Shown here: one piece after another, positions 1 through 64,000 of the stretch | Numbering within the stretch: position 1 is the stretch's first letter | How the letters are laid out: every line of letters begins with the position of its first letter | DNA from: Bacilli bacterium | Lineage (GTDB): Bacteria > Bacillota_I > Bacilli_A > RF39 > UBA660 | Assembly (NCBI GenBank): GCA_017398945.1 | Contig: JAFQES010000018.1 | Location: 1-64,000, forward strand | DNA: 64,000 bases | Direction: 5' to 3' | The notes under the pieces: model-generated | Seen by the model: the letters and a program-made list of their open reading frames with translations, nothing else | The model's database searches: none | Told to the model about the DNA's origin: nothing | Position numbers and translations under genes: made by a program

Positions 1-150
1 TCCATATTTATATTTCATGTCAGCATGCCTTTCAAATATCAACAATGTACTTTTTCCTTTTATATACCCAATTGCTCCAGCCACACTCATTTTTGGCAGA
101 ATTTTTATTAGCATATGGAGGTTTTTCTTTGCAACGCTAAAACTTTTTAG
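1..150 (-). mobile_element. IS200/IS605-family transposase (TnpA) remnant, cut by window edge
   Basis: Reading leftward, the open frame gives HMLIKILPKMSVAGAIGYIK followed by GKSTLLIFERHADMKYKYG. This matches the middle of IS200-type Y1 transposases, normally HxHMLxxIPPKMSVSxFMGYLKGKS...IFDRHANLKYKYG. The roughly 60 residues that normally precede this point are absent: the frame runs straight back into a strong hairpin at 155-173. The element therefore looks internally deleted, or truncated at its 5' end. The catalytic tyrosine region would lie left of the window. The hairpin upstream is typical of IS200 left ends. I see no intact start codon with a ribosome site. Confidence 0.7.
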
Positions 151-152
151 AA

Positions 153-177
153 CCCCCCCAGTAGAACTGGGGGTTTT
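153..177. repeat. Strong GC-rich hairpin beside the IS200 remnant
   Basis: CCCCCAGT and ACTGGGGG form an 8-bp perfect stem around a 3-base AGA loop (155-173), followed on the + strand by TTTT. It is by far the most GC-rich short stretch of the surroundings. Such hairpins stand at the left end of IS200 elements, where they act as terminators against incoming transcription. I assign it to the remnant rather than to a chromosomal gene. Confidence 0.55.
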
Positions 178-188
178 CGTTACACAAC

Positions 189-213
189 AAAAAAAGACAT
201 TACTGTCTTTTTT
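189..213. terminator. Bidirectional terminator after the cotD-like gene
   Basis: A-rich arm, AGACA, loop TTAC, TGTCT and a T-rich arm form a hairpin with A and T tracts on both sides. On the - strand it starts directly at the stop codon of the cotD-like gene. Confidence 0.65.
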
Positions 214-550
214 AACAACATTTTCTATCGTATACGTTTGATATTACATTTTCTTCACAACAAGAATAGCAAGGTGTGAATGTATGACGATAAACATGAT
301 GATTTACTATTTTAGTATTACAAGGTTGAATGTGTGGTACTTCATGACAAATATATCTATGACATACTCTTTCTTGTGGACATTCATAAACTGGTGGACA
401 AACTACGCCTGGATAAGAATTATTACAACAATCCATATATCCCATATCATATCCCACTGACATCATTGGAGCTTGTTCATATTTTTGTTCTTTACCCATA
501 TCATAATATTTTTCCATTTTCCCACCACAATCACGATTATTTTTAAACAT
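212..550 (-). CDS. CotD-family spore coat-like protein
   Basis: A 112-residue protein rich in Cys, His and Tyr. Its second half has the pattern VPHIQPCNTKIVNHHVYRHT, which resembles the PHIHP-S-TTTVNHHxYxH signature of inner spore coat protein D (CotD) of Bacillus. About a dozen Cys, several in pairs (CC), suggest disulfide or metal cross-linking, as in coat proteins. There is no signal peptide or membrane segment. A ribosome site (AAAGGA) lies about ten bases before the ATG. It stands alone between a terminator and ffh. A coat role is inferred from family resemblance only; the sporulation genes elsewhere in the window make it plausible. Confidence 0.6.
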   Translation of the reverse strand: MFKNNRDCGGKMEKYYDMGKEQKYEQAPMMSVGYDMGYMDCCNNSYPGVVCPPVYECPQERVCHRYICHEVPHIQPCNTKIVNHHVYRHTFTPCYSCCEENVISNVYDRKCC

Positions 551-613
551 ATCTAAACATTCCTTTCTAGTTTATCTTATGTCTAAAAATTAACTATGGT
601 TAGGTCAAATTAA

Positions 614-1921
614 TTAAAAGGGCATTTTAAAGTTTCCACTAGTCATTTGTTTCATCATTTTTTTCATTGAATCAAATTGATTTAGTAAACGATTAACTTC
701 TTCAACACTTCTTCCACTTCCTTTGGCTATTCTTTGTTTACGAGACGCTTTAATAATGTCAGGATTTTTTCTTTCCTTCGGAGTCATCGATAAAATAATT
801 GCTTCAATATGTGCCATATCTTTTGGATCAATTGAAACATTATTTAAACCCATCTTTCTAGCTTGAGGAATCATTTTTAAAATATTTTCTAAAGGCCCTA
901 GTTTTTTGATTTGTTTAAGATTTGCCAAAAAGTCTTCTAGATCGTATTTACCAGAGCGCATTTTTTTGGCTTGGTCTTTGGCTTCTTGTTCATCTATTAC
1001 ACTTTCTACTTTTTCTGCTATTGACATAATATCGCCCATATCTAAAATTCTTTGGGCCATTCTTTCCGGATAAAACTCTGATAATCCATCTAACTTTTCG
1101 CTATCTCCAACAAATTTAATTGGAATATTAGTTAGATACCTTATCGATAAAGCAACTCCGCCTTTGGTATTACCATCTAACTTTGTTAAAACTGAACCAG
1201 TTAAATTTAATGCTTCATTAAAACCAGTTATGACATTGATCGCATCTTGTCCCATCATTGCATCAACTACAAGTAATGTTTCATGCGGTTTAAAAGCACT
1301 AGATATATCTTTTAATTCTTGCATTAACTCTTCGTCAATTTGTAATCTACCAGCAGTATCGATAATAATATAATCTAAATAATTTTCTTTAGCATAACCT
1401 AAAGCATCTTTAATTATTTCTAAAGGACTAATTTGACCTTTAGTAAATACTGGTATATTTAATTCTTTACCAATAACTTGTAATTGATTGATAGCAGCAG
1501 GTCGATAAACATCACAAGCAACTAACAATGGTTTTTTATTATATTTTTTACGCACATAATTAGCGATTTTACCAGCAGTGGTTGTTTTTCCACTACCCTG
1601 TAAACCAGCCATCATAATAATAGTAGGATTTTTACTAGTTTCTAAGCCCGAGTAATTTTCCCCTAGTAAACTAACTAATTCATCTTTAATAATTTTGATA
1701 AATAATTCATCAGGTCTTAAGCTTTTTTCAACTTCTGTCCCTAAAGCTTTTTCTTTTACTTTTGTAATGAATTCCTTAACAACTTGATAGTTTACATCAG
1801 CTTCTAATAAAGCCATTCTAATTTCACGCATAGCTTCATTAATATTTTCTTCCGTTATTCTACCTATTCCTTTAATATTCTTTATAGCATTTGATAATCT
1901 ATCGCCTAAGTATTCAAACAT
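614..1921 (-). CDS. ffh: Signal recognition particle protein Ffh (SRP54)
   Basis: GTPase subunit of the signal recognition particle. It binds 4.5S RNA and signal sequences of nascent membrane proteins and docks with FtsY. The 435-residue product has the N-terminal helical bundle, the G domain with P-loop GLQGSGKTT (about residue 110), DTAGR and TKLDG, and a C-terminal Met-rich M domain ending in FKMPF. I chose the ATG at 1921 over an upstream TTG because GGTGAT ends four bases before it and the protein then starts MFEYLGDRL, as in the family. The usual upstream partner ylxM is not here. A consensus promoter lies directly upstream, giving a very short leader. Confidence 0.97.
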   Translation of the reverse strand: MFEYLGDRLSNAIKNIKGIGRITEENINEAMREIRMALLEADVNYQVVKEFITKVKEKALGTEVEKSLRPDELFIKIIKDELVSLLGENYSGLETSKNPTIIMMAGLQGSGKTTTAGKIANYVRKKYNKKPLLVACDVYRPAAINQLQVIGKELNIPVFTKGQISPLEIIKDALGYAKENYLDYIIIDTAGRLQIDEELMQELKDISSAFKPHETLLVVDAMMGQDAINVITGFNEALNLTGSVLTKLDGNTKGGVALSIRYLTNIPIKFVGDSEKLDGLSEFYPERMAQRILDMGDIMSIAEKVESVIDEQEAKDQAKKMRSGKYDLEDFLANLKQIKKLGPLENILKMIPQARKMGLNNVSIDPKDMAHIEAIILSMTPKERKNPDIIKASRKQRIAKGSGRSVEEVNRLLNQFDSMKKMMKQMTSGNFKMPF

Positions 1922-1938
1922 TTCTATCACCAATAGTT

Positions 1939-1967
1939 ATTATAACAAAAAAAACGCCATATGTCAG
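1939..1967 (-). promoter_or_regulatory. Promoter of ffh
   Basis: On the - strand CTGACA, 17 bases, TATAAT. The predicted start point is about 11 bases before the ffh ATG, so the transcript leader would be little more than the ribosome site. Confidence 0.6.
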
Positions 1968-2079
1968 TTTTCTTTTTTGCAAACTTATTCTAAGGGTATG
2001 TATTTCCGATAAAAAAATAAAGCACATAATTGTTACTTATGTTTCAAACGTGCAAATTATTAAATAGTTTACATGTTAT

Positions 2080-3102
2080 TTAACATTTTCTTTCTAATAA
2101 GTAATTAGTAAATTCAATTAATTTTTCTTGATAAACAAAAGAACTTTGTTTTAGCAAATTAATACTTTTATTAATACATTCTTTTAATAAATTTTCAGCA
2201 TTTTCTTTTGCCCCTAATTTTATAAAAATATTAATAACTTTTTTTGTATTTATTTCGTCTATTAAAGGGTTGCCATAATATTTATTTATAAACCTTAAGT
2301 CAAATTCACTGGCTTTATCAATAGCATATTTATAAATAATTGTTTGCTTTCCTTCTTTAATATCATTTATAGTTTTTCCTAAAGTTGTTTGGTCAGAAAA
2401 TATTCCTAATAGGTCATCTTTAATTTGAAAAGCAATTCCTAGATTTGTACCAATCTCAATTAATTGATTTTTTTCTTTTTCAGTAATATCTATTGTGGCC
2501 CCTCCCATTAAAAGTGGCCCAATTATAGTATACCAAGCTGTTTTATTTACATAAATATCATAGATAATATCTTCTTTTATTGTTTTATGGTAATCTTTAG
2601 TTTTATAAGGTAGTTCAACATCTGTAATTTCTCCTAAAACTGTATTATAAATTGTATCGGTAAAAATTTTTAAAACTTCTATTTTTGTTGTGGCATTTAA
2701 GTTAGTTTCGTTTATAAGTCGATAAGCTAAGAAAAAGCCTAAATCTCCAATGCAGATTGCTTTTGATATTCCTAAATGATCCGGATATTTATACGTAATA
2801 GTTTCCATTCCTCTTCTCATATCAGCATTATCAATAATATCATCATGAATAAGCACAGCTGTTTGAAAAATTTCGATAGCAACAGCTAAATCTAAATATG
2901 AGTCATCATCGACTCCTTTTAATAGTTGACCTAATTTAATTAAAAAGCCCCGTACTCTTTTTCCGTTTTGAGATAATCGCTTTAATTCTTTTAAAGAATC
3001 AACTATAAAACTATTATTTTTATATTTACATATTTCTTTATCAAACACTTCATTTAGACGTTTATCTATACTTTCTTTGCACAACTTAAATATCTTTTCC
3101 AT
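2080..3102 (-). CDS. (E)-polyprenyl diphosphate synthase family protein
   Basis: Trans-prenyltransferase that would condense isopentenyl diphosphate with allylic diphosphates. The 340-residue protein carries the substrate-binding GKRVR motif (about residue 48), the first Asp-rich motif DDIID followed by RRG, the KTA motif, and the second Asp-rich motif as FQIKDD. All Mg-binding aspartates are visible. Chain length cannot be decided from sequence alone; FPP/GGPP or a longer quinone side chain are possible. An AAGGAG site precedes the ATG. It lies between rplT, which ends in a terminator, and ffh, and is probably transcribed alone. Confidence 0.85.
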   Translation of the reverse strand: MEKIFKLCKESIDKRLNEVFDKEICKYKNNSFIVDSLKELKRLSQNGKRVRGFLIKLGQLLKGVDDDSYLDLAVAIEIFQTAVLIHDDIIDNADMRRGMETITYKYPDHLGISKAICIGDLGFFLAYRLINETNLNATTKIEVLKIFTDTIYNTVLGEITDVELPYKTKDYHKTIKEDIIYDIYVNKTAWYTIIGPLLMGGATIDITEKEKNQLIEIGTNLGIAFQIKDDLLGIFSDQTTLGKTINDIKEGKQTIIYKYAIDKASEFDLRFINKYYGNPLIDEINTKKVINIFIKLGAKENAENLLKECINKSINLLKQSSFVYQEKLIEFTNYLLERKC

Positions 3103-3129
3103 ATCTATCTCCTTGTAAAATTATATCAT

Positions 3130-3152
3130 AAAAAAAGTCAAGTTTCCTTGAC
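3130..3152 (-). terminator. Terminator of the infC-rpmI-rplT operon
   Basis: GTCAAG, loop, CTTGAC hairpin followed on the - strand by seven T; it overlaps the rplT stop codon. Confidence 0.75.
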
Positions 3153-3682
3153 TATTTTAAATTGCTTAATAATTCATCTTTTTTCATAGTAGAATAACCT
3201 TTAACACCTTGTTCTTTAGCAATTGCTTTTAACTCAGCTAAAGTCATTTTACTATAATCATTTGTAGTTTCTTTAACTTCTTCTTTTTTAGCTTCTACTA
3301 CTTTAGTTTCTTTTTTTGCAACTTTTCCTTCTAATGCGCTTTTAGCAACATTTACTAAATTTGCAAAAGCTTCTTTATTATCAATAGCAAGTTCTGATAA
3401 CATTTTACGATTGATTTCAATACCAGCTTTAGCTAAACCATTAATAAATTTAGAATAACTTATACCATTTTCACGACATCCAGCATTGATACGTGTAATC
3501 CAAAGTTTTCTAAAGTTTCTCTTATTTTGACGACGATCACGGAAAGCATAAGCACCACTATGGAATACTTGTTCTTGTGCAGTTTTATATAATCTATGTT
3601 TACTTCCAAAATAACCTTTCGCAGCTTTTAAAACTTTTCTACGACGATTTTTTGAAACTGTTCCACCTTTAACTCTTGTCAT
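3152..3682 (-). CDS. rplT: 50S ribosomal protein L20 with a C-terminal SAP/Rho_N-like extension
   Basis: The first ~118 residues are canonical L20 (MTRVKGGTV start, [49 protein letters not shown]). L20 binds 23S rRNA early in assembly and represses its own operon through the leader RNA. The protein continues for about 58 residues beyond the normal end: a Lys/Glu/Val-rich linker, then [26 protein letters not shown], a helix-extended-loop-helix that looks like the Rho N-terminal or SAP fold. That module usually binds nucleic acid. It is the third gene of infC-rpmI-rplT, 12 bases after rpmI. Confidence 0.95.
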
Positions 3683-3694
3683 ATTTTCACCTCA

Positions 3695-3889
3695 CTATAA
3701 AACAGATTTAATTCTGCTTGTATCTCCTTTACTTAATGTTCCCTTATTTCTTCTTTGTCTAACTTGTTTTGCACTATCTTTACTTGTTTTATGATTTCCG
3801 TTTGATTTTTTGTAAACTAAAGTACCGTTTTTCTTTTTCTTTAACACTTTACTTGAAGCTTTATGTGTTTTTTGTTTTCCATTTGCCAT
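3695..3889 (-). CDS. rpmI: 50S ribosomal protein L35
   Basis: A 64-residue, very basic protein with the L35 pattern of a Lys/Ser-rich start (KQKTHKASSKVLKKKKNGT) and a C-terminal KGDTSRIKSVL close to the family ending. Normal length. It is the middle gene of infC-rpmI-rplT, with about 20 bases to infC and 12 to rplT, so it should be co-transcribed and under the same leader control. Confidence 0.95.
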   Translation of the reverse strand: MANGKQKTHKASSKVLKKKKNGTLVYKKSNGNHKTSKDSAKQVRQRRNKGTLSKGDTSRIKSVL

Positions 3890-3909
3890 AAATAAATCCT
3901 TCTTTCTAC

Positions 3910-4434
3910 TTACTTTTTAGGTGCTAGCAATATTGACATTTGACGACCTTCTAATTTAGGTTGTAACTCAATGTCAGAATATTCGCTAAGACTATCAGCA
4001 AAACGTAATAATACATCTTTTCCTAATTCTGGATGAGCCATTTGACGACCTTTAAAACGAATAAACGCCTTAATCTTATGTCCTTTTTTCAAATAATCTA
4101 AAGCATTTCTCTTACGAGTTTCAAAATCCCCAACATCGATAGTAACTGATAAACGATATTCTTTAATATCTTTATTAGTTTCACGTTGTTTCTTTTGCGC
4201 TTCTTTTAGCTTCTTTTGTTTTTCATAACGGTATTTATTATAATCCATTATTTTCCCTACTGCTGGTGTAGAGTTTTCACTCATCAAGACTAAATCTAAT
4301 CCAGCATAGTTAGCTAACGTAAGAGCATCCTTAATATTTTTTACACCCATTTGTTCCCCATTAGGACCAATAACCATAAGTTCTGCAACTCTTATTTGTT
4401 CATTGATTTGTAAATCATTACTTTTATTTGCTAT
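3910..4434 (-). CDS. infC: Translation initiation factor IF-3, probable AUA start codon
   Basis: IF-3 binds the 30S subunit and rejects non-canonical start codons. The protein matches the family throughout: LQINEQIRVAE, VIGPNGEQMG, a lysine-rich linker, then the C domain with RFKGRQMAHPELG. The first ATG (4377) lies inside the conserved N domain and lacks a ribosome site. The frame continues upstream through INEQIRV to ATA at 4432-4434, nine bases after a perfect GGAGG. No ATG, GTG or TTG fits. Rare starts (AUU) are known for infC and allow IF-3 to limit its own synthesis, so AUA is read here as the start, giving 174 residues. Confidence 0.9.
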   Translation of the reverse strand: MANKSNDLQINEQIRVAELMVIGPNGEQMGVKNIKDALTLANYAGLDLVLMSENSTPAVGKIMDYNKYRYEKQKKLKEAQKKQRETNKDIKEYRLSVTIDVGDFETRKRNALDYLKKGHKIKAFIRFKGRQMAHPELGKDVLLRFADSLSEYSDIELQPKLEGRQMSILLAPKK

Positions 4435-4448
4435 TGTAAAGCACCTCC

Positions 4449-4581
4449 ATAAAATTAAAAAGGTAGATAATTAAACATTATCCACCTAAATAGTCTGTAA
4501 ATTTATTATAAAATTACTGGCTGTTTACCTATCGCTATTTTGCAATCAGGTGGATATAAATCTCTTTCCTTTTCAGTATCG
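4449..4581 (-). ncRNA. L20-type attenuator leader of infC-rpmI-rplT
   Basis: About 130 transcribed bases lie between the promoter and infC. The leader ends in GGTGGATAAT, loop, ATTATCTACC followed by TTTTTA (4457-4486), a rho-independent terminator placed just before the infC ribosome site. In Bacillus the same operon has a leader in which L20 binding favours such a terminator. The position and layout fit. I have not verified the L20-binding pseudoknot, so this is inference from synteny plus the visible terminator. Confidence 0.65.
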
Positions 4582-4587
4582 CTTTTA

Positions 4588-4616
4588 ATTATATGTTAAA
4601 ACTTATTCATTGTCAA
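4588..4616 (-). promoter_or_regulatory. Promoter of infC-rpmI-rplT
   Basis: Perfect -35 TTGACA, 17-base spacer, perfect -10 TATAAT on the - strand, as expected for a ribosomal operon. Confidence 0.8.
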
Positions 4617-4627
4617 GCTTTTTTATA

Positions 4628-5512
4628 CTAAATAATTTTATATTCTTTAGCAATTATTCTCCTATCACTACAGTATTCCATGATATATTTGTCATTTTTC
4701 TTAACTATTATTATTCCAATAGTTTTATCTTCATCAATTGTTTTAATATTTTTATCAATATAATTCATATAAACTTGGATTTGTCCAATATGTTCTTTCT
4801 TTAATTCAGTTATTTTAAATTCTATAACTACATAACATCTAAATTTTATATTATACAAAAGCAAATCTATATAATTATATTTATTTCCTATCTTTATCTT
4901 ATATTCACTACCAATAAAACAAAATGAATTGCCAAGTTCTTTCATAAAATTTTCTATATCTTCTAATATTAATCTTTGTAATATCTTTTCAGATATAATT
5001 TCATAATTATGTTTATTCTTAATTATAATTGGATTCTTAATTAAATCTTTAACTTTAACTTCTTCTAAAGCAATAAATTTAATTTTAGTCTCTTCTGGCA
5101 ACCTTTCATATTCTTTATTTTTAATTTTTTCTCTTAATTGTCTAATTGACAAGTTTTGCTCTTCAGTAATCATAATATAATATTTAATTTTATCGTAATT
5201 ACTAATTGGTAAAAGTTCAACATAATGTCCATAACTCAATTGTTGCGACATTGTCGCAACTTTTTCAATTAAAGTATAAAATTTTCTCATTCTAGTTAAC
5301 GCAGTAAAAGTATAGCCTTTTCCTAATTCATTAGTTAACTTTATAGAATATCGCTTTATAATTCCTTCTCCATAATGTTTACCAGCATCCAAAAGTAATT
5401 TGCCAACATTATAGTAAGTATTTAAATCACTTATATTTTTACTATAATCTTTTATTCTTTTATTTATTTCATTATCTATTAATTCTTTTTTTATTTCGTA
5501 ATAATAATTCAT
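4628..5512 (-). CDS. DUF1016/YhcG-type PD-(D/E)XK nuclease-domain protein (copy 1)
   Basis: A 294-residue protein of the DUF1016 family. The N-terminal half is a helical domain with DLNTYYNVGKLL-DAGKHYGEGI. The C-terminal half has the PD-(D/E)XK nuclease core: YIDLLLYN followed by CYVVIEFK, giving the catalytic D and ExK, then HIGQIQVYMNYID. Cellular role is not established; nuclease activity is inferred from the fold. It is the same length as and closely similar to the gene at 28359. ATG 5512 was chosen over a GTG at 5530 because it aligns with that copy and follows AAAGGA. No partner gene (methylase, toxin or integrase) is adjacent. Confidence 0.85.
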   Translation of the reverse strand: MNYYYEIKKELIDNEINKRIKDYSKNISDLNTYYNVGKLLLDAGKHYGEGIIKRYSIKLTNELGKGYTFTALTRMRKFYTLIEKVATMSQQLSYGHYVELLPISNYDKIKYYIMITEEQNLSIRQLREKIKNKEYERLPEETKIKFIALEEVKVKDLIKNPIIIKNKHNYEIISEKILQRLILEDIENFMKELGNSFCFIGSEYKIKIGNKYNYIDLLLYNIKFRCYVVIEFKITELKKEHIGQIQVYMNYIDKNIKTIDEDKTIGIIIVKKNDKYIMEYCSDRRIIAKEYKII

Positions 5513-5528
5513 GCCATATTGTCCTTTC

Positions 5529-5548
5529 ACTAGTTATATTGCCAAAAA
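5529..5548. repeat. Conserved upstream element of DUF1016 copy 1
   Basis: Twenty bases beginning ACTAGTTATATTGCC are identical to 29257-29276, in the same position just upstream of the second DUF1016 gene; a looser match (ATTTCCTTT) follows in both. On the - strand it includes TATAAC, a possible -10 box. The third DUF1016 gene lacks it. Confidence 0.6.
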
Positions 5549-5572
5549 AGAAGTCATTTCCTTTTAAAACAT

Positions 5573-5596
5573 AAAAAAACAGTTTTTGAAAACTGT
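5573..5596 (-). terminator. Terminator of thrS
   Basis: ACAGTTTT and AAAACTGT stem with a seven-base T tract on the - strand, just past the thrS stop. Confidence 0.7.
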
Positions 5597-5599
5597 CTT

Positions 5600-7357
5600 T
5601 TACATAACTTTATTTAAAATACTTTCTTTTAGTAAAGTAACAAATTCATTTTGCGAAACAGTAATAGTTTCTTCACTACCATGTTTACGATAACTTATCA
5701 TTTTTTCATCTACTTCTTTTTGCCCTAAAATTACAGTAATAGGTATTTTACGCATTACTGATTCTCTCATTCTATAACCAACTTTTTCTTCTCGATCATC
5801 AAGTTCAACTCTGATATCTTCATCATGTAACATTTTATAAATATTTTCAGCATATTCCAAATGATAATTATTATTGACCGGTAAGACATTTACTTGAGTT
5901 GGAGCAAGCCATAAAGGTAATGCCCCTTTTGTTTCTTCTAAATAGTAAGCAATAAAACGATCGATACTTCCAAATACTGCTCTATGTAATACTACTGGGG
6001 TTTTCTTGCTTCCATCACGATCAACATAAGTTAAATTAAATTTAGCTGGTAAGCAAAAATCTAGTTGACAAGTAGATAATGTGATTTCATTTCCTACTGC
6101 CGGTTTTACTTGAACATCTAATTTAGGACCATAAAATGCTGCTTCACCAATTTTTTCAACATAATCAATTCCTATATCATCTAACACCTTTCTTAAAGTG
6201 TTTTCGGCATCATCCCACATTTTATCATCTGGATGATATTTTACTTTATCTTCTGGATCACGTAATGATAATTCAAAGTGATAATCTGTAATATGAAGTT
6301 CATTATATACTTCTAAAATTAAATCAACAACACTTTTAAATTCTTCAGCTATTTGTTCTGGTGTAACAAATAAATGAGCATCATTTTGACAAAAAGATCT
6401 AACTCTTTCAATTCCTTTTAAAGCTCCACTAGCCTCGAACCGACAATCACGAGCTATTTCTCCAATTCTAATAGGTAAATCTCTATAAGAATGGATGTCA
6501 TTAGCATAAATCATCATATGATGAGGACAATTCATTGGACGTAGAACAAATTCTTCTCCTTCAACTTCCATTTTAGGAAACATACTATCTTGATAGTGAT
6601 CCCAATGACCACTAGTTTTGTATAATTCAACATTACCAAGCGGTGGAGTTAAAACATGCTTATAACCAATCTTTCTTTCTTTTCCTTTGATATAAGTTTC
6701 CAAAGCATCCCAAACTACATATCCGTTAGGTAAATACATTGGTAAACCTTTTCCTACTAAATCATGAGTCATAAAGATCCCTAAATCTTTACCCAATTTA
6801 CGATGATCTCTTAATTTAGCATCTTCTAACTCTTGAATATGAGCATTTAACTCTTCCTCTGTTGGAAAACATACTCCATAAATTCTTTGTAACATTTTAT
6901 TATTAGCATCACCTTTAAAATAAGCTCCACTAAATTTAATTAATTTAAAATTTTTACATTCTTTAACAGTATCAACATGAGGTCCACGACATAAATCAGT
7001 AAAGTCTCCTTGCGTATAAGTTGAAATAACTGTACTATCTTCATCCATTCTTTCAATTAAATCAATTTTATATGGATCATCAGCAAATTGTTTTAAAGCT
7101 TCTTCTTTTGTTATTTCATTACGTACAATTCTTTTTCCGTCTTTACTAATCTTCTTCATTTCTTTTGAGATAGCTTCAATATCTTCTTCATTAATTACTT
7201 TATCCCCTAAATCGATATCATAGTAAAATCCACTTTCAACTACTGGTCCTACCCAGAACTTAGCTTCCGGCCATAAATGTTTCACTGCTTGAGCCATCAT
7301 ATGAGCACAACTATGATTTAATTTGTTTAGTTTTTCATCTTCTTTAAAATTAACCAT
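5600..7357 (-). CDS. thrS: Threonyl-tRNA synthetase lacking the TGS domain
   Basis: Class II synthetase charging tRNA-Thr. Visible: the editing domain (HSCAHMMAQAVKHL near residue 15, TDLCRGPHV near 121), motif 2 region RFEASGAL, motif 3 region VVLHRAVFGSIDRF, zinc ligands, and the anticodon-binding C domain (KVGYRMRES, VILGQKE). At 585 residues it is about 60 shorter than Bacillus ThrS because the N-terminal TGS domain is missing; the protein starts just before the editing domain. Such loss is seen in some Mollicutes. Its ATG overlaps the end of a small upstream ORF, and both lie behind a T-box leader. Confidence 0.96.
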   Translation of the reverse strand: MVNFKEDEKLNKLNHSCAHMMAQAVKHLWPEAKFWVGPVVESGFYYDIDLGDKVINEEDIEAISKEMKKISKDGKRIVRNEITKEEALKQFADDPYKIDLIERMDEDSTVISTYTQGDFTDLCRGPHVDTVKECKNFKLIKFSGAYFKGDANNKMLQRIYGVCFPTEEELNAHIQELEDAKLRDHRKLGKDLGIFMTHDLVGKGLPMYLPNGYVVWDALETYIKGKERKIGYKHVLTPPLGNVELYKTSGHWDHYQDSMFPKMEVEGEEFVLRPMNCPHHMMIYANDIHSYRDLPIRIGEIARDCRFEASGALKGIERVRSFCQNDAHLFVTPEQIAEEFKSVVDLILEVYNELHITDYHFELSLRDPEDKVKYHPDDKMWDDAENTLRKVLDDIGIDYVEKIGEAAFYGPKLDVQVKPAVGNEITLSTCQLDFCLPAKFNLTYVDRDGSKKTPVVLHRAVFGSIDRFIAYYLEETKGALPLWLAPTQVNVLPVNNNYHLEYAENIYKMLHDEDIRVELDDREEKVGYRMRESVMRKIPITVILGQKEVDEKMISYRKHGSEETITVSQNEFVTLLKESILNKVM

Positions 7358-7539
7358 TATCTATTCCTTCTTTCTTCAAATTTTAATTTCATTAATTCTT
7401 TTTTTACTTTAGCATATTCTTCTTTTAATTTTTCTATACTTTCTTTGGCATCCGTAAATTGACTATGATGATCATATTCATATTTAGCAATTTCCAAACG
7501 TAATTCAAACATTTTGTTTTTAAGCTCTTCTTCCGTCAA
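7357..7539 (-). CDS. Small coiled-coil protein between T-box and thrS
   Basis: A 60-residue, highly charged, predicted all-helical protein (TEEELKNKMFELRLE...KLKEEYAKVKKELMKLKF) with heptad-like Leu/Ile spacing. I do not recognise the family. It probably starts at TTG (7537-7539), seven bases after GGAG. Its last base overlaps the thrS start, so the two are translationally coupled and share the T-box leader. It could be a genuine accessory of ThrRS or simply a leader ORF; function unknown. Confidence 0.6.
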   Translation of the reverse strand: MTEEELKNKMFELRLEIAKYEYDHHSQFTDAKESIEKLKEEYAKVKKELMKLKFEERRNR

Positions 7540-7554
7540 ACTATCACTCCTTCA

Positions 7555-7753
7555 AAAATAAAAAACCACATACTTGCCAGGAGCAAAGTATGCGGTACCA
7601 TCCTTTTTTTACTTAATTAACAGCTAACGGTTTTACCCGGGTTTTATTAAACCTCTTGAAAAGTAGTAACTAATAATTCTTTGGTTAATTTTCACCACCC
7701 ATTAACTCTCTAAATTCAAATTAATTATTAATCATGTCTTTTCGCTTTGATTT
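7555..7753 (-). promoter_or_regulatory. T-box riboswitch of the thrS unit
   Basis: On the - strand the leader contains GGATGGTACCGCATAC, matching the conserved T-box sequence (AGGGTGGNACCGCG) that pairs with the NCCA end of uncharged tRNA. It is followed at once by a terminator: CATACTTTGC, loop, GCAAGTATG, then a T-rich run. A long structured stem I region lies upstream. By position the specifier should be a Thr (ACN) codon; ACTACT near 7665 is a candidate. Uncharged tRNA-Thr would favour antitermination and thrS expression. Confidence 0.88.
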
Positions 7754-7759
7754 AACTAA

Positions 7760-7788
7760 ATTCTAGCACTATTTTATTTTTTCGTCAA
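7760..7788 (-). promoter_or_regulatory. Promoter of the T-box-thrS unit
   Basis: TTGACG, 17 bases, TAGAAT on the - strand, placing the start point just before the T-box leader. Confidence 0.65.
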
Positions 7789-7791
7789 GTT

Positions 7792-9885
7792 TTAAGCTAA
7801 AACAAAACTATTATCTTTGATATCAATATTTATAGTAGTATTAGCTTTAATTTCATTCCTTATAATCGAATTAGCGAGTAATGTTTCAATATTCTTAGAA
7901 ACATAACGTTTTATCGGTCTTGCTCCAAAACTTGGATCAAAAGAATTTTCAATGATATAATCTTTAGCTTTATCAGATAAATTAATTTTAATATTTAAAT
8001 CATTCAAACGCCCTTCTAATTCTAAAATAATTTTTTCTAATATCTCATAGATAACTTTTTTATTTAACGAATTAAAAGTAATTATTTCATCAATACGATT
8101 AATAAACTCAGGACGGAAATGTTTTTTTAATTCTTCAAAGACAATCATTTCATAATTATCTTGATTATTTAAAATATATTCACTTCCAATATTACTTGTC
8201 ATAATAATAATTGTGTTTTTAAAATCAACTAATCGACCTTGCGAATCCGTAATTCTACCATCATCTAGTATTTGTAATAAAATATTAAACACATCTGGAT
8301 GCGCTTTTTCAATTTCATCAAATAAAACTATACTATATGGATTTCTTCTAACCGCTTCAGTTAACTGTCCCCCTTCGTCATATCCAACATATCCTGGAGG
8401 AGCTCCAACTAATCTAGATACATTAAACGCTTCCATATATTCTGAACAATCTATTCTAATCATATGTCTTTCATCATCAAATAGTTCATAAGCTAAGCTT
8501 TTAGCTACTTCTGTTTTACCTACACCTGTTGGCCCTAAAAAGATAAATGAACCAATTGGACGATTAGGATCTTTAATTCCACTACGACTTCTAATAATGG
8601 CATCTGATATTACTTCTAAAGCCTTATCTTGACCTTTTACTCGTAATTTTAAATTATCTTTTAAATTAAGTAATTTTTCTTTTTCACCACCAATTAATTT
8701 ACTAATTGGAATATTAGTCCATTTTGAAATAACTTTAGCAATATCTTCTTCATCTACTATATCACTTAAAATATGTGAAGTATTATTTTGTTTCATTTGT
8801 TCTAATTCTTTTTCCAACTTTGGAATTAAACCATGGCGTAATTTAGCAGCACTTTCTAAATCATAATTATTTTCTGCTGTTTTTAAATCAAACTTAGCCT
8901 TTTCTAGTTCTTCTTTTTTACTATTAATCTGCTCATTTAAATTCTTTTCGTTTTCCCATAAAGTTCTAGCTTCATTTTCTTCTTTTTTCAAAGTATTAAG
9001 TTCTTCTTCTATTTTCTCTAATCTTTTTAAAGACATTTCATCTTTTTCTTTTTTCAAAGCTTGTTTTTCTATTTCTAAACGCATTATAGATCTAGTTAAA
9101 TTATCTAACTCAACCGGAACAGAATCTAATTGAATTTTTATCGTTGCACAAGCTTCATCAATTAAATCGATAGCTTTATCCGGTAAAAAACGATCCGTAA
9201 TATATCTATCCGATAAAGAAGCTGCCGCTACTAATGCATTATCTTTAATATTAACTTTATGATATAATTCAAATCTTTCTTTTAACCCTCTTAAGATAGT
9301 TATTGTATCCATAACATTTGGAGCTTTAACAATTATTTTTTGTAAACGACGTTCTAACGCTCCATCTTTTTCAATATACTTACGATATTCATTTAAGGTA
9401 GTTGCTCCGATTAAACGAATTTCACCTCGGGCAAGCATGGGCTTTAACATATTGCCGGCATCCATAGCTCCTTCAGCACCTGCTCCAACTATCATATGAA
9501 TTTCATCAATAAACAAAATAATTTCTCCATCACTATCTTTAATTGCTTTTAATACTTTCTTTAAACGTTCTTCAAATTCCCCACGATATTTAGCACCTGC
9601 AATTAAAGCTCCCATATCTAATTCCCAAATTCTTTTATTTTTTAATGAATCAGGAACATCCTTTTTGATTATACGTTCAGCTAAGCCTTCCACAATAGCA
9701 GTCTTACCAACACCTGGTTCCCCAATTAAAACCGGATTATTTTTCGTTTTACGTGACAATATTCTTGTAATACTTCTAATCTCATCATCTCTTCCAATAA
9801 TAGGATCAACTTTATTATTCAAAACATTTTGCGTAATATCTCTCCCATACTTTTCTAAGACATTTTCTTCATTTTCCATATTCAT
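7792..9885 (-). CDS. clpB: ATP-dependent disaggregase ClpB without the N-terminal domain
   Basis: Hexameric AAA+ unfoldase that rescues aggregated proteins with DnaK. Two AAA+ modules are complete: D1 with Walker A GEPGVGKT (about residue 58) and FIDEIH; a long coiled-coil M domain (about 270-390) that marks ClpB rather than ClpA; D2 with Walker A GPTGVGKT and [12 protein letters not shown]; then the small C domain with GARPIKRY. The ~150-residue substrate-binding N domain is absent, so the protein is 697 residues instead of ~860, like short ClpB isoforms. ATG 9885 follows AGGAGGG by eight bases. The promoter overlaps a CIRCE operator, so HrcA control is expected. Confidence 0.95.
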
Positions 9886-9911
9886 AAATATTCCCTCCTT
9901 TTTACAAATCC

Positions 9912-9960
9912 ATTATAATACGCAAATTAGCACTTGTCAAATATAAGTGCTAATTTGCGT
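9912..9960 (-). promoter_or_regulatory. clpB promoter overlapped by a CIRCE (HrcA) operator
   Basis: TTAGCACTT, nine bases, AAGTGCTAA (9927-9953) is the CIRCE inverted repeat with its diagnostic 9-base spacer. Symmetry continues outward to 16 bases per arm (9920-9935 and 9945-9960). The clpB promoter is TTGACA (9935-9940), 17 bases, TATAAT (9912-9917), so the -35 box sits in the loop and inner arm of the operator. Binding of HrcA would block polymerase; hrcA itself is not in the window. Confidence 0.9.
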
Positions 9961-9962
9961 AA

Positions 9963-9990
9963 ATAAAAAAAGTTCAAAAATAGAACTTTA
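9963..9990 (-). terminator. Terminator of the 10065-11300 gene
   Basis: AAAGTTC, loop, GAACTTT with a T-rich tract on the - strand. About 75 bases lie between it and the stop codon at 10065. Confidence 0.5.
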
Positions 9991-10064
9991 TTTAATATAA
10001 TCAGATCATACTTTCTGACATTATAAACAAAAAATTACACATAAAGCATTTGATAATTATTATG

Positions 10065-11300
10065 CTATTCAAAAGTTTTTGATTTAGGATCATACACATA
10101 CTTTAATAATTCTTCATTTTCGCCCCATCTATATCCATCAACAATCTCCACCGAATCAGCAGAACACACAGAAATTTCATACATTCCATCTTCTTGATAT
10201 ATAGAAAAACCATCTACAACTTTCGGTTCAAAATCGCAAACTTCCTTGACTTCAAAATAATTTTTAGAAATTACTTGCTCTTTATCATTTAGAACTTGAA
10301 ATTTATGCTTATTTAATACAAAGTATGTCTCGTTATCAATTTTTGAAACAATCTCATATTCACCCTTAAATAATGTAGCACCCGTTTTAGAATCGTATAC
10401 ATTATATAAATCATCATATTTAGCTACGAACGTATTTTCATCATAACTATAAATATTATCATATTTATGATTTATAATTATTTTTCCGGTTTTTATATCT
10501 TCTACACCAACCTTATTGTTTTTTACCGTCACCAAAACATCTTCACTAAACCTGCCAAAAGCTCCCATATAACTACATCCCTCGTAACAAAACATTAAAG
10601 GCTCAGAAGATAATTTTCTAGAAAAGCCATCCAGATTCAACATTGTATATTCATATTTAAATGTCTTGTTTCCATCTTCATCCGTTTTTAATACTTTGTT
10701 AGTTTTATGTTTTAAAAAAGCAATTGCGTTTTCAATCCAAACTGAATCAACACTATCAAATTCATCATACTTACCATTTTCAACATTATATAATAATACT
10801 TCACCTACATTTTTTTCTTTTTCATCAACCGGAAAAAAATAATCATTTCCATAATCGTCAATATAGCCACACTTTTCATTTTTACAATATTCAATTATTA
10901 CATTTGATGACTTTTTTATATCTAAATAAGTGATATCTTCTTCATTAGTTTTAGTTTTAACATAATACTCAGATTTTTCAGGATAATCATAACCAAACGT
11001 TACAACACGGCATTCTCCATCACACTCAAATGAAGAAAGAACTTTATTGTTTTTATAAAATGTTAAAGTAGTTTTTGTCGGAACATTTTCTTCTGGAGCT
11101 GTATCTTCTGGCAATTCTTCTTCGCTATCATTTTTAATTTCATTATTATATTCTTCTTTATCATTATTAGTTTCAACATAATCTTCTTGATTATTATTTA
11201 CTTCATTAGTTTTATTAACTCCAAAATAAATTGCTGTTCCGATTGCGCCAATCGCAATTAATATAATTACTGCTATAATGTGTTTTTCTACTCTTTTCAT
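10065..11300 (-). CDS. Membrane-anchored exported protein of unknown function
   Basis: A 411-residue protein with one N-terminal membrane helix (about residues 8-27) that probably anchors it to the outer face of the membrane. A 45-residue acidic Asn/Glu/Asp linker follows, then a β-rich domain with phrases such as NKVGVEDIKTGKIIINHKYDNI that recall WG-type or KWG-type repeats. Several Cys pairs (CDGEC, CKNEKC, CYEGC) could form disulfides. I do not recognise a named family. It lies 11 bases downstream of the cadherin-like surface protein and may be co-transcribed with it, and so share its phase-variable promoter. Confidence 0.7.
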   Translation of the reverse strand: MKRVEKHIIAVIILIAIGAIGTAIYFGVNKTNEVNNNQEDYVETNNDKEEYNNEIKNDSEEELPEDTAPEENVPTKTTLTFYKNNKVLSSFECDGECRVVTFGYDYPEKSEYYVKTKTNEEDITYLDIKKSSNVIIEYCKNEKCGYIDDYGNDYFFPVDEKEKNVGEVLLYNVENGKYDEFDSVDSVWIENAIAFLKHKTNKVLKTDEDGNKTFKYEYTMLNLDGFSRKLSSEPLMFCYEGCSYMGAFGRFSEDVLVTVKNNKVGVEDIKTGKIIINHKYDNIYSYDENTFVAKYDDLYNVYDSKTGATLFKGEYEIVSKIDNETYFVLNKHKFQVLNDKEQVISKNYFEVKEVCDFEPKVVDGFSIYQEDGMYEISVCSADSVEIVDGYRWGENEELLKYVYDPKSKTFE

Positions 11301-11311
11301 CTTAAAATCTC

Positions 11312-13276
11312 CTATAAATTATCATTATCTAACATTTCAATTTTATCAGAATCATTCATATCAGCATTTGGAACTATTGAGTTTTTCTTTTTATTTATAA
11401 ATTTCTTAATCACTAAAATTATTAATATTATTACAAGAACGATAGCAACACTCAATAAAATGGTATAGAAAACATTATTATTGCTTTTGTTATCATCTTC
11501 ATCACTTAATGAATTTGCAATTATTAAATTATCAATTAAAACATATTCTTTATCGACATCACCTATTTTAAGTTCAATAACGTTTTCATAAGTTTCGATA
11601 GAATTGATAAGATTCAATTTATTTTTATCAGTTTCATATTCATATAATTTTAAATTATCACTTGAAACTATTTTTTCATTAGCATTATAAATATTTAAAT
11701 ACAGTTTTCCTGGAATCTCACCACTATAATTAAATCTAACTGGTAAATATAAAGCAGAATTTACTAATTCTTTTAATTCATGCTCTTTGGTACTATTAAA
11801 TAAAACTTCAAAGTTAAATCCAGATGAATTAATTATTTCTCCACCAATAAGTTTTAACTGATAAATCACAGCACCATCATCAACAATCTCATAAATAATT
11901 GTTTTACCAGTTTGACTTAAAGAATTTAATATTGATGAAGACATATTATAAGGAGCCGATTGTTGTTCTGCAACAATATATATATCATCCATATCCGAAG
12001 AATTAATAGCTGACATTATTGCAATCTCAGTATTTTCAACAATATTTCTTTCTGGTCTTCTATTTATATTTAAAGTATATGTTCTAACATCACCATTTTC
12101 AGCAACAACGATAAGCTTTATAATATTTAATCCAACTTGTAAATTAGTTTCGCCAGTCATACTTACGATAGCTTTTGATGAAGAAACTTCATAACTTAAA
12201 TTAATATTAGTAATATTATAATCGACAAAAACATTATAATCAGTTATAGTTTTACTAAAATCTAATGCAACTTCCTCAATTTTTAAGGACTTTAAATAAT
12301 TATCAGATGATAACTTAACAGGTGTATTATTATCTGTTTTATTTGTTTTATCTTCTTTATTAGTCACTTTAACTTTTCTATTAATAACTATAATATATTC
12401 TTGAACATCACCATTCTCAGCTGTGACTTTTACAATAAAACTATTATTGCCAACATCTAAAGACTTTGTTCCAGTTCCGTTAATTCTTGCTTTACTATTA
12501 TTGGCAGTTGCTGAAATGGATATACTTTCTATATTATTTTCAACTTGAGCATTATAAACTGTCGTTTTATTATTATATTTTATATTTGTATTAGAAACCG
12601 CCAAACTTTTTAAAGTATTATCAGAACTTCTTGCATCTTTTCGCGTTAGATTTATTGTATAAATAGATGTTGCTCCAGTTTGAGCTGTTACTTTAACCTT
12701 TAAAGTAGCTGTTTGACCATATTCTAAATTAACACTATTTCCATTTGGATATGTAACAGTTGCATATTCGTTGTTTTTAGTTGCATATAAAGTTACTTTT
12801 GAAGCGTTAACTGTTACGTTATAATTCTTTGTATTACTATTAAAGTTAATATTTCCATCACTTAATGAAATGCTTTTTAAGGTACTATCATTACTCCTAG
12901 TGTCTTTACGAGTTAAAGTTATGCTGTAGGTTGAAGTAGTTCCTTTTTCCGAAGTTACCTTTATTTTAGCAGTTTTTGTTTCACCATAGTTTAAAGAAAA
13001 TGTACTGCCGTTTAAATACTCTACTTTAGCATTTGAATCAGTAGCCGTCGCAGTTAATTTTACTGAACTACTTGTTACATCCACATCATAGTTCTTAGTA
13101 TTGCTATTAAAATTTATAGTTCCATCACTCAATGTAATATTTTTTAAAGTACTATCATCACTTCTAGTGTCCAATCTAGTTACTGCAATAGTGTAAGTTT
13201 TGATTGTTCCATCTTCAGCTTGTACTTTAATATTAAAATTATTTACGCCATAATTTAATAAATAGCCTCCAAACAA
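11312..13276 (-). CDS. Cadherin-like beta-sandwich repeat surface protein, C-terminal part of a frameshifted gene
   Basis: A 654-residue fragment with at least four repeats of about 90 residues of the cadherin-like β-sandwich type: SDSTLKSISLSDG-IN, NSNTKNYNV, then V-ATNSNATV, ending in -GTTSTYSITLTRKD. The last repeats are followed by a different β domain, a membrane helix near the C terminus (YTILLSVAIVLVIILIILVI) and a basic cytoplasmic tail. The frame is open upstream of the TTG at 13276 to about 13351, and those codons complete the first repeat begun in the 13344-13916 frame. Together they form one ~867-residue gene interrupted by a one-base shift. Role inferred: cell-surface adhesion or matrix binding. 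Confidence 0.8.
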   Translation of the reverse strand: MFGGYLLNYGVNNFNIKVQAEDGTIKTYTIAVTRLDTRSDDSTLKNITLSDGTINFNSNTKNYDVDVTSSSVKLTATATDSNAKVEYLNGSTFSLNYGETKTAKIKVTSEKGTTSTYSITLTRKDTRSNDSTLKSISLSDGNINFNSNTKNYNVTVNASKVTLYATKNNEYATVTYPNGNSVNLEYGQTATLKVKVTAQTGATSIYTINLTRKDARSSDNTLKSLAVSNTNIKYNNKTTVYNAQVENNIESISISATANNSKARINGTGTKSLDVGNNSFIVKVTAENGDVQEYIIVINRKVKVTNKEDKTNKTDNNTPVKLSSDNYLKSLKIEEVALDFSKTITDYNVFVDYNITNINLSYEVSSSKAIVSMTGETNLQVGLNIIKLIVVAENGDVRTYTLNINRRPERNIVENTEIAIMSAINSSDMDDIYIVAEQQSAPYNMSSSILNSLSQTGKTIIYEIVDDGAVIYQLKLIGGEIINSSGFNFEVLFNSTKEHELKELVNSALYLPVRFNYSGEIPGKLYLNIYNANEKIVSSDNLKLYEYETDKNKLNLINSIETYENVIELKIGDVDKEYVLIDNLIIANSLSDEDDNKSNNNVFYTILLSVAIVLVIILIILVIKKFINKKKNSIVPNADMNDSDKIEMLDNDNL

Positions 13277-13343
13277 ATCACTTTTATTACATTCAGCACT
13301 ATAAGCATTTTTATCAGACTCATCACATTCTATATTTAAGTAT

Positions 13344-13916
13344 TTAGGAGTTTACGATAGCTGTATAATTAAAAATGTTACTATCAAACGCAGGGCTCAA
13401 ATCACCTTCTTTTATTGACAAAGAAGATAATAACGCATTTGAACTTGGCATAACAACAGTTAAAGTTTTACTAATATTTTTTTGAACTCCATTCACATTA
13501 TAAGTTAAATTAATACTCCCTGAACTATTACTTGTTATATTTTCTTTAGCTTTAAAACACAACGTTAAAAAAGAAGGATTATTTATGGCTTCGGATGAAA
13601 ATTTAATTATCACTTTTCCACTTTGCTTTTCAACATCAAAATAACCATAAGCATCACTATAAGAATCAAATTCAAAAACATTTGTGCTATAAGATACAGT
13701 CACACTAGCTGAAATTTGACCAACAGTTTCTGAATCACCCTTTTCAAGAAATAACAAAAAACTAAAAGTTTCTCCAGGGTTAAGTTGTTCTCCATACAAG
13801 TATCCGCCACTCATATATTCTTCTTGTTCAAAAGCGATATCCCAAGCATTAACATTAATTAAACAACAAAAAAACATAGTTATTAAAACTAATAATACAT
13901 TAATTACTTTTTTCAT
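13344..13916 (-). CDS. Signal peptide and cohesin-like domain, N-terminal part of the frameshifted surface protein
   Basis: The 190-residue product starts with a clear signal peptide (MKKVINVLLVLITMFF...NVNA), then a β-sandwich domain resembling the cohesin/type 3 fold (FSFLLFLEKGDSETVGQISA, SGKVIIKFSSEA). It ends in the opening of a cadherin-like repeat (NALLSSLSIKEGDLSPAF-SNIFNYTAIV) that runs into TAA at 13344. A shift of one base between about 13344 and 13354 restores the frame of the 654-residue fragment downstream. The ATG (13916) lies behind a poorly spaced AAAGG site. Either a real inactivating frameshift or an assembly error. Confidence 0.75.
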   Translation of the reverse strand: MKKVINVLLVLITMFFCCLINVNAWDIAFEQEEYMSGGYLYGEQLNPGETFSFLLFLEKGDSETVGQISASVTVSYSTNVFEFDSYSDAYGYFDVEKQSGKVIIKFSSEAINNPSFLTLCFKAKENITSNSSGSINLTYNVNGVQKNISKTLTVVMPSSNALLSSLSIKEGDLSPAFDSNIFNYTAIVNS

Positions 13917-13944
13917 CAATCACACAACAACCTTTCATATTTAT

Positions 13945-13972
13945 AGTATATAATGACCCCCCCCTTGGTCAA
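13945..13972 (-). promoter_or_regulatory. Candidate phase-variable promoter with G8 tract in the spacer
   Basis: On the - strand: TTGACC (13967-13972), a 16-base spacer containing eight consecutive G (13957-13964), then TATACT (13945-13950), followed about 30 bases later by the surface-protein gene. A mononucleotide G tract between -35 and -10 changes promoter strength when it slips, because spacer length changes. The 16-base spacer seen here would become the optimal 17 by gain of one G. Confidence 0.65.
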
Positions 13973-14008
13973 GTTGGAGTTTTGCTTTTTACAAATAGTT
14001 GACAAAAG

Positions 14009-14034
14009 CAAAAAATTGAGATTTCTCTCAATTT
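14009..14034 (-). terminator. Terminator of dnaB-dnaI
   Basis: AAATTGAGA, GAAA loop, TCTCAATTT with a T tract on the - strand, overlapping the dnaI stop. Confidence 0.7.
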
Positions 14035-14921
14035 TATTTCCTTCTATTTTCGCTTAACATTTCAACATCTTCTGTTAAGTGTTTAATTCTTTCAATAATT
14101 CTTCTTGCTTTAACTTGATCAACACTGTTTGAAGCAGTTGCTAAATGTTTTTCTAATTCATCAATGCTTAGATTCGATGTAAAGAATGTTGGAAGGCTAT
14201 TATTCATTCTTGATTGAAGTATGGTTCCTAATACTTCATCTCTTCCCCATTCAGTTACTTTTTCAGCACCAATATCATCAATTAATAATAGATCAACATT
14301 TTGATAATAATCCATCTTAGTTCCAAAAAAATCCCAATCATCTTTTAAAGTTCTTAAAATTTGAGGAAAATAAACTATCGCTGTAGTAGCTTTTTTATTT
14401 AACTTTAATTCATTAAATAAAGCTGATACTAAATAAGTTTTTCCACATCCAAAATTGCCATGCAAATATAAACCTTTTAAAACTGATGATTTAGAATAAT
14501 TATCATAAAATTTTTTTAACCACTTAATAACTTCTACTCTATTTTTATCAGTTATATCTATATCTTTCATTCTAGCATTTTCAATTTGCTTTTCGGCACT
14601 TGGACGATTTTCTAAATCACGCTCTAATTCTTTTTGATACTTACAAGGAACATAATCAAATTTTATTTTATCACAGTAAACATTCGGAAAATAAACATGA
14701 CCTGCTAACCTATTTTGGCATTCATATAACCCTTTACATTCTCTACAGCATTTCAATTCATTTGCACATTCTTGTAATTTAGAAGTATTTTTTTCTAATT
14801 CTTCTTTAGATGCATCTAATCTTTTTGTTAGATTAGCAAAATCTTTATCTTTTAACGCTTCTTTGTACTCATTACCTAACACCTCTAATGTATCACGAAC
14901 ATCCATCTTTAACTTTTCCAT
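14034..14921 (-). CDS. dnaI: Primosomal protein DnaI (helicase loader)
   Basis: AAA+ ATPase that loads the replicative helicase DnaC in Firmicutes. The 295-residue protein has an N-terminal region with a Cys/His cluster (CCRECKGLYEC, about residues 58-68) that fits the zinc-binding helicase-interaction domain, then an AAA+ domain with Walker A GNFGCGKT (about residue 156), Walker B LLLIDDIGAE, and sensor-like FFTSNL. GGTGAT precedes the ATG. It lies 4 bases behind dnaB, the conserved order in Bacillus, and terminates in a hairpin. Confidence 0.95.
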   Translation of the reverse strand: MEKLKMDVRDTLEVLGNEYKEALKDKDFANLTKRLDASKEELEKNTSKLQECANELKCCRECKGLYECQNRLAGHVYFPNVYCDKIKFDYVPCKYQKELERDLENRPSAEKQIENARMKDIDITDKNRVEVIKWLKKFYDNYSKSSVLKGLYLHGNFGCGKTYLVSALFNELKLNKKATTAIVYFPQILRTLKDDWDFFGTKMDYYQNVDLLLIDDIGAEKVTEWGRDEVLGTILQSRMNNSLPTFFTSNLSIDELEKHLATASNSVDQVKARRIIERIKHLTEDVEMLSENRRK

Positions 14922-14925
14922 ATAA

Positions 14926-16191
14926 TCACCTAAATTCTTTTAACAAATCTTTCAATTCTTGTTCTTCGGTTTCACTAATTTCTTGTTTTTTATTTTCTTT
15001 ATCAAACCATTCTGGATTTACTTGATTAGTTCCTTTTGTTACTTTTTTAGTAGCCTTTTTATGTTCTTTTTCAGCAAATTCCATGGCTTCTTTCGCGGTT
15101 GTTATTTTAGCTCTTTTCCATTGTCCTGCAATAGTTTCAACTAAAGCGGTCGTCAGTTTATTATTATTCTTCTTTAAAACATAGTCGATTAAAACATTAA
15201 CTACAGCCGGATTAAGCTCTACATCGATAAGCAAGTTTTCTAACAACCTTAAATCTCTTTGGGTTGGAGTTGTTCCATTATATTTACTCTTTAAGAAGTC
15301 ATATGGTGAAGTATTTTCAAATACCGCAATTATTTTACCTCGTTTGGTATTATCTCCCGTTGGACTTTTCAAATATTCTGGCTGACTACGATAAATTAAA
15401 GTTGGAAGTCCTCCATTATTATATTGATAATATTTACGACAAGTTTTTCTTAATTCTTCTTTATCCAAACAACCTTTTCCATTAATAACAACTCTTAATA
15501 ATTCACACATTTTTAAAGTATCTATATTATAGACATAAGACAAATTATTTAATAATGCTTTAGTCTTTTTATTTAACGTTCTTTCATTAATCAAAGATGG
15601 CGGAATTGTTTCTAAAAGCAAATCAAAATCAATTTGGCCTTCCGCATCAACTAATGCTGTGGTTCTTTCCTTTACATCAAAACTAGCTAAGTGACTAGTC
15701 GTCTCAAAAGTATCTTTGATTTTTTTTGTAATATCTTCATAGTCCTTTAAATCTACTTTTATTTTTTCATATTGTTTTTTTAAAAGTTCATACTCAAATT
15801 TTCCAACATTATTATATAAAACAATATTAAATATTGGATGATTAAAAAATTCTGCTGGACTTAATGGTGAATATAATTCATAAACATACTCATTTATATC
15901 ACTTTGTTTAATATAAGTTTTTAATAATCCTACAGCTTCTAAACATTCTCTACTTTTTCGAATATTATCTAAATCTTTTTTTAAAATAGTCATCAAATGA
16001 TGATGAGAAAAATCGATACTCATAGTTTCAGTTTTATCTAAGTCACTCCACAACGTTAAATACAAACTTACTGCTCCATCACCAATGATTGGTTCATAAA
16101 GATTGATCAAGTTTTTTTTATCTATCTCTGTTAAAATAGTTTTATTTATTACAACATATTTATCTGCTGGTAACAAACTAATAACTTTCAT
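14926..16191 (-). CDS. dnaB: Replication initiation / membrane attachment protein DnaB
   Basis: Firmicute primosomal DnaB, which with DnaD and DnaI loads helicase at oriC and restart sites. The 421-residue protein begins MKVISLLPADKYVV; the winged-helix DDBH1 region follows (LYEPIIGDGAVSLYLTLW near residue 35), with a DDBH2-like region near the C terminus (LLIDVELNPAVVNVLIDYVL, then IAGQWKRAKITTA). The ATG at 16191 follows GAAGGTGAA, better placed than a GTG at 16200. It is adjacent to dnaI, the order seen in Bacillus (dnaB-dnaI, near thrS and infC). Confidence 0.92.
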   Translation of the reverse strand: MKVISLLPADKYVVINKTILTEIDKKNLINLYEPIIGDGAVSLYLTLWSDLDKTETMSIDFSHHHLMTILKKDLDNIRKSRECLEAVGLLKTYIKQSDINEYVYELYSPLSPAEFFNHPIFNIVLYNNVGKFEYELLKKQYEKIKVDLKDYEDITKKIKDTFETTSHLASFDVKERTTALVDAEGQIDFDLLLETIPPSLINERTLNKKTKALLNNLSYVYNIDTLKMCELLRVVINGKGCLDKEELRKTCRKYYQYNNGGLPTLIYRSQPEYLKSPTGDNTKRGKIIAVFENTSPYDFLKSKYNGTTPTQRDLRLLENLLIDVELNPAVVNVLIDYVLKKNNNKLTTALVETIAGQWKRAKITTAKEAMEFAEKEHKKATKKVTKGTNQVNPEWFDKENKKQEISETEEQELKDLLKEFR

Positions 16192-16247
16192 AATCTTCAC
16201 CTTCTTTAACTCATATTATAACTAATAAAATATTAGTAAACAAGAAA

Positions 16248-16276
16248 AAAACATTTAAACCAAGGTTAAATGTTTA
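16248..16276 (-). terminator. Terminator of the thioredoxin-like gene
   Basis: ACATTTAACC, loop, GGTTTAAATGT with a seven-T tract on the - strand, overlapping the stop codon at 16274. Confidence 0.7.
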
Positions 16277-16990
16277 ACAAGCATTAGAAGAACAAATATT
16301 AATCTCCATACTATCAATCATCTTTTGATAAATATCTTTTAATTCACTTGTTTCTTCTTCATTTAATTTTTCATTGGTAATAGCTGTATCGATTGTTCCT
16401 TCATGAAATCCAACTATTTGACCATCTTTAACAGCTACTACAGTTGGAGCATATAATCTTTTTACTCCGGTTGGATATGAATTGCCATCGCTATCAGTTA
16501 TAGCATAATCACTTAAGTAATCTTTCATAATATCCAATAACTCATAATAATATCTAGAACCATTAGTTATTTTAACTGCTTGATCATCTATAATTTCATA
16601 AGTATCACGACTATTTAAAATATCAACATAATAAACTTTTTCTAAATTGTTTGCCGTAGCAATATCATTTAAAATGTTTACCATACTACGACAATATGGA
16701 CATGGAGCAAATCCAAAATATATTAAAGCTGTATCATTTTTTAAAATATTTACAACTTCTTCTAAAGATGCATATTGAAATAAATTATCTTTACTAATTT
16801 CAACATCTAAATATTTTGTATCACTACCTTCATAAGTTTTTCCATTTAAAGATTCATATTCTTCTTTAAACTTAGCTGCATCATCTAATTTTTTTGTATC
16901 ATTATTTACAAACAAATAAATTCCAATACCAACTACCACAGCAAAAATAAATGCTATAATTCCAATTAAAACTTTTTGATCTTTTTCCAT
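16274..16990 (-). CDS. Membrane-anchored thioredoxin-fold protein
   Basis: A 238-residue protein with one N-terminal membrane helix (about 8-28) and an extracytoplasmic thioredoxin-like domain. The active-site motif is CPYC in APCPYCRSM (about residue 98), preceded by LIYFGF, the usual β-strand. The cis-proline loop is probably YAPTVVAV. It should be a thiol-disulfide oxidoreductase outside the membrane; whether it makes or breaks disulfides is not clear. An odd ending, INICSSNAC, supplies two more Cys. Its ribosome site AAGGAAG overlaps the stop of a 48-residue membrane peptide gene upstream, so the two are coupled. Confidence 0.85.
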   Translation of the reverse strand: MEKDQKVLIGIIAFIFAVVVGIGIYLFVNNDTKKLDDAAKFKEEYESLNGKTYEGSDTKYLDVEISKDNLFQYASLEEVVNILKNDTALIYFGFAPCPYCRSMVNILNDIATANNLEKVYYVDILNSRDTYEIIDDQAVKITNGSRYYYELLDIMKDYLSDYAITDSDGNSYPTGVKRLYAPTVVAVKDGQIVGFHEGTIDTAITNEKLNEEETSELKDIYQKMIDSMEINICSSNAC

Positions 16991-17003
16991 AATTTATACT
17001 TCC

Positions 17004-17150
17004 TTAAAAAAATAATTTATATGTAACATATACTAATAGTATTAATAAAATGACTAAAAGAATAATAATTAAAGTATTTTTAAAATTGTTGTTTTTTTTA
17101 TGTTTTATTATTTTTTTCTGTATATTCTTTATATTTTTGTTATTTTTCAT
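17004..17150 (-). CDS. Small basic single-span membrane protein
   Basis: A 48-residue ORF, MKNNKNIKNIQKKIIKH followed by a Lys/Asn-rich stretch and a hydrophobic helix (NTLIIILLVILLILLVYV) near the C terminus. GGTGG lies five bases before the ATG (an ATG at 17162 is an alternative). The stop codon abuts the ribosome site of the thioredoxin-like gene, suggesting an operon. Its opposite strand contains a longer open frame, but that frame has no ribosome site. Family not recognised; the topology suggests a cytoplasmic positive N terminus. Confidence 0.55.
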   Translation of the reverse strand: MKNNKNIKNIQKKIIKHKKNNNFKNTLIIILLVILLILLVYVTYKLFF

Positions 17151-17207
17151 TAATACCACCATTAAAATTATAAATAAATTTATTATTAAAGTAAAGCTAA
17201 AAAATGC

Positions 17208-17236
17208 TAGACAAAGAAATTTTGTTGTGTTATTAT
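17208..17236 (+). promoter_or_regulatory. Promoter of tRNA-Met
   Basis: TAGACA, 17 bases, TATTAT, about 20 bases before the mature tRNA. Confidence 0.55.
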
Positions 17237-17256
17237 ATTAGTGCTTAAGCAAAAAT

Positions 17257-17333
17257 GGCGATGTAGCTCAGCTGGCTAGAGCGACCGGTTCATACCCGGT
17301 AGGTCGGGGGTTCGATCCCCTCCGTCGCTACCA
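17257..17333 (+). tRNA. tRNA-Met (CAT), elongator type
   Basis: 77-base cloverleaf: acceptor GGCGATG pairs with CGTCGCT, D loop AGCTGGCTAGA, anticodon stem ACCGG/CCGGT around TTCATAC (anticodon CAT), T arm GGGGGTTCGATCCCC, and encoded ACCA. The paired first base and overall sequence fit elongator Met rather than the initiator. Confidence 0.93.
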
Positions 17334-17347
17334 AATTAAATTGAAAT

Positions 17348-17371
17348 GACTTTTTAAAAAGTCTTTTTTTT
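17348..17371. terminator. Terminator of tRNA-Met
   Basis: GACTTTTT/AAAAAGTC stem followed by eight T on the + strand. A-rich on the other side, so it may also serve the convergent 17386 gene. Confidence 0.65.
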
Positions 17372-17385
17372 ATTATCTAAAATTT

Positions 17386-17748
17386 CTATTTATTCATCTT
17401 CGTATCATATTCCGCTAATTTTTCTTCTGTCCATTTAGGAAGATTTTCTTTTAAAGGTTTAAATCCATTTTTAGATTCTAGCCCATTAATCTCTTCTCCA
17501 TTTTCTTTATAATCAATATTTTTTATTGACAATTTGAGTTGTTTAGAGTTTTCATCTTGTTCAATAATCTTACAATATATTTCTTCTCCTACAGAAACAT
17601 AATCATTTATATTTCTTACAAAATGAATTGTTATTTCTGAAATATGAATTAACCCATTATAATCATTATTTATTTTAACAAAGATACCATATTTTTCTAT
17701 CCCCGTTACTATACATTTAACTATTTCTCCTATTTCGTACTTCTTCAT
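17386..17748 (-). CDS. S1-domain RNA-binding protein (GSP13/YugI/CvfD-like)
   Basis: A 120-residue protein made of one S1 RNA-binding domain (residues 1-75: YEIGEIVKCIVTGIEKYGIF, LIHISEI, VGEEIYCKII, KQLKLSIK) plus a short C-terminal tail. Stand-alone S1 proteins of this size in Firmicutes (general stress protein 13, CvfD) associate with ribosomes or regulate translation. The tail ends KWTEEKLAEYDTKMNK. No operon partner; it converges with tRNA-Met. Confidence 0.85.
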   Translation of the reverse strand: MKKYEIGEIVKCIVTGIEKYGIFVKINNDYNGLIHISEITIHFVRNINDYVSVGEEIYCKIIEQDENSKQLKLSIKNIDYKENGEEINGLESKNGFKPLKENLPKWTEEKLAEYDTKMNK

Positions 17749-17821
17749 AAATATTCACCTATTAGTATTATAACATTTTTTTCTAAATTGATATATGGTA
17801 TAATTATAAAGGTGACAACAA

Positions 17822-18046
17822 ATGGTAGAAAAAATCAAAGAATTAATTGATGATTTAAGAATTTATTTAAATATTGATGGCGGAGACATTGAGTTTATTA
17901 AATATGAAGATAATATTTTATATGTCAAATTAACTGGAAATTGCGCTCATTGTATGTTACAAGATCAAACATTAAATGAAAATATTTTACAAGCTATTAA
18001 AGAAGAAGTTCCGGAGATAAAAGAAATTATAAACGTTGAGTTATAA
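17822..18046 (+). CDS. nfu: NifU C-terminal-domain Fe-S scaffold (Nfu/YutI-like)
   Basis: A 74-residue protein that is entirely the NifU-like C-terminal domain: LRIYLNIDGGDIEFIKYED near the start and the Cys pair in GNCAHCMLQDQTL (CxxC, residues ~41-44), which bridges an Fe-S cluster between two subunits. It should donate clusters to apo-proteins. AAAGGTG precedes the ATG. It is convergent with a YutH-like gene; nfu (yutI) and yutH are also neighbours in Bacillus subtilis. Confidence 0.9.
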   Translation: MVEKIKELIDDLRIYLNIDGGDIEFIKYEDNILYVKLTGNCAHCMLQDQTLNENILQAIKEEVPEIKEIINVEL

Positions 18047-18051
18047 TTTTT

Positions 18052-18981
18052 TTATTTTATTAACCAAGGTATTTTTTCAATCTCTATATGTTTATAAATT
18101 TCTAAATAAACTTCTTTTAGATATTGTTCAAAATCATTGACTTTATCTACAATATCTATTAAAGCTTCTTCTTCTAATTCTTCGTTCATGACTTTTTCAT
18201 AAACATCAAAATAATATGACGGAAACAATAATCTAGCATAAAACATTTGATAAGAATATTTACTCAAGTTTTTTATTTTTAAATAAGCTTTTGTTTCTTC
18301 TAAAGTTTCTTTAATTCCTTCTTTAAAAAACATCGATTTTAAATATTCAGCAACATCTCTTACTTCTAAATCAAATACAAAAGATAATGGATTAGCATAA
18401 TTTAACCATATATTCGGATAAAATATTCTTCGATGAGATAAAACTATTTTATCAACATTATAATCTAATGTTTCAGTTTTTTGCGTAGCATTATAATATA
18501 TAAGCGCATTTTCTGCCAAACCAATATAATAAGAAAAACTATTTATAATACCTTTTTTATTTTTTCCTAATTGTCTTATCTGATCTTCAAAATAATCGAT
18601 TTTAGCAGCCCACAGTTTTCCCCACTCATTGCGGTATAAATTAAATTTATTATTACTCAGACTCAACTTTGCGCCATTATCAACCAAATCAAATATATCA
18701 AGTTTATTTAACTCGTTTTTATTTATTTTTAACAAAACATAATTATCTTCACCAAAAGTTGATATCACATCATTAAACTTATTATAAATAATATCATGAC
18801 AATTTATACCTCTTTTTTTCATTTCTCTACTACAATAAATAATATCTTCTAGTTCTTTAGGATTTCGAGGTAAAAACACATAGTAGTATTTATTGTTATT
18901 ATAGTTAAAAACGGCATAATTTTTATAAACTTTTAAATCTTCTAAATTAAGATTATAATAATATTCAATCGATTGTTTCAT
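18052..18981 (-). CDS. YutH/CotS-like protein-kinase-fold protein
   Basis: A 309-residue protein resembling YutH, a spore-coat-associated member of the CotS kinase-like group. It has LSHRRIFYPNIWLNYANPLSFVFDLEVRDVAEYLK, shown here in outline only (residues ~185-220), at the place of the catalytic loop and metal-binding segment, and ends with IPWL like YutH. The usual HGD catalytic triad is not obvious, so kinase activity is doubtful. ATG 18981 was chosen over a GTG nine bases upstream because GTGAT lies four bases before it. Linkage with nfu, yutD and yunB supports the assignment. Confidence 0.6.
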   Translation of the reverse strand: MKQSIEYYYNLNLEDLKVYKNYAVFNYNNNKYYYVFLPRNPKELEDIIYCSREMKKRGINCHDIIYNKFNDVISTFGEDNYVLLKINKNELNKLDIFDLVDNGAKLSLSNNKFNLYRNEWGKLWAAKIDYFEDQIRQLGKNKKGIINSFSYYIGLAENALIYYNATQKTETLDYNVDKIVLSHRRIFYPNIWLNYANPLSFVFDLEVRDVAEYLKSMFFKEGIKETLEETKAYLKIKNLSKYSYQMFYARLLFPSYYFDVYEKVMNEELEEEALIDIVDKVNDFEQYLKEVYLEIYKHIEIEKIPWLIK

Positions 18982-19014
18982 AAATATCACTATTAAAGCT
19001 TATGCTAACAAGCC

Positions 19015-19040
19015 ATAAAAAAACCACATTTTTATGTGGT
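19015..19040 (-). terminator. Terminator of the 19042-19968 gene
   Basis: ACCACAT, AAAA loop, ATGTGGT then a T tract on the - strand. Confidence 0.75.
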
Positions 19041-19041
19041 A

Positions 19042-19968
19042 TTATTTATTTTTTAATTCAGTTTCGATCTTTGCAGCCAAAGCGTCAAACATGTTTTCAC
19101 AAGCTTGCATAAACATTGTTTTGCAATCATTAAAGTCTATTTTTGATTCTTGGTTTGTTTGAGCAGTAGTCGTTGCCATAATTGGTGTTTTTTCTATTGC
19201 CGGTTCTACAACTGGTTGCGCTTCTATTACCGGTGCAACAACAGGTTCTGCTACAGTTGGCTCAGAAATCATAGGATCCGCTAAGACCGGGGATATTTCT
19301 TGAGTTTGAGAAGAATTTAATCCTTCATTCATCAATGGATTTGTCATAACGGCATTATTTTCTAATACTGGTCCATTTTCAACAGGCGATTCGATTGACG
19401 CTGTGTTTTCTACTGATACTATCATGTCGTTCGCTATTGGTTCACTCGGATTTGAAACTGGCATAGCAATTTCAGCTTTCATAGGTTCATCACTAGCAAT
19501 ATCTGTTGCCATGTTTATCGGTTGTTCCCCTAACGAATCCTCTTCAGCGGCAGACATCGCAACAGGAGCAACTTCTGCTACAATGTTTGTTATTGGTGCA
19601 GATATTCCATTTACTTCATCTTCAACAACATATGAATTTTTTAATATATCAAACGATGCAACCGGCAATGTCAATTGAGTGTAATAAACTTCATCTGCTG
19701 GCAAATTCGTCGGAACAGAACTATATTCCATTTTTCCACCAGATATAATAGTTTTTAAATACGATTTAACTTGTTGCCATTCGTTTTGATCAACAATTTT
19801 AACAACTTTATCTCCAATTACTTTAGATACTAAAATAATAGGTAGTCCCATCGACCCAACACTTTCTGCATCTAAAATTAAGTAATTCGCCTCATTACTT
19901 TTAAAATAACTTATGACTGTTTTTTCTACTTCACTACCAGAAGGTAAAGAAAGTTTAAGTTTCGCCAT
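19042..19968 (-). CDS. Uncharacterised protein with Pro/Ala/Val/Glu-rich middle
   Basis: 308 residues in three parts: an ordered N-terminal domain of ~115 residues (AKLKLSLPSGSEVEKTVISY, ILDAESVGSMGLPIILVSKV), a ~140-residue low-complexity region rich in Pro, Val, Ala, Met and Glu with loose repeats (EPVVAPVIEAQPVVEPAIE), and a short helical C terminus (FMQACENMFDALAAKIETEL). There is no signal peptide or membrane helix. The low-complexity part has noticeably higher GC than its neighbours and creates spurious long frames on the other strand. I do not recognise a family. It lies in the yutH-yutD-yunB neighbourhood. Confidence 0.7.
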   Translation of the reverse strand: MAKLKLSLPSGSEVEKTVISYFKSNEANYLILDAESVGSMGLPIILVSKVIGDKVVKIVDQNEWQQVKSYLKTIISGGKMEYSSVPTNLPADEVYYTQLTLPVASFDILKNSYVVEDEVNGISAPITNIVAEVAPVAMSAAEEDSLGEQPINMATDIASDEPMKAEIAMPVSNPSEPIANDMIVSVENTASIESPVENGPVLENNAVMTNPLMNEGLNSSQTQEISPVLADPMISEPTVAEPVVAPVIEAQPVVEPAIEKTPIMATTTAQTNQESKIDFNDCKTMFMQACENMFDALAAKIETELKNK

Positions 19969-20073
19969 TTCAAATCCCTCTCTATTCTAAAAACAATTAT
20001 AACAAATGACATTTAACTTTTCAATATGATAATTTAATTTTTATAATAAAACAACAACAAATTAAATTATTTG

Positions 20074-20367
20074 TTATTTTTTATTGTCTTTAACTTTTTC
20101 TAATATAAACCATCTACACCCATAAGCGCAAAAACTATTTATATAATTTTCAACATTATCGATATCATTTATTTTTTTATAGTTCTTATTAGTTTTATTG
20201 TTAAATCCTTTCAAACGCAGCTTTCCGTAAGCCCAATCTCCAACTATATAATCAAAGTTATCAAAATAATCAGTTATTTTTTCCTCTAACACAGCATTTT
20301 CTAACGCATCCTTAACATTCTTTTTTATCTGATAAGTCATATTATTTATAACAATTTCTTTTTTCAT
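20074..20367 (-). CDS. yutD: YutD family protein
   Basis: A 97-residue protein with the family signature FDYIVGDWAYGKLRLKGF at residues ~39-56 and a conserved C-terminal FCAYGCRWFILEK. YutD is widespread in Bacilli and its biochemical function is not established. GAGGAAT precedes the ATG. It sits just downstream of yunB, in an area of conserved Bacillus gene neighbourhood (yutI, yutH, yutD, yunB). Confidence 0.85.
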   Translation of the reverse strand: MKKEIVINNMTYQIKKNVKDALENAVLEEKITDYFDNFDYIVGDWAYGKLRLKGFNNKTNKNYKKINDIDNVENYINSFCAYGCRWFILEKVKDNKK

Positions 20368-20400
20368 ATTTATTCCTCATTTACAAAAATAATTATATCA

Positions 20401-21087
20401 TTAATCATCCAAATTCACATCATAAATTTTACTACTAGTTTCATAAGTTGTACCATAAAAACTAGGTACTTTACCATTTATAAAAAAAGTTGATATTAAT
20501 ATTTCATAATTAGTTTTAAGTTTCTCATAAGTCATTGGAACAATAACTTGCTCTGTTATGTCGAGGGTAACATATACTTCTGCTAAAACATTATTTAAGC
20601 CATAATTAGTCATTTTAGTTTTTATATTAGTTAAAACATTACCAATCACTGAAACTTTTACCGGAATCTTTGGCCCTAAATTATTTAAAAACATTGAACT
20701 ACTAGCCATTCCAACCGGAATATTTAAAATAATGCCTTCGCTATGCATTATATTATCTTCTTCCAATACATTAGTAATTTCATCAACGATAGTATAAATA
20801 GCATTTAAATCATACTCAGCAAAAACTATTTCATTATTAGCATTTTTAGTTAGCTTAAGTAAATTAGTTAAATCCACCTTTCTTAATCTTTCTCCAACAT
20901 TATTATTTATAAGTGAATAAACCTCATTATTTGCTCCTATTTTTGCTATTTCGATCATCTTAGGAGTTATCTTTTCAGAAAAATAATACAACAAAAAAAC
21001 AGCATTTACAACAATAATAAAAAATATAATAAACATTATATTAATTTTCTTTTTTGCTTTTTTGGCAATAAACTGTTTTCTTTTCAT
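20401..21087 (-). CDS. yunB: Sporulation protein YunB
   Basis: 228 residues with an N-terminal membrane helix (about 16-36) and an extracytoplasmic domain. Family features: VGMASSSMFLNNLGPKIPVK, KMTNYGLNNVLAEVYVTLDI and VPMTYEKLKTNYEI. YunB is a mother-cell sporulation protein of Bacillus needed for efficient spore formation; its mechanism is unknown. It is one of the clearest sporulation markers in the window. The ribosome site is weak, and a terminator of the upstream gene lies just before it. Confidence 0.85.
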   Translation of the reverse strand: MKRKQFIAKKAKKKINIMFIIFFIIVVNAVFLLYYFSEKITPKMIEIAKIGANNEVYSLINNNVGERLRKVDLTNLLKLTKNANNEIVFAEYDLNAIYTIVDEITNVLEEDNIMHSEGIILNIPVGMASSSMFLNNLGPKIPVKVSVIGNVLTNIKTKMTNYGLNNVLAEVYVTLDITEQVIVPMTYEKLKTNYEILISTFFINGKVPSFYGTTYETSSKIYDVNLDD

Positions 21088-21101
21088 AGTAATATATATG
21101 A

Positions 21102-21126
21102 AAAAAAATCATATAAATGATTTTTC
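21102..21126 (-). terminator. Terminator of the 21126-21923 gene
   Basis: AAATCAT, loop, ATGATTT followed by a T tract on the - strand. Confidence 0.65.
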
Positions 21127-21923
21127 TAAAATAATCCTAAATCTAAGAAATGATTAAGCCCAAAAATTAAACCTATTACAATAAGGATAGTTAAAATTAC
21201 AACAACAATAATTATAATTGATTTATGAGAATTAACTTCCGCTTTTAAATCGTTAAAATCATCAAAGTCACTTTCGGTAAAATTAACTGAACTAGTATAA
21301 AAAGATTTATCCAAATCACTATTTACTTCTTTTTTTTCTAATATTGATTCTGCTTTAATCTCTTCTTTTTCAATTGGACTAGTAAGCTCCCCATCTCCTT
21401 TTAGATCAGTTAAAATATCAAGGGGATCAATATCTCCTTCTTTATTTTGAAGTTCCATCGCTGTAATCGTATTGATTAAATTCATTAAATTTTGTTCCGG
21501 TGTTTCTTCTTTTTCCTCTTTGTCAGCATCAATTTTTAAATTCTTTAAAATATCAAATTGGGTATCTCTAATCTTTTTTAATCTTTCTTTTTCATAATCG
21601 ACTTCTTTTTGTTCTTTCGCTTTTTCTAAAATAGCATTTATATCATACTCTTTCGTTTCATCAAAAGATTTTTCTTCTTCCGGCTCTGTTTCGATTCTAA
21701 TTGAACGTCTTTTGGGAGCTTCTTTATATTTCGTATCTAAAATCTTTTTTATTTTTTCAACATCAATGTTATTTTTAGCGTCTGATAAAACTGTTGCATT
21801 ACTAGATATTTCAAATTTATCTATTTCACTATTCGCAATTTCTTTATAAAGTTCTTGATTTCTTTCTGTTCTAGATTGACATTCTTCATGGTCATCATAA
21901 TATTTTTGCATTCTAGTAGCCAT
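21126..21923 (-). CDS. C-tail-anchored charged protein of unknown function
   Basis: 265 residues: a highly charged, mainly helical cytoplasmic part (many Glu, Lys, Asp) and a single membrane helix near the C terminus (HKSIIIIVVVILTILIVIGL). The N terminus MATRMQKYYDDHEECQSRT has a distinctive basic/acidic pattern. No catalytic motif seen. ATG 21923 was preferred to an upstream start because AAGGAG lies seven bases before it. It could be a scaffold or tethering protein; family not recognised. Confidence 0.7.
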   Translation of the reverse strand: MATRMQKYYDDHEECQSRTERNQELYKEIANSEIDKFEISSNATVLSDAKNNIDVEKIKKILDTKYKEAPKRRSIRIETEPEEEKSFDETKEYDINAILEKAKEQKEVDYEKERLKKIRDTQFDILKNLKIDADKEEKEETPEQNLMNLINTITAMELQNKEGDIDPLDILTDLKGDGELTSPIEKEEIKAESILEKKEVNSDLDKSFYTSSVNFTESDFDDFNDLKAEVNSHKSIIIIVVVILTILIVIGLIFGLNHFLDLGLF

Positions 21924-22032
21924 GATATCACTCCTTATATTAAATATAATAACATAGTTTGACATTTTTTAAAACTAATTTAATTGCTTTTTAGAAGTAT
22001 TATAGTATATAATTAATTTGGAGATGAAAAAA

Positions 22033-22347
22033 ATGAAAAATGTAATAGTTGATAAAGAAAAATGTATTGGATGTGGAGCTTGTATTGCTATTGATCCAGC
22101 TCACTTTGATTTTAGTGATGAAGGTTATTCAGAAGTAATTAGTAATAATAATTTAAATACTGATGAATTAAAAAATGCCATGGATTCTTGCCCTACTAAT
22201 GCTATTTATGGTAGCGATAAAGATTGTAAATGTGATGAAAGTTGCGATTGTGGATGTCAAAATGGTGAACCTTGCACTTGCGATAACAATTGCGAATGTG
22301 ACGAAGAATGCAATTGCGAAGGCTGCGATTGTTGTAAACACGAATAA
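22033..22347 (+). CDS. 4Fe-4S ferredoxin with metallothionein-like Cys-rich tail
   Basis: Residues 1-60 are a single-cluster ferredoxin: CIGCGACIAIDP supplies three ligands, and CPTNAI the fourth. It would be a small cytosolic electron carrier. From residue ~63 the protein changes to a tail of about 40 residues with 14 Cys in CxC and CxxxC spacings (DCKCDESCDCGC, PCTCDNNCECDEEC), rich in Asp/Glu/Asn and ending KHE, like a metallothionein. Tail function unknown; metal storage or delivery is a guess. ATG 22033 is nine bases after GGAG; an upstream in-frame ATG overlaps the ribosome site. Confidence 0.9.
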   Translation: MKNVIVDKEKCIGCGACIAIDPAHFDFSDEGYSEVISNNNLNTDELKNAMDSCPTNAIYGSDKDCKCDESCDCGCQNGEPCTCDNNCECDEECNCEGCDCCKHE

Positions 22348-22358
22348 TTTAGCAAACT

Positions 22359-22386
22359 AAAAGAGAAAATCATTTCTCTTTTTTTG
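22359..22386. terminator. Bidirectional terminator after the ferredoxin gene
   Basis: AAAGAGAAA and TTTCTCTTT arms around ATCA, with T tract on the + strand and A tract opposite, between convergent genes. Confidence 0.7.
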
Positions 22387-22972
22387 TAGTCGTATATTTT
22401 CTACTTAACCTAATTAAATCTTTAGTTGTATTAGCATATTTAGAATTAGAATTCTTTAGACAATCTAACTTTTTTAACTTTTCATAATAACATAATATAT
22501 TCTTTAAAGCTAATAATAAAGAAATTTTACCACTTATAGAAATAAACTGAGGATGAGAAAAGATTGTTTCGTAATTGTCTAGTACAATTTGCTTATTATC
22601 TTCATTTATCATTATAGAAGATATAAATATGGCAATAGCAGCATATAATCCACATAATACTGCCCAACCTTTGGTATTTTCTACATCATTTTCCAAATCA
22701 GCAATAATAAAATTTGTTTTTATATTAATATCTTTAAATTTTTCTAAAGGTTCCACTTTTATTTTTAATAAAGTCAATTTATCATCCATATAAAATTTAT
22801 TTAAAATTATTTCATTGTCAATTATAAAATCATCTGGCAAAATTAATTCAAACAATGGACAATCACAATAAATAGTTTTTAGGTCACTATCAATATCGTT
22901 TACTAAGTTAGTAATTATTTTTATATTGGGATTTAAAATTTGTAAATTATCTATAAATTCTTGTAAATCCAT
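22370..22972 (-). CDS. Tandem-paralogue family protein A (shortest member)
   Basis: 200 residues. The N terminus (LQILNPNIKI, ELILPDDF, VEPLEKFKDI) shares the pattern LNPgIxIxxg...LPxxy...PLxxxxxg with the next two genes, so the three are paralogues in tandem. It has one copy of that domain, a short hydrophobic region (WAVLCGLYAAIAIFISSIMI, about 103-122) and a basic helical tail ending LIRLSRKYTTTKKEK, similar to LQKLSRKNTQIK of its neighbour. Probably membrane-associated. Family not recognised; no enzyme motif seen. Confidence 0.65.
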   Translation of the reverse strand: MDLQEFIDNLQILNPNIKIITNLVNDIDSDLKTIYCDCPLFELILPDDFIIDNEIILNKFYMDDKLTLLKIKVEPLEKFKDINIKTNFIIADLENDVENTKGWAVLCGLYAAIAIFISSIMINEDNKQIVLDNYETIFSHPQFISISGKISLLLALKNILCYYEKLKKLDCLKNSNSKYANTTKDLIRLSRKYTTTKKEK

Positions 22973-22979
22973 TATAGTC

Positions 22980-23912
22980 CTATTTGATTTGAGTATTTTT
23001 TCTACTTAACTTTTGTAAGTCTTTAGTAGTTAACTTTTCTTGATTATATAAATTTTCTAGTTGAAAACTTTTTATTCCCGCTTTTATCGAACAAATTACT
23101 GAAGAAGTTAACAAAACTGGTCTAGCCACTCCGCAAACAACAGCCGGTCCATTAATCTCAAAATGTCGATTAATTACAGTACCATTTATTTCAAGTATCT
23201 CTTTGCAAAAAGTAACATTATCTAAGTCTGGCACGAGCGATAAAATAAACCCTATTATAGAAGGCAAAGCCACTAACATCAAGTTTAGTTTTTTAGTTTC
23301 TAATTCTTTAATTTTTTTTCTTCTATCCCAAGACTCTAACATCTTTTTATCAATTATATATTGCTCTGCATTATTAAAAGCTAAATCATACATACTTTCT
23401 AAAGAATTATAACCTTTGTACTCTATATAATTTTTTAATTGAACATTCATAACTTCTCTTGTATCAGCACAAGAAAATTGCAAATTATCATTCGAATAAT
23501 TTACAAAATCCGGTAAGACTATATTTCCAAGATTACCAGATAAAAGTTGACGATAATATATATTATTATCAGCAAAATAAATAATTAAATCTGGATTTAG
23601 TTTTTGTATAATTATCGCTAATTCTTTAGAATTATTAACCGTAACATCAGGACTTATTTCAGAATTAGGAAGCACATGTCCAACATTAATATTTTTTAAT
23701 GGTTCAAAACACACTACAACAGTATTATTATATCTAATTACGCCCAGATCATCTGCTGTATAACCTTCAGGTAAAACTATTTTTTTAGGATCACCAGAAC
23801 TAAAAATTCTTTGTTTCGCATTTGGATCATATTTAGGATCACCAAAACGAAGTTCTATTCCAGGGTTTAATTTATATAATTCATAAACTAAGTATTTTAA
23901 ATTTTTTTGCAT
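22980..23912 (-). CDS. Tandem-paralogue family protein B
   Basis: 310 residues with two degenerate copies of an ~80-residue N-terminal module: LYKLNPGIELRFGDPKYD...KIVLPEGY and IIQKLNPDLIIYFADNN...NIVLPDFV. After these come a hydrophobic segment (MLVALPSIIGFILSLV) and a second near residue 270 (VVCGVARPVLLTSSVICSI), then the tail LQKLSRKNTQIK shared with paralogue A. Eight bases separate it from paralogue A, so co-transcription is likely. It is likely a membrane protein with a cytoplasmic N-terminal β-rich part. Not recognised. Confidence 0.65.
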   Translation of the reverse strand: MQKNLKYLVYELYKLNPGIELRFGDPKYDPNAKQRIFSSGDPKKIVLPEGYTADDLGVIRYNNTVVVCFEPLKNINVGHVLPNSEISPDVTVNNSKELAIIIQKLNPDLIIYFADNNIYYRQLLSGNLGNIVLPDFVNYSNDNLQFSCADTREVMNVQLKNYIEYKGYNSLESMYDLAFNNAEQYIIDKKMLESWDRRKKIKELETKKLNLMLVALPSIIGFILSLVPDLDNVTFCKEILEINGTVINRHFEINGPAVVCGVARPVLLTSSVICSIKAGIKSFQLENLYNQEKLTTKDLQKLSRKNTQIK

Positions 23913-23973
23913 AATATCGGCCTTTCACAAAATATTGTCATTATTATCGCATAAACAAAAATGCATATCAACA

Positions 23974-23997
23974 AAAAAATCCTATTCGATTAGGATT
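23974..23997 (-). terminator. Terminator of the 23990-24220 gene
   Basis: AATCCTA, loop, TAGGATT plus a seven-T tract on the - strand, overlapping the end of the coding frame. Confidence 0.65.
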
Positions 23998-24220
23998 TCT
24001 TCGTATTTTCTATTTCATATAGTTTTAATAATTCAACAATTATATTTTCATCAACTACTTCATCTAATCCATTTTCATTATCATAAGAGCAAAACATGGT
24101 ATTAGTATAATCACTTTGATCAATTAAGAAAATATAATTAATATTTTTAAGCAGCGTAGAAAAAACAACAGAATATTTTTTATTATCATCTAATGTTAAT
24201 ACATTACCTACTTCTAGCAT
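23990..24220 (-). CDS. Small DUF1292/YrzB-like protein
   Basis: 76 residues: MLEVGNVLTLDDNKKYSVVF, then NYIFLIDQSD and an acidic C-terminal half ending VVELLKLYEIEN-like. The arrangement (short β-rich start, 'YxFLxD', acidic helix) resembles DUF1292 proteins such as YrzB, whose function is unknown; the match is weak. A GGAG site precedes the ATG. Its start overlaps the end of paralogue C by 17 bases, so it is the second gene of that operon. Confidence 0.6.
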   Translation of the reverse strand: MLEVGNVLTLDDNKKYSVVFSTLLKNINYIFLIDQSDYTNTMFCSYDNENGLDEVVDENIIVELLKLYEIENTKKS

Positions 24221-25295
24221 CGTTATCTTCTCCTTTTATTAAACTTTCATCATATGCATCATTTAAATTTTGAATTTGATTTTCTATTTTATGATATTCT
24301 CTTGTTCTTCTAAAATATCTTGCCATAAATAATGATGCACTTGCAGTTAAAACGTTTGAGATTGGTCCCATATCTATAAATGTTTGAGCAAATCCTTCCC
24401 AAGAAGATAGCATTTGTTCAACTGAAACCATTATATTAGCATCATGTAATAAAGCTGCACCAGCGGCTGCCATAATACATGCACCAGCCATAACAGCATT
24501 ACGTCCTCTTCTACTAGCCGCTTGGTCTAATTCTTTTTCCTTAGCTACAATTGTAAAGTGTCTACCTTTTATTCTATCCGGATTCGATCTATGTTGATCA
24601 GCAATATTTTGAATTCCAGCCTTGATATGATTACTCATTTCTTCGTAACGCTCATCAATTACTTCAAAAATAGCTGGTCTTGATTTTTTTTCTTCAACTT
24701 TTTCTTCGTATCCAATTCCACGCATTCTATCTAAATCTGCTTGATGTCTTAGCTCATAATCCGTATCATAATCAATTAAAGTAATAGCATCTTTTTCTAA
24801 GTTATACTCTTTAGCAGAACAAAAAGTATTCGTAGCAATACTACCCTCACCAAAATATGTTCTATGCTCGATAAAACCATTGCGATAATAATAATCTTTA
24901 GGAAAAACAACCTTTTTTAATGGGATTGGAGATACAATTGTTTTTTGATAATGTGGATCTAATCCTATTTGAACTCCTGGATTTAATTCTATTAATGCTA
25001 CTGCAAGCTCCTGAACACTTGAAATTTTTTTATTTTCATGTACATCAACTGGTGGATAAGTAACCCCTAATTTCATTTCGTTTAACGGACTAACTTTAAT
25101 ATCTAATTCGTATGACATATTAATAATATGATTACCTTCTAAGTAACAATCTCCTGGCAAATTAAGTTCACTTATATCTTTTTCACAAAAGATTCTTTCT
25201 TTAGCCTCATCATCATATAACTGACACCCAACTCTTATTTCGATTCCTCGATTCAAAGTTCGTAATTTATTAATAAATATATTAAATTCATTCAT
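24204..25295 (-). CDS. Tandem-paralogue family protein C (longest member)
   Basis: 363 residues and the same two N-terminal modules as paralogue B: LRTLNRGIEIRVGCQLYDDEA...LNLPGDCY and LIELNPGVQIGLDPHY...KVVFPKDYY, each followed by a PLxEMKLG-type segment or an aromatic stretch. A charged helical linker (about 190-265) leads to two hydrophobic segments (AVMAGACIMAAAGAALL, NVLTASASLFMARYF) and a basic tail. AAGGAG precedes the ATG. The C-terminal part differs from A and B in length but is also helical and membrane-like. Function unknown. Confidence 0.65.
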   Translation of the reverse strand: MNEFNIFINKLRTLNRGIEIRVGCQLYDDEAKERIFCEKDISELNLPGDCYLEGNHIINMSYELDIKVSPLNEMKLGVTYPPVDVHENKKISSVQELAVALIELNPGVQIGLDPHYQKTIVSPIPLKKVVFPKDYYYRNGFIEHRTYFGEGSIATNTFCSAKEYNLEKDAITLIDYDTDYELRHQADLDRMRGIGYEEKVEEKKSRPAIFEVIDERYEEMSNHIKAGIQNIADQHRSNPDRIKGRHFTIVAKEKELDQAASRRGRNAVMAGACIMAAAGAALLHDANIMVSVEQMLSSWEGFAQTFIDMGPISNVLTASASLFMARYFRRTREYHKIENQIQNLNDAYDESLIKGEDNDARSR

Positions 25296-25379
25296 AATAT
25301 CTTGCTCCTTATATTTTTATTATACCAAATTACACTATATTCAACATCACTATTTACACATATATACAACTTTTTACAT

Positions 25380-25403
25380 CAAAAAAAGATGACTAATCAT
25401 CTA
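25380..25403 (-). terminator. Terminator after rluB
   Basis: AGATGA, TTAG loop, TCATCT followed by seven T on the - strand. Confidence 0.7.
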
Positions 25404-26114
25404 TTTCAAACTATATAACTTCTTTACTTCCTTTAAAGATAGCATTCTATATTCACCACTTTTTAAATTATCAAGCGTTAAAAATGCATAGCTAGTTCTT
25501 GTAAGTTTAATAACCTCATGACCTATAGCTGAAAATATTTTTTTGACAATATGATTTCTTCCTTCAACAATAGTTATTTCAATTAAAGTTGTTTCTTTTG
25601 TAAAATCTTTTTTACGTACTTTTAAATTTTTAATAACTACTGGTCTATCTTCTATAACTAATTTTCTTTTTAATTTTAAAATATCTTCTTTTGTAATTAA
25701 ACCTTCTACTTTAGCTAAATAAGTTTTTTCTATTTCATTTTTCGGATGCATTAATCTATTAGCTAACTCACCATCATTAGTAAGCAAAATAAGTCCGGTA
25801 GTATCATAGTCTAATCTACCAATTGGATATATTCTTAAATCACATTTAATTAAATCAACAACTGTTTTACGTTCCTTATCATCAGTAACACTACTAATTA
25901 CTTCTCTTGGTTTGTTAAGTAGATAGTAAACTTTCTTTTCGACTAAATCTAACTTTTTACCTTCGACAACAATTACATCTTCATCAGTAACTTGATACCC
26001 CATTTGCGTAATCACTTCGCCATTTACCTTTACTTTTCCTTGAGCTATTTTTTCTTCCGCTTTTCTTCTTGAACAATATCCACTATCCGCTATTGCTTTT
26101 TGTAAACGTTTCAT
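25401..26114 (-). CDS. rluB: 23S rRNA pseudouridine synthase RluB family
   Basis: 237 residues: an N-terminal S4 RNA-binding domain (RLQKAIADSGYCSRRKAEEKI, KVKVNGEVI) and a pseudouridine synthase domain with the catalytic Asp in GRLDYDTTGLILLTNDG (about residue 101) and RTSYAFLTL near the end. It should isomerise a uridine in 23S rRNA helix 89-90. GGTGAT precedes the ATG. It follows dac-spmA-spmB, as in Bacillus subtilis. Confidence 0.93.
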   Translation of the reverse strand: MKRLQKAIADSGYCSRRKAEEKIAQGKVKVNGEVITQMGYQVTDEDVIVVEGKKLDLVEKKVYYLLNKPREVISSVTDDKERKTVVDLIKCDLRIYPIGRLDYDTTGLILLTNDGELANRLMHPKNEIEKTYLAKVEGLITKEDILKLKRKLVIEDRPVVIKNLKVRKKDFTKETTLIEITIVEGRNHIVKKIFSAIGHEVIKLTRTSYAFLTLDNLKSGEYRMLSLKEVKKLYSLK

Positions 26115-26150
26115 AATATCACCAAAAACATTTTATCATAATTATCTAAA

Positions 26151-26672
26151 TTAGCCAAAAAATATTTTGGTTAAAACAAAAGCAGCTAAGATTCCCATTA
26201 AATCAGCAAATAATCCTACTGGTAAGGCTTGCTTAGTTTTGCTAATTCTAACCGAGCTAAAATATAAGGCAATAACATAAACAGTTGTATCTGTACAGCC
26301 TTGTAAAATACTTGCTAATCTTCCGGCATATGAATCTGGACCTAAAGTCCTTAAAATATCGTTTAAGATGGCTAAAGAAGCATTGCCAGATATTGGTCTT
26401 AATATAGCCATCGGTAAAACACTAAAAGGAATATTTAAAGTATTAAATATCGACTCAAAACCACCTAATAAAAAATTAATAATTCCACTATTTAAAAAAA
26501 TATTAATTGCAAATATCATAGCCAACATAGCCGGAAAAATATTAAAACATGTAATTAATCCTTCTTTTGCGCCTTTTAAAAAACTATCATAAACATCTAT
26601 TTTCTTTTTTAAACCGCAATATATTATAAATACCACAAAAAGAGGAATTATAATCTTTGAAATAATATTCAT
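26151..26672 (-). CDS. spmB: Spore maturation protein SpmB
   Basis: 173-residue polytopic membrane protein of the nucleoside recognition/Gate domain type: YDSFLKGAKEGLITCFNIFPAMLAMIF, RPISGNASLAILNDILRTLGPDSYAGRLASI and QGCTDTTVYVIALYF. In Bacillus SpmA and SpmB are needed for core dehydration of the spore. AGGAGG precedes the ATG, which overlaps the end of spmA by four bases, so the two are coupled. Confidence 0.92.
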   Translation of the reverse strand: MNIISKIIIPLFVVFIIYCGLKKKIDVYDSFLKGAKEGLITCFNIFPAMLAMIFAINIFLNSGIINFLLGGFESIFNTLNIPFSVLPMAILRPISGNASLAILNDILRTLGPDSYAGRLASILQGCTDTTVYVIALYFSSVRISKTKQALPVGLFADLMGILAAFVLTKIFFG

Positions 26673-27247
26673 TTTTTCTTCCTCCTTATAAAGTAATCTA
26701 AAGTAAGTCCTGAAATACTAGAAATTGCTGTAGCTAAAATGGCTGGTAAAATAATTTCTTCGGGATTAGCACTGTTATACATAACTCGCATAGCTAAAAT
26801 TGTTGTTGGAATAATCGTTACTCCTGCTGTATTTAAAACTAAAAAAGTAATCATCGGAGTTGATGCTTCTTTCTTATTTGGATTTTCTTTTTGAAGTTCA
26901 TCCATGGCTTTAAGTCCAAAAGGAGTAGCAGCACTACCTAACCCTAACATATTAGCAGCAATATTAGAAGCAATATATCCTAAAGCTAAGCTATCTTTTT
27001 TTACTTCTGGAAAAAGTTTTCTTAAAAATGGACTAAGAAACTTTGCAAACTTAAATAATAATCCACTGTCTTCTGCTATTTTCATCAAACCGGTCCACAA
27101 AACAATAACTGGCATTAATTCCAACATTAATTCTAACGCTTTTTTAGAATTAGTTAAAACTTCGTTATTTAAAGCTTCAATATTACCTGTAAAAAGATAA
27201 TAAAAAACTCCAAGAAAAATTAATACAGCCCAAATAATACTAACCAT
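26669..27247 (-). CDS. spmA: Spore maturation protein SpmA
   Basis: 192 residues, membrane protein with the paired Gate domain: KALELMLELMPVIVLWTGLMKIAE, ASNIAANMLGLGSAATPFGLKAM and FLVLNTAGVTIIPTTILAMR. It works with SpmB in spore heat resistance, by a mechanism still unknown. Its start overlaps the end of the carboxypeptidase gene by eight bases; the dac-spmA-spmB order is that of the Bacillus dacB operon. Confidence 0.92.
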   Translation of the reverse strand: MVSIIWAVLIFLGVFYYLFTGNIEALNNEVLTNSKKALELMLELMPVIVLWTGLMKIAEDSGLLFKFAKFLSPFLRKLFPEVKKDSLALGYIASNIAANMLGLGSAATPFGLKAMDELQKENPNKKEASTPMITFLVLNTAGVTIIPTTILAMRVMYNSANPEEIILPAILATAISSISGLTLDYFIRRKKK

Positions 27248-28316
27248 TTAACCACCCAAATAATTTTTCTAACCAATTTTTCTTTTCTGGCTTTTCATCT
27301 AAAACTATAAATATATTTTCTTGATGGACTAATTTATCATCTAAATAAACATCTGCTGTTCCTATAAATTGATTATTACTTACTTTTTTTTCTTTTAATA
27401 AAGAATATTTAATTTTAACATCTTGTTTATTATTCTTCTTTAATGTTAAAGAAAAATCATTATATATTTTAAAAGTTGCATCTTTATAAAGTTTTTGATT
27501 TTCAATATTAAAATTATCTTTATCTAAAACTGGCAAACTATAATAATTATTAAATATTTCGTTATATAAAGTAATATGATCATTAAAATCATTTCCATCA
27601 TTTAAAGTAACTACAACTAAATCCATATTATCTTTTGAAGCAGTCGTTACTAACGTTCTTCTTGCTTTTTCGGTAAATCCTGTTTTACCTCCGGTTATAA
27701 AATCATAACTATGTAATAATTTATTTTTATTCGTCCAACTATAAGTTTTATAATTAGTTTTTACGATATGATTTTTAGTAGCAAATATTTCTTGAAATGT
27801 TTTGTTATTCATTGCATAACTAGTAAGTAACGCCATATCATAAGAGGTTGAAGTATTACCATTACCATTATTTTCTTCTAGACCATGACTATTATAAAAA
27901 ATTGTGTTAGTCATCCCTATTTTACTTGCCATATCATTCATTAAATATACAAATGATTCCATACTTCCAGCAACTTCATTTGAAATAGCCATAGCAGCAT
28001 CGTTTCCACTGCGAAGCATCAACCCATATAACAAATCTTTAAGAGTCATTTCTTCTCCTACTTCGATATATATGGCACTTCCATATGCTTTTAAAATATT
28101 ATCATCAATCTTAACAACTTTATCTAAATCACCATAATTAATTGCTACTAAACAAGTCATGATTTTACTGATACTTGCAATTAATCTTTGATCATTTATA
28201 TTATTTGCATACAAAACTTGTTTCGAATTTTGATCCATAACAATAGCACTACTAGCTGAAATAGCATTTACTTTAAAAGGAATTAACAACATTAAAACTA
28301 ATAACACTTTTTTCAT
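27240..28316 (-). CDS. dacB: D-alanyl-D-alanine carboxypeptidase (DacB/DacF type)
   Basis: 358-residue low-molecular-weight penicillin-binding protein. A signal peptide (MKKVLLVLMLLIPFKVNA) precedes the active-site motif SISK (in IASISKIMT, about residue 45), SGN (RSGNDAA, ~101) and KTG (GGKTGFTEKA, ~211). A C-terminal β domain follows and ends in an amphipathic helix (WLEKLFGWLNG) that anchors such enzymes to the membrane. It trims the terminal D-Ala of peptidoglycan stem peptides. Position upstream of spmA-spmB suggests the sporulation enzyme DacB, so a role in spore cortex is inferred. Confidence 0.9.
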   Translation of the reverse strand: MKKVLLVLMLLIPFKVNAISASSAIVMDQNSKQVLYANNINDQRLIASISKIMTCLVAINYGDLDKVVKIDDNILKAYGSAIYIEVGEEMTLKDLLYGLMLRSGNDAAMAISNEVAGSMESFVYLMNDMASKIGMTNTIFYNSHGLEENNGNGNTSTSYDMALLTSYAMNNKTFQEIFATKNHIVKTNYKTYSWTNKNKLLHSYDFITGGKTGFTEKARRTLVTTASKDNMDLVVVTLNDGNDFNDHITLYNEIFNNYYSLPVLDKDNFNIENQKLYKDATFKIYNDFSLTLKKNNKQDVKIKYSLLKEKKVSNNQFIGTADVYLDDKLVHQENIFIVLDEKPEKKNWLEKLFGWLNG

Positions 28317-28358
28317 TAGATTTCACCTAATTAATAATATGAATTATTAGCTTTTTTA

Positions 28359-29243
28359 TTATTGAATTATCTTAAATTCCTTAGCTATTATTCTTTTATC
28401 ACTACAATACTCAATAATATATTTATTTTCCTTTTTGCAAATAATAATACCAATCGTCCTATTTTGATTTATTAATTTAAGATTATTATCAATATAGTTC
28501 ATATAAACTTGTATCTGTCCTACATGCTCTTTCTTTAATTCAGTTACCTTTAATTCTATAACAACGTAACAATTAAAATCTATATTATATAAAAGTAAGT
28601 CAATATAATTATAGGAATTACCTATTTTTATTTTATATTCATTTTTAACATAGCAAAAATTACTACCTAATTCTTCTAAAAAATGATTTATATCTTCCAT
28701 TATTATTTTCTGTAATACTTTTTCTGATATGGTGACATAATTATTTCTATTATTTATAATAATGGGATTTTTTATTAAATCTTCTACTTTGCTTTCTGAT
28801 TTATTAGTTATTTTTTCCTTAGTATCTTGAGGTAATCTTTCATACTCATTATTTATAATTTTTGTTTTCAATTCTCGTACACTTAATTTATGTTTTGCTG
28901 ATATTTCTATATAATAAGCAATTTTATTATTATCTTTTATAGATAATAAAGTTTTATAGTGAGTATAACTCAATTCGTCACTCAGTGAGTGACGTTTTGC
29001 AAAATTATAAAATAACCTAAAATATTTTAAACTGGTTTGGGAATATGTTTTATTTAATTCTTTAGTTAACTTTTTTGAATATTCTTTTATTATTCCCTCT
29101 CCATAATGTTTACCAGCTTCAAAAAGTAATTTACCAACACTATAATAAGTATTCAAATCACCTCTATTTTTACTATAATCTTTTATCCTTTTAGTTAACT
29201 CATTATTTATTAATTGTTCTTTTATTTCATTATAATAATTCAT
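28359..29243 (-). CDS. DUF1016/YhcG-type PD-(D/E)XK nuclease-domain protein (copy 2)
   Basis: 294 residues, the same length as the gene at 4628 and similar along its whole length: N-terminal DLNTYYSVGKLLFEAGKHYGEG, nuclease core YIDLLLYN with CYVVIELKVTELKKEHVGQ, and C-terminal EYCSDKRIIAKEFK. The middle (FAKRHSLSDELSYTHYKTLLSI) is more divergent and may set specificity. Catalytic D and ExK are kept. It lies alone between dac and DUF368 genes, behind a 20-base upstream element shared with copy 1. Role unknown. Confidence 0.85.
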   Translation of the reverse strand: MNYYNEIKEQLINNELTKRIKDYSKNRGDLNTYYSVGKLLFEAGKHYGEGIIKEYSKKLTKELNKTYSQTSLKYFRLFYNFAKRHSLSDELSYTHYKTLLSIKDNNKIAYYIEISAKHKLSVRELKTKIINNEYERLPQDTKEKITNKSESKVEDLIKNPIIINNRNNYVTISEKVLQKIIMEDINHFLEELGSNFCYVKNEYKIKIGNSYNYIDLLLYNIDFNCYVVIELKVTELKKEHVGQIQVYMNYIDNNLKLINQNRTIGIIICKKENKYIIEYCSDKRIIAKEFKIIQ

Positions 29244-29256
29244 AAAATTCTCCTCT

Positions 29257-29276
29257 ACTAGTTATATTGCCAAAAA
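29257..29276. repeat. Conserved upstream element of DUF1016 copy 2
   Basis: Identical over 20 bases to 5529-5548 and in the same position relative to the start codon. Non-coding identity higher than in the genes themselves suggests a regulatory or insertion-related element. Confidence 0.6.
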
Positions 29277-29303
29277 GATTACTATTTCCTTTATTTCAAA
29301 GCA

Positions 29304-29330
29304 CAAAAAAACAAGCATTACGCTTGCTTT
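29304..29330 (-). terminator. Terminator of the DUF368 gene
   Basis: CAAGC, loop, GCTTG with flanking A/T and a seven-T tract on the - strand. Confidence 0.7.
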
Positions 29331-29340
29331 GTAATATCTT

Positions 29341-30204
29341 TTATTTTTCTCCTAGTTTATAAGCAATTATTCCTCCAGCAATCAAAGTAACTACGGAAAT
29401 AATCACATGACTTACGGAAAAAGACGCTTTAATTAGTTCAAGTGAAGAAATAGGAATAGAAATTATTGAGGCAAAGATAAATCCTAATACTCCACAATAA
29501 GTTACTTTAGAATGTTTAGCAAATAAGTATTCAAGCAATTTAGAAATCAAAACCATTCCTAGTAATACTCCTACTCCAAAAACTCCAGCCACAATTAAAT
29601 TACTAAACAAATCATTAAAATGAACAATTTCTTTAATTAATTTAATAATTGGATAATAGTAACCTAATAACATTAATACAAGTGACCCACTAACGCCAGG
29701 AATAATCATTGTAGCAGCAGCAATTGATCCAACTCCAAGAACCTTTAGATAACCAAATGCATTTAAACCACTTAAAACAACTTCTTGGCTTCCTCCAAAT
29801 ATTCTATCAGATAATGCCATAAATAATACTAATGCAAAAGTTAAAATAAACGCTACTACATTTGCTACCTTGCTTTTTGTTTTTTCGTTCTTTGTCTTAT
29901 TCCATAAAAGAGGAATACCTCCAATCACTAATCCCACAAAGAAGATTGAGGTAGGCATCGGATAATGTTCATAAGAATAGTCAATTACACTACTCATTGT
30001 AACTAATGATAAACCAATTCCAATAACAATTGGCAATAAAAATTTAATATTTTCTTTAAAGTTACTAAAAAAATGACTAATAGCACCAATAAATCTTTCA
30101 TAAATTCCTAAAATAATAGCTAATGTTCCTCCACTTACTCCAGGAATTATATTTGCTATTCCCATCACAAACCCTTTTAAGATTAATAATATATTATTTT
30201 TCAA
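29341..30204 (-). CDS. DUF368-family polyprenyl-phosphate transporter (PopT-like)
   Basis: 287-residue polytopic membrane protein with the DUF368 pattern: KGFVMGIANIIPGVSGGTLAIILGIYER at the start and a second inverted copy GSIAAATMIIPGVSGSLVLMLLGYY near residue 157. DUF368 proteins have been shown to recycle undecaprenyl phosphate across the membrane, so a role in cell-envelope lipid carrier recycling is expected. About eight membrane helices. It starts at TTG (30204), eight bases after AGGAAG. Monocistronic, ends in a terminator. Confidence 0.88.
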   Translation of the reverse strand: MKNNILLILKGFVMGIANIIPGVSGGTLAIILGIYERFIGAISHFFSNFKENIKFLLPIVIGIGLSLVTMSSVIDYSYEHYPMPTSIFFVGLVIGGIPLLWNKTKNEKTKSKVANVVAFILTFALVLFMALSDRIFGGSQEVVLSGLNAFGYLKVLGVGSIAAATMIIPGVSGSLVLMLLGYYYPIIKLIKEIVHFNDLFSNLIVAGVFGVGVLLGMVLISKLLEYLFAKHSKVTYCGVLGFIFASIISIPISSLELIKASFSVSHVIISVVTLIAGGIIAYKLGEK

Positions 30205-30295
30205 TCAAAACACTTCCTTAATTTCTTATTTATTATATCTTAAAATTAAGTATTTGTTAATATATAAGTTGGTTGAAATTTCCAAAACAATTACA

Positions 30296-30335
30296 CAAAC
30301 AAATGTTTGACATATCTTTTTTGATGTTTTATAAT
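30296..30335 (+). promoter_or_regulatory. Promoter of the radical SAM-DUF4130-GroEL-like operon with LexA-like palindrome
   Basis: Perfect -35 TTGACA (30307-30312), 17 bases, perfect -10 TATAAT (30330-30335). The -35 is overlapped by the 14-base palindrome CAAACAAATGTTTG (30296-30309), which resembles the Firmicute SOS box (GAAC-N4-GTTC core) with symmetrical G-to-A changes. No CIRCE element is present even though the operon encodes a chaperonin homologue. The promoter is certain enough; the operator identity is a suggestion. Confidence 0.6.
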
Positions 30336-30352
30336 CAAAACTGGTGATGGTT

Positions 30353-31564
30353 ATGGATATTAAAGAAAAATTGCAAATACTAGCAGATAGCGCTAAATAT
30401 GATGCATCATGTTCTTCAAGCGGAAGTAAAAGAAAGAATAGCAACGGAATTGGTAATGCTGCCTATGCTGGCATATGTCACTCTTTTTCAGCTGACGGAA
30501 GATGTATTTCTTTACTAAAAATTTTGATGACTAACTGCTGTGTATTTGATTGTAAATATTGTTTAAACAGAAAAAGCAATAATATAAAAAGAGCTATCTT
30601 CACTCCAGAAGAAATTTGTTATATAACCCTTAATTTTTATAAAAGAAATTATATCGAAGGCTTATTTTTAAGTTCTGGTATCATAAAAAGTCCTGATTAC
30701 ACAATGGAACTAATGATTAAAACAATTACTCTTCTACGTCAAAAATATCACTTTGGTGGTTACATTCATGCTAAGGCAATTCCTGGAGCTAGTGAAATTT
30801 TATTAAAAAAACTAGGGAGTTTAGTCGATCGACTTAGTGCCAATATTGAACTGCCTACCGAGAGTGGGCTTAAATTATTAGCGCCTAATAAAGAAACTAA
30901 TAAAGTCGATAAGATAATGGGATATATCAAAGAAAATCGCAACAATAATTTTGTTCCAGCTGGTCAAAGTACCCAAATGATTATTGGGGCAACTAATGAA
31001 ACTGATTTAGATATAATGAATAAAAGCGAAAATCTTTATAATAGATTTAATCTAAAAAGAGTTTTCTACTCAGCTTATGTTCCGGTAAATACTGATAAAT
31101 TGTTGCCGGCTTTAGCTACTCCACCCTTAAAAAGAGAAAACAGATTATATCAAGCCGACTGGTTACTACGTTATTATGGCTTTAAAACCAAAGATATTTT
31201 AAACGAAGAAAACCCAAATTTTAATTTATTAGTAGATCCAAAAGCAAACTGGGCTATTAATCATTTAGATGAGTTTCCTAAAGAAGTTAATAGCTGTTCT
31301 TACCCTGAACTATTAAAAATCCCTGGCATCGGAGTTAAATCAGCTAAAGAAATCATTAAATCCCGGAAATATTTCCAACTAACCTTTAAAGATTTAAAGA
31401 AAATGGGAGTTGTCTTAAAAAGAGCTCAATATTTTATAACTTGTGGAGGAAAATATAATTTAAACAAAGAATTTTTCAAAAAGGATTTTATTTTATCAAA
31501 TTTAGTTATCGAAGAAGCTACTACCCCAATGTCTAATAAACAACAATTAAGTTTATTTTCATGA
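30353..31564 (+). CDS. Putative DNA modification/repair radical SAM protein with HhH domain
   Basis: 403 residues, TIGR03916-type ('rSAM_link_UDG'). The radical SAM cluster motif is CCVFDCKYC (CxxxCxxC, about residue 63), preceded by CSSSGSKRKN and AGICHSFSADGRCISLL typical of this family. The C-terminal part contains a helix-hairpin-helix, LLKIPGIGVKSAKEII (about 322-337), a non-specific DNA-binding motif. Members are usually adjacent to DUF4130 proteins and are thought to act on DNA; the reaction is unknown. ATG 30353 follows GGTGAT by four bases. Its TGA stop overlaps the next ATG (ATGA). Confidence 0.88.
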   Translation: MDIKEKLQILADSAKYDASCSSSGSKRKNSNGIGNAAYAGICHSFSADGRCISLLKILMTNCCVFDCKYCLNRKSNNIKRAIFTPEEICYITLNFYKRNYIEGLFLSSGIIKSPDYTMELMIKTITLLRQKYHFGGYIHAKAIPGASEILLKKLGSLVDRLSANIELPTESGLKLLAPNKETNKVDKIMGYIKENRNNNFVPAGQSTQMIIGATNETDLDIMNKSENLYNRFNLKRVFYSAYVPVNTDKLLPALATPPLKRENRLYQADWLLRYYGFKTKDILNEENPNFNLLVDPKANWAINHLDEFPKEVNSCSYPELLKIPGIGVKSAKEIIKSRKYFQLTFKDLKKMGVVLKRAQYFITCGGKYNLNKEFFKKDFILSNLVIEEATTPMSNKQQLSLFS

Positions 31565-32292
31565 ACAATATTTATATTTATGATGGTAGCTTTTCTAATC
31601 TACTAAACTTAATATCTTACTTACTAGAAAATAAAATAAAACCTTTTAATATTAAAATAACAACTTATAATCCTTCCCTATTTGAACAAATTATAAATAT
31701 AAAACTAAAAGAAAATTTTATAAATGAAGACATTTTCCAAAATCATCATTTATTAAAAACTATATATTATGTTTATTTATCAGATAACGAAAACAAAGAA
31801 ATAACTATTTATTATTTTCTTCTAAACTACTTTAAGTTTGGAAATAAAGTATTTTATTTAAAAAACTTAAAATGCGTTGATAAAACTTTAAAAATTGCCC
31901 ATCTAGTCAGTCACGAAGCCCATCGTTTTAAAGGTTTTACTAGATTTAAAGAACTAAAAAATAAAGTTTTATACGCCACTATTGCCCCCGATAACAATAT
32001 CCTTCCCATTATTTCTAAACATTTTCAAAAAAGATTAAAAAATGAACTTTGGCTTATAAAAGATGAAAATAGAAATATCATCAGTTTATATGATAAAAAG
32101 AAATATTATATTGTTTGTTGCGATGAATTTAAATTACTCGACACTACGTTATCAGAAAATGAAATAAACTTAGAAATTTTATGGAAAATATTTTTTAAAA
32201 CAGTTGCTATTAAAGAAAGAGAAAACAAACGCTGTCAAATGAATTTTATGCCTAAGAAATATTGGCAAAATATTATAGAAATGAGTGATTAA
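31561..32292 (+). CDS. DUF4130 (TIGR03915-type) DNA metabolism protein
   Basis: 243 residues. Family signatures: IYIYDGSFSNLLNLI at the start, KIAHLVSHEAHRFKGFTRF (about 113-131), YATIAPDNNILPIISKHFQKRL and WLIKDENRNI. This family is the standard partner of the preceding radical SAM protein and is often coupled to a uracil-DNA glycosylase; no glycosylase is present here. The four-base ATGA overlap upstream and the overlap with the chaperonin reading frame downstream indicate one polycistronic message with coupled translation. Confidence 0.85.
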   Translation: MNNIYIYDGSFSNLLNLISYLLENKIKPFNIKITTYNPSLFEQIINIKLKENFINEDIFQNHHLLKTIYYVYLSDNENKEITIYYFLLNYFKFGNKVFYLKNLKCVDKTLKIAHLVSHEAHRFKGFTRFKELKNKVLYATIAPDNNILPIISKHFQKRLKNELWLIKDENRNIISLYDKKKYYIVCCDEFKLLDTTLSENEINLEILWKIFFKTVAIKERENKRCQMNFMPKKYWQNIIEMSD

Positions 32293-32293
32293 A

Positions 32294-33832
32294 TTGAAAA
32301 AAGTAATTAATGGAAATGAATTAAAAGAAAAAATGATCGAAGCTATCGATATGTTATGTGATAATGTCAAAATGACTTTAGGCCCTAAAGGAAATAACGT
32401 TATCATAGATCATTCTACTCTAAGTCCATATATTACTAATGATGGAGTAACTATAGCCTCTAACATAGAAAGTGAAGATCTTATCATTAACACAATTTTA
32501 GAAATAGCTAAAGAATCTTCTATTAAAACTAATGAAAAAGTTGGCGATGGAACAACTACTACATTAGTTTTACTTCAAAGCATTTTTAAAAACGGAATCA
32601 AAGCCCTAAATGAAACTAATTCAATTATCTTAAAAAAAGAAATAGATAATGCCACAGAAAATGTTATCAAGAAAATAAAAACCATAAGTCAAAAACCATC
32701 AAAAAAACAACTTACAAACATAGCTTGCATTTCCGCAAATGATAAAGAAATTGGAAATAATATTGCTAAATGCTTTTTTAAAACAAAAAATAAAAATGCT
32801 ATATCCATAAAAGAAGGAGACTCAACTAAAACTACTATCAATTTATTAAAAGGTTACTCTATTACTACAAATATAGCATCCCCCTACTTTTTCAAAGAAG
32901 AAAAAAATATTAAGATTATTAATCCATACATTTTATTATTAGATGACACCTTATACGATTTAACCCCTTTAACTAATATCATTAATTATTTTACCAGTTG
33001 CAATGAATCTTTAATTATCATAGCAAAAGATTACAATGAAGAATTAGTAAACGAAATTACATCATTATATTTAGATGGTATTGCTAATATTATCCTTTTA
33101 AAAAATCCTGAATATGGCCTAAAAGAACAAATTCTTATTGATGACTTAAGTTTAATTTCTAATTTTAATAATCAACTAGATTCAATTAAATTAAATAATC
33201 TAGGTCAAGTAAAAGAAATTCATATTAATAAAGATACTACTAATTTTATTTTTGAAAGCAATGATAACATTAAAGAGAAAATTAAGAAAATTAAAAAATC
33301 ATTAATTAACAACCAATTAGATTACGATTTTAATTTGCAAAGAATAGCAATGTTTAAAAATGGCTTAATTGAAATTTCAGTTGGAGCACCAACTAAAACA
33401 GAAAGACGCGAAAAGAAAATGCGTTATGATGATGCGCTATGGGCAATTGATAGTGCAGCCAAAGGTATAGTGCCTGGCGGAGGAATTACTTTATTTAAAA
33501 TAAGTAATGAAATTAATGATAAAACATTAGGTGACCAAATAATTAAAAGTACCTTACAAATTCCTTTTGAACAAATCATTAATAATGCTGGTTTAAATTT
33601 AGATGAGATTAAAAATGAAATAATAAAAAATAACTTTGAACTACTTTACAATATAAATACTAATGAATATGAAAAAATCCAAAACACTGAAGTTTTGGAT
33701 TCTACCCTAGTTTTAATAAATGCTATTACTAGCGCTAGTTCAATAGCAACCATGCTATTAACAACTAATTGTTTAGTAATAAATGAATATCAAAATAACC
33801 TAAATAAACAAGTTGACTATTTAGATATCTAG
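32294..33832 (+). CDS. Highly divergent GroEL/Hsp60-like chaperonin
   Basis: 512 residues that follow GroEL at both ends: MLCDNVKMTLGPKGNNVII, TNDGVTIASNI, the ATPase motif VGDGTTTTLVLLQ (about 80-92), YDDALWAIDSAAKGIVPGGGI, and NAITSASSIATMLLTTNCLV. The middle, matching the substrate-binding apical domain, is poorly conserved and lacks the usual AVKAPGFGDRR segment. The Gly/Met C-terminal tail is missing. The catalytic GDGTT is intact. No groES is adjacent. TTG 32294 was chosen since GTGAT ends four bases before it, a spacing repeated in other genes here; a GTG at 32285 is possible. It is the last gene of a putative DNA-repair operon and overlaps the end of a convergent gene by 12 bases. Confidence 0.85.
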   Translation: MKKVINGNELKEKMIEAIDMLCDNVKMTLGPKGNNVIIDHSTLSPYITNDGVTIASNIESEDLIINTILEIAKESSIKTNEKVGDGTTTTLVLLQSIFKNGIKALNETNSIILKKEIDNATENVIKKIKTISQKPSKKQLTNIACISANDKEIGNNIAKCFFKTKNKNAISIKEGDSTKTTINLLKGYSITTNIASPYFFKEEKNIKIINPYILLLDDTLYDLTPLTNIINYFTSCNESLIIIAKDYNEELVNEITSLYLDGIANIILLKNPEYGLKEQILIDDLSLISNFNNQLDSIKLNNLGQVKEIHINKDTTNFIFESNDNIKEKIKKIKKSLINNQLDYDFNLQRIAMFKNGLIEISVGAPTKTERREKKMRYDDALWAIDSAAKGIVPGGGITLFKISNEINDKTLGDQIIKSTLQIPFEQIINNAGLNLDEIKNEIIKNNFELLYNINTNEYEKIQNTEVLDSTLVLINAITSASSIATMLLTTNCLVINEYQNNLNKQVDYLDI

Positions 33833-36055
33833 TTCTTTTAATAAATCAGCAATTTGCTCTATACTTTCATCATATAAATCCAACCTAAAATTAGTAATTC
33901 CTAAACTCTTATAATAATCTATTTTAGAAATTAAATTAATATTTTTACTATGTAATAATTTAGTAAAACAATTTCGGGTTATAATCGGGTATTGTTCATT
34001 ACTTTGACTTTTTAAATAATATTTATTATTATGACAAACAAAACAATTCTTTTCATTTTGATTAACAAAAGTATTTAAAGGACAATATTTCATTATCATT
34101 AACTCTGGACGTCCATAAATTAACAATTCAACATTTAAGATATTACCTTTATTTTTGGCATTATCTAATAAACTTTTTAACATTGCATCAGTATGCTCAA
34201 CAGATAAACCAATCTTTTTAACATTTAAATTTGCTAAAAGATTTAATGTATAATTATTAGCAGCATTTAAATAATAATCACTACATACATTATTATTTTC
34301 ACTATATTTAGTAATTGCTCCTAATTCACTGGCAAGTAAATTTTCATTTTCTAACAAAGGAAAATTACCACTTACACGATTAGTTTTATAAAAGACATTA
34401 GCTCTTTTATATTTTTTATATAAAAGAATATCTTCGACATAAATACAAACGTCTTTATCAAGTAAATATTTTAATTGTTCTTCATTACGAACTAGAAAAC
34501 TTATGTCATTTGAAATTTCCATCTTAACAGAATCAGTTTCAATATCTTCTATAATAACTTCCTTTTTATTCGTACTTCTAAGACTTTCTAATTCTTCGCA
34601 CAATAATCTTCTTAAATTATTTACCTCTTTCATCGGCACAAAAACATTATCACCCATCAAGATATTTACATTACACAAAGAAAAAGCGGTATTACCAAGC
34701 TTACTTAATTTGTCTAATAACTCTTCTTTAGTTGTACTTATTTTAAAAGCTTCACTTAAAATATTTCCTTCCTTGGTAATTAAATTTAACCCATCAGATA
34801 TTGAAATTGTAAGTGGACAACCCACTTTAGCTACAACCTCAAAAGTTACCGGAATTTTTCTATTAACATCATTATTAATTTCATCAATTAATTTTATATC
34901 TAATGTTTTTAAAACATCACCTGTTTTATGAAGATTAACTTTATTGTCTAAATAAATAATTTCATCTTTTAGCCCTTTATTAACTAATAAACCTTGATCA
35001 TTATAAATAAAGTTAGCAATCATCCCTTCATCATTAGGAAGTCTTACTCCATCTCCTTGATTAAGTTCTTTAGATAATTTTATTTTTATCTTTCTTTCAC
35101 AACTTAAAACTTTTCCAATCACAATTCCCTGATGATTAGGAGTCTTCGCGTTCACAATATTATTTTTATTTTCACCATTAATAAATCCCTTAGTAAATTC
35201 ACGATTATATAAAACTTTTAAATTATCTATTTCCTCTTCTGTTAAAGAAATAGCACTACCAGCATAGTACGCATCAATTAGTTTACGATATATTTTAGTT
35301 ACATAGCCAACATATTCCGGACTTTTCATTCTTCCTTCAATTTTTAAACTATCAACTCCAGAATCTAATATATCTTTTAGATGATTAACACTACTTAATT
35401 CTTTCATGCTTAATAGATAATTTCCATTTGTATTTACTTTATTTTCATTTTCATAAAGTTCATACGGCAAGCGGCATAATCCAGCACACTCACCTCTATT
35501 ACCACTTCTATTTAATACCAAACTAGAGAAAAGACATTCTCCAGAATAAGACACACATAAAGCTCCATGAATAAATACTTCTTTTTCAATATCACAATCA
35601 ATTTTTTTAATTTCATTTAATGATAACTCTCTAGCTAAAACAACTCGTGAAACCCCTAAGCTTTTTAAAAAAGAGATTCCTGCATTATTATGATTATGAG
35701 CTTGCGTAGATGCATGTACTTCTAGATTTGGAAATTTTTTGGTAACAAGAGATATTAGTCCAATATCTTGCATAATTACAGCATCTACCCCTAACTTATG
35801 AACTGTTTCAATATATACTAATAATTCTTCTACTTCACTTTCATAAATCATGGTATTTACTGTAACATATATTTTTACACCATAAAGATGAGCAATCTTT
35901 ACTGCTTCTTCTATTTCTTCTATACTAAAATTATCAGCAAACTTTCTCGCCCCATAATCTTTACCTGATAAATATACTGCTTCAGCTCCATTATAAATGG
36001 CACTTTTAAGTGCCATCATATTTCCTGCTGGTGATAATAATTCAACTTTTTTCAT
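33821..36055 (-). CDS. U32-family peptidase-like RNA hydroxylation protein (RlhA/TrhP group)
   Basis: 744 residues. The U32 core is clear: ELLSPAGNMMALKSAIYNGAEAVYLSG, EVFIHGALCVSYSGECLFS with conserved Cys, and NRGECAGLCRLPYEL, followed by LKIEGRMKSPEYV. The long C-terminal part fits the DUF3656/U32 form seen in RlhA-like proteins. Family members hydroxylate 23S rRNA or tRNA wobble uridine (TrhP) rather than degrade collagen; the exact substrate cannot be decided. It ends with four more Cys in CPLNTFVNQNEKNCFVCHN. ATG 36055 follows GGTG by six bases. Confidence 0.85.
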   Translation of the reverse strand: MKKVELLSPAGNMMALKSAIYNGAEAVYLSGKDYGARKFADNFSIEEIEEAVKIAHLYGVKIYVTVNTMIYESEVEELLVYIETVHKLGVDAVIMQDIGLISLVTKKFPNLEVHASTQAHNHNNAGISFLKSLGVSRVVLARELSLNEIKKIDCDIEKEVFIHGALCVSYSGECLFSSLVLNRSGNRGECAGLCRLPYELYENENKVNTNGNYLLSMKELSSVNHLKDILDSGVDSLKIEGRMKSPEYVGYVTKIYRKLIDAYYAGSAISLTEEEIDNLKVLYNREFTKGFINGENKNNIVNAKTPNHQGIVIGKVLSCERKIKIKLSKELNQGDGVRLPNDEGMIANFIYNDQGLLVNKGLKDEIIYLDNKVNLHKTGDVLKTLDIKLIDEINNDVNRKIPVTFEVVAKVGCPLTISISDGLNLITKEGNILSEAFKISTTKEELLDKLSKLGNTAFSLCNVNILMGDNVFVPMKEVNNLRRLLCEELESLRSTNKKEVIIEDIETDSVKMEISNDISFLVRNEEQLKYLLDKDVCIYVEDILLYKKYKRANVFYKTNRVSGNFPLLENENLLASELGAITKYSENNNVCSDYYLNAANNYTLNLLANLNVKKIGLSVEHTDAMLKSLLDNAKNKGNILNVELLIYGRPELMIMKYCPLNTFVNQNEKNCFVCHNNKYYLKSQSNEQYPIITRNCFTKLLHSKNINLISKIDYYKSLGITNFRLDLYDESIEQIADLLKELDI

Positions 36056-36086
36056 GTACTTCACCTACACTAAAAATTTATCCTTT

Positions 36087-36401
36087 TTATTTTGTTTCCT
36101 CTTCTATCCAATTTAAGTATTCACTATATCCAACAGCAATATCATAAGCAATTATTTGAGGCACATCATAGCTATGATTATCTAAAATTACTTTTTCTAT
36201 TTCAGGATATAATTCTTTTTTTGATTTCATTTGAAGTAAATACTCATTATTATGAATAATTTTTCCTTCCCAATGACCAGAACTAATAGTATCAATTAAC
36301 TGACAACAACCAACTAATCTTTCATTTAATAACAATTCAATTATTTTATTAGCTTCTTCTTTATTATTAAAAGTTGTTGAAATCATAATATATTTATTCA
36401 T
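36087..36401 (-). CDS. cutA: CutA1-like divalent ion tolerance protein
   Basis: 104 residues, the normal length of the trimeric CutA1 family. Signatures: STTFNNKEEANKIIELLLNERLVGCCQ, SGHWEGKI, EYLLQMKSK and NHSYDVPQIIAYDI. Family members bind copper and other divalent ions or act as PII-like signalling trimers; physiological role is uncertain. AGGAGG precedes the ATG. It lies 31 bases upstream of the U32 gene and is probably co-transcribed. Confidence 0.92.
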   Translation of the reverse strand: MNKYIMISTTFNNKEEANKIIELLLNERLVGCCQLIDTISSGHWEGKIIHNNEYLLQMKSKKELYPEIEKVILDNHSYDVPQIIAYDIAVGYSEYLNWIEEETK

Positions 36402-36535
36402 AATGTATATCCTCCTATATTTTAGGTTGTAAAAATATTATTTGGTATATTCACTAATCTTTTCTAACATGAAACTTTTATCTTCTGTTGTATAGTATCC
36501 TTCAATTTATATAGATAAATTAATCAAAATTAAAC

Positions 36536-36928
36536 TTATCCAATATACTCTTTACAATCAATAAGACTTGCAATAATTATTCCATTTACATAAAAACCAT
36601 CAGGAAGAACTTCAGTTTCTTCATAGTTTTTTACTTCTTCAAATAAATCTCCGCTTGTTTCAATTCTAGCTTTAGCATTTATTTTATATTGAATGTCTAA
36701 TTCGGGATCATTTTTATCCTTTTTAAAAACATGAATAAAAATTTGTTCATTTTCTTCTATATTTTTTTTAGAAATTTCCATTTGTACAATAGGGATAATT
36801 ATTTTATCTTCATAATACCTAGATGGTTCTACAATAGTACAATGAGGTTGTCCTGATTTACTAGCAGTTGCCAGCATTATTATCCCTACACTTTTTATAT
36901 TATCTAATTGTTCACTGCTTAATTTCAT
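36536..36928 (-). CDS. Pyridoxamine 5'-phosphate oxidase-fold flavin-binding protein
   Basis: 130 residues with the split-barrel pattern of the PNPOx-like family: IIMLATASKSGQPHCTIVEPSRYYEDKIIIP (residues ~15-45) and later NAKARIETSGDLFEEV. Such proteins bind FMN, F420 or haem and often act as small reductases. The substrate cannot be read from sequence. GAGGAACTGACT precedes the ATG. No operon partner. Confidence 0.8.
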   Translation of the reverse strand: MKLSSEQLDNIKSVGIIMLATASKSGQPHCTIVEPSRYYEDKIIIPIVQMEISKKNIEENEQIFIHVFKKDKNDPELDIQYKINAKARIETSGDLFEEVKNYEETEVLPDGFYVNGIIIASLIDCKEYIG

Positions 36929-37018
36929 AGTCAGTTCCTCATTTCTTATTTAATTATACCACAACAACAATAATTTCAAAAACTATAAATTATGGTATAC
37001 TTATTATGGTGAAAATAT

Positions 37019-38221
37019 ATGAATAAAGAGATCAAACTAGAAGATATAGAAATTTATCAAAATAACTATTTAGCTGATAAAAATAATGTAAACATCCAAA
37101 AATTTATTTATGCCAACGGCATTAATGAAACATGTTTTAATTATGATTTAGAAAGCAAAACTAAATTTGATTTTAATATTGAAATACCAAAAGTTAAAAT
37201 GTATAACCAACGTAATGCTTATGAATGTAATATCTTTGCTTTTTTAAGAGTTGTTAAAGGCATTATAAAAAAGGAAAATAATTTTGACGCTAACAAACTA
37301 GATATATCTGCTAGCTACATTGATTTTTATGATAAATTAGAAAAAATAAATACTGCTTACAATGAATTATTTAAAGAAAAAAACTTAACTATACCTAAAA
37401 TATCTCAAATAATTAATAGATACATTGGTATTTACGGAACTTTCAACTATTGTAAAAAAATTATTAATAAATATGGTTTTGTTTTAAGCAAAGATATGCC
37501 CGAAGTAAATGGTAAATATAATGCTGTTCAAGTAAATGAATTATTAAGGCATAAAATCAAAGCAGATGCGCTATGTTTAATTAATCGAAACAAGGATAAT
37601 GATAATACTTTAAAAGATGATCTTATAAATGAAGCATATATTTTCTTATCAAAAGTTTTAGGAAATCCTCCAACAAAAGTAAAATTTGATAATAAAAAAT
37701 TTACACCTTTAGAGTTTCGAAATACTATCTTAAAAGATACATTAGATGATTATGTATCAGTAACAACATTTAACCAAAACGTTTTATATAGTAGCGACTC
37801 TTTTGTCCCAAGTGTTTATTTAAAAGATAATGAAGAAATAATTAGTATAAGTAACGAAGAATTAAAAAATGCCATTATAAAGCAATTAATAGATGGTATT
37901 GGCATCTGGTTTTCTTCCGAAGAATCAACAACATTAGACTATAGAGCTAATATATTAGATGATCATATTTATAAATATGATAAATACTTAAATATAAAAC
38001 CTTTATCAAAAGATGATAAATTATTAATGGATATAACAAGTTATGATCACGCTATGTGTATAACAGGTGCTTTAGTAAAAAATAATAAAGTTAAACAATT
38101 TAAAGTTGATAACAGTTTCGGTTATCATGGTAAATATAAAGGCAAATTAATAATGACTAATTCTTTTTTAGAAAATCAATTAATTGTTGCTATAATTAAC
38201 AAAAAATATTTAAATCACTAA
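37019..38221 (+). CDS. Divergent aminopeptidase C / bleomycin hydrolase-like cysteine peptidase
   Basis: 400 residues of the peptidase C1B type. The oxyanion Gln and catalytic Cys keep family spacing in NQRNAYECNIFAFLR (about 62-76; usually NQxxSGRCWIFA), the catalytic His is in YDHAMCITGAL, and the Asn in FKVDNSFGYHG (usually VENSWG). The triad is intact but surrounding residues, including the Trp after the Cys, have changed. PepC enzymes are cytosolic hexamers that trim peptides. A -10 box TATACT lies upstream with a weak -35, and GGTGA precedes the ATG. Function as an active aminopeptidase is probable, not certain. Confidence 0.8.
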   Translation: MNKEIKLEDIEIYQNNYLADKNNVNIQKFIYANGINETCFNYDLESKTKFDFNIEIPKVKMYNQRNAYECNIFAFLRVVKGIIKKENNFDANKLDISASYIDFYDKLEKINTAYNELFKEKNLTIPKISQIINRYIGIYGTFNYCKKIINKYGFVLSKDMPEVNGKYNAVQVNELLRHKIKADALCLINRNKDNDNTLKDDLINEAYIFLSKVLGNPPTKVKFDNKKFTPLEFRNTILKDTLDDYVSVTTFNQNVLYSSDSFVPSVYLKDNEEIISISNEELKNAIIKQLIDGIGIWFSSEESTTLDYRANILDDHIYKYDKYLNIKPLSKDDKLLMDITSYDHAMCITGALVKNNKVKQFKVDNSFGYHGKYKGKLIMTNSFLENQLIVAIINKKYLNH

Positions 38222-38244
38222 TGAAAAATTAGTGATTTTATTTT
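38212..38244 (+). terminator. Terminator of the PepC-like gene
   Basis: AATCACTAAT, GAAAA loop, ATTAGTGATT then TTATTTT on the + strand; it overlaps the stop codon. Confidence 0.75.
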
Positions 38245-38275
38245 AAATATATAGCAGAAAAGTAATTTTGCTGAT

Positions 38276-38304
38276 TTGTTTTATAAATATACTTTTTATA
38301 TAAT
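38276..38304 (+). promoter_or_regulatory. Promoter of peptide gene 1
   Basis: TTGTTT (38276-38281), 17 bases, perfect TATAAT (38299-38304) followed by GC. Predicted start near 38311 at GGATATA, the left arm of the 5'-3' pairing. Confidence 0.75.
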
Positions 38305-38372
38305 GCAATTGGATATATTTAATTAGCGTTAGGTGCACTCCTTTACATCAAACTGCAAAGGAGGTGGATTTT

Positions 38373-38450
38373 ATGACAAATAGAGAAAAATCTCAATTTA
38401 TTATAATCATCCTCTTATTTATTCTAGTATTTGTAATACTATTTAAATAA
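38373..38450 (+). CDS. Hydrophobic 25-residue peptide 1, candidate type I toxin
   Basis: The product is MTNREKSQF followed by a 15-residue aliphatic/Phe segment and a final Lys. It is short enough to insert in the membrane as one helix with a charged N terminus, like type I toxins of Firmicutes. AAAGGAGGTGG, the best ribosome site in the window, lies eight bases before the ATG. The leader segment CTCCTTT (38338-38344) can pair perfectly with AAAGGAG (38357-38363), hiding that site. Two paralogues follow. No named family is recognised. Confidence 0.75.
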   Translation: MTNREKSQFIIIILLFILVFVILFK

Positions 38451-38566
38451 AAAAAGCACACTAACGCTCAAGCTTGAGTCTTAGTGTGCAACCAAAAACT
38501 TTGGAGTGTACCTAACCTTGCGAAAATTAGATATATCCTTTTTTATTATATTCAAGTTGCCTTGAC
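38446..38566 (-). ncRNA. Predicted antisense RNA of peptide gene 1
   Basis: A minus-strand promoter, TTGTCA, 17 bases, TATATT (38573-38601), points at the 3' end of the peptide unit. A minus-strand terminator, GCACACTAA...TTAGTGTGC (38456-38489) followed by seven T, lies directly after the peptide stop. The RNA would be about 120 bases and fully complementary to the 3' untranslated part of the peptide mRNA, including its pairing arm at 38503-38538. Confidence 0.65.
38503..38546 (+). terminator. 3' end of peptide mRNA 1 and long-range pairing arm
   Basis: 38503-38538 (GGAGTGTACCTAACC ... TAGATATATCC) is the near-perfect reverse complement of the mRNA start at 38311-38341 (GGATATATTTAATT ... 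TTAGGTGCACTCC), and is followed by TTTTTT. The local hairpin is weak (CTAA/TTAG), so termination may rely on the long-range stem. Confidence 0.5.
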
Positions 38567-38710
38567 ATATCCAATATATCATAAATACAATGACTTGACA
38601 ATTAGTAAAATTTAATAATTTGTTTATTATAATTATCAAAATTTATCATAATATTCATTAAAAAAATAATACTTTAATACAACATATAACAATAATTTAA
38701 TTTTAGTAGT

Positions 38711-38739
38711 TTGCTATATCCCCTATCGTCTTATATAAT
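38711..38739 (+). promoter_or_regulatory. Promoter of peptide gene 2
   Basis: TTGCTA (38711-38716), 17 bases, TATAAT (38734-38739) followed by GC; same layout as copies 1 and 3. Confidence 0.75.
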
Positions 38740-38815
38740 GCTTTTTGGATACATTTGAAATATCAGATGTTTTCCCTTTCGATAATCTTTAGATTAAAGA
38801 AAGGTGGTGATAATT

Positions 38816-38893
38816 ATGACTAAAAGAGAATTCTCTCAATTTATTATAATTATACTATTATTTTATATAGTAATCACCTTACTATATAAATAA
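38816..38893 (+). CDS. Hydrophobic 25-residue peptide 2, candidate type I toxin
   Basis: The product is MTKREFSQF followed by a hydrophobic segment (IIIILLFYIVITLLY) and final Lys, the same length and plan as peptide 1. GAAAGGTGGTGA precedes the ATG. The leader can form a hairpin in which CCTTTC (38775-38780) pairs with GAAAGG (38799-38804), with an inner AATCT/AGATT stem, so the ribosome site is covered. Confidence 0.75.
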   Translation: MTKREFSQFIIIILLFYIVITLLYK

Positions 38894-39010
38894 TAAAAAC
38901 ATCTGATTTCAACATTAGTTGATTTCAGATGCTCATCCAAATAAGGGATTACATCTGATTCACACAATCAAATGTATCCTTTTTTATTTTATGCAAGATT
39001 ACTTGCTTAC
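38889..39010 (-). ncRNA. Predicted antisense RNA of peptide gene 2
   Basis: Minus-strand promoter TTGTAA, 17 bases, TAACAT (39017-39045). Minus-strand terminator stem CATCTGA-AAT-CAAC / GTTG-AAA-TCAGATG (38900-38931) then TTTTTATTATT, ending at the peptide stop codon. Length about 120 bases, as in the other copies. The promoter is the weakest of the three. Confidence 0.58.
38951..38986 (+). terminator. Terminator of peptide mRNA 2
   Basis: ACATCTGATT, CACAC loop, AATCAAATGT, four bases and then six T. The region 38943-38979 is also complementary to the mRNA start (38747-38778). Confidence 0.7.
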
Positions 39011-39155
39011 ATACCAATGTTATCACACATTAATTTAATTTACAATATTTAAAGTTTCTATAAATGAATATTAACATTAACAAAAGATTACCTAAAGGTT
39101 TTACTAAAAGCAATAATTAGCATCTAATATAGATCGAAAATCAAATTTTAGTCAT

Positions 39156-39184
39156 TTGCTATACTTTTCCCCATCTTATATAAT
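39156..39184 (+). promoter_or_regulatory. Promoter of peptide gene 3
   Basis: TTGCTA (39156-39161), 17 bases, TATAAT (39179-39184). Confidence 0.75.
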
Positions 39185-39260
39185 TGTTCTCAGATACATT
39201 TAAAAAGTCAGATGTTTTCCCTTTCAAATATCTTACGATAAATGAGAGGTGGTGATAGTT

Positions 39261-39338
39261 ATGACTAAGAGAGAAACTTCTTTTTTTCTTATAATTATAC
39301 TATTATTTTTTATAGTAATCCCCTTACTATATAAATAA
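39261..39338 (+). CDS. Hydrophobic 25-residue peptide 3, candidate type I toxin
   Basis: The product is MTKRETSFF followed by LIIILLFFIVIPLLY and a final Lys. It has the same length as peptides 1 and 2 and keeps T2, R4, E5, S7 and the last Lys, so the reading frame is under selection. GAGAGGTGGTGA precedes the ATG; CCTTTC upstream can pair with GAGAGG with one mismatch, a weaker version of the sequestering hairpin. Confidence 0.75.
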   Translation: MTKRETSFFLIIILLFFIVIPLLYK

Positions 39339-39450
39339 TAAAAACATCTGATTTCAACAATAGTTGATTTCAGATGCCCCAAATTCAGGGATTACATCTG
39401 ATTCACACAATCAAATGTATCCTTTTTTATTATATTCAAGTTGCCTTGAC
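39331..39450 (-). ncRNA. Predicted antisense RNA of peptide gene 3
   Basis: Minus-strand promoter TTGTCA, 17 bases, TATATT (39457-39485), the same boxes as copy 1. Minus-strand terminator at 39345-39376 plus T-rich tract, ending at the peptide stop. About 120 bases. The promoter lies 12 bases beyond the end of the same-strand GNAT gene. Confidence 0.65.
39394..39428 (+). terminator. Terminator of peptide mRNA 3
   Basis: ACATCTGATT, CACAC, AATCAAATGT then ATCC and six T, identical to copy 2. 39387-39422 is complementary to the mRNA start at 39193-39223. Confidence 0.7.
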
Positions 39451-39496
39451 ATATTTAATATAACACAATCAATTTAAATTGACAATAAGTAAATTT

Positions 39497-39934
39497 TTAA
39501 TTTATAAATTTTACATATCCAACTTCTTTATTAAATTCAAGACTTTCGTAAAGTTTTTGAGCCGCTTCATTATCTTTTTCTGCCAGCAATGCAACGAAAG
39601 CACAATCTTTACTTTTAGCATAATCATAAACATACTCCAATAATGTAGTTGCAATTTTTTGTCTTCGATATGCTTTATGAACTGAAACATTCCATATAGT
39701 TAAAAATGGTTTTAAATCTTCAACAATATCATGATTAATTATAAGAGATGTTATCCCTACTACTTTATTATCAATTTTAGCAACAATATGATGATAGTCG
39801 GGATTATTTTCTATTTTTTCATAATTATTTAGCAATTTTTCAAAATTAGTCTTTGTATCGTGATTATCATCATATATTTTGACAGCTTCTTCTAAATCTT
39901 TATTAGTTAATTTTTCTATTATTATTTCATTCAT
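39497..39934 (-). CDS. GNAT-family N-acetyltransferase
   Basis: 145 residues with the Gcn5-type fold: VVGITSLIINHD, then WNVSVHKAYRRQKIATTLLEYVYDYA, the acetyl-CoA pyrophosphate loop (RRQKIA in place of the usual RGxGIG), and FVALLAEKDNEAAQKLYESLEF at the C terminus. The substrate is unknown. GGTGAT lies before the ATG. It is the nearest gene to the peptide array, on the strand of the antisense RNAs, with no clear terminator between. Confidence 0.85.
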   Translation of the reverse strand: MNEIIIEKLTNKDLEEAVKIYDDNHDTKTNFEKLLNNYEKIENNPDYHHIVAKIDNKVVGITSLIINHDIVEDLKPFLTIWNVSVHKAYRRQKIATTLLEYVYDYAKSKDCAFVALLAEKDNEAAQKLYESLEFNKEVGYVKFIN

Positions 39935-39986
39935 CTAAATCACCTATATTTATTTTAACATAACAATAATTACTAATTCAAAATTA

Positions 39987-40973
39987 TTATGCATTATTAA
40001 TTAAAATAGTTATTAAATCTTGATAACTTATATTTTCTGTTTTCATTAATTTTGGAAACATACTTATAGGTGTAAAACCTGGTATAGTATTTATTTCATT
40101 TATTAAAATCTTTTCATTTTTTTCATCATAGAAAAAATCTATTCTTGCATAACCACTACAATTTAAATTAATAAACACTTTTTTTGCATATTCTTTTATT
40201 TGGTTAACAATATAAACTGGTAAATCAGTAGCCATTTTAGTATATGAATCAGCATTTTCGTATTTAGCATTATAATCATAAAATTCATTGGCTGATTTTA
40301 TTTCTCCTGGGTTAGAACAAATTATTTCATTACCTTTTTGTAATACTGCTACTTCTAATTCTCGCGCTTTAATAAAATCTTCAATAATAATTTTTCTATC
40401 ACAACATCGTGCTTCTTTGATTGATTTTTCTAATTCCTTTTTATTATTAGCTTTATTAATTCCAATAGAAGATCCCCCATTAGCAGGTTTAACAATAACT
40501 GGATATTCTACTTCTTTTAAAATTGATTTTATTTTATCTTTTTCATTTAAAACTATATAAGGAACTATTGGAATATCCAAATCTTTAAAAATTATTTTGG
40601 ACATTTCCTTATCCATTCCTATTGCACTAGCTAAAGTTTTACATCCAACAAATTTGATATTAAAAAGTTCAAGTAAACCTTGTAATCTACCATCTTCGCC
40701 ATAAGTCCCATGGGTAATTGGAAAAACTACATCAAATTTTTTTAAATATTCTACTATATTATCTATTTTATAAATATTAGCTTCTTTCCAATTACCATTT
40801 TCTAAATATGATAAATCATCATTAAACTTATACCAATTATTATCAAAATCTATTCCAGCTACTTCATAAGTAAATAATTTAGTATCAATATTATCAATTA
40901 TTTCTTTACAAGATTTGCAAGAAACATAATGTTCTGTACAATTTCCACCAAATAAAATTAAAACTTTTTTCAA
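39987..40973 (-). CDS. ddl: D-alanine-D-alanine ligase
   Basis: 328-residue ATP-grasp enzyme that joins two D-Ala for peptidoglycan precursors. N-terminal LILFGGNCTEHYVSCKS is the family start. Other motifs: FPITHGTYGEDGRLQGLLE, VKPANGGSSIGINKA (ATP-grasp loop, about 161-175), GYARIDFFYDEK and INEINTIPGFTPISMFPKL at the Mg-binding end. The start is TTG at 40973, placed after GAGGTG. Monocistronic, with the NUDIX gene upstream on the same strand. Confidence 0.93.
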   Translation of the reverse strand: MKKVLILFGGNCTEHYVSCKSCKEIIDNIDTKLFTYEVAGIDFDNNWYKFNDDLSYLENGNWKEANIYKIDNIVEYLKKFDVVFPITHGTYGEDGRLQGLLELFNIKFVGCKTLASAIGMDKEMSKIIFKDLDIPIVPYIVLNEKDKIKSILKEVEYPVIVKPANGGSSIGINKANNKKELEKSIKEARCCDRKIIIEDFIKARELEVAVLQKGNEIICSNPGEIKSANEFYDYNAKYENADSYTKMATDLPVYIVNQIKEYAKKVFINLNCSGYARIDFFYDEKNEKILINEINTIPGFTPISMFPKLMKTENISYQDLITILINNA

Positions 40974-41017
40974 AAAAACACCTCATTTAATTGTATTAAA
41001 CAAGATGTTTTCTTATG

Positions 41018-41473
41018 TTATTTATCAAATCCATATTCTGTATAATTATTGTTATTTAAATAACCTTCAATCATTATTTTTCGCGTATCAGATAAATCTT
41101 TTGGTAAATCATCTATTTTAAACCAACTTAAATCACTACATTTATTTGGCTCCATAATCTTGGGAATACCTTCAAATTTATCTGTACTATAACAAACCTG
41201 GATATAATCGTTTTTTTGATACTTAGCATGCATTAAGTTAACAAACATTAAATCTTCCGGTTTAATTACAATACCAAGTTCTTCTTTCGTTTCGCGAATC
41301 ATTGCTTCAGTTAGCGATTCATTAACTTCTAAGTGACCAGTACAAGACACATCATACTCACCATCAATTATTCCCGTATTTTGTCTTTTTTGTAGCAAGA
41401 CATATTCTTGATTGTTTTCATATTTAGTTAAAATCAAAAATACTGCACATTTTATCATATATCTTTCTTTCAT
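41018..41473 (-). CDS. NUDIX hydrolase
   Basis: 151 residues with a NUDIX box: GHLEVNESLTEAMIRETKEELGI (family GX5EX7REUXEEXGU), about residues 41-63. The surrounding pattern, VLLQKRQNTGIIDGEYDVSCTGH, resembles house-cleaning NUDIX enzymes acting on nucleotide or isoprenoid diphosphates; the substrate cannot be told. GAGG precedes the ATG. It may be co-transcribed with ddl, 44 bases away. Confidence 0.88.
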   Translation of the reverse strand: MKERYMIKCAVFLILTKYENNQEYVLLQKRQNTGIIDGEYDVSCTGHLEVNESLTEAMIRETKEELGIVIKPEDLMFVNLMHAKYQKNDYIQVCYSTDKFEGIPKIMEPNKCSDLSWFKIDDLPKDLSDTRKIMIEGYLNNNNYTEYGFDK

Positions 41474-41548
41474 AAATACCTCTTATTTTCTTAGTATAAC
41501 ATAGTTTAAAAACATTTAATACTGGCCATATTAAAAATGGTGATACAA

Positions 41549-43009
41549 TTGAAAAATAAAAGTATATGGTCAGATTTTAAAAAAACTAAAAATTATCCAA
41601 AGTTAGACAATGACATTACAACTGACGTTCTGATTATAGGTGGAGGCATTACAGGACTTAGCGTTGCTTACCATTTAGCTAACAGCAATTTAAAAGTTTG
41701 TCTAGTTGAAAAAAATAAATTAGGTCAAGCCGTTACAAGTAAAACTACTGGGAAACTTACCTATCTTCAAGAAAATATTTACTCTAAATTAAATGTTTTT
41801 CATAATATAGATACATCCAAATTATATTTAGAATCTCAAGTCGATGCCATTAACTTAGTTAAAGAGATTGTTGAAAAAGAAAAAATCAATTGTGATTTAG
41901 AAAAAGTTCAATCATATGTCTTTACTAACGATGAAAATTATAGTTTGGATAAAGAAAAAGAAATCTTAAAGCAATTGAATATCAAATTTAAAGAAACTAA
42001 TGTTTTACCAAATAAAGATAAAGTTAAAGATGCTTTTTATGTAGAAGATACTTATGTATTTCATCCCTTAAAATATATATATTCTCTTGCTGAAGTTTGT
42101 CAAAAGAAAAAAATTGCTATATATGAAAACACCAAAATAGTATCTATAGAAAAAGAAGATAATTGCCATATATGTGAAACTCCAAGTAATATTATTAAAG
42201 CTAAATATGTTGTCTTAGCACTACACTATCCTTATTTTTTATCCCCATTTTGGATGCCATTAAAAAGTTATATCGAAAAATCATATATCGAAGCTTTTGA
42301 AGCAGATAAAAATTACGTTTTTAGTTCTATTAATACTTACCAACCTTCTATATCAACGAGATATCACAGTGATAATAATAAAAACTATCAAATATATTTA
42401 ACTAACTCCCATAATCTATGTGTTAAAAATAATGAAAAAGAAAACTTTAAAAATTTAAGAAAAGCTAAAAATGCTAATCCCGACTATTTATGGTCTAATA
42501 TGGATATTATGACTGCTGATTTTCTTCCTTTTATAGGTTCGCTCAAAAATGATAAAACATTGTTTTTAGCTACTGGCTATAATACTTGGGGAATGACTAA
42601 TGGATCTTTAGCTGGTAAAATAATTAGCGATCTTATTTTAAGAATACCTAACAAGTACACAAAATTATTTAATCCAAATCGCAAAATAAATTTTGGTAAA
42701 GTTGTTAACTTTCCAGTTATTTTAACAAGTAATGCTTATTCATTTTTAAAATCCAAAATATCTAAACAAAAACCTTGGTATTCTCCTAATGTTAAATTTG
42801 AAAATAGAAACGGCAAAGAAATAGCAATTTATATTGATGAAAATAAAAAAGAACATATCGTCTATAATATATGTCCTCATTTAAAATGTAGTTTAATCTT
42901 TAATGAAGTTGAAAAAACTTGGGATTGTCCTTGCCATGGATCAAGATTTGATATAGATGGTAATTCAATCGAAGGTCCAAGTAACTACAATATTACTTAT
43001 AAAGAATGA
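41549..43009 (+). CDS. FAD-dependent oxidoreductase with C-terminal Rieske domain (YhfW-like)
   Basis: 486 residues. The N-terminal FAD-binding fold has VLIIGGGITGLSVAYHLA (about residue 29) and KTTGKLTYLQ; LFLATGYNTWGMTNGSLAGKII is the C-terminal FAD contact of DAO-type oxidases. The last ~90 residues form a Rieske domain: CPHLKCSL and CPCHGSRFD provide the Cys-His ligands of a [2Fe-2S] cluster (CxH...CxxH). Similar fusions occur in Bacillus (YhfW); the substrate is unknown. A TTG at 41549 was preferred to an ATG 12 bases upstream because GGTGAT ends four bases before it. Confidence 0.87.
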   Translation: MKNKSIWSDFKKTKNYPKLDNDITTDVLIIGGGITGLSVAYHLANSNLKVCLVEKNKLGQAVTSKTTGKLTYLQENIYSKLNVFHNIDTSKLYLESQVDAINLVKEIVEKEKINCDLEKVQSYVFTNDENYSLDKEKEILKQLNIKFKETNVLPNKDKVKDAFYVEDTYVFHPLKYIYSLAEVCQKKKIAIYENTKIVSIEKEDNCHICETPSNIIKAKYVVLALHYPYFLSPFWMPLKSYIEKSYIEAFEADKNYVFSSINTYQPSISTRYHSDNNKNYQIYLTNSHNLCVKNNEKENFKNLRKAKNANPDYLWSNMDIMTADFLPFIGSLKNDKTLFLATGYNTWGMTNGSLAGKIISDLILRIPNKYTKLFNPNRKINFGKVVNFPVILTSNAYSFLKSKISKQKPWYSPNVKFENRNGKEIAIYIDENKKEHIVYNICPHLKCSLIFNEVEKTWDCPCHGSRFDIDGNSIEGPSNYNITYKE

Positions 43010-43030
43010 ATTTTAATATTCATTTTTTTA
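43003..43030. terminator. Terminator between the FAD/Rieske gene and 43020-43646
   Basis: GAATGAAT, loop, ATATTCATT and seven T on the + strand; A-rich on the other side, between convergent genes. Confidence 0.6.
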
Positions 43031-43646
43031 ATGCATTGTATGGCCTTAATAATCTTTGATAACTACCATCAGGCATTTCTATAATTTCTTCAGAAATATA
43101 ATCAACATCTTTAGTAGGTAAAGCCCGTAACTCTTTAAATTTTCCATAACCTAAATATTCTACTTTACCTCTTTTTTCTATATAATATCCTTCTGTTAAA
43201 AATTTCTCAAATTCTTTGTCTGGATTCTTACTTGATGTAATTATAACTTTTTGTTTAGAACATCCTAATAATGTATACCCATAACATCTAATCAAAAAAT
43301 CTAAAATAATATCGCCTAATAACATAGCATAATTAATATCACTCGGTTTTACTGAAACTTTATCAATATAATTATATTTTAAATACATTTCTGCTTGATT
43401 ACATTGTTGATGTAAAAAAAAGCAAAAATTATCAACCTCAAAAAATTTAGAAACAAATTCAGTTTTATAATAATATTTTATACAAAATAAATAAAAATCA
43501 TCTTGCAATTGTTGATTGTTCATAATTAATTTTGAAAAAAACTTTAATACAATTATTTCATGAGGAACATTTATTCCATTCAGTTTATAGCTACCATATG
43601 TATGATAAATAAGTTTGTCATGAGCATTTCCACCCAACAACTCCAT
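43020..43646 (-). CDS. Uncharacterised protein
   Basis: 208 residues, soluble, with aromatic-rich helical segments (FYLFCIKYYYKTEFVSKFFEV) and a C-terminal β-like part with EMPDGSYQRLLRPYNALKK. No membrane helix, signal peptide or catalytic motif recognised. GAGGTGAT precedes the ATG, and the gene is flanked by terminators or AT-rich gaps, so it is probably a single-gene unit. Confidence 0.6.
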   Translation of the reverse strand: MELLGGNAHDKLIYHTYGSYKLNGINVPHEIIVLKFFSKLIMNNQQLQDDFYLFCIKYYYKTEFVSKFFEVDNFCFFLHQQCNQAEMYLKYNYIDKVSVKPSDINYAMLLGDIILDFLIRCYGYTLLGCSKQKVIITSSKNPDKEFEKFLTEGYYIEKRGKVEYLGYGKFKELRALPTKDVDYISEEIIEMPDGSYQRLLRPYNALKK

Positions 43647-43729
43647 AGTATCACCTCAATTTATTTTTTATAATACCATAATATAAGCTTTATTTACAAT
43701 AAAAAATACCTACTCATTTATTAAATAAA

Positions 43730-44386
43730 TTATTTTTCCATTTCTAAATTTTTTTGAATATTGATTATCATAAAAAGTCCCATACCCATTATGATTAGAC
43801 TTACACCCATTCCCGTATAACCATTAACATTAGCTAAATCATACTCGCTAACATAAGTATCTAAAAGCACTACTTGGGTTAAGACAATTGATGTTAATGC
43901 ATTAGCAAAGTTTGTTATTTTAACGGATTTAATAATTGGATTGTCATCCTTTTTATATTTAATCATTCCTGAAATAGCCCACCCAACTTGCCAAAAGGCA
44001 TTTAAAGCTACTAAATATGTTAAATATTCATGCATCGTTGTATTTGTTCCTTTATAATACATATAAACACTAACAAAGAAATACATAATTCCTAAAATAA
44101 TTAATAATATCCCATTATGTAAATAATTCTTATATCCTATTTCTTTCTTTACTTTTTCACTTGTTGTACTTCTTTTTAATCCATATGCTTTAATAGAAAA
44201 AAATCTAGCTAAAGATAAAACGGTTAAAAAACAGGCATTTACAAAAAACCATAATGATGGAATTGTAAAAGCAAATCCAAACTTAACTATTGCCAATAAA
44301 ATATTTATTAAAGTTGCAATAATTAGTAATAACATCGTTTTATCTTGTTTCTCTAGATTTAAAATTTCTTGAAATAACTTTTTCAC
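43730..44386 (-). CDS. Polytopic membrane protein of the TetR-controlled operon
   Basis: 218 residues with about six membrane helices (for example TMLLLIIATLINILLAIVKFGFAF and GYTGMGVSLIIMGMGLFMIIN). The N-terminal helix FQEILNLEKQDKTM is charged. The start is a GTG overlapping the stop of the 131-residue gene (TAGTG). It is the last gene of a three-gene operon with the 91-residue and 131-residue proteins, beneath a divergent TetR gene. Family not recognised; a transporter or membrane sensor is possible. Confidence 0.7.
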   Translation of the reverse strand: MKKLFQEILNLEKQDKTMLLLIIATLINILLAIVKFGFAFTIPSLWFFVNACFLTVLSLARFFSIKAYGLKRSTTSEKVKKEIGYKNYLHNGILLIILGIMYFFVSVYMYYKGTNTTMHEYLTYLVALNAFWQVGWAISGMIKYKKDDNPIIKSVKITNFANALTSIVLTQVVLLDTYVSEYDLANVNGYTGMGVSLIIMGMGLFMIINIQKNLEMEK

Positions 44387-44781
44387 TATTTATCAGAGTT
44401 TTTGATATAAGAATAAATTGGATAATTTAAAACACAAATAATTAATCCTACTACTCCAGTAATAATTCCGACAAGCATATCCATACGACTTGCTTCTCCC
44501 ACCATTACTTTACTCATTCCAAATCCCATGATTAAAGATCCAACAACTCCAATTACCCAAGTAAGAACAAGTCCCCAGTTAATTGGTCCATGTGGTTTTC
44601 TTGGATGATCTTTTCGATAAACTGGAATAATGTATAGTAAAATTATAAATCCGATGGCTGTAGTTATAACACCTGGTGTAAATAAATTCCACTCAGGTAG
44701 TAAACACATACACATTCCTATTGCAAAAACTAATCCACCAATAGTTCCTAAAATAATTTCTAATAATGTTTCTTTTTTCAT
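44386..44781 (-). CDS. Small polytopic membrane protein of the TetR-controlled operon
   Basis: 131 residues, four predicted membrane helices: IILGTIGGLVFAIGMCMCLL, GVITTAIGFIILLYIIPV, GLVLTWVIGVVGSLIMGFG and MLVGIITGVVGLIICVLNY, with short polar loops (YRKDHPRKPHGP). GGAG precedes the ATG. No motif known. It is coupled by overlapping stop and start to the following membrane gene. Confidence 0.7.
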   Translation of the reverse strand: MKKETLLEIILGTIGGLVFAIGMCMCLLPEWNLFTPGVITTAIGFIILLYIIPVYRKDHPRKPHGPINWGLVLTWVIGVVGSLIMGFGMSKVMVGEASRMDMLVGIITGVVGLIICVLNYPIYSYIKNSDK

Positions 44782-44799
44782 TTAATTTAACTCCTTTTA

Positions 44800-45075
44800 T
44801 TAAATACCATATTTTTCTTTAATTTCTGCTTGAATTTCTTCCGTAGTTTTTGTAGTTTTTGCTACTTGAGCAGCTTGCTTTTCTTGTAATTCTTTTTGAT
44901 CTTTAGCAATTCTTTCTTTAGCTTCTTCAGTAGTTTCACCATCTTTTTTTAAGAAAGTATCGACAAACTTATCTTCGATTTTTTTGTAACCACCTACAAC
45001 AGCATCTTCTACCTTTTGATATCCTCCTACAACAGCTTTTTCAATTTTTTCATTAGCATCTACAAACTTTGACAT
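44800..45075 (-). CDS. Small charged repeat protein, first gene of the TetR-controlled operon
   Basis: 91 residues, highly charged, with near repeats of EKAVVGGYQKVEDAVVGGY and KKIEDKFVDTF, then a Glu/Lys-rich helical C terminus (RIAKDQKELQEKQAAQVAK). Likely a coiled-coil or amphipathic-helix protein, comparable to phasins in style. ATG 45075 follows AAAGGA. It lies behind the TTGTTT/TATACT promoter and TetR-type operator. Confidence 0.65.
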   Translation of the reverse strand: MSKFVDANEKIEKAVVGGYQKVEDAVVGGYKKIEDKFVDTFLKKDGETTEEAKERIAKDQKELQEKQAAQVAKTTKTTEEIQAEIKEKYGI

Positions 45076-45098
45076 ATAATTTCCTTTCTTTCTATAAA

Positions 45099-45180
45099 AC
45101 GACACTTGTCGTCTTAATACATTTTTAGTATAATAAACTTGATTTATAAAAACAATCATCAATTTTCCAACATTTGTTGG
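45099..45180. promoter_or_regulatory. Divergent overlapping promoters with two operator palindromes
   Basis: Minus-strand promoter for the membrane operon: TTGTTT (45150-45155), 17 bases, TATACT (45127-45132). Plus-strand promoter for tetR: TTGTCG (45106-45111), 17 bases, TATAAT (45129-45134). The -10 boxes overlap on opposite strands. Palindrome 1, ACGACACTTGTCGT (45099-45112), covers the tetR -35 and lies after the operon start point. Palindrome 2, CCAACATTTGTTGG (45167-45180), lies between the tetR start point and its ATG. One regulator could control both directions. Confidence 0.7.
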
Positions 45181-45195
45181 ATTAATGGAGGAACT

Positions 45196-45735
45196 ATGAA
45201 TATAGTAAATAATAAAAGAAAAAAAGATTCGCAAACAAAAATTCAAAGAGCTTTTGTTGAATTAATTCAATTTAAAGCAATAAACGAAATAACAATTTCA
45301 GATATATGTCAAAAAGCTAATTTAAATAGATCTACTTTTTATAGCAATTACTTAGATATATATGATTTAGCAGACAAAATAAGAGATGAATTATTTCAAG
45401 ATGTATTAGCATTATATCCAGAAGAAACTAAAGAAAAAAAACATTCTTATGACTTCTTAAGACTTTTTAGACATATTAAAGAAAATCAATTATTTTATAA
45501 AACTTATTTTAAATTAAACTATGATAATGACACAGACTTTTTTAAAGAAATGATTGACGATAGTGAATTTGAAAGATTTTATAAAAATAAAGATCATCTA
45601 AAGTATCATATTACTTTTTTCAGACATGGCTTAAATGCCGTTATAAAGTCTTGGCTTTATAATGGCTGTCAAGAAAGTCCAGAAGAAATTGAAGAAATAA
45701 TTAAAGAAGAATATCAAGTAAAAAAATATATTTAA
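45196..45735 (+). CDS. TetR/AcrR-family transcriptional regulator
   Basis: 179 residues. The N-terminal helix-turn-helix is typical: TKIQRAFVELIQFKAINEITISDICQKANLNRSTFYSNYLDIYDL, shown in outline (about 12-56), followed by an all-helical ligand-binding domain. It is divergently transcribed from the membrane operon and is the obvious regulator of the shared promoter region. ATG 45196 follows GGAGG. The inducer is unknown. Confidence 0.88.
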   Translation: MNIVNNKRKKDSQTKIQRAFVELIQFKAINEITISDICQKANLNRSTFYSNYLDIYDLADKIRDELFQDVLALYPEETKEKKHSYDFLRLFRHIKENQLFYKTYFKLNYDNDTDFFKEMIDDSEFERFYKNKDHLKYHITFFRHGLNAVIKSWLYNGCQESPEEIEEIIKEEYQVKKYI

Positions 45736-45766
45736 AAAGGAAAACTAAATTTTAGCTTTCCTTTTA
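45734..45766. terminator. Bidirectional terminator between tetR and the lipoprotein gene
   Basis: AAAAGGAAAACTAAA and TTTAGCTTTCCTTTT arms, at the junction of convergent genes. Confidence 0.7.
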
Positions 45767-45775
45767 ATTTGGTTA

Positions 45776-46237
45776 TTATTTACAAGTAGCACCAACATCA
45801 GCCAACTCTTTTTCAGCAGTTTCAATGTTCATATCTGCACCGGTAAAATCCATTCCAATTTTCTTAAGAACTTCAGCATCAGCTTTATTAATATCAGCAT
45901 TGATAGTAACTGTTAGTTTTTCTTGAATATTAATATTAATATTTAAACCATCATATGTATAACTGTCTAAACCTAAACTGTCAAACACACTTGTTTTAAT
46001 TTGTTCTTTTTGATTATTGTCTAAAACATCAAAACTTTCTACGCCAAACATCTCACTGTCAAACGCCATTATTAAATCAACTTTATCAACATTTTCCCCA
46101 TCTGTTGCTGTTAACACAAAAGTTTCCTCAATATTTTCTTCGTTCATGGTACAAGTTTTCGTAACACTTTTTTCTCCACAACCACAAAGCAAAAAAACCA
46201 TAACCAAAGTTAATATTATTCTATACATTTTTTTCAT
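45776..46237 (-). CDS. DUF1307/YehR-like lipoprotein
   Basis: 153 residues: signal peptide MKKMYRIILTLVMVFLLCGC with lipobox LLCG; the Cys should be lipid-modified and the protein held on the outer face of the membrane. The rest is a small α/β domain (TKTCTMNEENIEETFVLTATD, GLNININ, ELADVGATCK) similar to YehR lipoproteins. Two Cys besides the lipid-bearing one may pair. Function unknown. ATG 46237 follows GGAGGTGAAATT. Confidence 0.75.
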   Translation of the reverse strand: MKKMYRIILTLVMVFLLCGCGEKSVTKTCTMNEENIEETFVLTATDGENVDKVDLIMAFDSEMFGVESFDVLDNNQKEQIKTSVFDSLGLDSYTYDGLNININIQEKLTVTINADINKADAEVLKKIGMDFTGADMNIETAEKELADVGATCK

Positions 46238-46391
46238 AATTTCACCTCCAACCATTATATATTTTAATTATATAAATATATAATTTTATTGTCAATAAAC
46301 AACATTTCTTAATTTGTATTTAATTTAACAAAATTATTTTTCTTATTTTTAGAAAACTAGAAATCATTATTGCCTGATAAAAAATATATTT

Positions 46392-46769
46392 CTAATTAAA
46401 TGCTATCTCTACATCAATTTGTTCATCTTTTATAATTATATATAAAAATATAAAACCACTTATAGTAACAAATAACGATCCAATAAAAGATAAAAAAGTT
46501 AAATTCTTTTTATTTTCCGGATCAAATGGCTTTAGTTTTTTTACATCATTAAAAGAATCATTTAAAAAATAAAGATAAATAATTATGAGAATAACAAATA
46601 TGAATATCATTAGATTACGATATTTCTCTTTACTATTTAAATCATTAAAAATAAAATATTTTCTCTCAAGGCTATTAGCTATCCAACTTAAAACAATTAT
46701 CCCTATATAAATAAGCCATATGAAATCTTCGTTTTTTAATTGCCTTAATCTTTCTGCTAAATCATCCAT
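46392..46769 (-). CDS. Membrane protein of unknown function
   Basis: 125 residues with three predicted membrane helices (FIWLIYIGIIVLSWIANSL, LMIFIFVILIIIYLYFL, FIGSLFVTISGFIFLYIII). Motifs KLKPFDPENKKNL and MDDLAERLRQL frame the helices. The ribosome site before the ATG is weak. I do not recognise a family. It lies just downstream of the LigD-like gene in the same direction. Confidence 0.65.
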   Translation of the reverse strand: MDDLAERLRQLKNEDFIWLIYIGIIVLSWIANSLERKYFIFNDLNSKEKYRNLMIFIFVILIIIYLYFLNDSFNDVKKLKPFDPENKKNLTFLSFIGSLFVTISGFIFLYIIIKDEQIDVEIAFN

Positions 46770-46807
46770 ATTAAAATTTATGACATAAAAATAATTACAT
46801 ACTAAAT

Positions 46808-48205
46808 TTATTTAAAAAAGTTTTGCCAGGGATCTCTCTCCTTAATTTTTTTTAAAGCTTTTTTTAAAGTGATTTCATTAGGTTTTATTTTATCTAATTC
46901 ATTCCATGCTATAGGCATTGATATAGTAGCCCCAGGGCGAGCTCTAAGTGAATATGGCGCGATACTTGTTGCTCCTTTTGTATTACGAACCCAATCAATA
47001 AAAATTTTATTTTTCCGATTGGCTTTTCTAATATTACTTGTATATTTATCTGGCCATTTGGCTTCCATTAACTCAGCAATATTTTTAGCAATATCCCGAA
47101 ATTCTTCCCAAGTAACATCATCAACTTTCACTAAAATATGATAACCTTTTCCACCACTAGTTTTTAAATATGATTTTAATTTTAATTCATCTAAAATGCT
47201 TTTTAAATCTTTTACACCATCTCTTAATTTCTTCAAACTTAAATTTTCATCCGGATCTAAATCAAAAACCATTATATCTGGATGTTCTAAATCAAAAACA
47301 TTACATCCCCAAGTATGAAATTCTATACTATTCATTTGGGCTTCACTTATTAAACCTTTGGTATTTGTTAAATAAAAATAATCATCCTTTTTACCATCAT
47401 CATTTTTTAAATCTATTTTGCAAAAACCTTCTCTTTCGTTTTCAAAATGTTTTTTAAAAAAGCTAGCTTTATCAATACCTTCAGGACATCTAATGGTACT
47501 AAAAAGGCGATATTCTAAATATGGTAACATTCTTTTTGCCACTGCTTCATAATACTTAATTACATCCATTTTAGTTATTTTAGGTTCAGAGTAAATTACT
47601 TTATCAGGATTAGATATTTTTATTCCTTGAACCATATCTTTATCTTTTAATGGACCACTTAAACTTTGAGCTATTTCGCTCATCGTCCTTCCTGTTTTAA
47701 TACTAGTATTTAAAAGTTTTATATCATTATATTCAAAATAATTATCTTGTTCTTTAATCAGCAACCAATTATCTTCTTTAAAATGAACTAAGGTCCACTC
47801 TCCTTTTAATCTTTTTCCTTTCAGGTTAAATTTAAGCATTCCATCTGTAAATCCTTTTTTAACATCATAAATTGGTTCCCAATAACCTTCATCAAATAAC
47901 ATAACAGTTCCTCCACCATATTCTCCTTTTGGAATGATTCCTTCAAAGTTACGATAAGATAGCGGATGATCTTCTACTAATATAGCTAACCTTTTATCTT
48001 TGGGATTATAAGAAGGTCCTTTAGGTACTGCCCAACTTTTTAATACCCCATTCCACTCTAGGCGTAAATCATAATGATCTTTTCTCGCTAAATGATGTTG
48101 CACTACAAATCTTAATTTTTTATTACTATTTTCTTTTTTTCCTTTAGGTTCTTTTGTTTTATTAAAGTTTCTTTTTTTATTATATAATTTTAAATCTTTT
48201 TTCAT
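46808..48205 (-). CDS. LigD-like protein with 3'-phosphoesterase and polymerase/primase domains, no ligase domain
   Basis: 465 residues. The N-terminal phosphoesterase (PE) domain: VQHHLARKDHYDLRLEWNGVLKSWAVPKGP (about 34-63) and EGIIPKGEYGGGTVMLFDEGYW. The C-terminal polymerase/primase domain: DVIKYYEAVAKRMLPYLEYR, VFDLDPDENL (catalytic Asp pair), TSGGKGYHI and SLRARPGATISMPIAW. The ATP-dependent ligase domain found in many LigD proteins is absent. The enzyme could process and fill ends during non-homologous end joining. No Ku gene is in the window, so the pathway is not confirmed. GGGATT precedes the ATG. Confidence 0.88.
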   Translation of the reverse strand: MKKDLKLYNKKRNFNKTKEPKGKKENSNKKLRFVVQHHLARKDHYDLRLEWNGVLKSWAVPKGPSYNPKDKRLAILVEDHPLSYRNFEGIIPKGEYGGGTVMLFDEGYWEPIYDVKKGFTDGMLKFNLKGKRLKGEWTLVHFKEDNWLLIKEQDNYFEYNDIKLLNTSIKTGRTMSEIAQSLSGPLKDKDMVQGIKISNPDKVIYSEPKITKMDVIKYYEAVAKRMLPYLEYRLFSTIRCPEGIDKASFFKKHFENEREGFCKIDLKNDDGKKDDYFYLTNTKGLISEAQMNSIEFHTWGCNVFDLEHPDIMVFDLDPDENLSLKKLRDGVKDLKSILDELKLKSYLKTSGGKGYHILVKVDDVTWEEFRDIAKNIAELMEAKWPDKYTSNIRKANRKNKIFIDWVRNTKGATSIAPYSLRARPGATISMPIAWNELDKIKPNEITLKKALKKIKERDPWQNFFK

Positions 48206-48238
48206 ACAATCCCTCTACTAATAATTTGAGATTATATC

Positions 48239-48262
48239 AAAAAAACATACCTAAGTATGTTA
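48239..48262 (-). terminator. Terminator of the XRE regulator gene
   Basis: CATAC, loop, GTATG with a seven-T tract on the - strand. Confidence 0.65.
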
Positions 48263-48264
48263 AT

Positions 48265-48870
48265 TTATTTTTTTAAAACTTTTTTACTCCAACTTTTTTC
48301 ACCACATTTTGGACATTTTAATTTTCTTGTCCACCCCATATGCATTGATATAAGGATTTGTTTGTATGTAGCAACATATTTATGATGACACTTAGAACAT
48401 TCATAATATCCGGCTTCTTTTTCAATTATAAAAGCAAATATAATAGCTGTTAGTAATATTATAGAAGCACCACCAATTAAAATAACCTTAAAAAACTTAT
48501 CGTCTACTACTTCTGAAGTCATTATCATTATAACAAATGCTAGGATACTAATTATTAATAACACAACTTCCAAATCCAGTAATCTTTTATTATTATTTTC
48601 AATTATTTGTTCTAACTCAACTAAATTTTCTTCTGCTTTATTCATATATTCTTTTTCTTTAATTATTTCCCCAGTTAAAAGTTCATTTACTGAAATATCT
48701 AAAATTTTTGCAAGCTCCAACATCAAAGAAGCATCAGGTAAATTTAAACCACGCTCCCATTTAGAAACAGCCCGATCAGAAACACCTAATCTAATTGCAA
48801 TTTGTTCTTGTGTCAACTTTTTGTTTTTTCGACATTGAGCAATAAACTTTCCTATTTTCTCTTGGTTCAT
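48265..48870 (-). CDS. XRE-family regulator with membrane helices and zinc ribbon
   Basis: 201 residues: an N-terminal helix-turn-helix (GKFIAQCRKNKKLTQEQIAIRLGVSDRAVSKWERGLNLPDA, summarised: residues 5-45), two membrane helices (VVLLIISILAFVIMIMT and VILIGGASIILLTAIIFAFII), and a C-terminal zinc ribbon with CSKCHHKYV and CPKCGEKSW. Membrane-bound XRE proteins of this form are common in gut Firmicutes; the target is unknown. ATG 48870 follows AGGAGG; the upstream in-frame start lacks a site. Confidence 0.82.
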   Translation of the reverse strand: MNQEKIGKFIAQCRKNKKLTQEQIAIRLGVSDRAVSKWERGLNLPDASLMLELAKILDISVNELLTGEIIKEKEYMNKAEENLVELEQIIENNNKRLLDLEVVLLIISILAFVIMIMTSEVVDDKFFKVILIGGASIILLTAIIFAFIIEKEAGYYECSKCHHKYVATYKQILISMHMGWTRKLKCPKCGEKSWSKKVLKK

Positions 48871-48962
48871 AATTTTTCCTCCTAGTAATAAGTTAGCAAA
48901 ACCAGCAAAATAATTACACATACCTTTGGTTGAGTTTATTTTAACATTTTTTTAAACAAAAG

Positions 48963-48986
48963 AAAAAGCAGTTATTTTTAACTGCT
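48963..48986 (-). terminator. Terminator of the dehydrogenase gene
   Basis: AGCAGTTA, AAAA loop, TAACTGCT then a T-rich tract on the - strand. Confidence 0.75.
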
Positions 48987-48991
48987 ACTTA

Positions 48992-50047
48992 TTAGATTTC
49001 AAATTTATAAGTAAGATCATTCATAGATGAAGTTGGTACATATCCCGCTGGCGCTTTAACTAAATCTGGTAAACGATTTACAATACTAGCGCATGTAAGT
49101 TCCACTGTTGCTGGTCTTTGTACTTTTACAGTTGTATCGGGTTCTCCCACAATTGTCCATTCATTGATATCAAATTCATCTGGTGCATATACTTTTCCAA
49201 CACATTTAGTTTCTAAAATGATTCCTTCTTCAGTTTCCGTTGTTACTACTGCACTCATTCCGGTGGCATCTCCTGCTTTAATTGTCATTCCTAAAGTACT
49301 TGATTCAATATCTTTATCATATGTTTCCGGAACACATTTTTGCGTTTGACTTTTTACCGTTAAACCAAGTTTTTCACATAACCATCCATTTACATTCCAC
49401 ATATAGCTTGGAGCATACACTCCATCATCAATTAATTTTTGTCTTTCCTCATCGCTCATTCTATCAACACTGGCAATTTTTTCATCAAACTCATCCAACG
49501 TTAAACCTGCTCCATGAGCTTCTGCCAATGCAATACCATAATCTTCAACATTGTACCAAGACTCCCCAACAATCTTTTTAATACTTTGTGTTGCTCCACA
49601 AATTGAAGTTACTAATTGTCCCCAGAAAATATCTTGGTATCCACTTCCAGTAATAGTACAATTATTTTCTTTAGCCAATTTATCTATTTCAGCAGTTAAA
49701 TTCGGGTTGGAATTTCCTGAAAAGAAAGCTTCCTCGCAAGTTGTAATAGCATTAATTCCTAACTCAGCACATAATAATGCCGCATCTTTAATATCACTTA
49801 ATAAACTCATTGTTGTTATAATACAAGCATCAGGTTTTAATTTGCTTAATACTTCTCTTGCATTAGATACATCTTCAACTACAACACCTTTATCTTCACA
49901 TTCAATAATACTTCCAATATCTTTTCCTATAACATCCGGATTAATATCCAATGCTCCTACTATAGTTCCCCCCTTTTCATATACATACCTCATTGTATAT
50001 TTACTCATTTTTCCGCAACCATACTGAACAATTCTTAAATTACTCAT
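48992..50047 (-). CDS. 2,4-diaminopentanoate dehydrogenase-like (Ord) oxidoreductase
   Basis: 351 residues with a DapB-type NAD(P)-binding N domain: IVQYGCGKMSKYTMRYVYEKGG, IVGALDINPDVIGKDIG; later TGSGYQDIFWGQL and GESWYNVEDYGIALAEAHGAGLT. The C terminus has PATVELTCASIVNRLPDLVKAPAGY, as in 2,4-diaminopentanoate dehydrogenases of ornithine fermentation. No ornithine-degradation partner is present here, so the substrate is uncertain. ATG 50047 is chosen because it gives the family start and a GGAGAT site. GC is visibly higher than in the flanking genes, possibly a sign of acquisition. Confidence 0.7.
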   Translation of the reverse strand: MSNLRIVQYGCGKMSKYTMRYVYEKGGTIVGALDINPDVIGKDIGSIIECEDKGVVVEDVSNAREVLSKLKPDACIITTMSLLSDIKDAALLCAELGINAITTCEEAFFSGNSNPNLTAEIDKLAKENNCTITGSGYQDIFWGQLVTSICGATQSIKKIVGESWYNVEDYGIALAEAHGAGLTLDEFDEKIASVDRMSDEERQKLIDDGVYAPSYMWNVNGWLCEKLGLTVKSQTQKCVPETYDKDIESSTLGMTIKAGDATGMSAVVTTETEEGIILETKCVGKVYAPDEFDINEWTIVGEPDTTVKVQRPATVELTCASIVNRLPDLVKAPAGYVPTSSMNDLTYKFEI

Positions 50048-50132
50048 AAATTCATCTCCTATTCTATTAATATTATACCTCAAAAATTAGGACAAATTAT
50101 TAAAATCGTTTTTTCTTTACACAAAAAGACAA

Positions 50133-50984
50133 TTATTTTCTTTTTTCTTCTAACTTTTGTAAAAAACCACAAGTTTTACACAAATCACAAATAACTTTTC
50201 TATTTTCAAAATTTTCTTTAATTTCTATAGATTTAGCTTTATCTAATATTTCATCAAGTGATTCATTAAAAATATTTCCTAAAGGAATATCTCCATTATT
50301 ATCTAAACAACATGGCACAACTGTTCCATCCACCAAAATAGCAATTTGATCTTTTAACGCTAAACATCTCCCATTATTTATAAATGGTTTTTTATTTATA
50401 TCTGGCCATTCAAACTCTAAATCTTGATTTATAAAAATATCTTTTTTAACTTTTACAAATTCATTTTTTTCTAATTTTTTTTGTAAATTTTTCAAATTAT
50501 AATATTTTTCTATTTGTTCTAAAATATCTTTATTTTCATCAATATTATTCAAACTTTTATTATTCCATAATCGATATGAAATTATAATATTTTTTAAATC
50601 ATCAACGCTCTTAAATATTTTATTTAAATAGTCATTATTAAAATTTTCATTTTGTTTTATACTATGAAGTGAAAAATTAATTTGTCTTACACATCCACTA
50701 TTTTTTAATATTTCAACATTTTTATCAATTAACGTCCCATTAGTTGTAATATTAACTTTTAAATCATATTTTTTCACAATTCCTAAAAACTCTTTTAAAT
50801 TAGGATGTAATAAAGGTTCTCCTTTAACATGTAAACAAATTAATTTAGTATAACCTTTGACTCTTTTTATAATTTTTTCAAAATTATCTACACTCATAAA
50901 TTCTTATTTTCTTTTCGTAACAGGACAAAACTTACAATTTAAATTACATACATTTGTAATCTCTATATAAACTTTTTTAAACAA
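50133..50984 (-). pseudogene. Radical SAM/SPASM protein interrupted by an in-frame TAA
   Basis: From a TTG at 50984 after GAGG the frame reads FKKVYIEITNVCNLNCKFCP, with the canonical CxxxCxxC cluster motif (C13, C17, C20), then VTKRK and TAA at 50904-50906. The same frame resumes with EFMSVDNFEKIIKRVKGYT and continues to the end with KGEPLLHP, NITTNGTLI, CLALKDQIAILVDGTVVPCC and a SPASM-like tail CDLCKTC. Removing one stop would restore a ~283-residue protein. The 254-residue frame from 50897 alone lacks the radical SAM cysteines and would be inactive. Confidence 0.75.
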
Positions 50985-51039
50985 TTTAATACCTCACATA
51001 AACTTCTATTTACCTAAATTATACTATAAGTTATTTATA

Positions 51040-51070
51040 TAAAAAAGTTCATAATATCTAATTATGAACT
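51040..51070 (-). terminator. Terminator of the YtrA-type ABC operon
   Basis: AGTTCATAAT, loop, ATTATGAACT with a six-T tract on the - strand, overlapping the permease stop. Confidence 0.7.
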
Positions 51071-51860
51071 AATCAACATCTACGCCTTTTTTTAACAAAT
51101 TTAAATTTATTATATATCCAGCAACAAAAGTTACAAAATATATAGCAATAGATAAATATATTATTACTTTTAACATTTCTAAATTTATTATTTCATTTGT
51201 AACAAATAAATTCATTAAATCTTTATTAAATAGTGAAACAATAAATATTACCAAAAGTCCAAATATTTGAATAACCATGTAAGTGACAAATCCAAATAAG
51301 ACAGAATATCCAGTTTTAGCATTATTCATTTTGTGACCTAGTATTATACCAGTAAATCCTGCTTGTAATGTATTTACAAATTCAATAAAGAATATAAATA
51401 AGAAAATTAATACTATTTTTAAAACAGAAGTATTATAAATATTAACAACTGGTAATATAAGATTTTTCAATGTTTCCAAATTTTCTTTTGAATAATATGC
51501 TATAAATAGCGTTAATCCAATAATACATACACTTATAAATAAAGAAATTAGACTTGTAAGTACTTTTGATGCATATAAAGTACTCTTTTCAATTGGTAAT
51601 GTATGAGTTAAGTAAGATTCATCTTTATATAAATTTTCTTTAAATCTTACCCATAAACGTAATAGATTATTTACTAAAATATTAATCATCATTGAAATTG
51701 TCACACCACTACATATTTGACCAATAATATTCATAATAAAAGAATCTTCTATACTTAAAAATATTCTTGTTAAGACTGCAAAAAAGATTGCTAAACTATA
51801 AAAAATAATTAAAAATTTATAAATATTTTTCAAATCATATTTTAATAATTTTTTTAACAT
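51069..51860 (-). CDS. ABC-2 type transporter permease
   Basis: 263 residues, about six membrane helices (LIIFYSLAIFFAVLTRIFL, SLISLFISVCIIGLTLFIAYY and others) and a long basic segment RLWVRFKENLYKDESYLTHTLPIEKSTLYASK between helices, as in ABC-2 permeases of YtrB-linked systems. It overlaps the ATPase gene by seven bases; GGAGG precedes the ATG. Together with the GntR regulator and the ATPase it forms a complete three-gene exporter operon. Substrate unknown; related systems respond to cell-wall stress. Confidence 0.85.
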   Translation of the reverse strand: MLKKLLKYDLKNIYKFLIIFYSLAIFFAVLTRIFLSIEDSFIMNIIGQICSGVTISMMINILVNNLLRLWVRFKENLYKDESYLTHTLPIEKSTLYASKVLTSLISLFISVCIIGLTLFIAYYSKENLETLKNLILPVVNIYNTSVLKIVLIFLFIFFIEFVNTLQAGFTGIILGHKMNNAKTGYSVLFGFVTYMVIQIFGLLVIFIVSLFNKDLMNLFVTNEIINLEMLKVIIYLSIAIYFVTFVAGYIINLNLLKKGVDVD

Positions 51861-52549
51861 TTGAACATCCTCCTAAATATATCATCAATTGAACTATTCT
51901 CTTTTGTTCTTAATAGATCAGTATCAGATTGTAATATTATTTGACCATTATCTATAAATATAACTTCATCTAAAATTCTTTCAATATCAGCAATTAAATG
52001 TGTCGAGATTATAACACTTGCTCCATCATTAAAATTAGTAAGAATAGTATCAAGTATATAATCTCTTGTTGCAGGATCTACTCCACCTAATGGTTCATCT
52101 AAAATATATAAATCTGCTTTTCTGCTCATCACTAACACTAGTTGGACTTTTTCTTGCATTCCTTTACTCATCTTTGCTAATTTTAAAGTTGTATCCAGCG
52201 ATAAATCCTTAAGCAATTTTCTTGCTTTTTTAGTATCAAAATTATCATAGAAATCTTGAAAATACTCTATAACTTGATCAATAGTCATCGATTTATCTAA
52301 ATATGTTCTTTCTGGTAAGTAAGAAATAATCTTTTTACTATTAATACCAATCTTTTCACCGTTAATTAATATTTCACCTGATGATATAGTAAGTAGATCA
52401 TTTATTAATTTTATTAATGTTGTTTTACCTGTTCCATTTTTTCCTAAAAGGCCAATAATTTTTCCTCGAGGAATAGTTAAATTAACATTTTTTAAAATTT
52501 GTTTATTTCCAAAACTTTTATTTACATTAATACATTTTACTAAATCCAT
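51854..52549 (-). CDS. ABC transporter ATP-binding protein (YtrB-like)
   Basis: 231 residues. Walker A GLLGKNGTGKTTLIK (about 33-47), signature MSKGMQEKVQLVL in place of LSGGQ, Walker B LYILDEPLGGVD, and H-loop STHLI. The altered signature is typical of YtrB-type ATPases. Start codon directly overlaps the stop of the gntR gene. Pairs with the ABC-2 permease. Confidence 0.9.
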   Translation of the reverse strand: MDLVKCINVNKSFGNKQILKNVNLTIPRGKIIGLLGKNGTGKTTLIKLINDLLTISSGEILINGEKIGINSKKIISYLPERTYLDKSMTIDQVIEYFQDFYDNFDTKKARKLLKDLSLDTTLKLAKMSKGMQEKVQLVLVMSRKADLYILDEPLGGVDPATRDYILDTILTNFNDGASVIISTHLIADIERILDEVIFIDNGQIILQSDTDLLRTKENSSIDDIFRRMFKC

Positions 52550-52914
52550 TATTTATTTCCTCCTAAACTTTTTAAATATTCAATTGCTTTTTTCTTATCA
52601 AATCCAATGCTTAACATACTTGAAAAATACTTATTAGATAATTCATCTGCGTACCGTTTTTTATACTTGTCTATTAACTTCTTATCGGTAGTAACAAATT
52701 TACCATTAGTTCTTTCGGTATATATTAACTTTAAATTTTCTAGTTCTATTAAAGCTTTTTGCATCGTATTCGGATTAATCTTTGTTTGTAAAGCAAATTC
52801 TCTAACAGATAGTAAACGTTCTCCAGGTTGAATTTTCCCCGATATAATAAATATCTTTAATTGTTCAACAAGCTGAATATAAATTGGAATATTATTATCA
52901 AATTCAAAATTCAT
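52549..52914 (-). CDS. GntR-family regulator (YtrA type)
   Basis: 121 residues: winged-helix GntR domain IYIQLVEQLKIFIISGKIQPGERLLSVREFALQTKINPNTMQKALIELENLKLIYTERTNG in outline (residues 10-70) and a short helical tail instead of a large effector domain, which is the YtrA subfamily. It should repress its own operon. AGGAATAAAT precedes the ATG. The operator appears to be the palindrome at 52935-52956. Confidence 0.9.
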   Translation of the reverse strand: MNFEFDNNIPIYIQLVEQLKIFIISGKIQPGERLLSVREFALQTKINPNTMQKALIELENLKLIYTERTNGKFVTTDKKLIDKYKKRYADELSNKYFSSMLSIGFDKKKAIEYLKSLGGNK

Positions 52915-52934
52915 ATTTATTCCTTTCTGTTTTA

Positions 52935-52984
52935 TTGTATCACTTCATTAATACAATAATATATCATTAAATATTTTTTGTCAA
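52935..52984 (-). promoter_or_regulatory. Promoter and operator of the GntR-ABC operon
   Basis: TTGACA (52979-52984), 17 bases, TATTAT (52956-52961) on the - strand. The inverted repeat TTGTAT, ten bases, ATACAA (52935-52956) starts at the -10 box and covers the transcription start. This is a fitting site for the YtrA-type repressor encoded immediately downstream. Confidence 0.75.
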
Positions 52985-53006
52985 TAAAAAACAAGCCTTA
53001 TAAGAC

Positions 53007-53687
53007 TCATTTAATATATTCTTTACCTTCAAAGATTAATGATATAACATTTTTATCTTTATCAAATTTAAATTGGAATTCGCCCCTAACAGTAGCGCCA
53101 TAACTATTTTGACTATCAACATATGCTTGTAATGTTACTTCTCCTTTATCTTTGCTAAATTTCCATTCGCATAATGAAGGAAATTCAGCTGTAGATGGTG
53201 ATTTTAATAATTTTTTAATTTCTTGTTGTGCGAAGTATTGATAATCAGATTGTTCATCTACCGTCATTCTGTAATTAAATAAATTATCTAAAACTTGTCC
53301 ATTTTCATATAATACAGCACCCATAGTCATTTTTATTACTAATACATTTCCATCTTCTTTTATATTTATAATTATTGTGTTATTAGTATCATTTGTATCA
53401 TTACCATTATATGCAATTCTATAACCTTTATCAGTACCACCATTTAAATAATAATCGTCAAGTCCCTCATCTTTTGCTACTGCATTTATCTTTTCAACAC
53501 CAACATCTTCTAAAATATCTTCAATACTTTGTGCTTGTTCTTGTGTAATATTCATTTCATTAACTAATTTACTTAAACTCCCAATACCTTTACCACTTAA
53601 TTGAATAATCATTACCGGAATTACTACAACCGCAAATATAATAATTATCACTTTGAAAAATTTAAAGTTTTTTTGTTCTTTTTTCAT
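53007..53687 (-). CDS. Membrane-anchored exported protein of unknown function
   Basis: 226 residues with one N-terminal membrane helix (FFKVIIIIFAVVVIPVMII, about 9-27) and an extracytoplasmic part: ITQEQAQSIEDILEDVGVEKI, YNGNDTNDTNNTIIINIKEDG, LLKSPSTAEFPSLCEWKF and VRGEFQFKFDKDKN. The 'KSPSTAEFP' stretch recalls families of exported lipoprotein-like domains in Firmicutes. Function unknown. A partial inverted repeat overlapping its stop (about 52985-53010) is a possible terminator. Confidence 0.65.
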   Translation of the reverse strand: MKKEQKNFKFFKVIIIIFAVVVIPVMIIQLSGKGIGSLSKLVNEMNITQEQAQSIEDILEDVGVEKINAVAKDEGLDDYYLNGGTDKGYRIAYNGNDTNDTNNTIIINIKEDGNVLVIKMTMGAVLYENGQVLDNLFNYRMTVDEQSDYQYFAQQEIKKLLKSPSTAEFPSLCEWKFSKDKGEVTLQAYVDSQNSYGATVRGEFQFKFDKDKNVISLIFEGKEYIK

Positions 53688-53759
53688 TTATTTTACCATC
53701 TTTCTAATTTTCCATTAATATTATACCATATACCTCACATTAATTAAATATTACTATCT

Positions 53760-54785
53760 TTATAAAGGGCTATCTACCTTCCAATTGATAAAATCAATAA
53801 CTTTATTTTTTATCGCTTCCTCTTTGATAGGTGCAGGTTGATAATTATTTGTTTTCCCTGTATAAACATAACAAGGAATTATATTTGATTTTTCATCTAG
53901 CAATTTATTTGTTTTACTATCAATAGTAAGATTTATTTGATAAATAATCGTTCTATTTTCCGGAGTTTTATTTCCGCCATAGCAAAAGTTTCCTAAAGAA
54001 TATACAATTTCTTTGTTTTTATATATTTCTCTTGGTTGAAGCACATGTGGATGACTTCCAACAACAAGATCAGCACCATTATCAATTAATTTTCTAGTAG
54101 CCCTAACTTTCCATTCTTCCGGATGATGAATTCTTTCTTTTCCACCATGAAAAAATATTATTTGATAATCTGAATTTTTCTCTGCTACTTTTATTAATTT
54201 AATAATCCCATTTGCTTGCGACTCTCTCCATAATCCGTTGCAAATCACTGCTATAGTATAACTCCCCTTTTTAAAATACATAATATGAGCACCATCACCA
54301 TATTGCATATTTGCATTAGCAATTGCATTAATAGTATCTTGTTTTCCAATGGCTCCATAATCTCCGGTATGATTATTTGAAACTGATACTCCTTCTACAC
54401 TAGAAGTACTTAAAATATTTACATTAGAAGCACTAGATTTATACCAATATGCCGGACTATGATTTTTACCAACTTCTAATAATTTTCGATCACTTAAGAC
54501 ATTTTCTAAATTAACTATTGTAAAATCATCTTCATTAAAAATATTACTTACATTTTTTAAAAAATAAGACGCATCATTTTTATTAACATAATCATTAAAG
54601 CTACCAGGTGTGGTTTGATCTTTGTAAGAAGCTAACATTGTATCTCCAGCAAATGATAATTTTATAGAAAAATTTTTATTTTGATTTTCTTTTTCAATTT
54701 TATCATAATAGTACTTTGAAAGAGATATAGAACCAAAAAAATTTACAACAATTAGTATTAAATTAATCACTGCCTTTAGTTTCAT
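53760..54785 (-). CDS. CapA family protein (poly-gamma-glutamate-type metallophosphatase fold)
   Basis: 341 residues: an N-terminal signal anchor (LKAVINLILIVVNFFGSISL), then the CapA/PgsA domain with LSFAGDTMLASYKD (metal-binding Asp), NEDDFTIVNLENVLSD, VSVSNNHTGDYG and GADLVVGSHPHVLQP. CapA proteins take part in capsule or poly-γ-glutamate export in Bacillus, but solitary CapA-like genes are common and their substrate is often unknown. No capB or capC is nearby. ATG 54785 was preferred to a GTG three bases upstream. Confidence 0.85.
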   Translation of the reverse strand: MKLKAVINLILIVVNFFGSISLSKYYYDKIEKENQNKNFSIKLSFAGDTMLASYKDQTTPGSFNDYVNKNDASYFLKNVSNIFNEDDFTIVNLENVLSDRKLLEVGKNHSPAYWYKSSASNVNILSTSSVEGVSVSNNHTGDYGAIGKQDTINAIANANMQYGDGAHIMYFKKGSYTIAVICNGLWRESQANGIIKLIKVAEKNSDYQIIFFHGGKERIHHPEEWKVRATRKLIDNGADLVVGSHPHVLQPREIYKNKEIVYSLGNFCYGGNKTPENRTIIYQINLTIDSKTNKLLDEKSNIIPCYVYTGKTNNYQPAPIKEEAIKNKVIDFINWKVDSPL

Positions 54786-54902
54786 CACTAGCCACCTCAG
54801 CCAAACACCATATCTTATATTTTACATTTAATATATTACTATATTCATTATTTAAATTCAATAAACATTTTTTTGTTTTTTCAATCAAATTAAATTTAAA
54901 TT

Positions 54903-54936
54903 ATTTAAAACAAAGAAAAAAAGTGAAACTGAATTT
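54903..54936 (-). terminator. Terminator of the GNAT gene at 55017
   Basis: GTGAA...GAATTTC...CTTCAC hairpin with a T tract on the - strand. The flanking gap 54789-55016 shows nothing else. Confidence 0.55.
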
Positions 54937-55016
54937 CAGCTTCACTAAATATCCTAATGGGGCCATATTCTAATAGGCGTATAAATTACATTACTGTCCG
55001 ACTCTCGTATATTTTT

Positions 55017-55631
55017 TTATTTAATCTTTAATTGAGGATCTATTATTACTAAGCTACTATATACCTCTAAATTTTCGCTTATAGCTTTATCCACATCTAT
55101 CCAATAGTAATTAGTCAATTTATTATCATTTTCATCTATTTCAGTTTTTTCCAATATTCCACCTAACGATATAATAGATTTATTTGATCCTATATTATCT
55201 ACTGTACAATCAAGTAATATTCTTTTTTCACCAACTTTTTGTTCCTCTAATAATCCTAAATAAAGCTGTATTTTATTATAACCTTTTTGTCTTTCAGTTG
55301 GCCTTATATTATAACCAATATGACTTGCTCCTTTTTCCAATAATTCTTGTGATATATCATATCTGATATTTATCATACCAATAATTTTATTATCATTTTT
55401 ACGAATCAAAAAGAAAGTTTTGGATGGACATCGATTAATACTATATGCATAATCTTTATCTTTTCTTTTTTCCATTTCTATTAAAAATTCTTCATATGTC
55501 CAACCATCTAAACATTTATCCATACTGCCTGTACCATTTAATTCAGAATCAAATCGAACAAATTCATTTAAATATTCAAATGCTTCATTTTTTCTTTCAA
55601 TTGTTGGTTCTTCTAAATAAAATTTTTCCAT
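55017..55631 (-). CDS. GNAT-family acetyltransferase (YjcK/RimJ-like)
   Basis: 204 residues with IGMINIRYDI, SHIGYNIRPTERQKGYNKIQLYLGLLEE (acetyl-CoA loop RQKGY, about 112-116) and LDCTVDNIGSNKSIISLGGILE at the C terminus, typical of small-molecule or ribosomal-protein acetyltransferases. Substrate unknown. AAGGGAG precedes the ATG. Monocistronic, with tRNA-His upstream. Confidence 0.87.
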   Translation of the reverse strand: MEKFYLEEPTIERKNEAFEYLNEFVRFDSELNGTGSMDKCLDGWTYEEFLIEMEKRKDKDYAYSINRCPSKTFFLIRKNDNKIIGMINIRYDISQELLEKGASHIGYNIRPTERQKGYNKIQLYLGLLEEQKVGEKRILLDCTVDNIGSNKSIISLGGILEKTEIDENDNKLTNYYWIDVDKAISENLEVYSSLVIIDPQLKIK

Positions 55632-55675
55632 AGTAACTCCCTTTCACTTATATTGTCATTTTATCATACTTCAAA

Positions 55676-55716
55676 TAAAAAGCCCACTATCCTATTAGAA
55701 TATTGAGCTTTCTTAT
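55676..55716 (-). terminator. Terminator of tRNA-His
   Basis: Imperfect stem AAAGCTCAATATTCTAAT / AGGATAGTGGGCTTT followed by TTATTT on the - strand. Confidence 0.5.
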
Positions 55717-55750
55717 GTATCAAAACCCTAAAGGTTTGATTTCACAAAAC

Positions 55751-55827
55751 TGGGGCGAAATATGGGGATCGAACCCATGCATACCGGAGCCACAATCCGG
55801 CGTGTTAACCACTTCACCAATTCCGCC
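55751..55827 (-). tRNA. tRNA-His (GTG)
   Basis: 77-base cloverleaf on the - strand. The acceptor starts GGCGGAAT and ends ATTTCGCC-CCA; the extra 5' G (position -1) pairs with C73, the hallmark of tRNA-His. The anticodon arm CCGGATTGTGGCTCCGG carries GTG, and the T arm is TGGGTTCGATCCCCA. CCA is encoded. Confidence 0.93.
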
Positions 55828-55886
55828 ATGTGCATAAGTAATATATCAAATAATTTTAGAAAAATCAAGCAAACAAGAAAAAAATG

Positions 55887-56819
55887 TTAATTTATATCAT
55901 TTAAATTAACATTTTCATTTCTTATCATGTCTGCAAACTCAACTTTAAAGCGTTCTATTTCTTTTATTTTAGCATCTTCATAAATACTTTTAGTATTACA
56001 AATTGCTTTATAAAAATGCTTTAGAGTTGCAATATTTGAGTTATCAAACAAAGCATAAGTTAAGGCATTAGATAAAATAGTTAAACATATATCTGGGTAT
56101 CTACTAGCTATTTCATATATTCTTTTATATTCATCTGTCATTTCTACGATAAATGCCATTAATTTCTCTTTAATAAAATCTGTATAATTTACTTTAACTC
56201 CAATTTGTTTTTCTAATTTTGGTAAAGTTCCCATTAATATTTTTACTGTAGTTGGTTTATCGGCTTCACAAACATCAACTTTAGAAAAACGTCTTAAGAA
56301 GGCTCTATCTCTTAAAATATAATGTTCATACTCCTCAGTAGTAGTAGCTCCAATCATTTTAATTGAACCTCTATCCAAACCAGCTTTTAACATATTAGCA
56401 AAGTCAATTCCTCCAGTTTTACTTACAAGCAAATGAGTTTCATCTATAAATAAAATAGTTTTTTCCTTTTCTGCCAACTCTTTCATCAATAAATCTATTC
56501 TATTTTCGGTCAAACCTTCACTAGTAGTTGTTCCAATTAAACTAGTTATATTTATCTTGATAATTTTCCAACCCATTAATGCATTTGGAACTAATCCTTT
56601 TTGAATACGATAAGCTAAACCTTCTACTATAGCTGTTTTACCAATACCAGGCTTACCAACTAACAAAGCACTCTTTTCAGGTGTAAGCAACGTTAAAATA
56701 CATTGTTTTATTTCATTGTCTCTTAATATTGCTGGATCAGTAAAATACTCTTTAGCTGTCATATCTTCGCCATAACGCTCTAACATACTAAGTTTTTCAT
56801 TATCATCTAAAAATTCCAT
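55887..56819 (-). CDS. Single-module AAA+ ATPase related to ClpA/ClpB D1
   Basis: 310 residues. The start [29 protein letters not shown] and Walker [19 protein letters not shown] (about 55) resemble the D1 module of ClpB; Walker [12 protein letters not shown], and [21 protein letters not shown] mirrors the arginine-finger region. The protein stops after one module with a helical lid; there is no D2, M domain or N domain. It could be an adaptor, regulator or inactive relative of ClpB. GAGGAG precedes the ATG. Flanked by tRNA genes. Confidence 0.82.
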
Positions 56820-56878
56820 CTAATCAACTCCTCGTATGATTAATAATATTATACCATGTATTAATTAAAAATTGATAT

Positions 56879-56902
56879 AAAAAAACTACTCTATTGAGTA
56901 GT
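56879..56902 (-). terminator. Terminator of tRNA-Asn
   Basis: ACTACTC, loop, GAGTAGT and a T tract on the - strand. Confidence 0.75.
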
Positions 56903-56912
56903 AATTTTTAAA

Positions 56913-56988
56913 TGGCGCCCGATGTAGGACTCGAACCTACGACCTCACCGTTAACAGCCGTTCGCTCTACCGACTGAGCTAATCGGGC
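56913..56988 (-). tRNA. tRNA-Asn (GTT)
   Basis: 76-base cloverleaf on the - strand: acceptor GCCCGAT pairs with ATCGGGC, D arm GCTCAGTCGGTAGAGC, anticodon arm ACGGCTGTTAACGGT with GTT, T arm GTAGGTTCGAGTCCTAC, then GCCA with CCA encoded. Confidence 0.93.
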
Positions 56989-57042
56989 ATTACTCATTAA
57001 TTATATGCTACAAAAAGATTATTGTCAACAAAAAAAGTACTT

Positions 57043-57471
57043 TTATAAATACTTTTTTAATTCTTCTAGATTATTCTGTTCAGTCTTTAATAATCTTTTT
57101 GCTAAATCAACAATCTTTTTTGGAATATTCGGAATATTATTCAATTTTTCATTTATTTCAATAATCCCTTTATTAGTTCCTTCAATCATCATCTTAGCTA
57201 TACAAGAATCATTCGGTTCTTTTGACAATTCCATATTAGCCATAAAAGTAGTACTTACCCTAGCCATGGTATTTACGCCTTGAATATCTGCTTCTTCCTT
57301 TTTTAACAACTCAGTTGCTTGATTACAAACTTCTTCATATTGAACTCTTTGCTTTTCTAATAATGTTTTTAATTGTTTACCTTTAACTTTTCCAATTACA
57401 TTATCTATTCCTATTATACCCATTTGCGCATTTTTATACATATAATTTAAAAAATCTAAATCTTTTTCCAT
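57043..57471 (-). CDS. Small all-helical protein (four-helix-bundle type)
   Basis: 142 residues, predicted helical throughout: DFLNYMYKNAQMGIIGIDNVI, GKQLKTLLEKQRVQYEEVCN, IAKMMIEGTNKGIIEINEKLN and KKIVDLAKRLLKTEQNNLEELKKYL. Arrangement resembles ferritin-like or DUF892-style bundles, but no metal-binding EXXH pattern is visible. The ATG at 57471 has GGGTGAT upstream, and that ribosome site lies in the right arm of the hairpin at 57475-57513, so translation might be coupled to the hairpin's state. Family not recognised. Confidence 0.65.
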   Translation of the reverse strand: MEKDLDFLNYMYKNAQMGIIGIDNVIGKVKGKQLKTLLEKQRVQYEEVCNQATELLKKEEADIQGVNTMARVSTTFMANMELSKEPNDSCIAKMMIEGTNKGIIEINEKLNNIPNIPKKIVDLAKRLLKTEQNNLEELKKYL

Positions 57472-57474
57472 AAA

Positions 57475-57513
57475 AAATATCACCCACTACTATTATGGAT
57501 GATATTTTAAAAT
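57475..57513 (-). terminator. Hairpin after rnj, also covering the next ribosome site
   Basis: AAAATATCA and TGATATTTT arms with a 19-base loop between the rnj stop and the next start. The - strand T tract follows, but GGGTGAT, the ribosome site for 57471, lies in the descending arm. Confidence 0.5.
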
Positions 57514-59148
57514 TTATACTTCTTGAACAACCGCTATAATCATTGGTTTACATTCAGTTTCACTATACAAGTATTTACTTAATTCTTCTCTTATTTCCGT
57601 TTTTATTTTATTATAATCAACATAATTTGGGGTAATATTTCTTTCGATTATTATTTCACACATATTCTTTATTTCATTTATCATTTCCGTTGAATCTTTA
57701 ATATAAACAAATCCTCTAGTTACAACTTCTGGCCCAACTAATAAAATACGATTTTTCTTAGAAATTGTTGCACTTATTAAAACTATACCATTTTCACTTA
57801 ACATTTCACGATCTTTTAATACTAATTCCCCAACATCGTCACTACTTTTTCCATCAATTAAAACATCATTTACTTTAATATGTTCAAAGTTATCTAGAAG
57901 CTTGCCATTTTCAAATGTAACAACATCACCATTTTGTTTTAATAAAATATTTTCCTTTGGAACTTTTAAATTACTAGCTAAATTAGCAGCTCCCACCATA
58001 TAACGATACTCACCTTTTACTGGCATAAAATATTTTGGATTAGTTAATTTTATCATCAACATTAAATCTTCACTAGAAGCATGATGTAAAATAGTTTTAT
58101 CTTTCGGAATAGAAATAGTTTTACATCCTTGCATTGCTAAATCATTTTCAATTTTAACAATTGTTTTTTCGGTGCTATCATACCTAGGCTCCGCAAAAAC
58201 GATTGTATCAGTTTTTCTAAGTTTAATAAACTTGTCATATCCCCCTACTATTTTATTGATAGTTGAATATTGATTAGCTTTATCGTCACAAATTAATAAT
58301 ACACTATTATCATCTTCAATATTTGATAAATCTCCTAAAATTCCTTCTTGAATTTCCAAATAGTTATTAGCTAAACCAAAGTTGACCATATTTTGTAATC
58401 TTTTCCCCATAACAACAACTTTACGATGCGTATTAGCAGCTGCGCTTAAAATTCCTCCAATTGTAAATAAATGCGTTGGTAAAACTAAAAAGATTACTCT
58501 TTTATTTTCTTTCTTTAAACATTCTCTAAAAAAACTAACTAGATGATGATTAGGAGAAGTATGCCCGATCTTTTCTGAAAAAACAGATTCAGAAAGCAAA
58601 CATAGTACCCCTTGTTTTCCTACATAAGCAATTTTTCCTAAATCCATATCATAGGCATTACTCATACTAGGATCGATTAAGAAATCCCCTGTATAACAAA
58701 TTGCTCCATCAGCAGTATTTAAAACATACATAACCGAATCTGGTGAACTATGCGATACTGAAATCGGAAACACAGAATTTTTACCAAAATTAATTTTTTT
58801 ATGTGGTTTTATTTCAATAATGTTTTTCTCATTTACCCCATCTTCCATTAAAACATATTTCGTAAATTTAGTAGCATAAATTGGCAAATTAGGAATGTTA
58901 TCTAATAAATCCGAAACACTTCCCATATTTTCATAATGTCCATGAGTTAAAAATACTCCTTTGATTCTTTTTTGATTTTTAACTAAATAATCAAAATCAG
59001 GTATTATATAGTCAATCCCTAACATATTTCCACTAGCATATTTTAAACCACAGTCAAAAATAAACAAATCGTTATCAATATCAACTACGTAAGTATTCTT
59101 ACCATTTTCATCTAATCCACCCAAACTAAAAATTTTTATCTTACTCAT
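57514..59148 (-). CDS. RNase J-family protein with degenerate catalytic motifs
   Basis: 544 residues with the full β-lactamase/β-CASP/C-terminal plan: FSLGGLDENGKNTYVV, YTGDFLIDPS, LLSESVFSEKIGHTSP, β-CASP, and PKYFMPVKGEYRYM near residue 370. Canonical RNase J has HxHxDH and PVHGEYR; here these read HGHYEN and PVKGEYR, so several metal ligands are replaced (D and H in the first motif, H in the last). The TGD and HASSEDL motifs are kept. It may be a structural partner like J2 rather than an active nuclease. Usual AGAGGATTT ribosome site. Confidence 0.88.
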   Translation of the reverse strand: MSKIKIFSLGGLDENGKNTYVVDIDNDLFIFDCGLKYASGNMLGIDYIIPDFDYLVKNQKRIKGVFLTHGHYENMGSVSDLLDNIPNLPIYATKFTKYVLMEDGVNEKNIIEIKPHKKINFGKNSVFPISVSHSSPDSVMYVLNTADGAICYTGDFLIDPSMSNAYDMDLGKIAYVGKQGVLCLLSESVFSEKIGHTSPNHHLVSFFRECLKKENKRVIFLVLPTHLFTIGGILSAAANTHRKVVVMGKRLQNMVNFGLANNYLEIQEGILGDLSNIEDDNSVLLICDDKANQYSTINKIVGGYDKFIKLRKTDTIVFAEPRYDSTEKTIVKIENDLAMQGCKTISIPKDKTILHHASSEDLMLMIKLTNPKYFMPVKGEYRYMVGAANLASNLKVPKENILLKQNGDVVTFENGKLLDNFEHIKVNDVLIDGKSSDDVGELVLKDREMLSENGIVLISATISKKNRILLVGPEVVTRGFVYIKDSTEMINEIKNMCEIIIERNITPNYVDYNKIKTEIREELSKYLYSETECKPMIIAVVQEV

Positions 59149-59166
59149 TTTAAATCCTCTTTTCTA

Positions 59167-59212
59167 AAAATAAAAAGTTTCTTTGTTAGACACATTATAA
59201 CAAAGAAACTTA
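59167..59212 (-). terminator. Terminator of the MacB/FtsX-type ABC gene
   Basis: AAGTTTCTTTGTTA and AACAAAGAAACTT, a 13-bp stem around a 10-base loop, with a T-rich - strand tract. Confidence 0.8.
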
Positions 59213-59241
59213 AAATTTGCAAATACTCATATTCAAAAGAG

Positions 59242-61791
59242 TTATTCTGTTCTTAAAGCTACTACTGGATCTTTTTTACTGGCTATTTTGGCTGGAATAA
59301 ATCCTGCTATTACTGTTAATAAAATACTGATAACAATTAAGATTACAGCCCCCGTTAATGGTAATACAGAAATATTACTTATGTTAACAACTTTTTTTAT
59401 AATTATATTAATTGGAATATTTAATAAAACTGTTACAATTATTCCAAATAATCCAGCTGCAAATCCTTCAATTAAAGTTTCAGCATTAAAGACTCTTGAA
59501 ATATCTTTTTTACTAGCTCCCATTGCCCTTAAAATTCCTATTTCTTTGGTTCTTTCAATAACAGAAATATAAGTAATTATCGCAATCATAATTGAAGATA
59601 CAATTAAACTTATAGCAACGAAAGCAATTAAAACGCTACTTATAACATCAACAATAGTTGATACTGAACTCATCATTATTCCTACTATATCTGTATAGTT
59701 TATTTTTTCATTTTCTTCTTTACCTTTATTATAATCTTCTATAATCTTTGTAATTTCTTCTTTGGAATCAAAATCCTTTGGATACAATGATATTGAATCC
59801 GGATCTTCTAAATCAATAATTCCTAATTTAGATAAATTTTGTTCATAAGTAGCTTTAGCGTTATCGGAATAATTTTTCATGTATTCAGCTAATTCTATTT
59901 CACTTAAACTTTGTAATTGTTGTAATTCTTGAGGTGTTAAATCATTAATATTAAATCCTTTATCTTGCCCAAATTCTTTTCCCGTAAAAATATTAATATT
60001 TTCTTTTTCTAATTGTTCTTTTGCAATAGCTGTTTTATTAATTTCATTGATTAAATATTCTGTCAAATCACTACGATATCCGACCATTCCCCCAAAACCA
60101 CTAGCACTAACTGCTTCATCATTTGGTTTGATAATACCAACTATTTTAATTTCTGGTGCATTTTTAATTATTTTTTTTAAATAGTCTTCATCATTTGACA
60201 TATCTAACCATAATCCATTTTTCTTTTGATAATAATCAGTATTAAGAACTAATTTAAATGTTAATCCTAATAGATCATCAATTTCATAAGAAGTACTTTC
60301 AAATGTCACTTCTTTTCCTGATATCATATTATTGAATTGCTCTTTTAAATCATCTTGACTAAGAATTCCTAGACTATATAGCGCATAATCTGCTATTTGA
60401 TTATTTTTATCAATTTGTAACACTAATTCGTTATATTTTTCTGGCCATTTACCTGCTACTAAATCATATTGTTGCTCATTTAATTCTTGATTGTCTAGCA
60501 TTTCGTAAAAAACATCATAATTAGACAAGTATCCGCTGTAAGCATTAGATATTCCTGCCGTACTCATACCTATAGAATCAAAAATAGTAGTTGGATTAAC
60601 TTTTACTATCTCTTCATCTTCTTTATAAAGATTCATTGTAATATTATAGCCATATTTGATATTAGAAACATAATCTTCAATATTAGATTTATCACTTTCT
60701 AAATATTCTTTAAATCCTTTAATATCATTTTTTTCAACTTCTTGAGACATTGAGCTAAACATATCCCCCATGATGTTGACAGCGTGGATTTTACCATCTT
60801 TTTCATCACTATTCTTATTCTCTTTAGTTAAAGTTTCAATCATCGCACTCATATCAACCGTTTCTTTTTGAATCGTAAGCGGATATGAACTTAACGTTTC
60901 TTCTTCTGTTTTAGTTATATAATTTTGAATACCATTTGATAAAGATAGAATTAAAGCAATGCCAATAATTCCAATTGATCCAGCAAATGCTGTTAGAATA
61001 GTTCGGCCTTTTTTAGTCATTAAATTGTTTAAACTAAGTGATAAAGCGGTCCTAAAGTTCATTGATGTTTTCTTAGATTTTTTTGTAGAATCATTACTTT
61101 TTTCTTCTTTACCATCAAATGGATCGGTATCATTAGTAACTTTTCCATCTAATAAATTGATAATTCTTGTTGAATATTTTTGGGCCAAGTCAGGATTATG
61201 AGTTACCATGATTACTAATTTATCTTTGGCAATTTCTTTTAATAAATCTAAAACTTGAATACTTGTTTCCGAATCTAAGGCTCCTGTTGGTTCATCAGCA
61301 AGCAATATTTCTGGATCGTTAACTAATGCTCTAGCAATGGCTATTCTTTGCATTTGTCCACCAGACATTTGATTTGGTTTTTTATTGATTTGTTTTTCTA
61401 AGCCCACTCTTTTTAAAACGTCTATACTTCTTTTTCTTCTTTCTGTTTTGCTAATACCTGACAAGGTTAAAGCAAGCTCAACATTTTGTAAAGCTGTTTG
61501 ATGTGGTATTAAATTATAACTTTGAAAAACAAAACCAACGCGATGATTACGATAAGTATCCCAAGCACGATCATTATATTCCTTAGTAGATATGCCATTA
61601 ATTAACAAATCTCCTGATGTGTATTTATCTAATCCCCCAATAATATTGAGCATTGTTGTTTTTCCACTACCACTTTGGCCTAGAATAGAAACAAATTCAT
61701 TTTTTCTAAACTTAACATTTACTTTATTTAATGCTTTTTGTTTTAATCCAGCTACTTCATATACTTTAGTTATATTTTTTAGTTCTAGCAT
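59242..61791 (-). CDS. MacB/FtsX-type ABC transporter, fused ATPase and permease
   Basis: 849 residues. The N-terminal ATPase (1-230) has Walker A GQSGSGKTTMLN, signature MSGGQMQR, Walker B ILLADEPTGALD and H-loop VTHN. After a charged linker (~230-250) comes a first membrane helix (LTAFAGSIGIIGIALILSL), a large extracytoplasmic periplasm-type domain of about 400 residues, and three C-terminal helices of the FtsX fold with ERTKEIGILRAMGASKKDI. Such proteins couple ATP hydrolysis to movement of the external domain; peptide or lipid export is possible. GGAG precedes the ATG. Confidence 0.92.
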   Translation of the reverse strand: MLELKNITKVYEVAGLKQKALNKVNVKFRKNEFVSILGQSGSGKTTMLNIIGGLDKYTSGDLLINGISTKEYNDRAWDTYRNHRVGFVFQSYNLIPHQTALQNVELALTLSGISKTERRKRSIDVLKRVGLEKQINKKPNQMSGGQMQRIAIARALVNDPEILLADEPTGALDSETSIQVLDLLKEIAKDKLVIMVTHNPDLAQKYSTRIINLLDGKVTNDTDPFDGKEEKSNDSTKKSKKTSMNFRTALSLSLNNLMTKKGRTILTAFAGSIGIIGIALILSLSNGIQNYITKTEEETLSSYPLTIQKETVDMSAMIETLTKENKNSDEKDGKIHAVNIMGDMFSSMSQEVEKNDIKGFKEYLESDKSNIEDYVSNIKYGYNITMNLYKEDEEIVKVNPTTIFDSIGMSTAGISNAYSGYLSNYDVFYEMLDNQELNEQQYDLVAGKWPEKYNELVLQIDKNNQIADYALYSLGILSQDDLKEQFNNMISGKEVTFESTSYEIDDLLGLTFKLVLNTDYYQKKNGLWLDMSNDEDYLKKIIKNAPEIKIVGIIKPNDEAVSASGFGGMVGYRSDLTEYLINEINKTAIAKEQLEKENINIFTGKEFGQDKGFNINDLTPQELQQLQSLSEIELAEYMKNYSDNAKATYEQNLSKLGIIDLEDPDSISLYPKDFDSKEEITKIIEDYNKGKEENEKINYTDIVGIMMSSVSTIVDVISSVLIAFVAISLIVSSIMIAIITYISVIERTKEIGILRAMGASKKDISRVFNAETLIEGFAAGLFGIIVTVLLNIPINIIIKKVVNISNISVLPLTGAVILIVISILLTVIAGFIPAKIASKKDPVVALRTE

Positions 61792-61798
61792 TTCTTAA

Positions 61799-61998
61799 GC
61801 TCCTTTTTCTTCTAATATTTCTTTTATATGTTTTGATATTCTTAAATATTCGCTTATTTCATTATGTGACAAAAATTTTATAATTAAATTTATTTTTCTT
61901 TATTTATTCAAAATACATATCCATTATACTACATTCTTCTACTATCTAACACTATTAGATAGTAACATTTTATATAGAAAAAAGCAATGTTTTACCCT
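61799..61998. promoter_or_regulatory. Regulatory gap before the ABC gene with palindrome and remnant of a helix-turn-helix-like frame
   Basis: The palindrome CTATCTAA-CACTA-TTAGATAG (61943-61963) lies just before a perfect TATAAT on the - strand (about 61922-61927), with a poor -35, as in a regulated promoter. Near the ABC start a short open - strand frame reads LSHNEISEYLRISKHIKEIL, ending 5 bases before the ATG; it looks like the tail of a DNA-binding domain but has no convincing start. Confidence 0.5.
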
Positions 61999-62994
61999 TT
62001 AAATGTCAATATGTAAATTTATATCTTCTTCAGTAGGTAATTTATCCAATAACTCTTTAGGGATATATTTATGAAGTTCAAAAGAAGATATTCCTATAGG
62101 AACATTTGTCGTTTCTAATGCCCATTCAACTGATAATTTATTTTTTTCTTTACATAGGAGTAATCCAATTGTTTGATTATCATAATCTTTCTTTAAAATT
62201 TTATCAATAGCTTTAACATAGAAACTTATTTGACCAATATATTCCGGTTTAAATCCGGTAATTTTTAACTCAACTACAATGTAACATCTCAATTCTAAAT
62301 GGTAAAATAATAAATCTATATAATATTCTTGATTATCAACTGATATTTTATATTGATTACCTACAAAGCTAAAACCTTTTCCCAATTCTAACAATACATT
62401 TTTGATTCTTATAACTAATTCATTTTCTAACTCTGTTTCCTTATATTTATCTTTTAAAACAATAAAATCAAAAATATATGGATCTTTTATAGTATTATTT
62501 ACTAAATCACTATCTTTAGGTGGCAATATAACATTAAAATTATTATTACTATTTCCAATTCTTTCATGGAATTTTCTTTCTATTTGTATACACAATACAT
62601 TTCTACTCCAACCATTTTTTATTGTATTTTCAGCATAAACTTGACGAATTTTTTTATCTTTAATTTTTTCAATCAATAACAAGTTATGTCCCCACGGTAA
62701 TTTGGCAACAAGCTGTTGCCATTTTTCATCATCTTCATATTCCTCGTAAAACAGACGCATTGATCTTATATTTCTTTCTGAAAATCCTTTTACATTTGGA
62801 AAAGATAATTTAAGCTCCATAGATACTTGTTTAGTAAAATTATTACCATATTTCTTATTTTTAGAAATAATTTTACCTAATCTAAAATAAAGCATAATTA
62901 AATTACTATTTACTTCTTGCATAGCTTTCAATTGCGTAGTTCTTATATCATCTTTTATATTATTAATAAGCTCTTTAAATTCTTTTTCTAACAT
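61999..62994 (-). CDS. DUF1016/YhcG-type PD-(D/E)XK nuclease-domain protein (copy 3, different subgroup)
   Basis: 331 residues. The N-terminal domain is of the YhcG form: NLIMLYFRLGKIISKNKKYG, FSERNIRSMRLFYEEY, LPWGHNLLLIEKIKD. The C-terminal nuclease core is YIDLLFYHLELRCYIVVELKITGFKPEYIGQ, described in outline, with catalytic D and ExK. It lacks the upstream element of copies 1 and 2 and differs from them in length and sequence. CAGGAGG precedes the ATG. Solitary, near an XRE gene. Confidence 0.87.
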   Translation of the reverse strand: MLEKEFKELINNIKDDIRTTQLKAMQEVNSNLIMLYFRLGKIISKNKKYGNNFTKQVSMELKLSFPNVKGFSERNIRSMRLFYEEYEDDEKWQQLVAKLPWGHNLLLIEKIKDKKIRQVYAENTIKNGWSRNVLCIQIERKFHERIGNSNNNFNVILPPKDSDLVNNTIKDPYIFDFIVLKDKYKETELENELVIRIKNVLLELGKGFSFVGNQYKISVDNQEYYIDLLFYHLELRCYIVVELKITGFKPEYIGQISFYVKAIDKILKKDYDNQTIGLLLCKEKNKLSVEWALETTNVPIGISSFELHKYIPKELLDKLPTEEDINLHIDI

Positions 62995-63058
62995 ATTATC
63001 CCTCCTGATAAGGTAATATATTAATAAAAAGTACTGGGAGATATTGTCGTAATTTTTG

Positions 63059-63307
63059 TTAGATTAAAAATTCATCTAATGATTTTTCATATAATATACT
63101 AAATTTAATTAAGAGTTTTAATGAACAAGTCTTCACTAAATCATTAGCTGATTCTATTCTTCTTAAATAATCATATGACATATCTAATATTTCCGAGACT
63201 TCAAAAAGGGATAATCTTTTTTCTTTTCTATACTTCTTGATATTACGATAGATAGTTGGCATATAATCCTTATTTAATAATTCTTGTAATTGCATTTTAT
63301 CTTTCAT
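63059..63307 (-). CDS. Small XRE-family DNA-binding protein
   Basis: 82 residues, essentially one helix-turn-helix: NIKKYRKEKRLSLFEVSEILDMSYDYLRRIES (about 23-54), followed by a helix (LLIKFSILYEKSLDEFLI). GGAG lies seven bases before the ATG at 63307. The DUF1016 gene is downstream in the same direction, but a regulatory link is not shown. Confidence 0.82.
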   Translation of the reverse strand: MKDKMQLQELLNKDYMPTIYRNIKKYRKEKRLSLFEVSEILDMSYDYLRRIESANDLVKTCSLKLLIKFSILYEKSLDEFLI

Positions 63308-63321
63308 TTTAATACTCCACA

Positions 63322-63347
63322 TAAAAAGTAGCTAAATTAGCTACTTT
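63322..63347 (-). terminator. Terminator of the 63341 gene
   Basis: GTAGCTAA/TTAGCTAC stem with AAAG and T tract on the - strand. Confidence 0.7.
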
Positions 63348-64000
63348 GTTTCTTTACGACGTTTTTTTATTTCTTTAATTTCCTGATTCATCTTAACTTG
63401 ATTTTCTTTTGTAAATCCAATCGCCATTTTATCATTTTTAGCAATAATTGTTTGGAAAATTTCATTATGAATTTCTTTTGATTTTTTAGTGTTAATATTC
63501 ATTTGACCTATTTCATAGTTATTACCATCTTTATCGTAAACCATAACACTACCAGTTCTTACTCCTCTATAAGAAAATTCTTTTGAATAAGCCCAAATTA
63601 AATCACTATATTTAATCACTTTAACTTTTCCATTTAAAGCAAAAATATAATTTTTGGTTAAAAATAATCTTGAATCTGAATAATAAAATGCTGCTGGATC
63701 ATTTATTTCACCATTAATGATTGATATTTCATTATCACTAAGCTTTTTGATACCTTTTGAAAAGCTAATAATATTATTTAATGCTAATATTAACATAAGA
63801 ACTCCAAAGAATCCAATTAAGATTCCCATTGCTGATTGAAAACCTCCGATTGAACTTTCAGCATCTTCAGTTACATCTAAATAAACATCACCGAAATAAA
63901 CTTCATAATCAGCAAGCGAAAGTTGTTCTTCCTCTTCTAATCCTTCATTGTAAGCTTCAATAGCCAATTCTTTAACATCTTTTGTAACATATTTAGTAAC
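63341..64000 (-). CDS. Membrane protein of unknown function, 5' end beyond the window
   Basis: The open frame runs off the right edge: the last window codons read VTKYVTKDVKELAIEAYNEGL without a start. The visible ~219 residues comprise an acidic stretch (LEEEEQLSLADYEVYFGDVYLD), a membrane helix (AMGILIGFFGVLMLILALNNIISF) and a soluble C-terminal domain with DSRLFLTKNYIFALNGKVKVI, YRGVRTGSVMVYDKDG and a Lys-rich end, similar to DUF6709-like domains that resemble PH folds. The family assignment is weak. Confidence 0.65.
   Translation of the reverse strand, partial: VTKYVTKDVKELAIEAYNEGLEEEEQLSLADYEVYFGDVYLDVTEDAESSIGGFQSAMGILIGFFGVLMLILALNNIISFSKGIKKLSDNEISIINGEINDPAAFYYSDSRLFLTKNYIFALNGKVKVIKYSDLIWAYSKEFSYRGVRTGSVMVYDKDGNNYEIGQMNINTKKSKEIHNEIFQTIIAKNDKMAIGFTKENQVKMNQEIKEIKKRRKETK

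Follow-up and report, generated by a model that had tools for sequence, protein, structure and literature searches.

A three-unit array in a gut Bacilli genome belongs to a multi-copy family of likely type I toxin-antitoxin pairs with an unnamed peptide

Between positions 38276 and 39485 of the window (the whole stretch of DNA analysed, 64,000 nucleotides of contig JAFQES010000018.1) lie three copies of a short unit encoding a 25-residue hydrophobic peptide, which raises the question of whether the units are type I toxin-antitoxin pairs, as an initial annotation had proposed. Such systems easily escape detection, both the peptide and the RNA being short. Three criteria for membership can be tested by sequence: that is, a small hydrophobic peptide gene selected as a protein, an antisense gene overlapping the toxin mRNA, and a toxin mRNA that is structured and translationally masked.

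The anatomy described in the initial annotation held in full. The three ORFs are of equal length (25 codons; MTNREKSQFIIIILLFILVFVILFK, MTKREFSQFIIIILLFYIVITLLYK and MTKRETSFFLIIILLFFIVIPLLYK for copies 1, 2 and 3), with ATG at 38373, 38816 and 39261 and with the claimed spacing, 443 and 445 bases, correct to the base. The claimed promoter of the form TTGNTN-17-TATAAT and the claimed strong ribosome site are present in 3/3 copies (−35 elements TTGTTT, TTGCTA and TTGCTA, N17 spacer, −10 element TATAAT throughout; ribosome sites AAAGGAGGTG, AAAGGTGGTG and GAGAGGTGGTG), and the claimed conservation of T2, R4, E5, S7 and the last K is invariance in 3/3 peptides. The 1.2 kb is otherwise free of genes, as claimed, with no further plausible gene in 38276-39485 besides the three peptide ORFs and with neighbours that end at 38221 (a peptidase C1-like gene) and begin at 39497 (a GNAT-like ORF, 39497-39934, minus strand). 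Each unit also has a minus-strand promoter (TTGTCA-N17-TATATT, TTGTAA-N17-TAACAT and TTGTCA-N17-TATATT for copies 1, 2 and 3) directed into the toxin 3′ UTR, and a terminator hairpin for the antisense RNA that adjoins the toxin stop codon. The array runs from the sense −35 element of copy 1 (38276) to the antisense −35 element of copy 3 (39485), with the following features, in which RNAs and their structures are predicted:

38276..38304, plus strand: copy 1 sense promoter, TTGTTT-N17-TATAAT
38311..38341, plus strand: copy 1 mRNA panhandle, 5′ arm; beginning of the ~235-nt mRNA
38339..38366, plus strand: copy 1 local hairpin over the ribosome site, CUCCUUU..AAAGGAG
38373..38450, plus strand: copy 1 peptide ORF, 25 aa
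38456..38489, minus strand: copy 1 antisense RNA, terminator hairpin
38453..38565, minus strand: copy 1 antisense RNA, predicted, ~115 nt
38503..38552, plus strand: copy 1 panhandle 3′ arm and sense terminator U-tract; the opposite strand is the antisense A-rich leader
38552..38565, minus strand: copy 1 antisense RNA 5′ stem-loop, UCAAG-GCAA-CUUGA
38573..38601, minus strand: copy 1 antisense promoter, TTGTCA-N17-TATATT
38711..38739, plus strand: copy 2 sense promoter, TTGCTA-N17-TATAAT
38747..38769, plus strand: copy 2 panhandle, 5′ arm
38816..38893, plus strand: copy 2 peptide ORF, 25 aa
38890..39009, minus strand: copy 2 antisense RNA, predicted, with three stem-loops; terminator 38900-38931
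38952..38979, plus strand: copy 2 panhandle, 3′ arm
39017..39045, minus strand: copy 2 antisense promoter, TTGTAA-N17-TAACAT
39156..39184, plus strand: copy 3 sense promoter, TTGCTA-N17-TATAAT
39192..39214, plus strand: copy 3 panhandle, 5′ arm
39261..39338, plus strand: copy 3 peptide ORF, 25 aa
39345..39449, minus strand: copy 3 antisense RNA, predicted; terminator hairpin 39345-39376, 5′ stem-loop 39436-39449
39395..39422, plus strand: copy 3 panhandle, 3′ arm
39457..39485, minus strand: copy 3 antisense promoter, TTGTCA-N17-TATATT

Two smaller observations concern this anatomy. A same-genus genome (L228) has two units at the window locus beside the GNAT-like gene, versus three here, a tandem copy-number change. 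Elsewhere in the window, at 3139-3150, a solitary CAAGTTTCCTTG palindrome lacks the A-rich leader and seems to be an ordinary site, not a unit.

The three units belong to a large multi-copy family that extends well beyond the array and whose members number in the hundreds among uncultured gut Bacilli. DNA similarity reveals dispersed copies that lie opposite different short hydrophobic ORFs, and the units have in common a 28-nt antisense leader, CAAG-N4-CTTG-N5-AATAAAAAWGG. At ≤1 mismatch the leader pattern finds 11 sites in the 1.2-Mb genome, versus 0 for a reversed-pattern control; a looser motif adds two sites missed by the CAAG motif, L260 (G000:C27:43653), which has no ORF, and L261 (G000:C28:25093), which has an intact ORF (peptide MSKKDFLIFSLIFIIFLLIALLFVILK) and a GAAG/CTTC stem. 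The leader is present in 135/291 genomes of the same uncultured family, the reversed pattern in 0, and the leader is present in 0/131 genomes of other families in the class; an exact leader search of the order gave 80/193 genomes and drew members of the same family only. At least 115 stretches from named MAGs carry the leader, under labels that are mostly uncultured gut Bacilli, Tenericutes, Erysipelotrichaceae or Candidatus Ventrenecus and in a few cases Clostridia, Clostridium or Mycoplasma; such labels would fit the RF39 lineage. An exact-motif scan of viral contigs gave 0 hits; tblastn against plasmids and phages also gave none, which is a weak negative, since the low-complexity filter may mask the peptides, and the viral-contig scan is the stronger of the two. 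The ORF-to-leader distance is fixed at 147-181 nt. The sample was gathered mostly via the antisense motif and is biased toward intact antisense genes, a bias that peptide-first searches correct only partly. Nothing on these peptides, or on type I systems in this lineage, was found in the open-access literature searched. Because the 28-nt leader finds units with zero control hits, the family is open to direct mapping and testing.

The peptides of ~126 curated units are 24-31 aa long (few longer), are >60% hydrophobic, and fall into about six subfamilies, with starts MTKREFSQF..., MKTKTFIIKVLKL..., MKKREYNIKLLR..., MKKKDLLISFL..., MxKKDFLI... and MRKSEKYLCTIIILL...IKIVPTV. The ratio dN/dS is 0.20-0.33 in 6/7 peptide groups and 0.71 in group V. 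Representatives of all subfamilies matched no toxin model in Pfam or NCBIfam at E<=10, and Rfam covariance models gave no match at the gathering score across 38000-39700, the best being sub-threshold and unrelated. We conclude, from sequence alone, that the units contain a small hydrophobic peptide gene selected as a protein, which meets the first criterion.

The antisense logo, from 170 sequences, reads TTGACA, 17 nt, TGnTATTAT, and then CAAG-GNRA-CTTG. The loop is GNRA in 126/145 perfect stems, the stem variants GAAG/CTTC and CAAA/TTTG are compensatory, and GAGG/CTTC retains a G-U pair. From these patterns we infer that the antisense RNA in all likelihood begins with the conserved palindrome, folded as a stem-loop. 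Part of the invariance of the leader is explained by the A-rich stretch downstream of the stem-loop, since this stretch is complementary to the U-tract of the toxin terminator; another part is due to selection of the sample, because the motif doubled as search key, and an unbiased view of leader conservation comes from hairpin-agnostic and peptide-first searches. Searches with the peptide alone (subfamily I, then II/VI) found the antisense gene in 22 + 22 = 44/44 hits with downstream sequence; two further hits run off contig ends and are outside the 44. We conclude that an antisense gene overlapping the toxin mRNA, with conserved promoter, leader and terminator, accompanies the peptide in all testable peptide-first hits. 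The second criterion is thus met for the gene, the RNA itself being inferred.

The leader of the predicted sense mRNA pairs over ~25-30 bp with the mRNA's own 3′ end, directly 5′ of the U-tract. Window mRNAs fold at −79.7 and −75.9 kcal/mol, with z of −10.4 and −10.2 versus dinucleotide-preserving shuffles, and, across 112 units, the subfamily means of whole-transcript z range from −5.5 to −10.4, in every subfamily. In the same 112 units the cognate 5′-3′ duplex has −32.8 kcal/mol versus −17.8 with other-subfamily partners. In subfamily I, double-sided change occurs in 11 pairs, versus 5.2 ± 1.4 in shuffled data (0/500 shuffles), and 97% of cells are paired, versus 32-44% with partners slid; a single divergent sub-clade of 3 to 4 sequences accounts for part of this covariation signal. 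The probability that the SD hexamer is unpaired is 0.09-0.34, versus 0.44 in leader-shuffled controls. We infer that the toxin mRNA is structured, through covarying 5′-3′ pairing, and translationally masked, through its SD, which meets the third criterion. Since the window folds lie 10 sd below shuffles and the leader pattern recurs in the genome with no control hit, the window units are not a product of chance.

The two halves of the unit are lost asymmetrically. The toxin is broken in ~30 of some 160 units found via the antisense leader, mostly by deletion of promoter and start (about 25 deletion remnants; deleted-toxin units L035, L064, L089, L090, L102, L109, L114, L132, L145, L147, L148, L161 and L164), with nonsense codons in L002 and L031 and a frameshift in L044. 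This asymmetry is the decay expected if a toxin without its antitoxin is harmful; toxicity is inferred, and sampling by the antisense motif favours the toxin-less class. The many antitoxin-only remnants provide a natural series for the study of pair decay. Among them, L002 (G000:C15:105699-105970) is a fourth close copy in the genome, dead, with TAA at codon 5 and intact RNA elements.

The results establish that the type I criteria testable by sequence are all met and that no named family is matched. Sequence and comparison show the anatomy, the conservation, the covariation, the selection on the peptide, the peptide-antisense association, the loss asymmetry and the operators; we consider it likely that the units are type I toxin-antitoxin pairs with an unnamed peptide, toxicity and transcripts being inferred. 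The initial annotation's type I reading is supported by comparative sequence evidence, because peptide selection, a universal antisense gene, mRNA covariation, SD masking and asymmetric loss all favour it; growth inhibition and transcripts are inferred. Its further claims, that the peptide is selected and lacks a named match (none in Pfam or NCBIfam), held, and its two RNAs per unit, ~235 nt sense and ~120 nt antisense (~115 nt here), are predictions with comparative support. The search of relatives that it had proposed as a check found the antisense gene in every testable peptide-first hit. The case that it had named as refuting, loci with the frame broken and the RNA kept, does occur, in a minority (L002, L031, L044 and the deletion remnants), which does not outweigh selection, because dN/dS is 0.2-0.33 in most groups and toxin loss is predicted for a toxin-antitoxin pair. 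It had seen neither the large multi-copy family nor the LexA box on part of it. Evidence against the type I reading includes the dN/dS of group V, the absence of a LexA box from the window copies, the sampling through the antisense motif, the partial reliance of the subfamily I covariation on one sub-clade, and the expected release of the 5′ arm when the antisense RNA binds, which leaves the silencing step to inference.

According to the hypothesis that the units are type I pairs, the ~235-nt mRNA from the sense promoter would encode a single-helix membrane peptide of 25 aa, and the full-length mRNA would be doubly shut, by pairing of the 5′ leader with its own 3′ end and by the local hairpin over the ribosome site. 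The convergent promoter would produce a ~115-nt antisense RNA with a small stem-loop at its start, full complementarity to the toxin 3′ UTR and an end beside the toxin stop codon; RNase III, for which the genome has a gene, would cleave the sense/antisense duplex. Antisense pairing with the 3′ UTR would free the panhandle's 5′ arm, and, by inference, silencing must therefore occur by cleavage and degradation or by refolding, as in the BsrG/SR4 class of B. subtilis. Trimming or refolding of the mRNA would activate translation. Inferred here are the production of both RNAs, toxicity by membrane insertion, RNase III as executor, and the opening of translation by trimming or refolding.

One rival, which we consider unlikely, is that the peptide is a regulated, non-toxic membrane peptide with a stress or signalling role and that the antisense RNA is an ordinary cis regulator. 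In its favour, toxicity is unshown, and selection, promoter control and RNA structure would look alike. However, three observations are those expected of an addictive toxin and not of a useful peptide: a genome holds many paralogues, the peptide half is often lost where the antisense half is kept, and the peptide never occurs without an antisense gene (44/44 testable). A second rival concerns only the antisense 5′ palindrome, which would serve as the DNA operator through which one regulator controls all antisense promoters. We initially read it so; in favour, it is a short inverted repeat, CAAG-N4-CTTG, that adjoins a promoter and is extremely conserved. We dropped this reading as improbable: the palindrome lies at or just past the start site predicted from TTGACA-N17-TGnTATTAT, its loop obeys GNRA, and its stem varies by compensation and by a G-U pair at the expense of DNA symmetry, all of which favour the RNA stem-loop. 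The genome has other CAAGNNNNCTTG sites, which were considered as a possible regulon; all but a few were inspected, and these turned out to be additional units or to lie in coding sequence. The weakest rival, small palindromic MITE-like mobile elements with incidental ORF and promoters, accounts for the inverted repeat ends, the dispersed copies, the tandem array and the 2 vs. 3 copies at one locus in two related genomes, but is very unlikely in view of codon-level purifying selection, the fixed ORF-to-leader distance (147-181 nt), covarying internal stems, different peptides inside one frame of RNA elements, and absence from viral contigs.

Among the known systems closest to the units are TxpA/RatA, BsrG/SR4, BsrE/SR5 and YonT/SR6 of Bacillus subtilis, which likewise have a short hydrophobic peptide. 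In those systems a convergent antisense RNA of ~100-200 nt overlaps the 3′ end of the toxin mRNA, the ribosome site is masked and RNase III is expected to act, as is predicted for the window units; SR6 overlaps the yonT 3′ end (PMC5848175). Unlike them, the family has peptides of 24-31 aa without a Pfam or NCBIfam match, is chromosomal, multi-copy and not prophage-linked, has an invariant GNRA-capped antisense 5′ module, and has a LexA box on a subset of units. The predicted closure of the mRNA by 5′-3′ pairing recalls AapA1/IsoA1 of Helicobacter, in which the full-length AapA1 mRNA is untranslatable through long-distance 5′-3′ pairing and metastable folding (PMC6733600). The hok and tisB mRNAs are likewise untranslatable at full length through such pairing and folding. 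No sequence relation to these three was found, and, unlike theirs, the predicted antisense RNA here complements the 3′ UTR, not the translation start. Fst/RNAII (par) of Enterococcus resembles the predicted units in its small membrane peptide and in its short RNAs transcribed toward each other. The par RNAs share direct repeats, whereas here an inverted repeat lets the mRNA pair internally, and there is no match to a Pfam toxin model.

Inputs across the family would act on the toxin promoter and never on the antisense promoter, with a LexA box signalling DNA damage in some units and a second upstream motif in others. The gene lexA is present above the family cut-off in 17/19 genomes of the family, that of the window included, and most lexA promoters carry boxes, for example TGAACATTTGTTTG (window genome) or TGAACAAATGTTTG. 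A LexA-box PWM built from lexA promoters of the lineage (threshold 6.8) detects a box in 47/126 toxin promoters (~37%) versus 0/126 antisense promoters. The box lies exactly 1 nt before the −10 element in 44/47, like the box before lexA in the same lineage; 23 boxes are identical 13-mers, and boxes occur across all peptide groups, with only 1/19 units in the MKKKDLL group. The second motif, GTT[CT]G[CA]TTG, adjoins the −35 element in 25/126 toxin promoters (~20%; expected, 0.02), ~29 nt before the −10 element (for example, L126, L116, L105 and L080), and never shares a promoter with a LexA box. We infer that a subset of the family belongs to the LexA (SOS) regulon, both sequence requirements, a lexA gene and a box in the toxin promoter, being met. 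The window promoters (38276, 38711 and 39156) have PWM scores of −12.0 to −0.7, below 6.8, and lack GTT[CT]G[CA]TTG too; SOS control therefore applies to relatives and not to the window, whose copies are, by inference, probably expressed from plain promoters.

LexA control of this kind has precedents in E. coli, where tisB/istR-1 and dinQ/agrB encode single-helix membrane toxins with LexA on the toxin, not the antitoxin, promoter (PMC8145889, PMC3567139), as in the box-bearing relatives. The toxin promoter of symE/symR is also under LexA. Unlike these three, the family is in a different phylum, has a Gram-positive-type LexA box and has unrelated peptides and RNAs; tisB, dinQ and symE are one locus each, whereas the family comprises many paralogous units. 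A bolder reading, which we offer tentatively and lean slightly against, is that DNA damage, through LexA boxes on toxin promoters, induces batteries of mutually insulated membrane-peptide toxins in each cell, that sister units with the same peptides obey a second, unknown regulator, and that the whole is a multi-copy TisB counterpart that arose independently in Bacillota, in uncultured, reduced-genome gut Bacilli. If the LexA link is true, Bacillota have an independent counterpart to the stress-triggered membrane peptides of E. coli (TisB, DinQ), and its carriers are gut bacteria that have been seen chiefly through metagenomes.

A separate observation concerns the antisense promoter. A terminator-like hairpin with a T-run overlaps it in 55/145 units, versus 9 in shuffles (for example, L278, L273 and L256), and could perhaps insulate the promoter from upstream transcription.

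What the first reader, a model, noticed from the sequence alone, without database searches (positions are those of the whole stretch)
38338..38363. Ribosome-site-sequestering hairpins in the peptide leaders
Seen: CTCCTTT (38338-38344) pairs perfectly with AAAGGAG (38357-38363); CCTTTC (38775-38780) with GAAAGG (38799-38804) plus an inner AATCT/AGATT stem; in copy 3 the pairing has one mismatch. Each uses different bases but hides the same ribosome site. This is a second layer of translational control beyond antisense RNA and suggests that copies may differ in leakiness, copy 3 being the least covered.
Basis: seen in the sequence. Interest (0 to 1): 0.7.

Follow-up and report, generated by a model that had tools for sequence, protein, structure and literature searches.

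The report
Toxin-like mRNA with switchable ribosome-site hairpin
Three tandem copies of a tiny membrane-peptide gene in a gut bacterium hide their ribosome-binding site in an RNA hairpin, and conservation in over 100 relatives suggests that the same hairpin strand can instead be taken by the far end of the message, so that an antisense RNA could shut the message by covering that end.

Summary
The hairpins are real. Each Shine-Dalgarno (SD) site in the three copies folds into a local hairpin of -9.1, -10.7 and -10.6 kcal/mol, z -3.3 to -2.8. In 129 related loci the SD core is fully paired in 116, with compensatory changes. The copy-3 'mismatch' is a G.U wobble, so copy 3 is not the least covered. 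The larger finding lies outside the given coordinates. The mRNA's 5' arm is complementary to its own 3' tail, and the inner end of that pairing uses the same strand that hides the SD: the tail mimics the SD. The pairing is kept by compensatory change across sequence classes and in a second peptide family. Modelling predicts that the intact tail lowers the cost of opening the SD (about 4 versus 8 kcal/mol), and that losing or covering the tail, as a convergent antisense RNA would do, closes it. SD-hiding hairpins in type I toxin mRNAs are well known (par of pAD1, bsrG, aapA). Here the 3' end is an SD mimic, not an anti-SD, and the peptide and RNA match nothing in Pfam or Rfam. I rate it a new variant of a known kind. 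Expression, toxicity and the switch are untested.

The parts
38299..38304 (+). copy 1 toxin-mRNA -10 box TATAAT (inferred start near 38311)
   Evidence: sequence
38311..38341 (+). copy 1 5' arm GGATATATTTAATTAGCGTTAGGTGCACTCC; pairs with tail 38503-38538; inner end CTCC shared with the SD hairpin
   Evidence: class B consensus fold
38338..38363 (+). copy 1 SD-sequestering hairpin CTCCTTT/AAAGGAG
   Evidence: -9.1 kcal/mol, z -3.26
38373..38450 (+). copy 1 25-aa membrane peptide MTNREKSQFIIIILLFILVFVILFK
38456..38489 (-). terminator hairpin of the inferred copy 1 antisense RNA (RNA II), followed by a T run on the - strand
   Evidence: inverted repeat I5
38503..38538 (+). copy 1 3' tail GGAGTGTACCTAAC...ATATATCC, then T6; complementary to the 5' arm; GGAGTG pairs with the anti-SD CACTCC
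38545..38573 (-). inferred RNA II promoter TGGATA-17-TATAAT
   Evidence: consensus match only
38711..38739 (+). copy 2 toxin promoter TTGCTA-17-TATAAT
   Evidence: consensus match only
38747..38778 (+). copy 2 5' arm GGATACATTTGA..ATCAGATG..CCCTT, complementary to tail 38943-38979
   Evidence: I6 and I14; covariation
38775..38804 (+). copy 2 SD-sequestering hairpin CCTTTC..TAATC/GATTA..GAAAGG
   Evidence: -10.7 kcal/mol, z -2.83
38816..38893 (+). copy 2 peptide MTKREFSQFIIIILLFYIVITLLYK
38900..38931 (-). copy 2 RNA II terminator hairpin with variable loop
38943..38979 (+). copy 2 3' tail AAGGGATTACATCTGAT...TCAAATGTATCC: mRNA terminator hairpin, RNA II binding site and SD mimic (AAGGG)
39156..39184 (+). 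copy 3 toxin promoter TTGCTA-17-TATAAT
   Evidence: consensus match only
39192..39223 (+). copy 3 5' arm AGATACATTT..GTCAGATG..CCCTT, partly decayed
39220..39249 (+). copy 3 SD-sequestering hairpin CCTTTCA/TGAGAGG with one G.U wobble
   Evidence: -10.6 kcal/mol, z -2.78
39261..39338 (+). copy 3 peptide MTKRETSFFLIIILLFFIVIPLLYK
39345..39376 (-). copy 3 RNA II terminator hairpin
   Evidence: sequence; family consensus
39387..39422 (+). copy 3 3' tail AGGGATTACATCTGAT...TCAAATGTATCC
   Evidence: I10 and I15

Best explanation
Each unit is most likely a type I toxin-antitoxin module. One RNA encodes a 25-aa membrane peptide; a convergent antisense RNA (RNA II) lies inside the 3' part of the mRNA. 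The leader hairpin hides the SD in new and antisense-bound mRNA. The strand that hides the SD has a second partner, the SD-mimicking 3' tail, reached through a long 5'-3' helix. In free full-length mRNA the tail competes the anti-SD strand away and makes the SD easier to open. When RNA II covers the tail, or the tail is missing, the strand returns to the SD and translation stops; the duplex would then be degraded. Shown: the SD hairpin, the 5'-3' complementarity, their compensatory evolution, and the overlap of the two pairings. Inferred: transcripts, toxicity, RNA II action, and the direction of the switch.
For: SD hairpin conserved. In 112 class A loci the 5'-3' pairing has 65 double-change cells against 27.8 in shuffles (0 of 200 reach it), 97.9% paired against 27-43% when slid. 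Duplex energy, cognate versus crossed classes: A -33.8, B -32.8, C -31.9, but A leader with B tail -14.0. Opening cost of the SD core in full-length versus 3'-blocked mRNA: class A 4.05/7.8, B 5.8/8.3, C 1.95/4.65 kcal/mol; breaking only the inner tail strand gives 8.7, 8.9 and 4.3. Own tail 4.33 versus shuffled tail 7.8, lower in 42 of 45; class A mRNAs with class B tails 6.9 versus 4.1. The second peptide family shows the same: 5.8, inner strand broken 8.1, blocked 7.3; 20 of 23 lower. The window's copy 2: 3.1 full, 8.2 blocked. Precedent for an antitoxin that binds the 3' end and extends SD sequestration: SR4/bsrG (PMC6562991).
Against: No expression data; both RNAs are inferred from promoter-like and terminator-like sequence. 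The consensus minimum-energy fold of full-length class A and B keeps the SD hairpin together with the outer 5'-3' helix; the switch rests on ensemble energies of one model. Within class A the inner helix CCCTT/AAGGG hardly varies and shows no covariation of its own; its support comes from differences between classes. Copy 3 has almost no predicted switch (4.3 to 5.2).
Confidence: 0.5

Rival explanations
1. Static delay, as in parpAD1: the hairpin lowers translation until RNA II has bound. The 5'-3' helix only protects the ends from RNases and does not move the anti-SD strand.
For: The SD hairpin is very strongly conserved; the consensus full-length fold keeps it with the outer 5'-3' helix. parpAD1 has the same 5'-SL and 5'-UH pair of elements (PMC7472228). 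RNase J is encoded in the window.
Against: The inner tail strand is kept complementary to the anti-SD strand in every class although the sequences differ, which end protection alone does not require; breaking it doubles the modelled SD opening cost in class A.
Confidence: 0.3
2. Inert reservoir, as in hok and aapA: the 5'-3' helix plus SD hairpin make a full-length mRNA refractory to ribosomes and antisense RNA; 3' trimming activates it.
For: Long 5'-3' complementarity and local SD hairpin as in aapA3 (PMC6733600). The 5' arm copies both ends of RNA II and so would occupy the RNA II sites.
Against: In the model truncation makes the SD harder to open (10.3 versus 7.3 kcal/mol for the 8-mer), opposite to this scheme. 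The tail is SD-like, not anti-SD-like.
Confidence: 0.13
3. The inverted ends are terminal repeats of a small mobile element and have no regulatory role.
For: Multi-copy units of similar length with inverted ends; tandem and scattered copies.
Against: The conserved unit runs past the repeats into both promoters; compensatory change inside the leader; no target duplications noticed by eye; no match in phages, plasmids or viral contigs.
Confidence: 0.04

Closest known systems
par of pAD1 (Fst/RNA II; Fst/Ldr family)
   Same: Small membrane peptide, convergent antisense RNA, intramolecular stem-loop hiding the SD (5'-SL), helix sequestering the 5' end, variable interaction sites between paralogs (PMC7472228).
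   Different: Peptide matches no Fst model. Repeats are inverted, not direct, so RNA II has the same sequence as the leader ends and is not complementary to the leader. RNA II is nested in the mRNA, with separate terminators instead of one bidirectional one.
bsrG/SR4 (also txpA/RatA) of Bacillus subtilis
   Same: Antitoxin overlaps the toxin mRNA 3' end; SR4 binding extends SD sequestration from 4 to 8 bp (PMC6562991).
   Different: No peptide similarity found in family scans. Here the predicted change works through a 5'-3' helix in which the tail mimics the SD; I recall no such element in bsrG.
aapA/IsoA of Helicobacter (and hok/Sok)
   Same: 5'-3' long-distance pairing and an upstream anti-SD hairpin in a small-peptide toxin mRNA (PMC6733600).
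   Different: There the 3' end carries an anti-SD and truncation activates. Here the 3' end carries an SD mimic and truncation is predicted to close the SD. The antisense RNA lies at the 3' end, not the 5' end.

Membership tests
Type I toxin-antitoxin modules (general) | Small hydrophobic membrane peptide | tested here: met
   25 aa, charged N-terminus then a hydrophobic stretch, conserved in 25 aligned members
Type I toxin-antitoxin modules (general) | Antisense RNA that overlaps the toxin mRNA | tested here: inconclusive
   Conserved antisense promoter-like and terminator sequences in relatives; no transcript data
Type I toxin-antitoxin modules (general) | Peptide toxic when the antisense RNA is lost | not testable with these tools
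   needs expression in a laboratory strain
Fst/Ldr (par) family | Toxin of the Fst/Ldr superfamily | tested here: not met
   No Fst or Ldr match in Pfam or NCBIfam
Fst/Ldr (par) family | Direct repeats DRa/DRb and a shared bidirectional terminator | tested here: not met
   Repeats are inverted (I6, I14); two separate terminator hairpins
Fst/Ldr (par) family | Intramolecular hairpin hiding the SD | tested here: met
bsrG/txpA group | Antitoxin complementary to the toxin mRNA 3' end | tested here: inconclusive
   Layout met in sequence; antisense RNA itself unproven
aapA/hok group | 3' end sequesters the SD in the full-length mRNA | tested here: not met
   The tail pairs with the anti-SD strand, not with the SD

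The most novel reading that the evidence does not exclude
A large, undescribed set of type I modules in uncultured gut Bacilli (two peptide families, several mutually incompatible RNA specificity classes) uses an 'anti-anti-SD' tail: the message's own 3' end mimics the SD and holds it open, and the antisense RNA, whose ends are copied in the mRNA leader, works by taking that tail away.
Probability: 0.35. Interest if true: 0.72.

Novelty: new variant of a known kind. Interest (0 to 1): 0.5.

Why it matters
It would be an RNA switch with logic opposite to hok/aapA: the full-length message is the open form and the 3'-binding antisense RNA closes a distant ribosome site by displacement. The many natural classes are ready-made compensatory mutants, so the mechanism could be tested by swapping leaders and tails in a laboratory strain. 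The modules are also common, in about a third of the sampled genomes of one bacterial family, and match no Pfam, NCBIfam or Rfam family.

Tried and rejected
Anti-SD inside the coding region: SD-ORF duplexes are no better than with synonymous codons permuted (median rank 0.43). Longest-run statistic for the hairpin: not discriminating in U/G-rich leaders (7.25 versus 6.11, sd 1.33), replaced by folding z-scores. Second energy model: values came out identical, so the parameter file was probably not applied and I draw nothing from it. Loop diversification between paralogs: 0 of 66 within-genome pairs share both loops, but sharing is also rare between genomes, so only suggestive. Rfam at E up to 1: nothing. 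Phages, plasmids, viral contigs: nothing. Terminator scan: none found, since its loop and tail rules do not fit these hairpins.

Full report
What was claimed. The pairings of copies 1 and 2 are at the stated positions. Folded alone, the three hairpins have -9.1, -10.7 and -10.6 kcal/mol and z-scores of -3.26, -2.83 and -2.78. In copy 3 the supposed mismatch is a U.G wobble, and the stem gains an A-U pair and an inner stem, so it equals copy 2.

What the unit is. Window 38299-39434 holds three tandem units of about 230 nt. Each has a promoter-like sequence (for copy 1 only the -10 box), a leader, a 25-codon ORF for a charged-then-hydrophobic peptide (M T N/K R E ...), a hairpin that reads as a terminator on the - strand, and a tail ending in TATCC-T6. 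A promoter-like sequence on the - strand sits just past the tail. The - strand RNA predicted from this (RNA II) lies wholly inside the 3' part of the mRNA. The peptide has no credible Pfam, NCBIfam or PADLOC match and the region no Rfam match.

Distribution. The own genome has five copies, one with an in-frame TAA. In 386 genomes of the same family 125 have a match at E <= 0.01. A class-wide sample of 395 genomes had 16 with matches, all of the same family. Named relatives are uncultured gut Bacilli from goat, sheep, rabbit ('Lapin') and RUG-labelled samples. No relative was found in IMG/VR, and no similar DNA in phage or plasmid records.

The SD hairpin is conserved. From 145 ORF hits I kept 129 loci with both ends readable. 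Median local z is -3.5, and the five SD-core bases are all paired in 116 of 129. In 112 class A loci the hairpin has 25 double-change cells against 5.1 in shuffles, none of 200 reaching it, and 93.9% of cells paired against 49-64% when slid. Caveat: shuffles ignore relatedness.

The 5'-3' pairing. The leader's 5' arm (GGATACATTTGA..ATCAGATGC..CCCTT in class A) is complementary to the mRNA tail (AAGGG..GCATCTGAT..TCAAATGTATCC). Class B uses GTTAGGTGCACTCC/GGAGTGTACCTAAC and class C GATTAGGTGCTTTCC/GGAAAGCACTTGAT. Duplex energies are -33.8, -32.8 and -31.9 within A, B and C, but -14.0 for an A leader with a B tail. Class A alone has 65 double-change cells against 27.8 in shuffles; one informative change, read from the listed loci, is C-to-U after ATCAGATG with G-to-A before CATCTGAT, a pair used by neither local hairpin.

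The overlap. In each class the inner end of the 5'-3' helix runs into the strand that hides the SD: CTCC in class B, CCCTT in A, CTTTCC in C, TTTCTTGG in L131 (tail CCAAGAAAGG, SD strand CAAGAAAGG), GCC in the second peptide family. The tail therefore mimics the SD side. In modelled full-length class A mRNAs the anti-SD strand is shared almost evenly (median 0.46 with SD, 0.38 with tail), and opening six SD bases costs 4.05 kcal/mol. It costs 8.7 if only the inner tail strand is changed and 7.8 if the 3' region is made unavailable as by RNA II. Shuffled tails give 7.8 against 4.33 for own tails, lower in 42 of 45; class B tails on class A mRNAs give 6.9 against 4.1. In the window, full/blocked costs are 2.9/5.9 (copy 1), 3.1/8.2 (copy 2) and 4.3/5.2 (copy 3): copies 1 and 2 look switchable, copy 3 weakly so, perhaps because its 5' arm has decayed.

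A second peptide family. L012 carries a related RNA layout with another peptide, and a search with that peptide found 52 of 193 genomes. Twenty-three of these loci gave the same result: 5.8 full, 8.1 with the inner strand broken, 7.3 blocked; 20 of 23 lower in full length. The control RNA plan is shared by two peptide families.

Comparison. An SD-hiding intramolecular hairpin acting beside the antisense RNA is established for par of pAD1 (PMC7472228), and transient anti-SD hairpins for aapA3 (PMC6733600). SR4 binds the 3' end of bsrG mRNA and extends SD sequestration (PMC6562991). What differs is the tail: in aapA it is an anti-SD, here it mimics the SD. Failing the Fst and aapA tests on toxin family, repeat orientation and tail type lowers membership, not the analogy.

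Limits. No transcript, toxicity or probing data exist here. All switch energies come from one thermodynamic model without tertiary structure, kinetics or ribosomes. The consensus minimum-energy fold keeps the SD hairpin closed together with the outer 5'-3' helix, so the static-hairpin rival remains serious.

Noticed in passing
L160-L189; own genome G000 C28:24934-25002 and C9:28173-28241: A second small-peptide family (MNKKDFLILSLVIIIFLLLFLLFIVLI-like) with the same 5'-arm, SD-hairpin and tail layout but different sequences, in 52 of 193 genomes of the family.
   Followed up: partly
window 38552-38563, 38994-39007, 39436-39447 and relatives: An inverted repeat (CAAG/CTTG, or GAAG/CTTC, GAG/CTC by compensatory change) lies just upstream of the RNA II -10 box; a repeat of 4 or more bp was found in 119 of 129 loci (no control run). 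Possible operator or backup terminator.
   Followed up: partly
window 38747-38773 versus 38891-38979 (- strand): The toxin leader copies both ends of RNA II: GGATACATTTGA (RNA II 5' end) and ATCAGATGTTTT (RNA II 3' end), as if the mRNA carried a miniature of its own antitoxin.
   Followed up: partly
L013: A chimeric unit: leader like that of the second family joined to a class A tail, so 5'-3' pairing is lost (-12.6 kcal/mol).
   Followed up: no
tail loop 38959-38967 and RNA II terminator loop 38914-38917, and relatives: Both hairpin loops shared by mRNA and RNA II are hypervariable while stems are fixed; 0 of 66 within-genome pairs share both loops. Suggests loop-loop specificity.
   Followed up: partly
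G000 C15:105782-105856 (L002): A further copy in the same genome has TAA at codon 5, probably a decayed toxin gene with intact control RNA.
   Followed up: no
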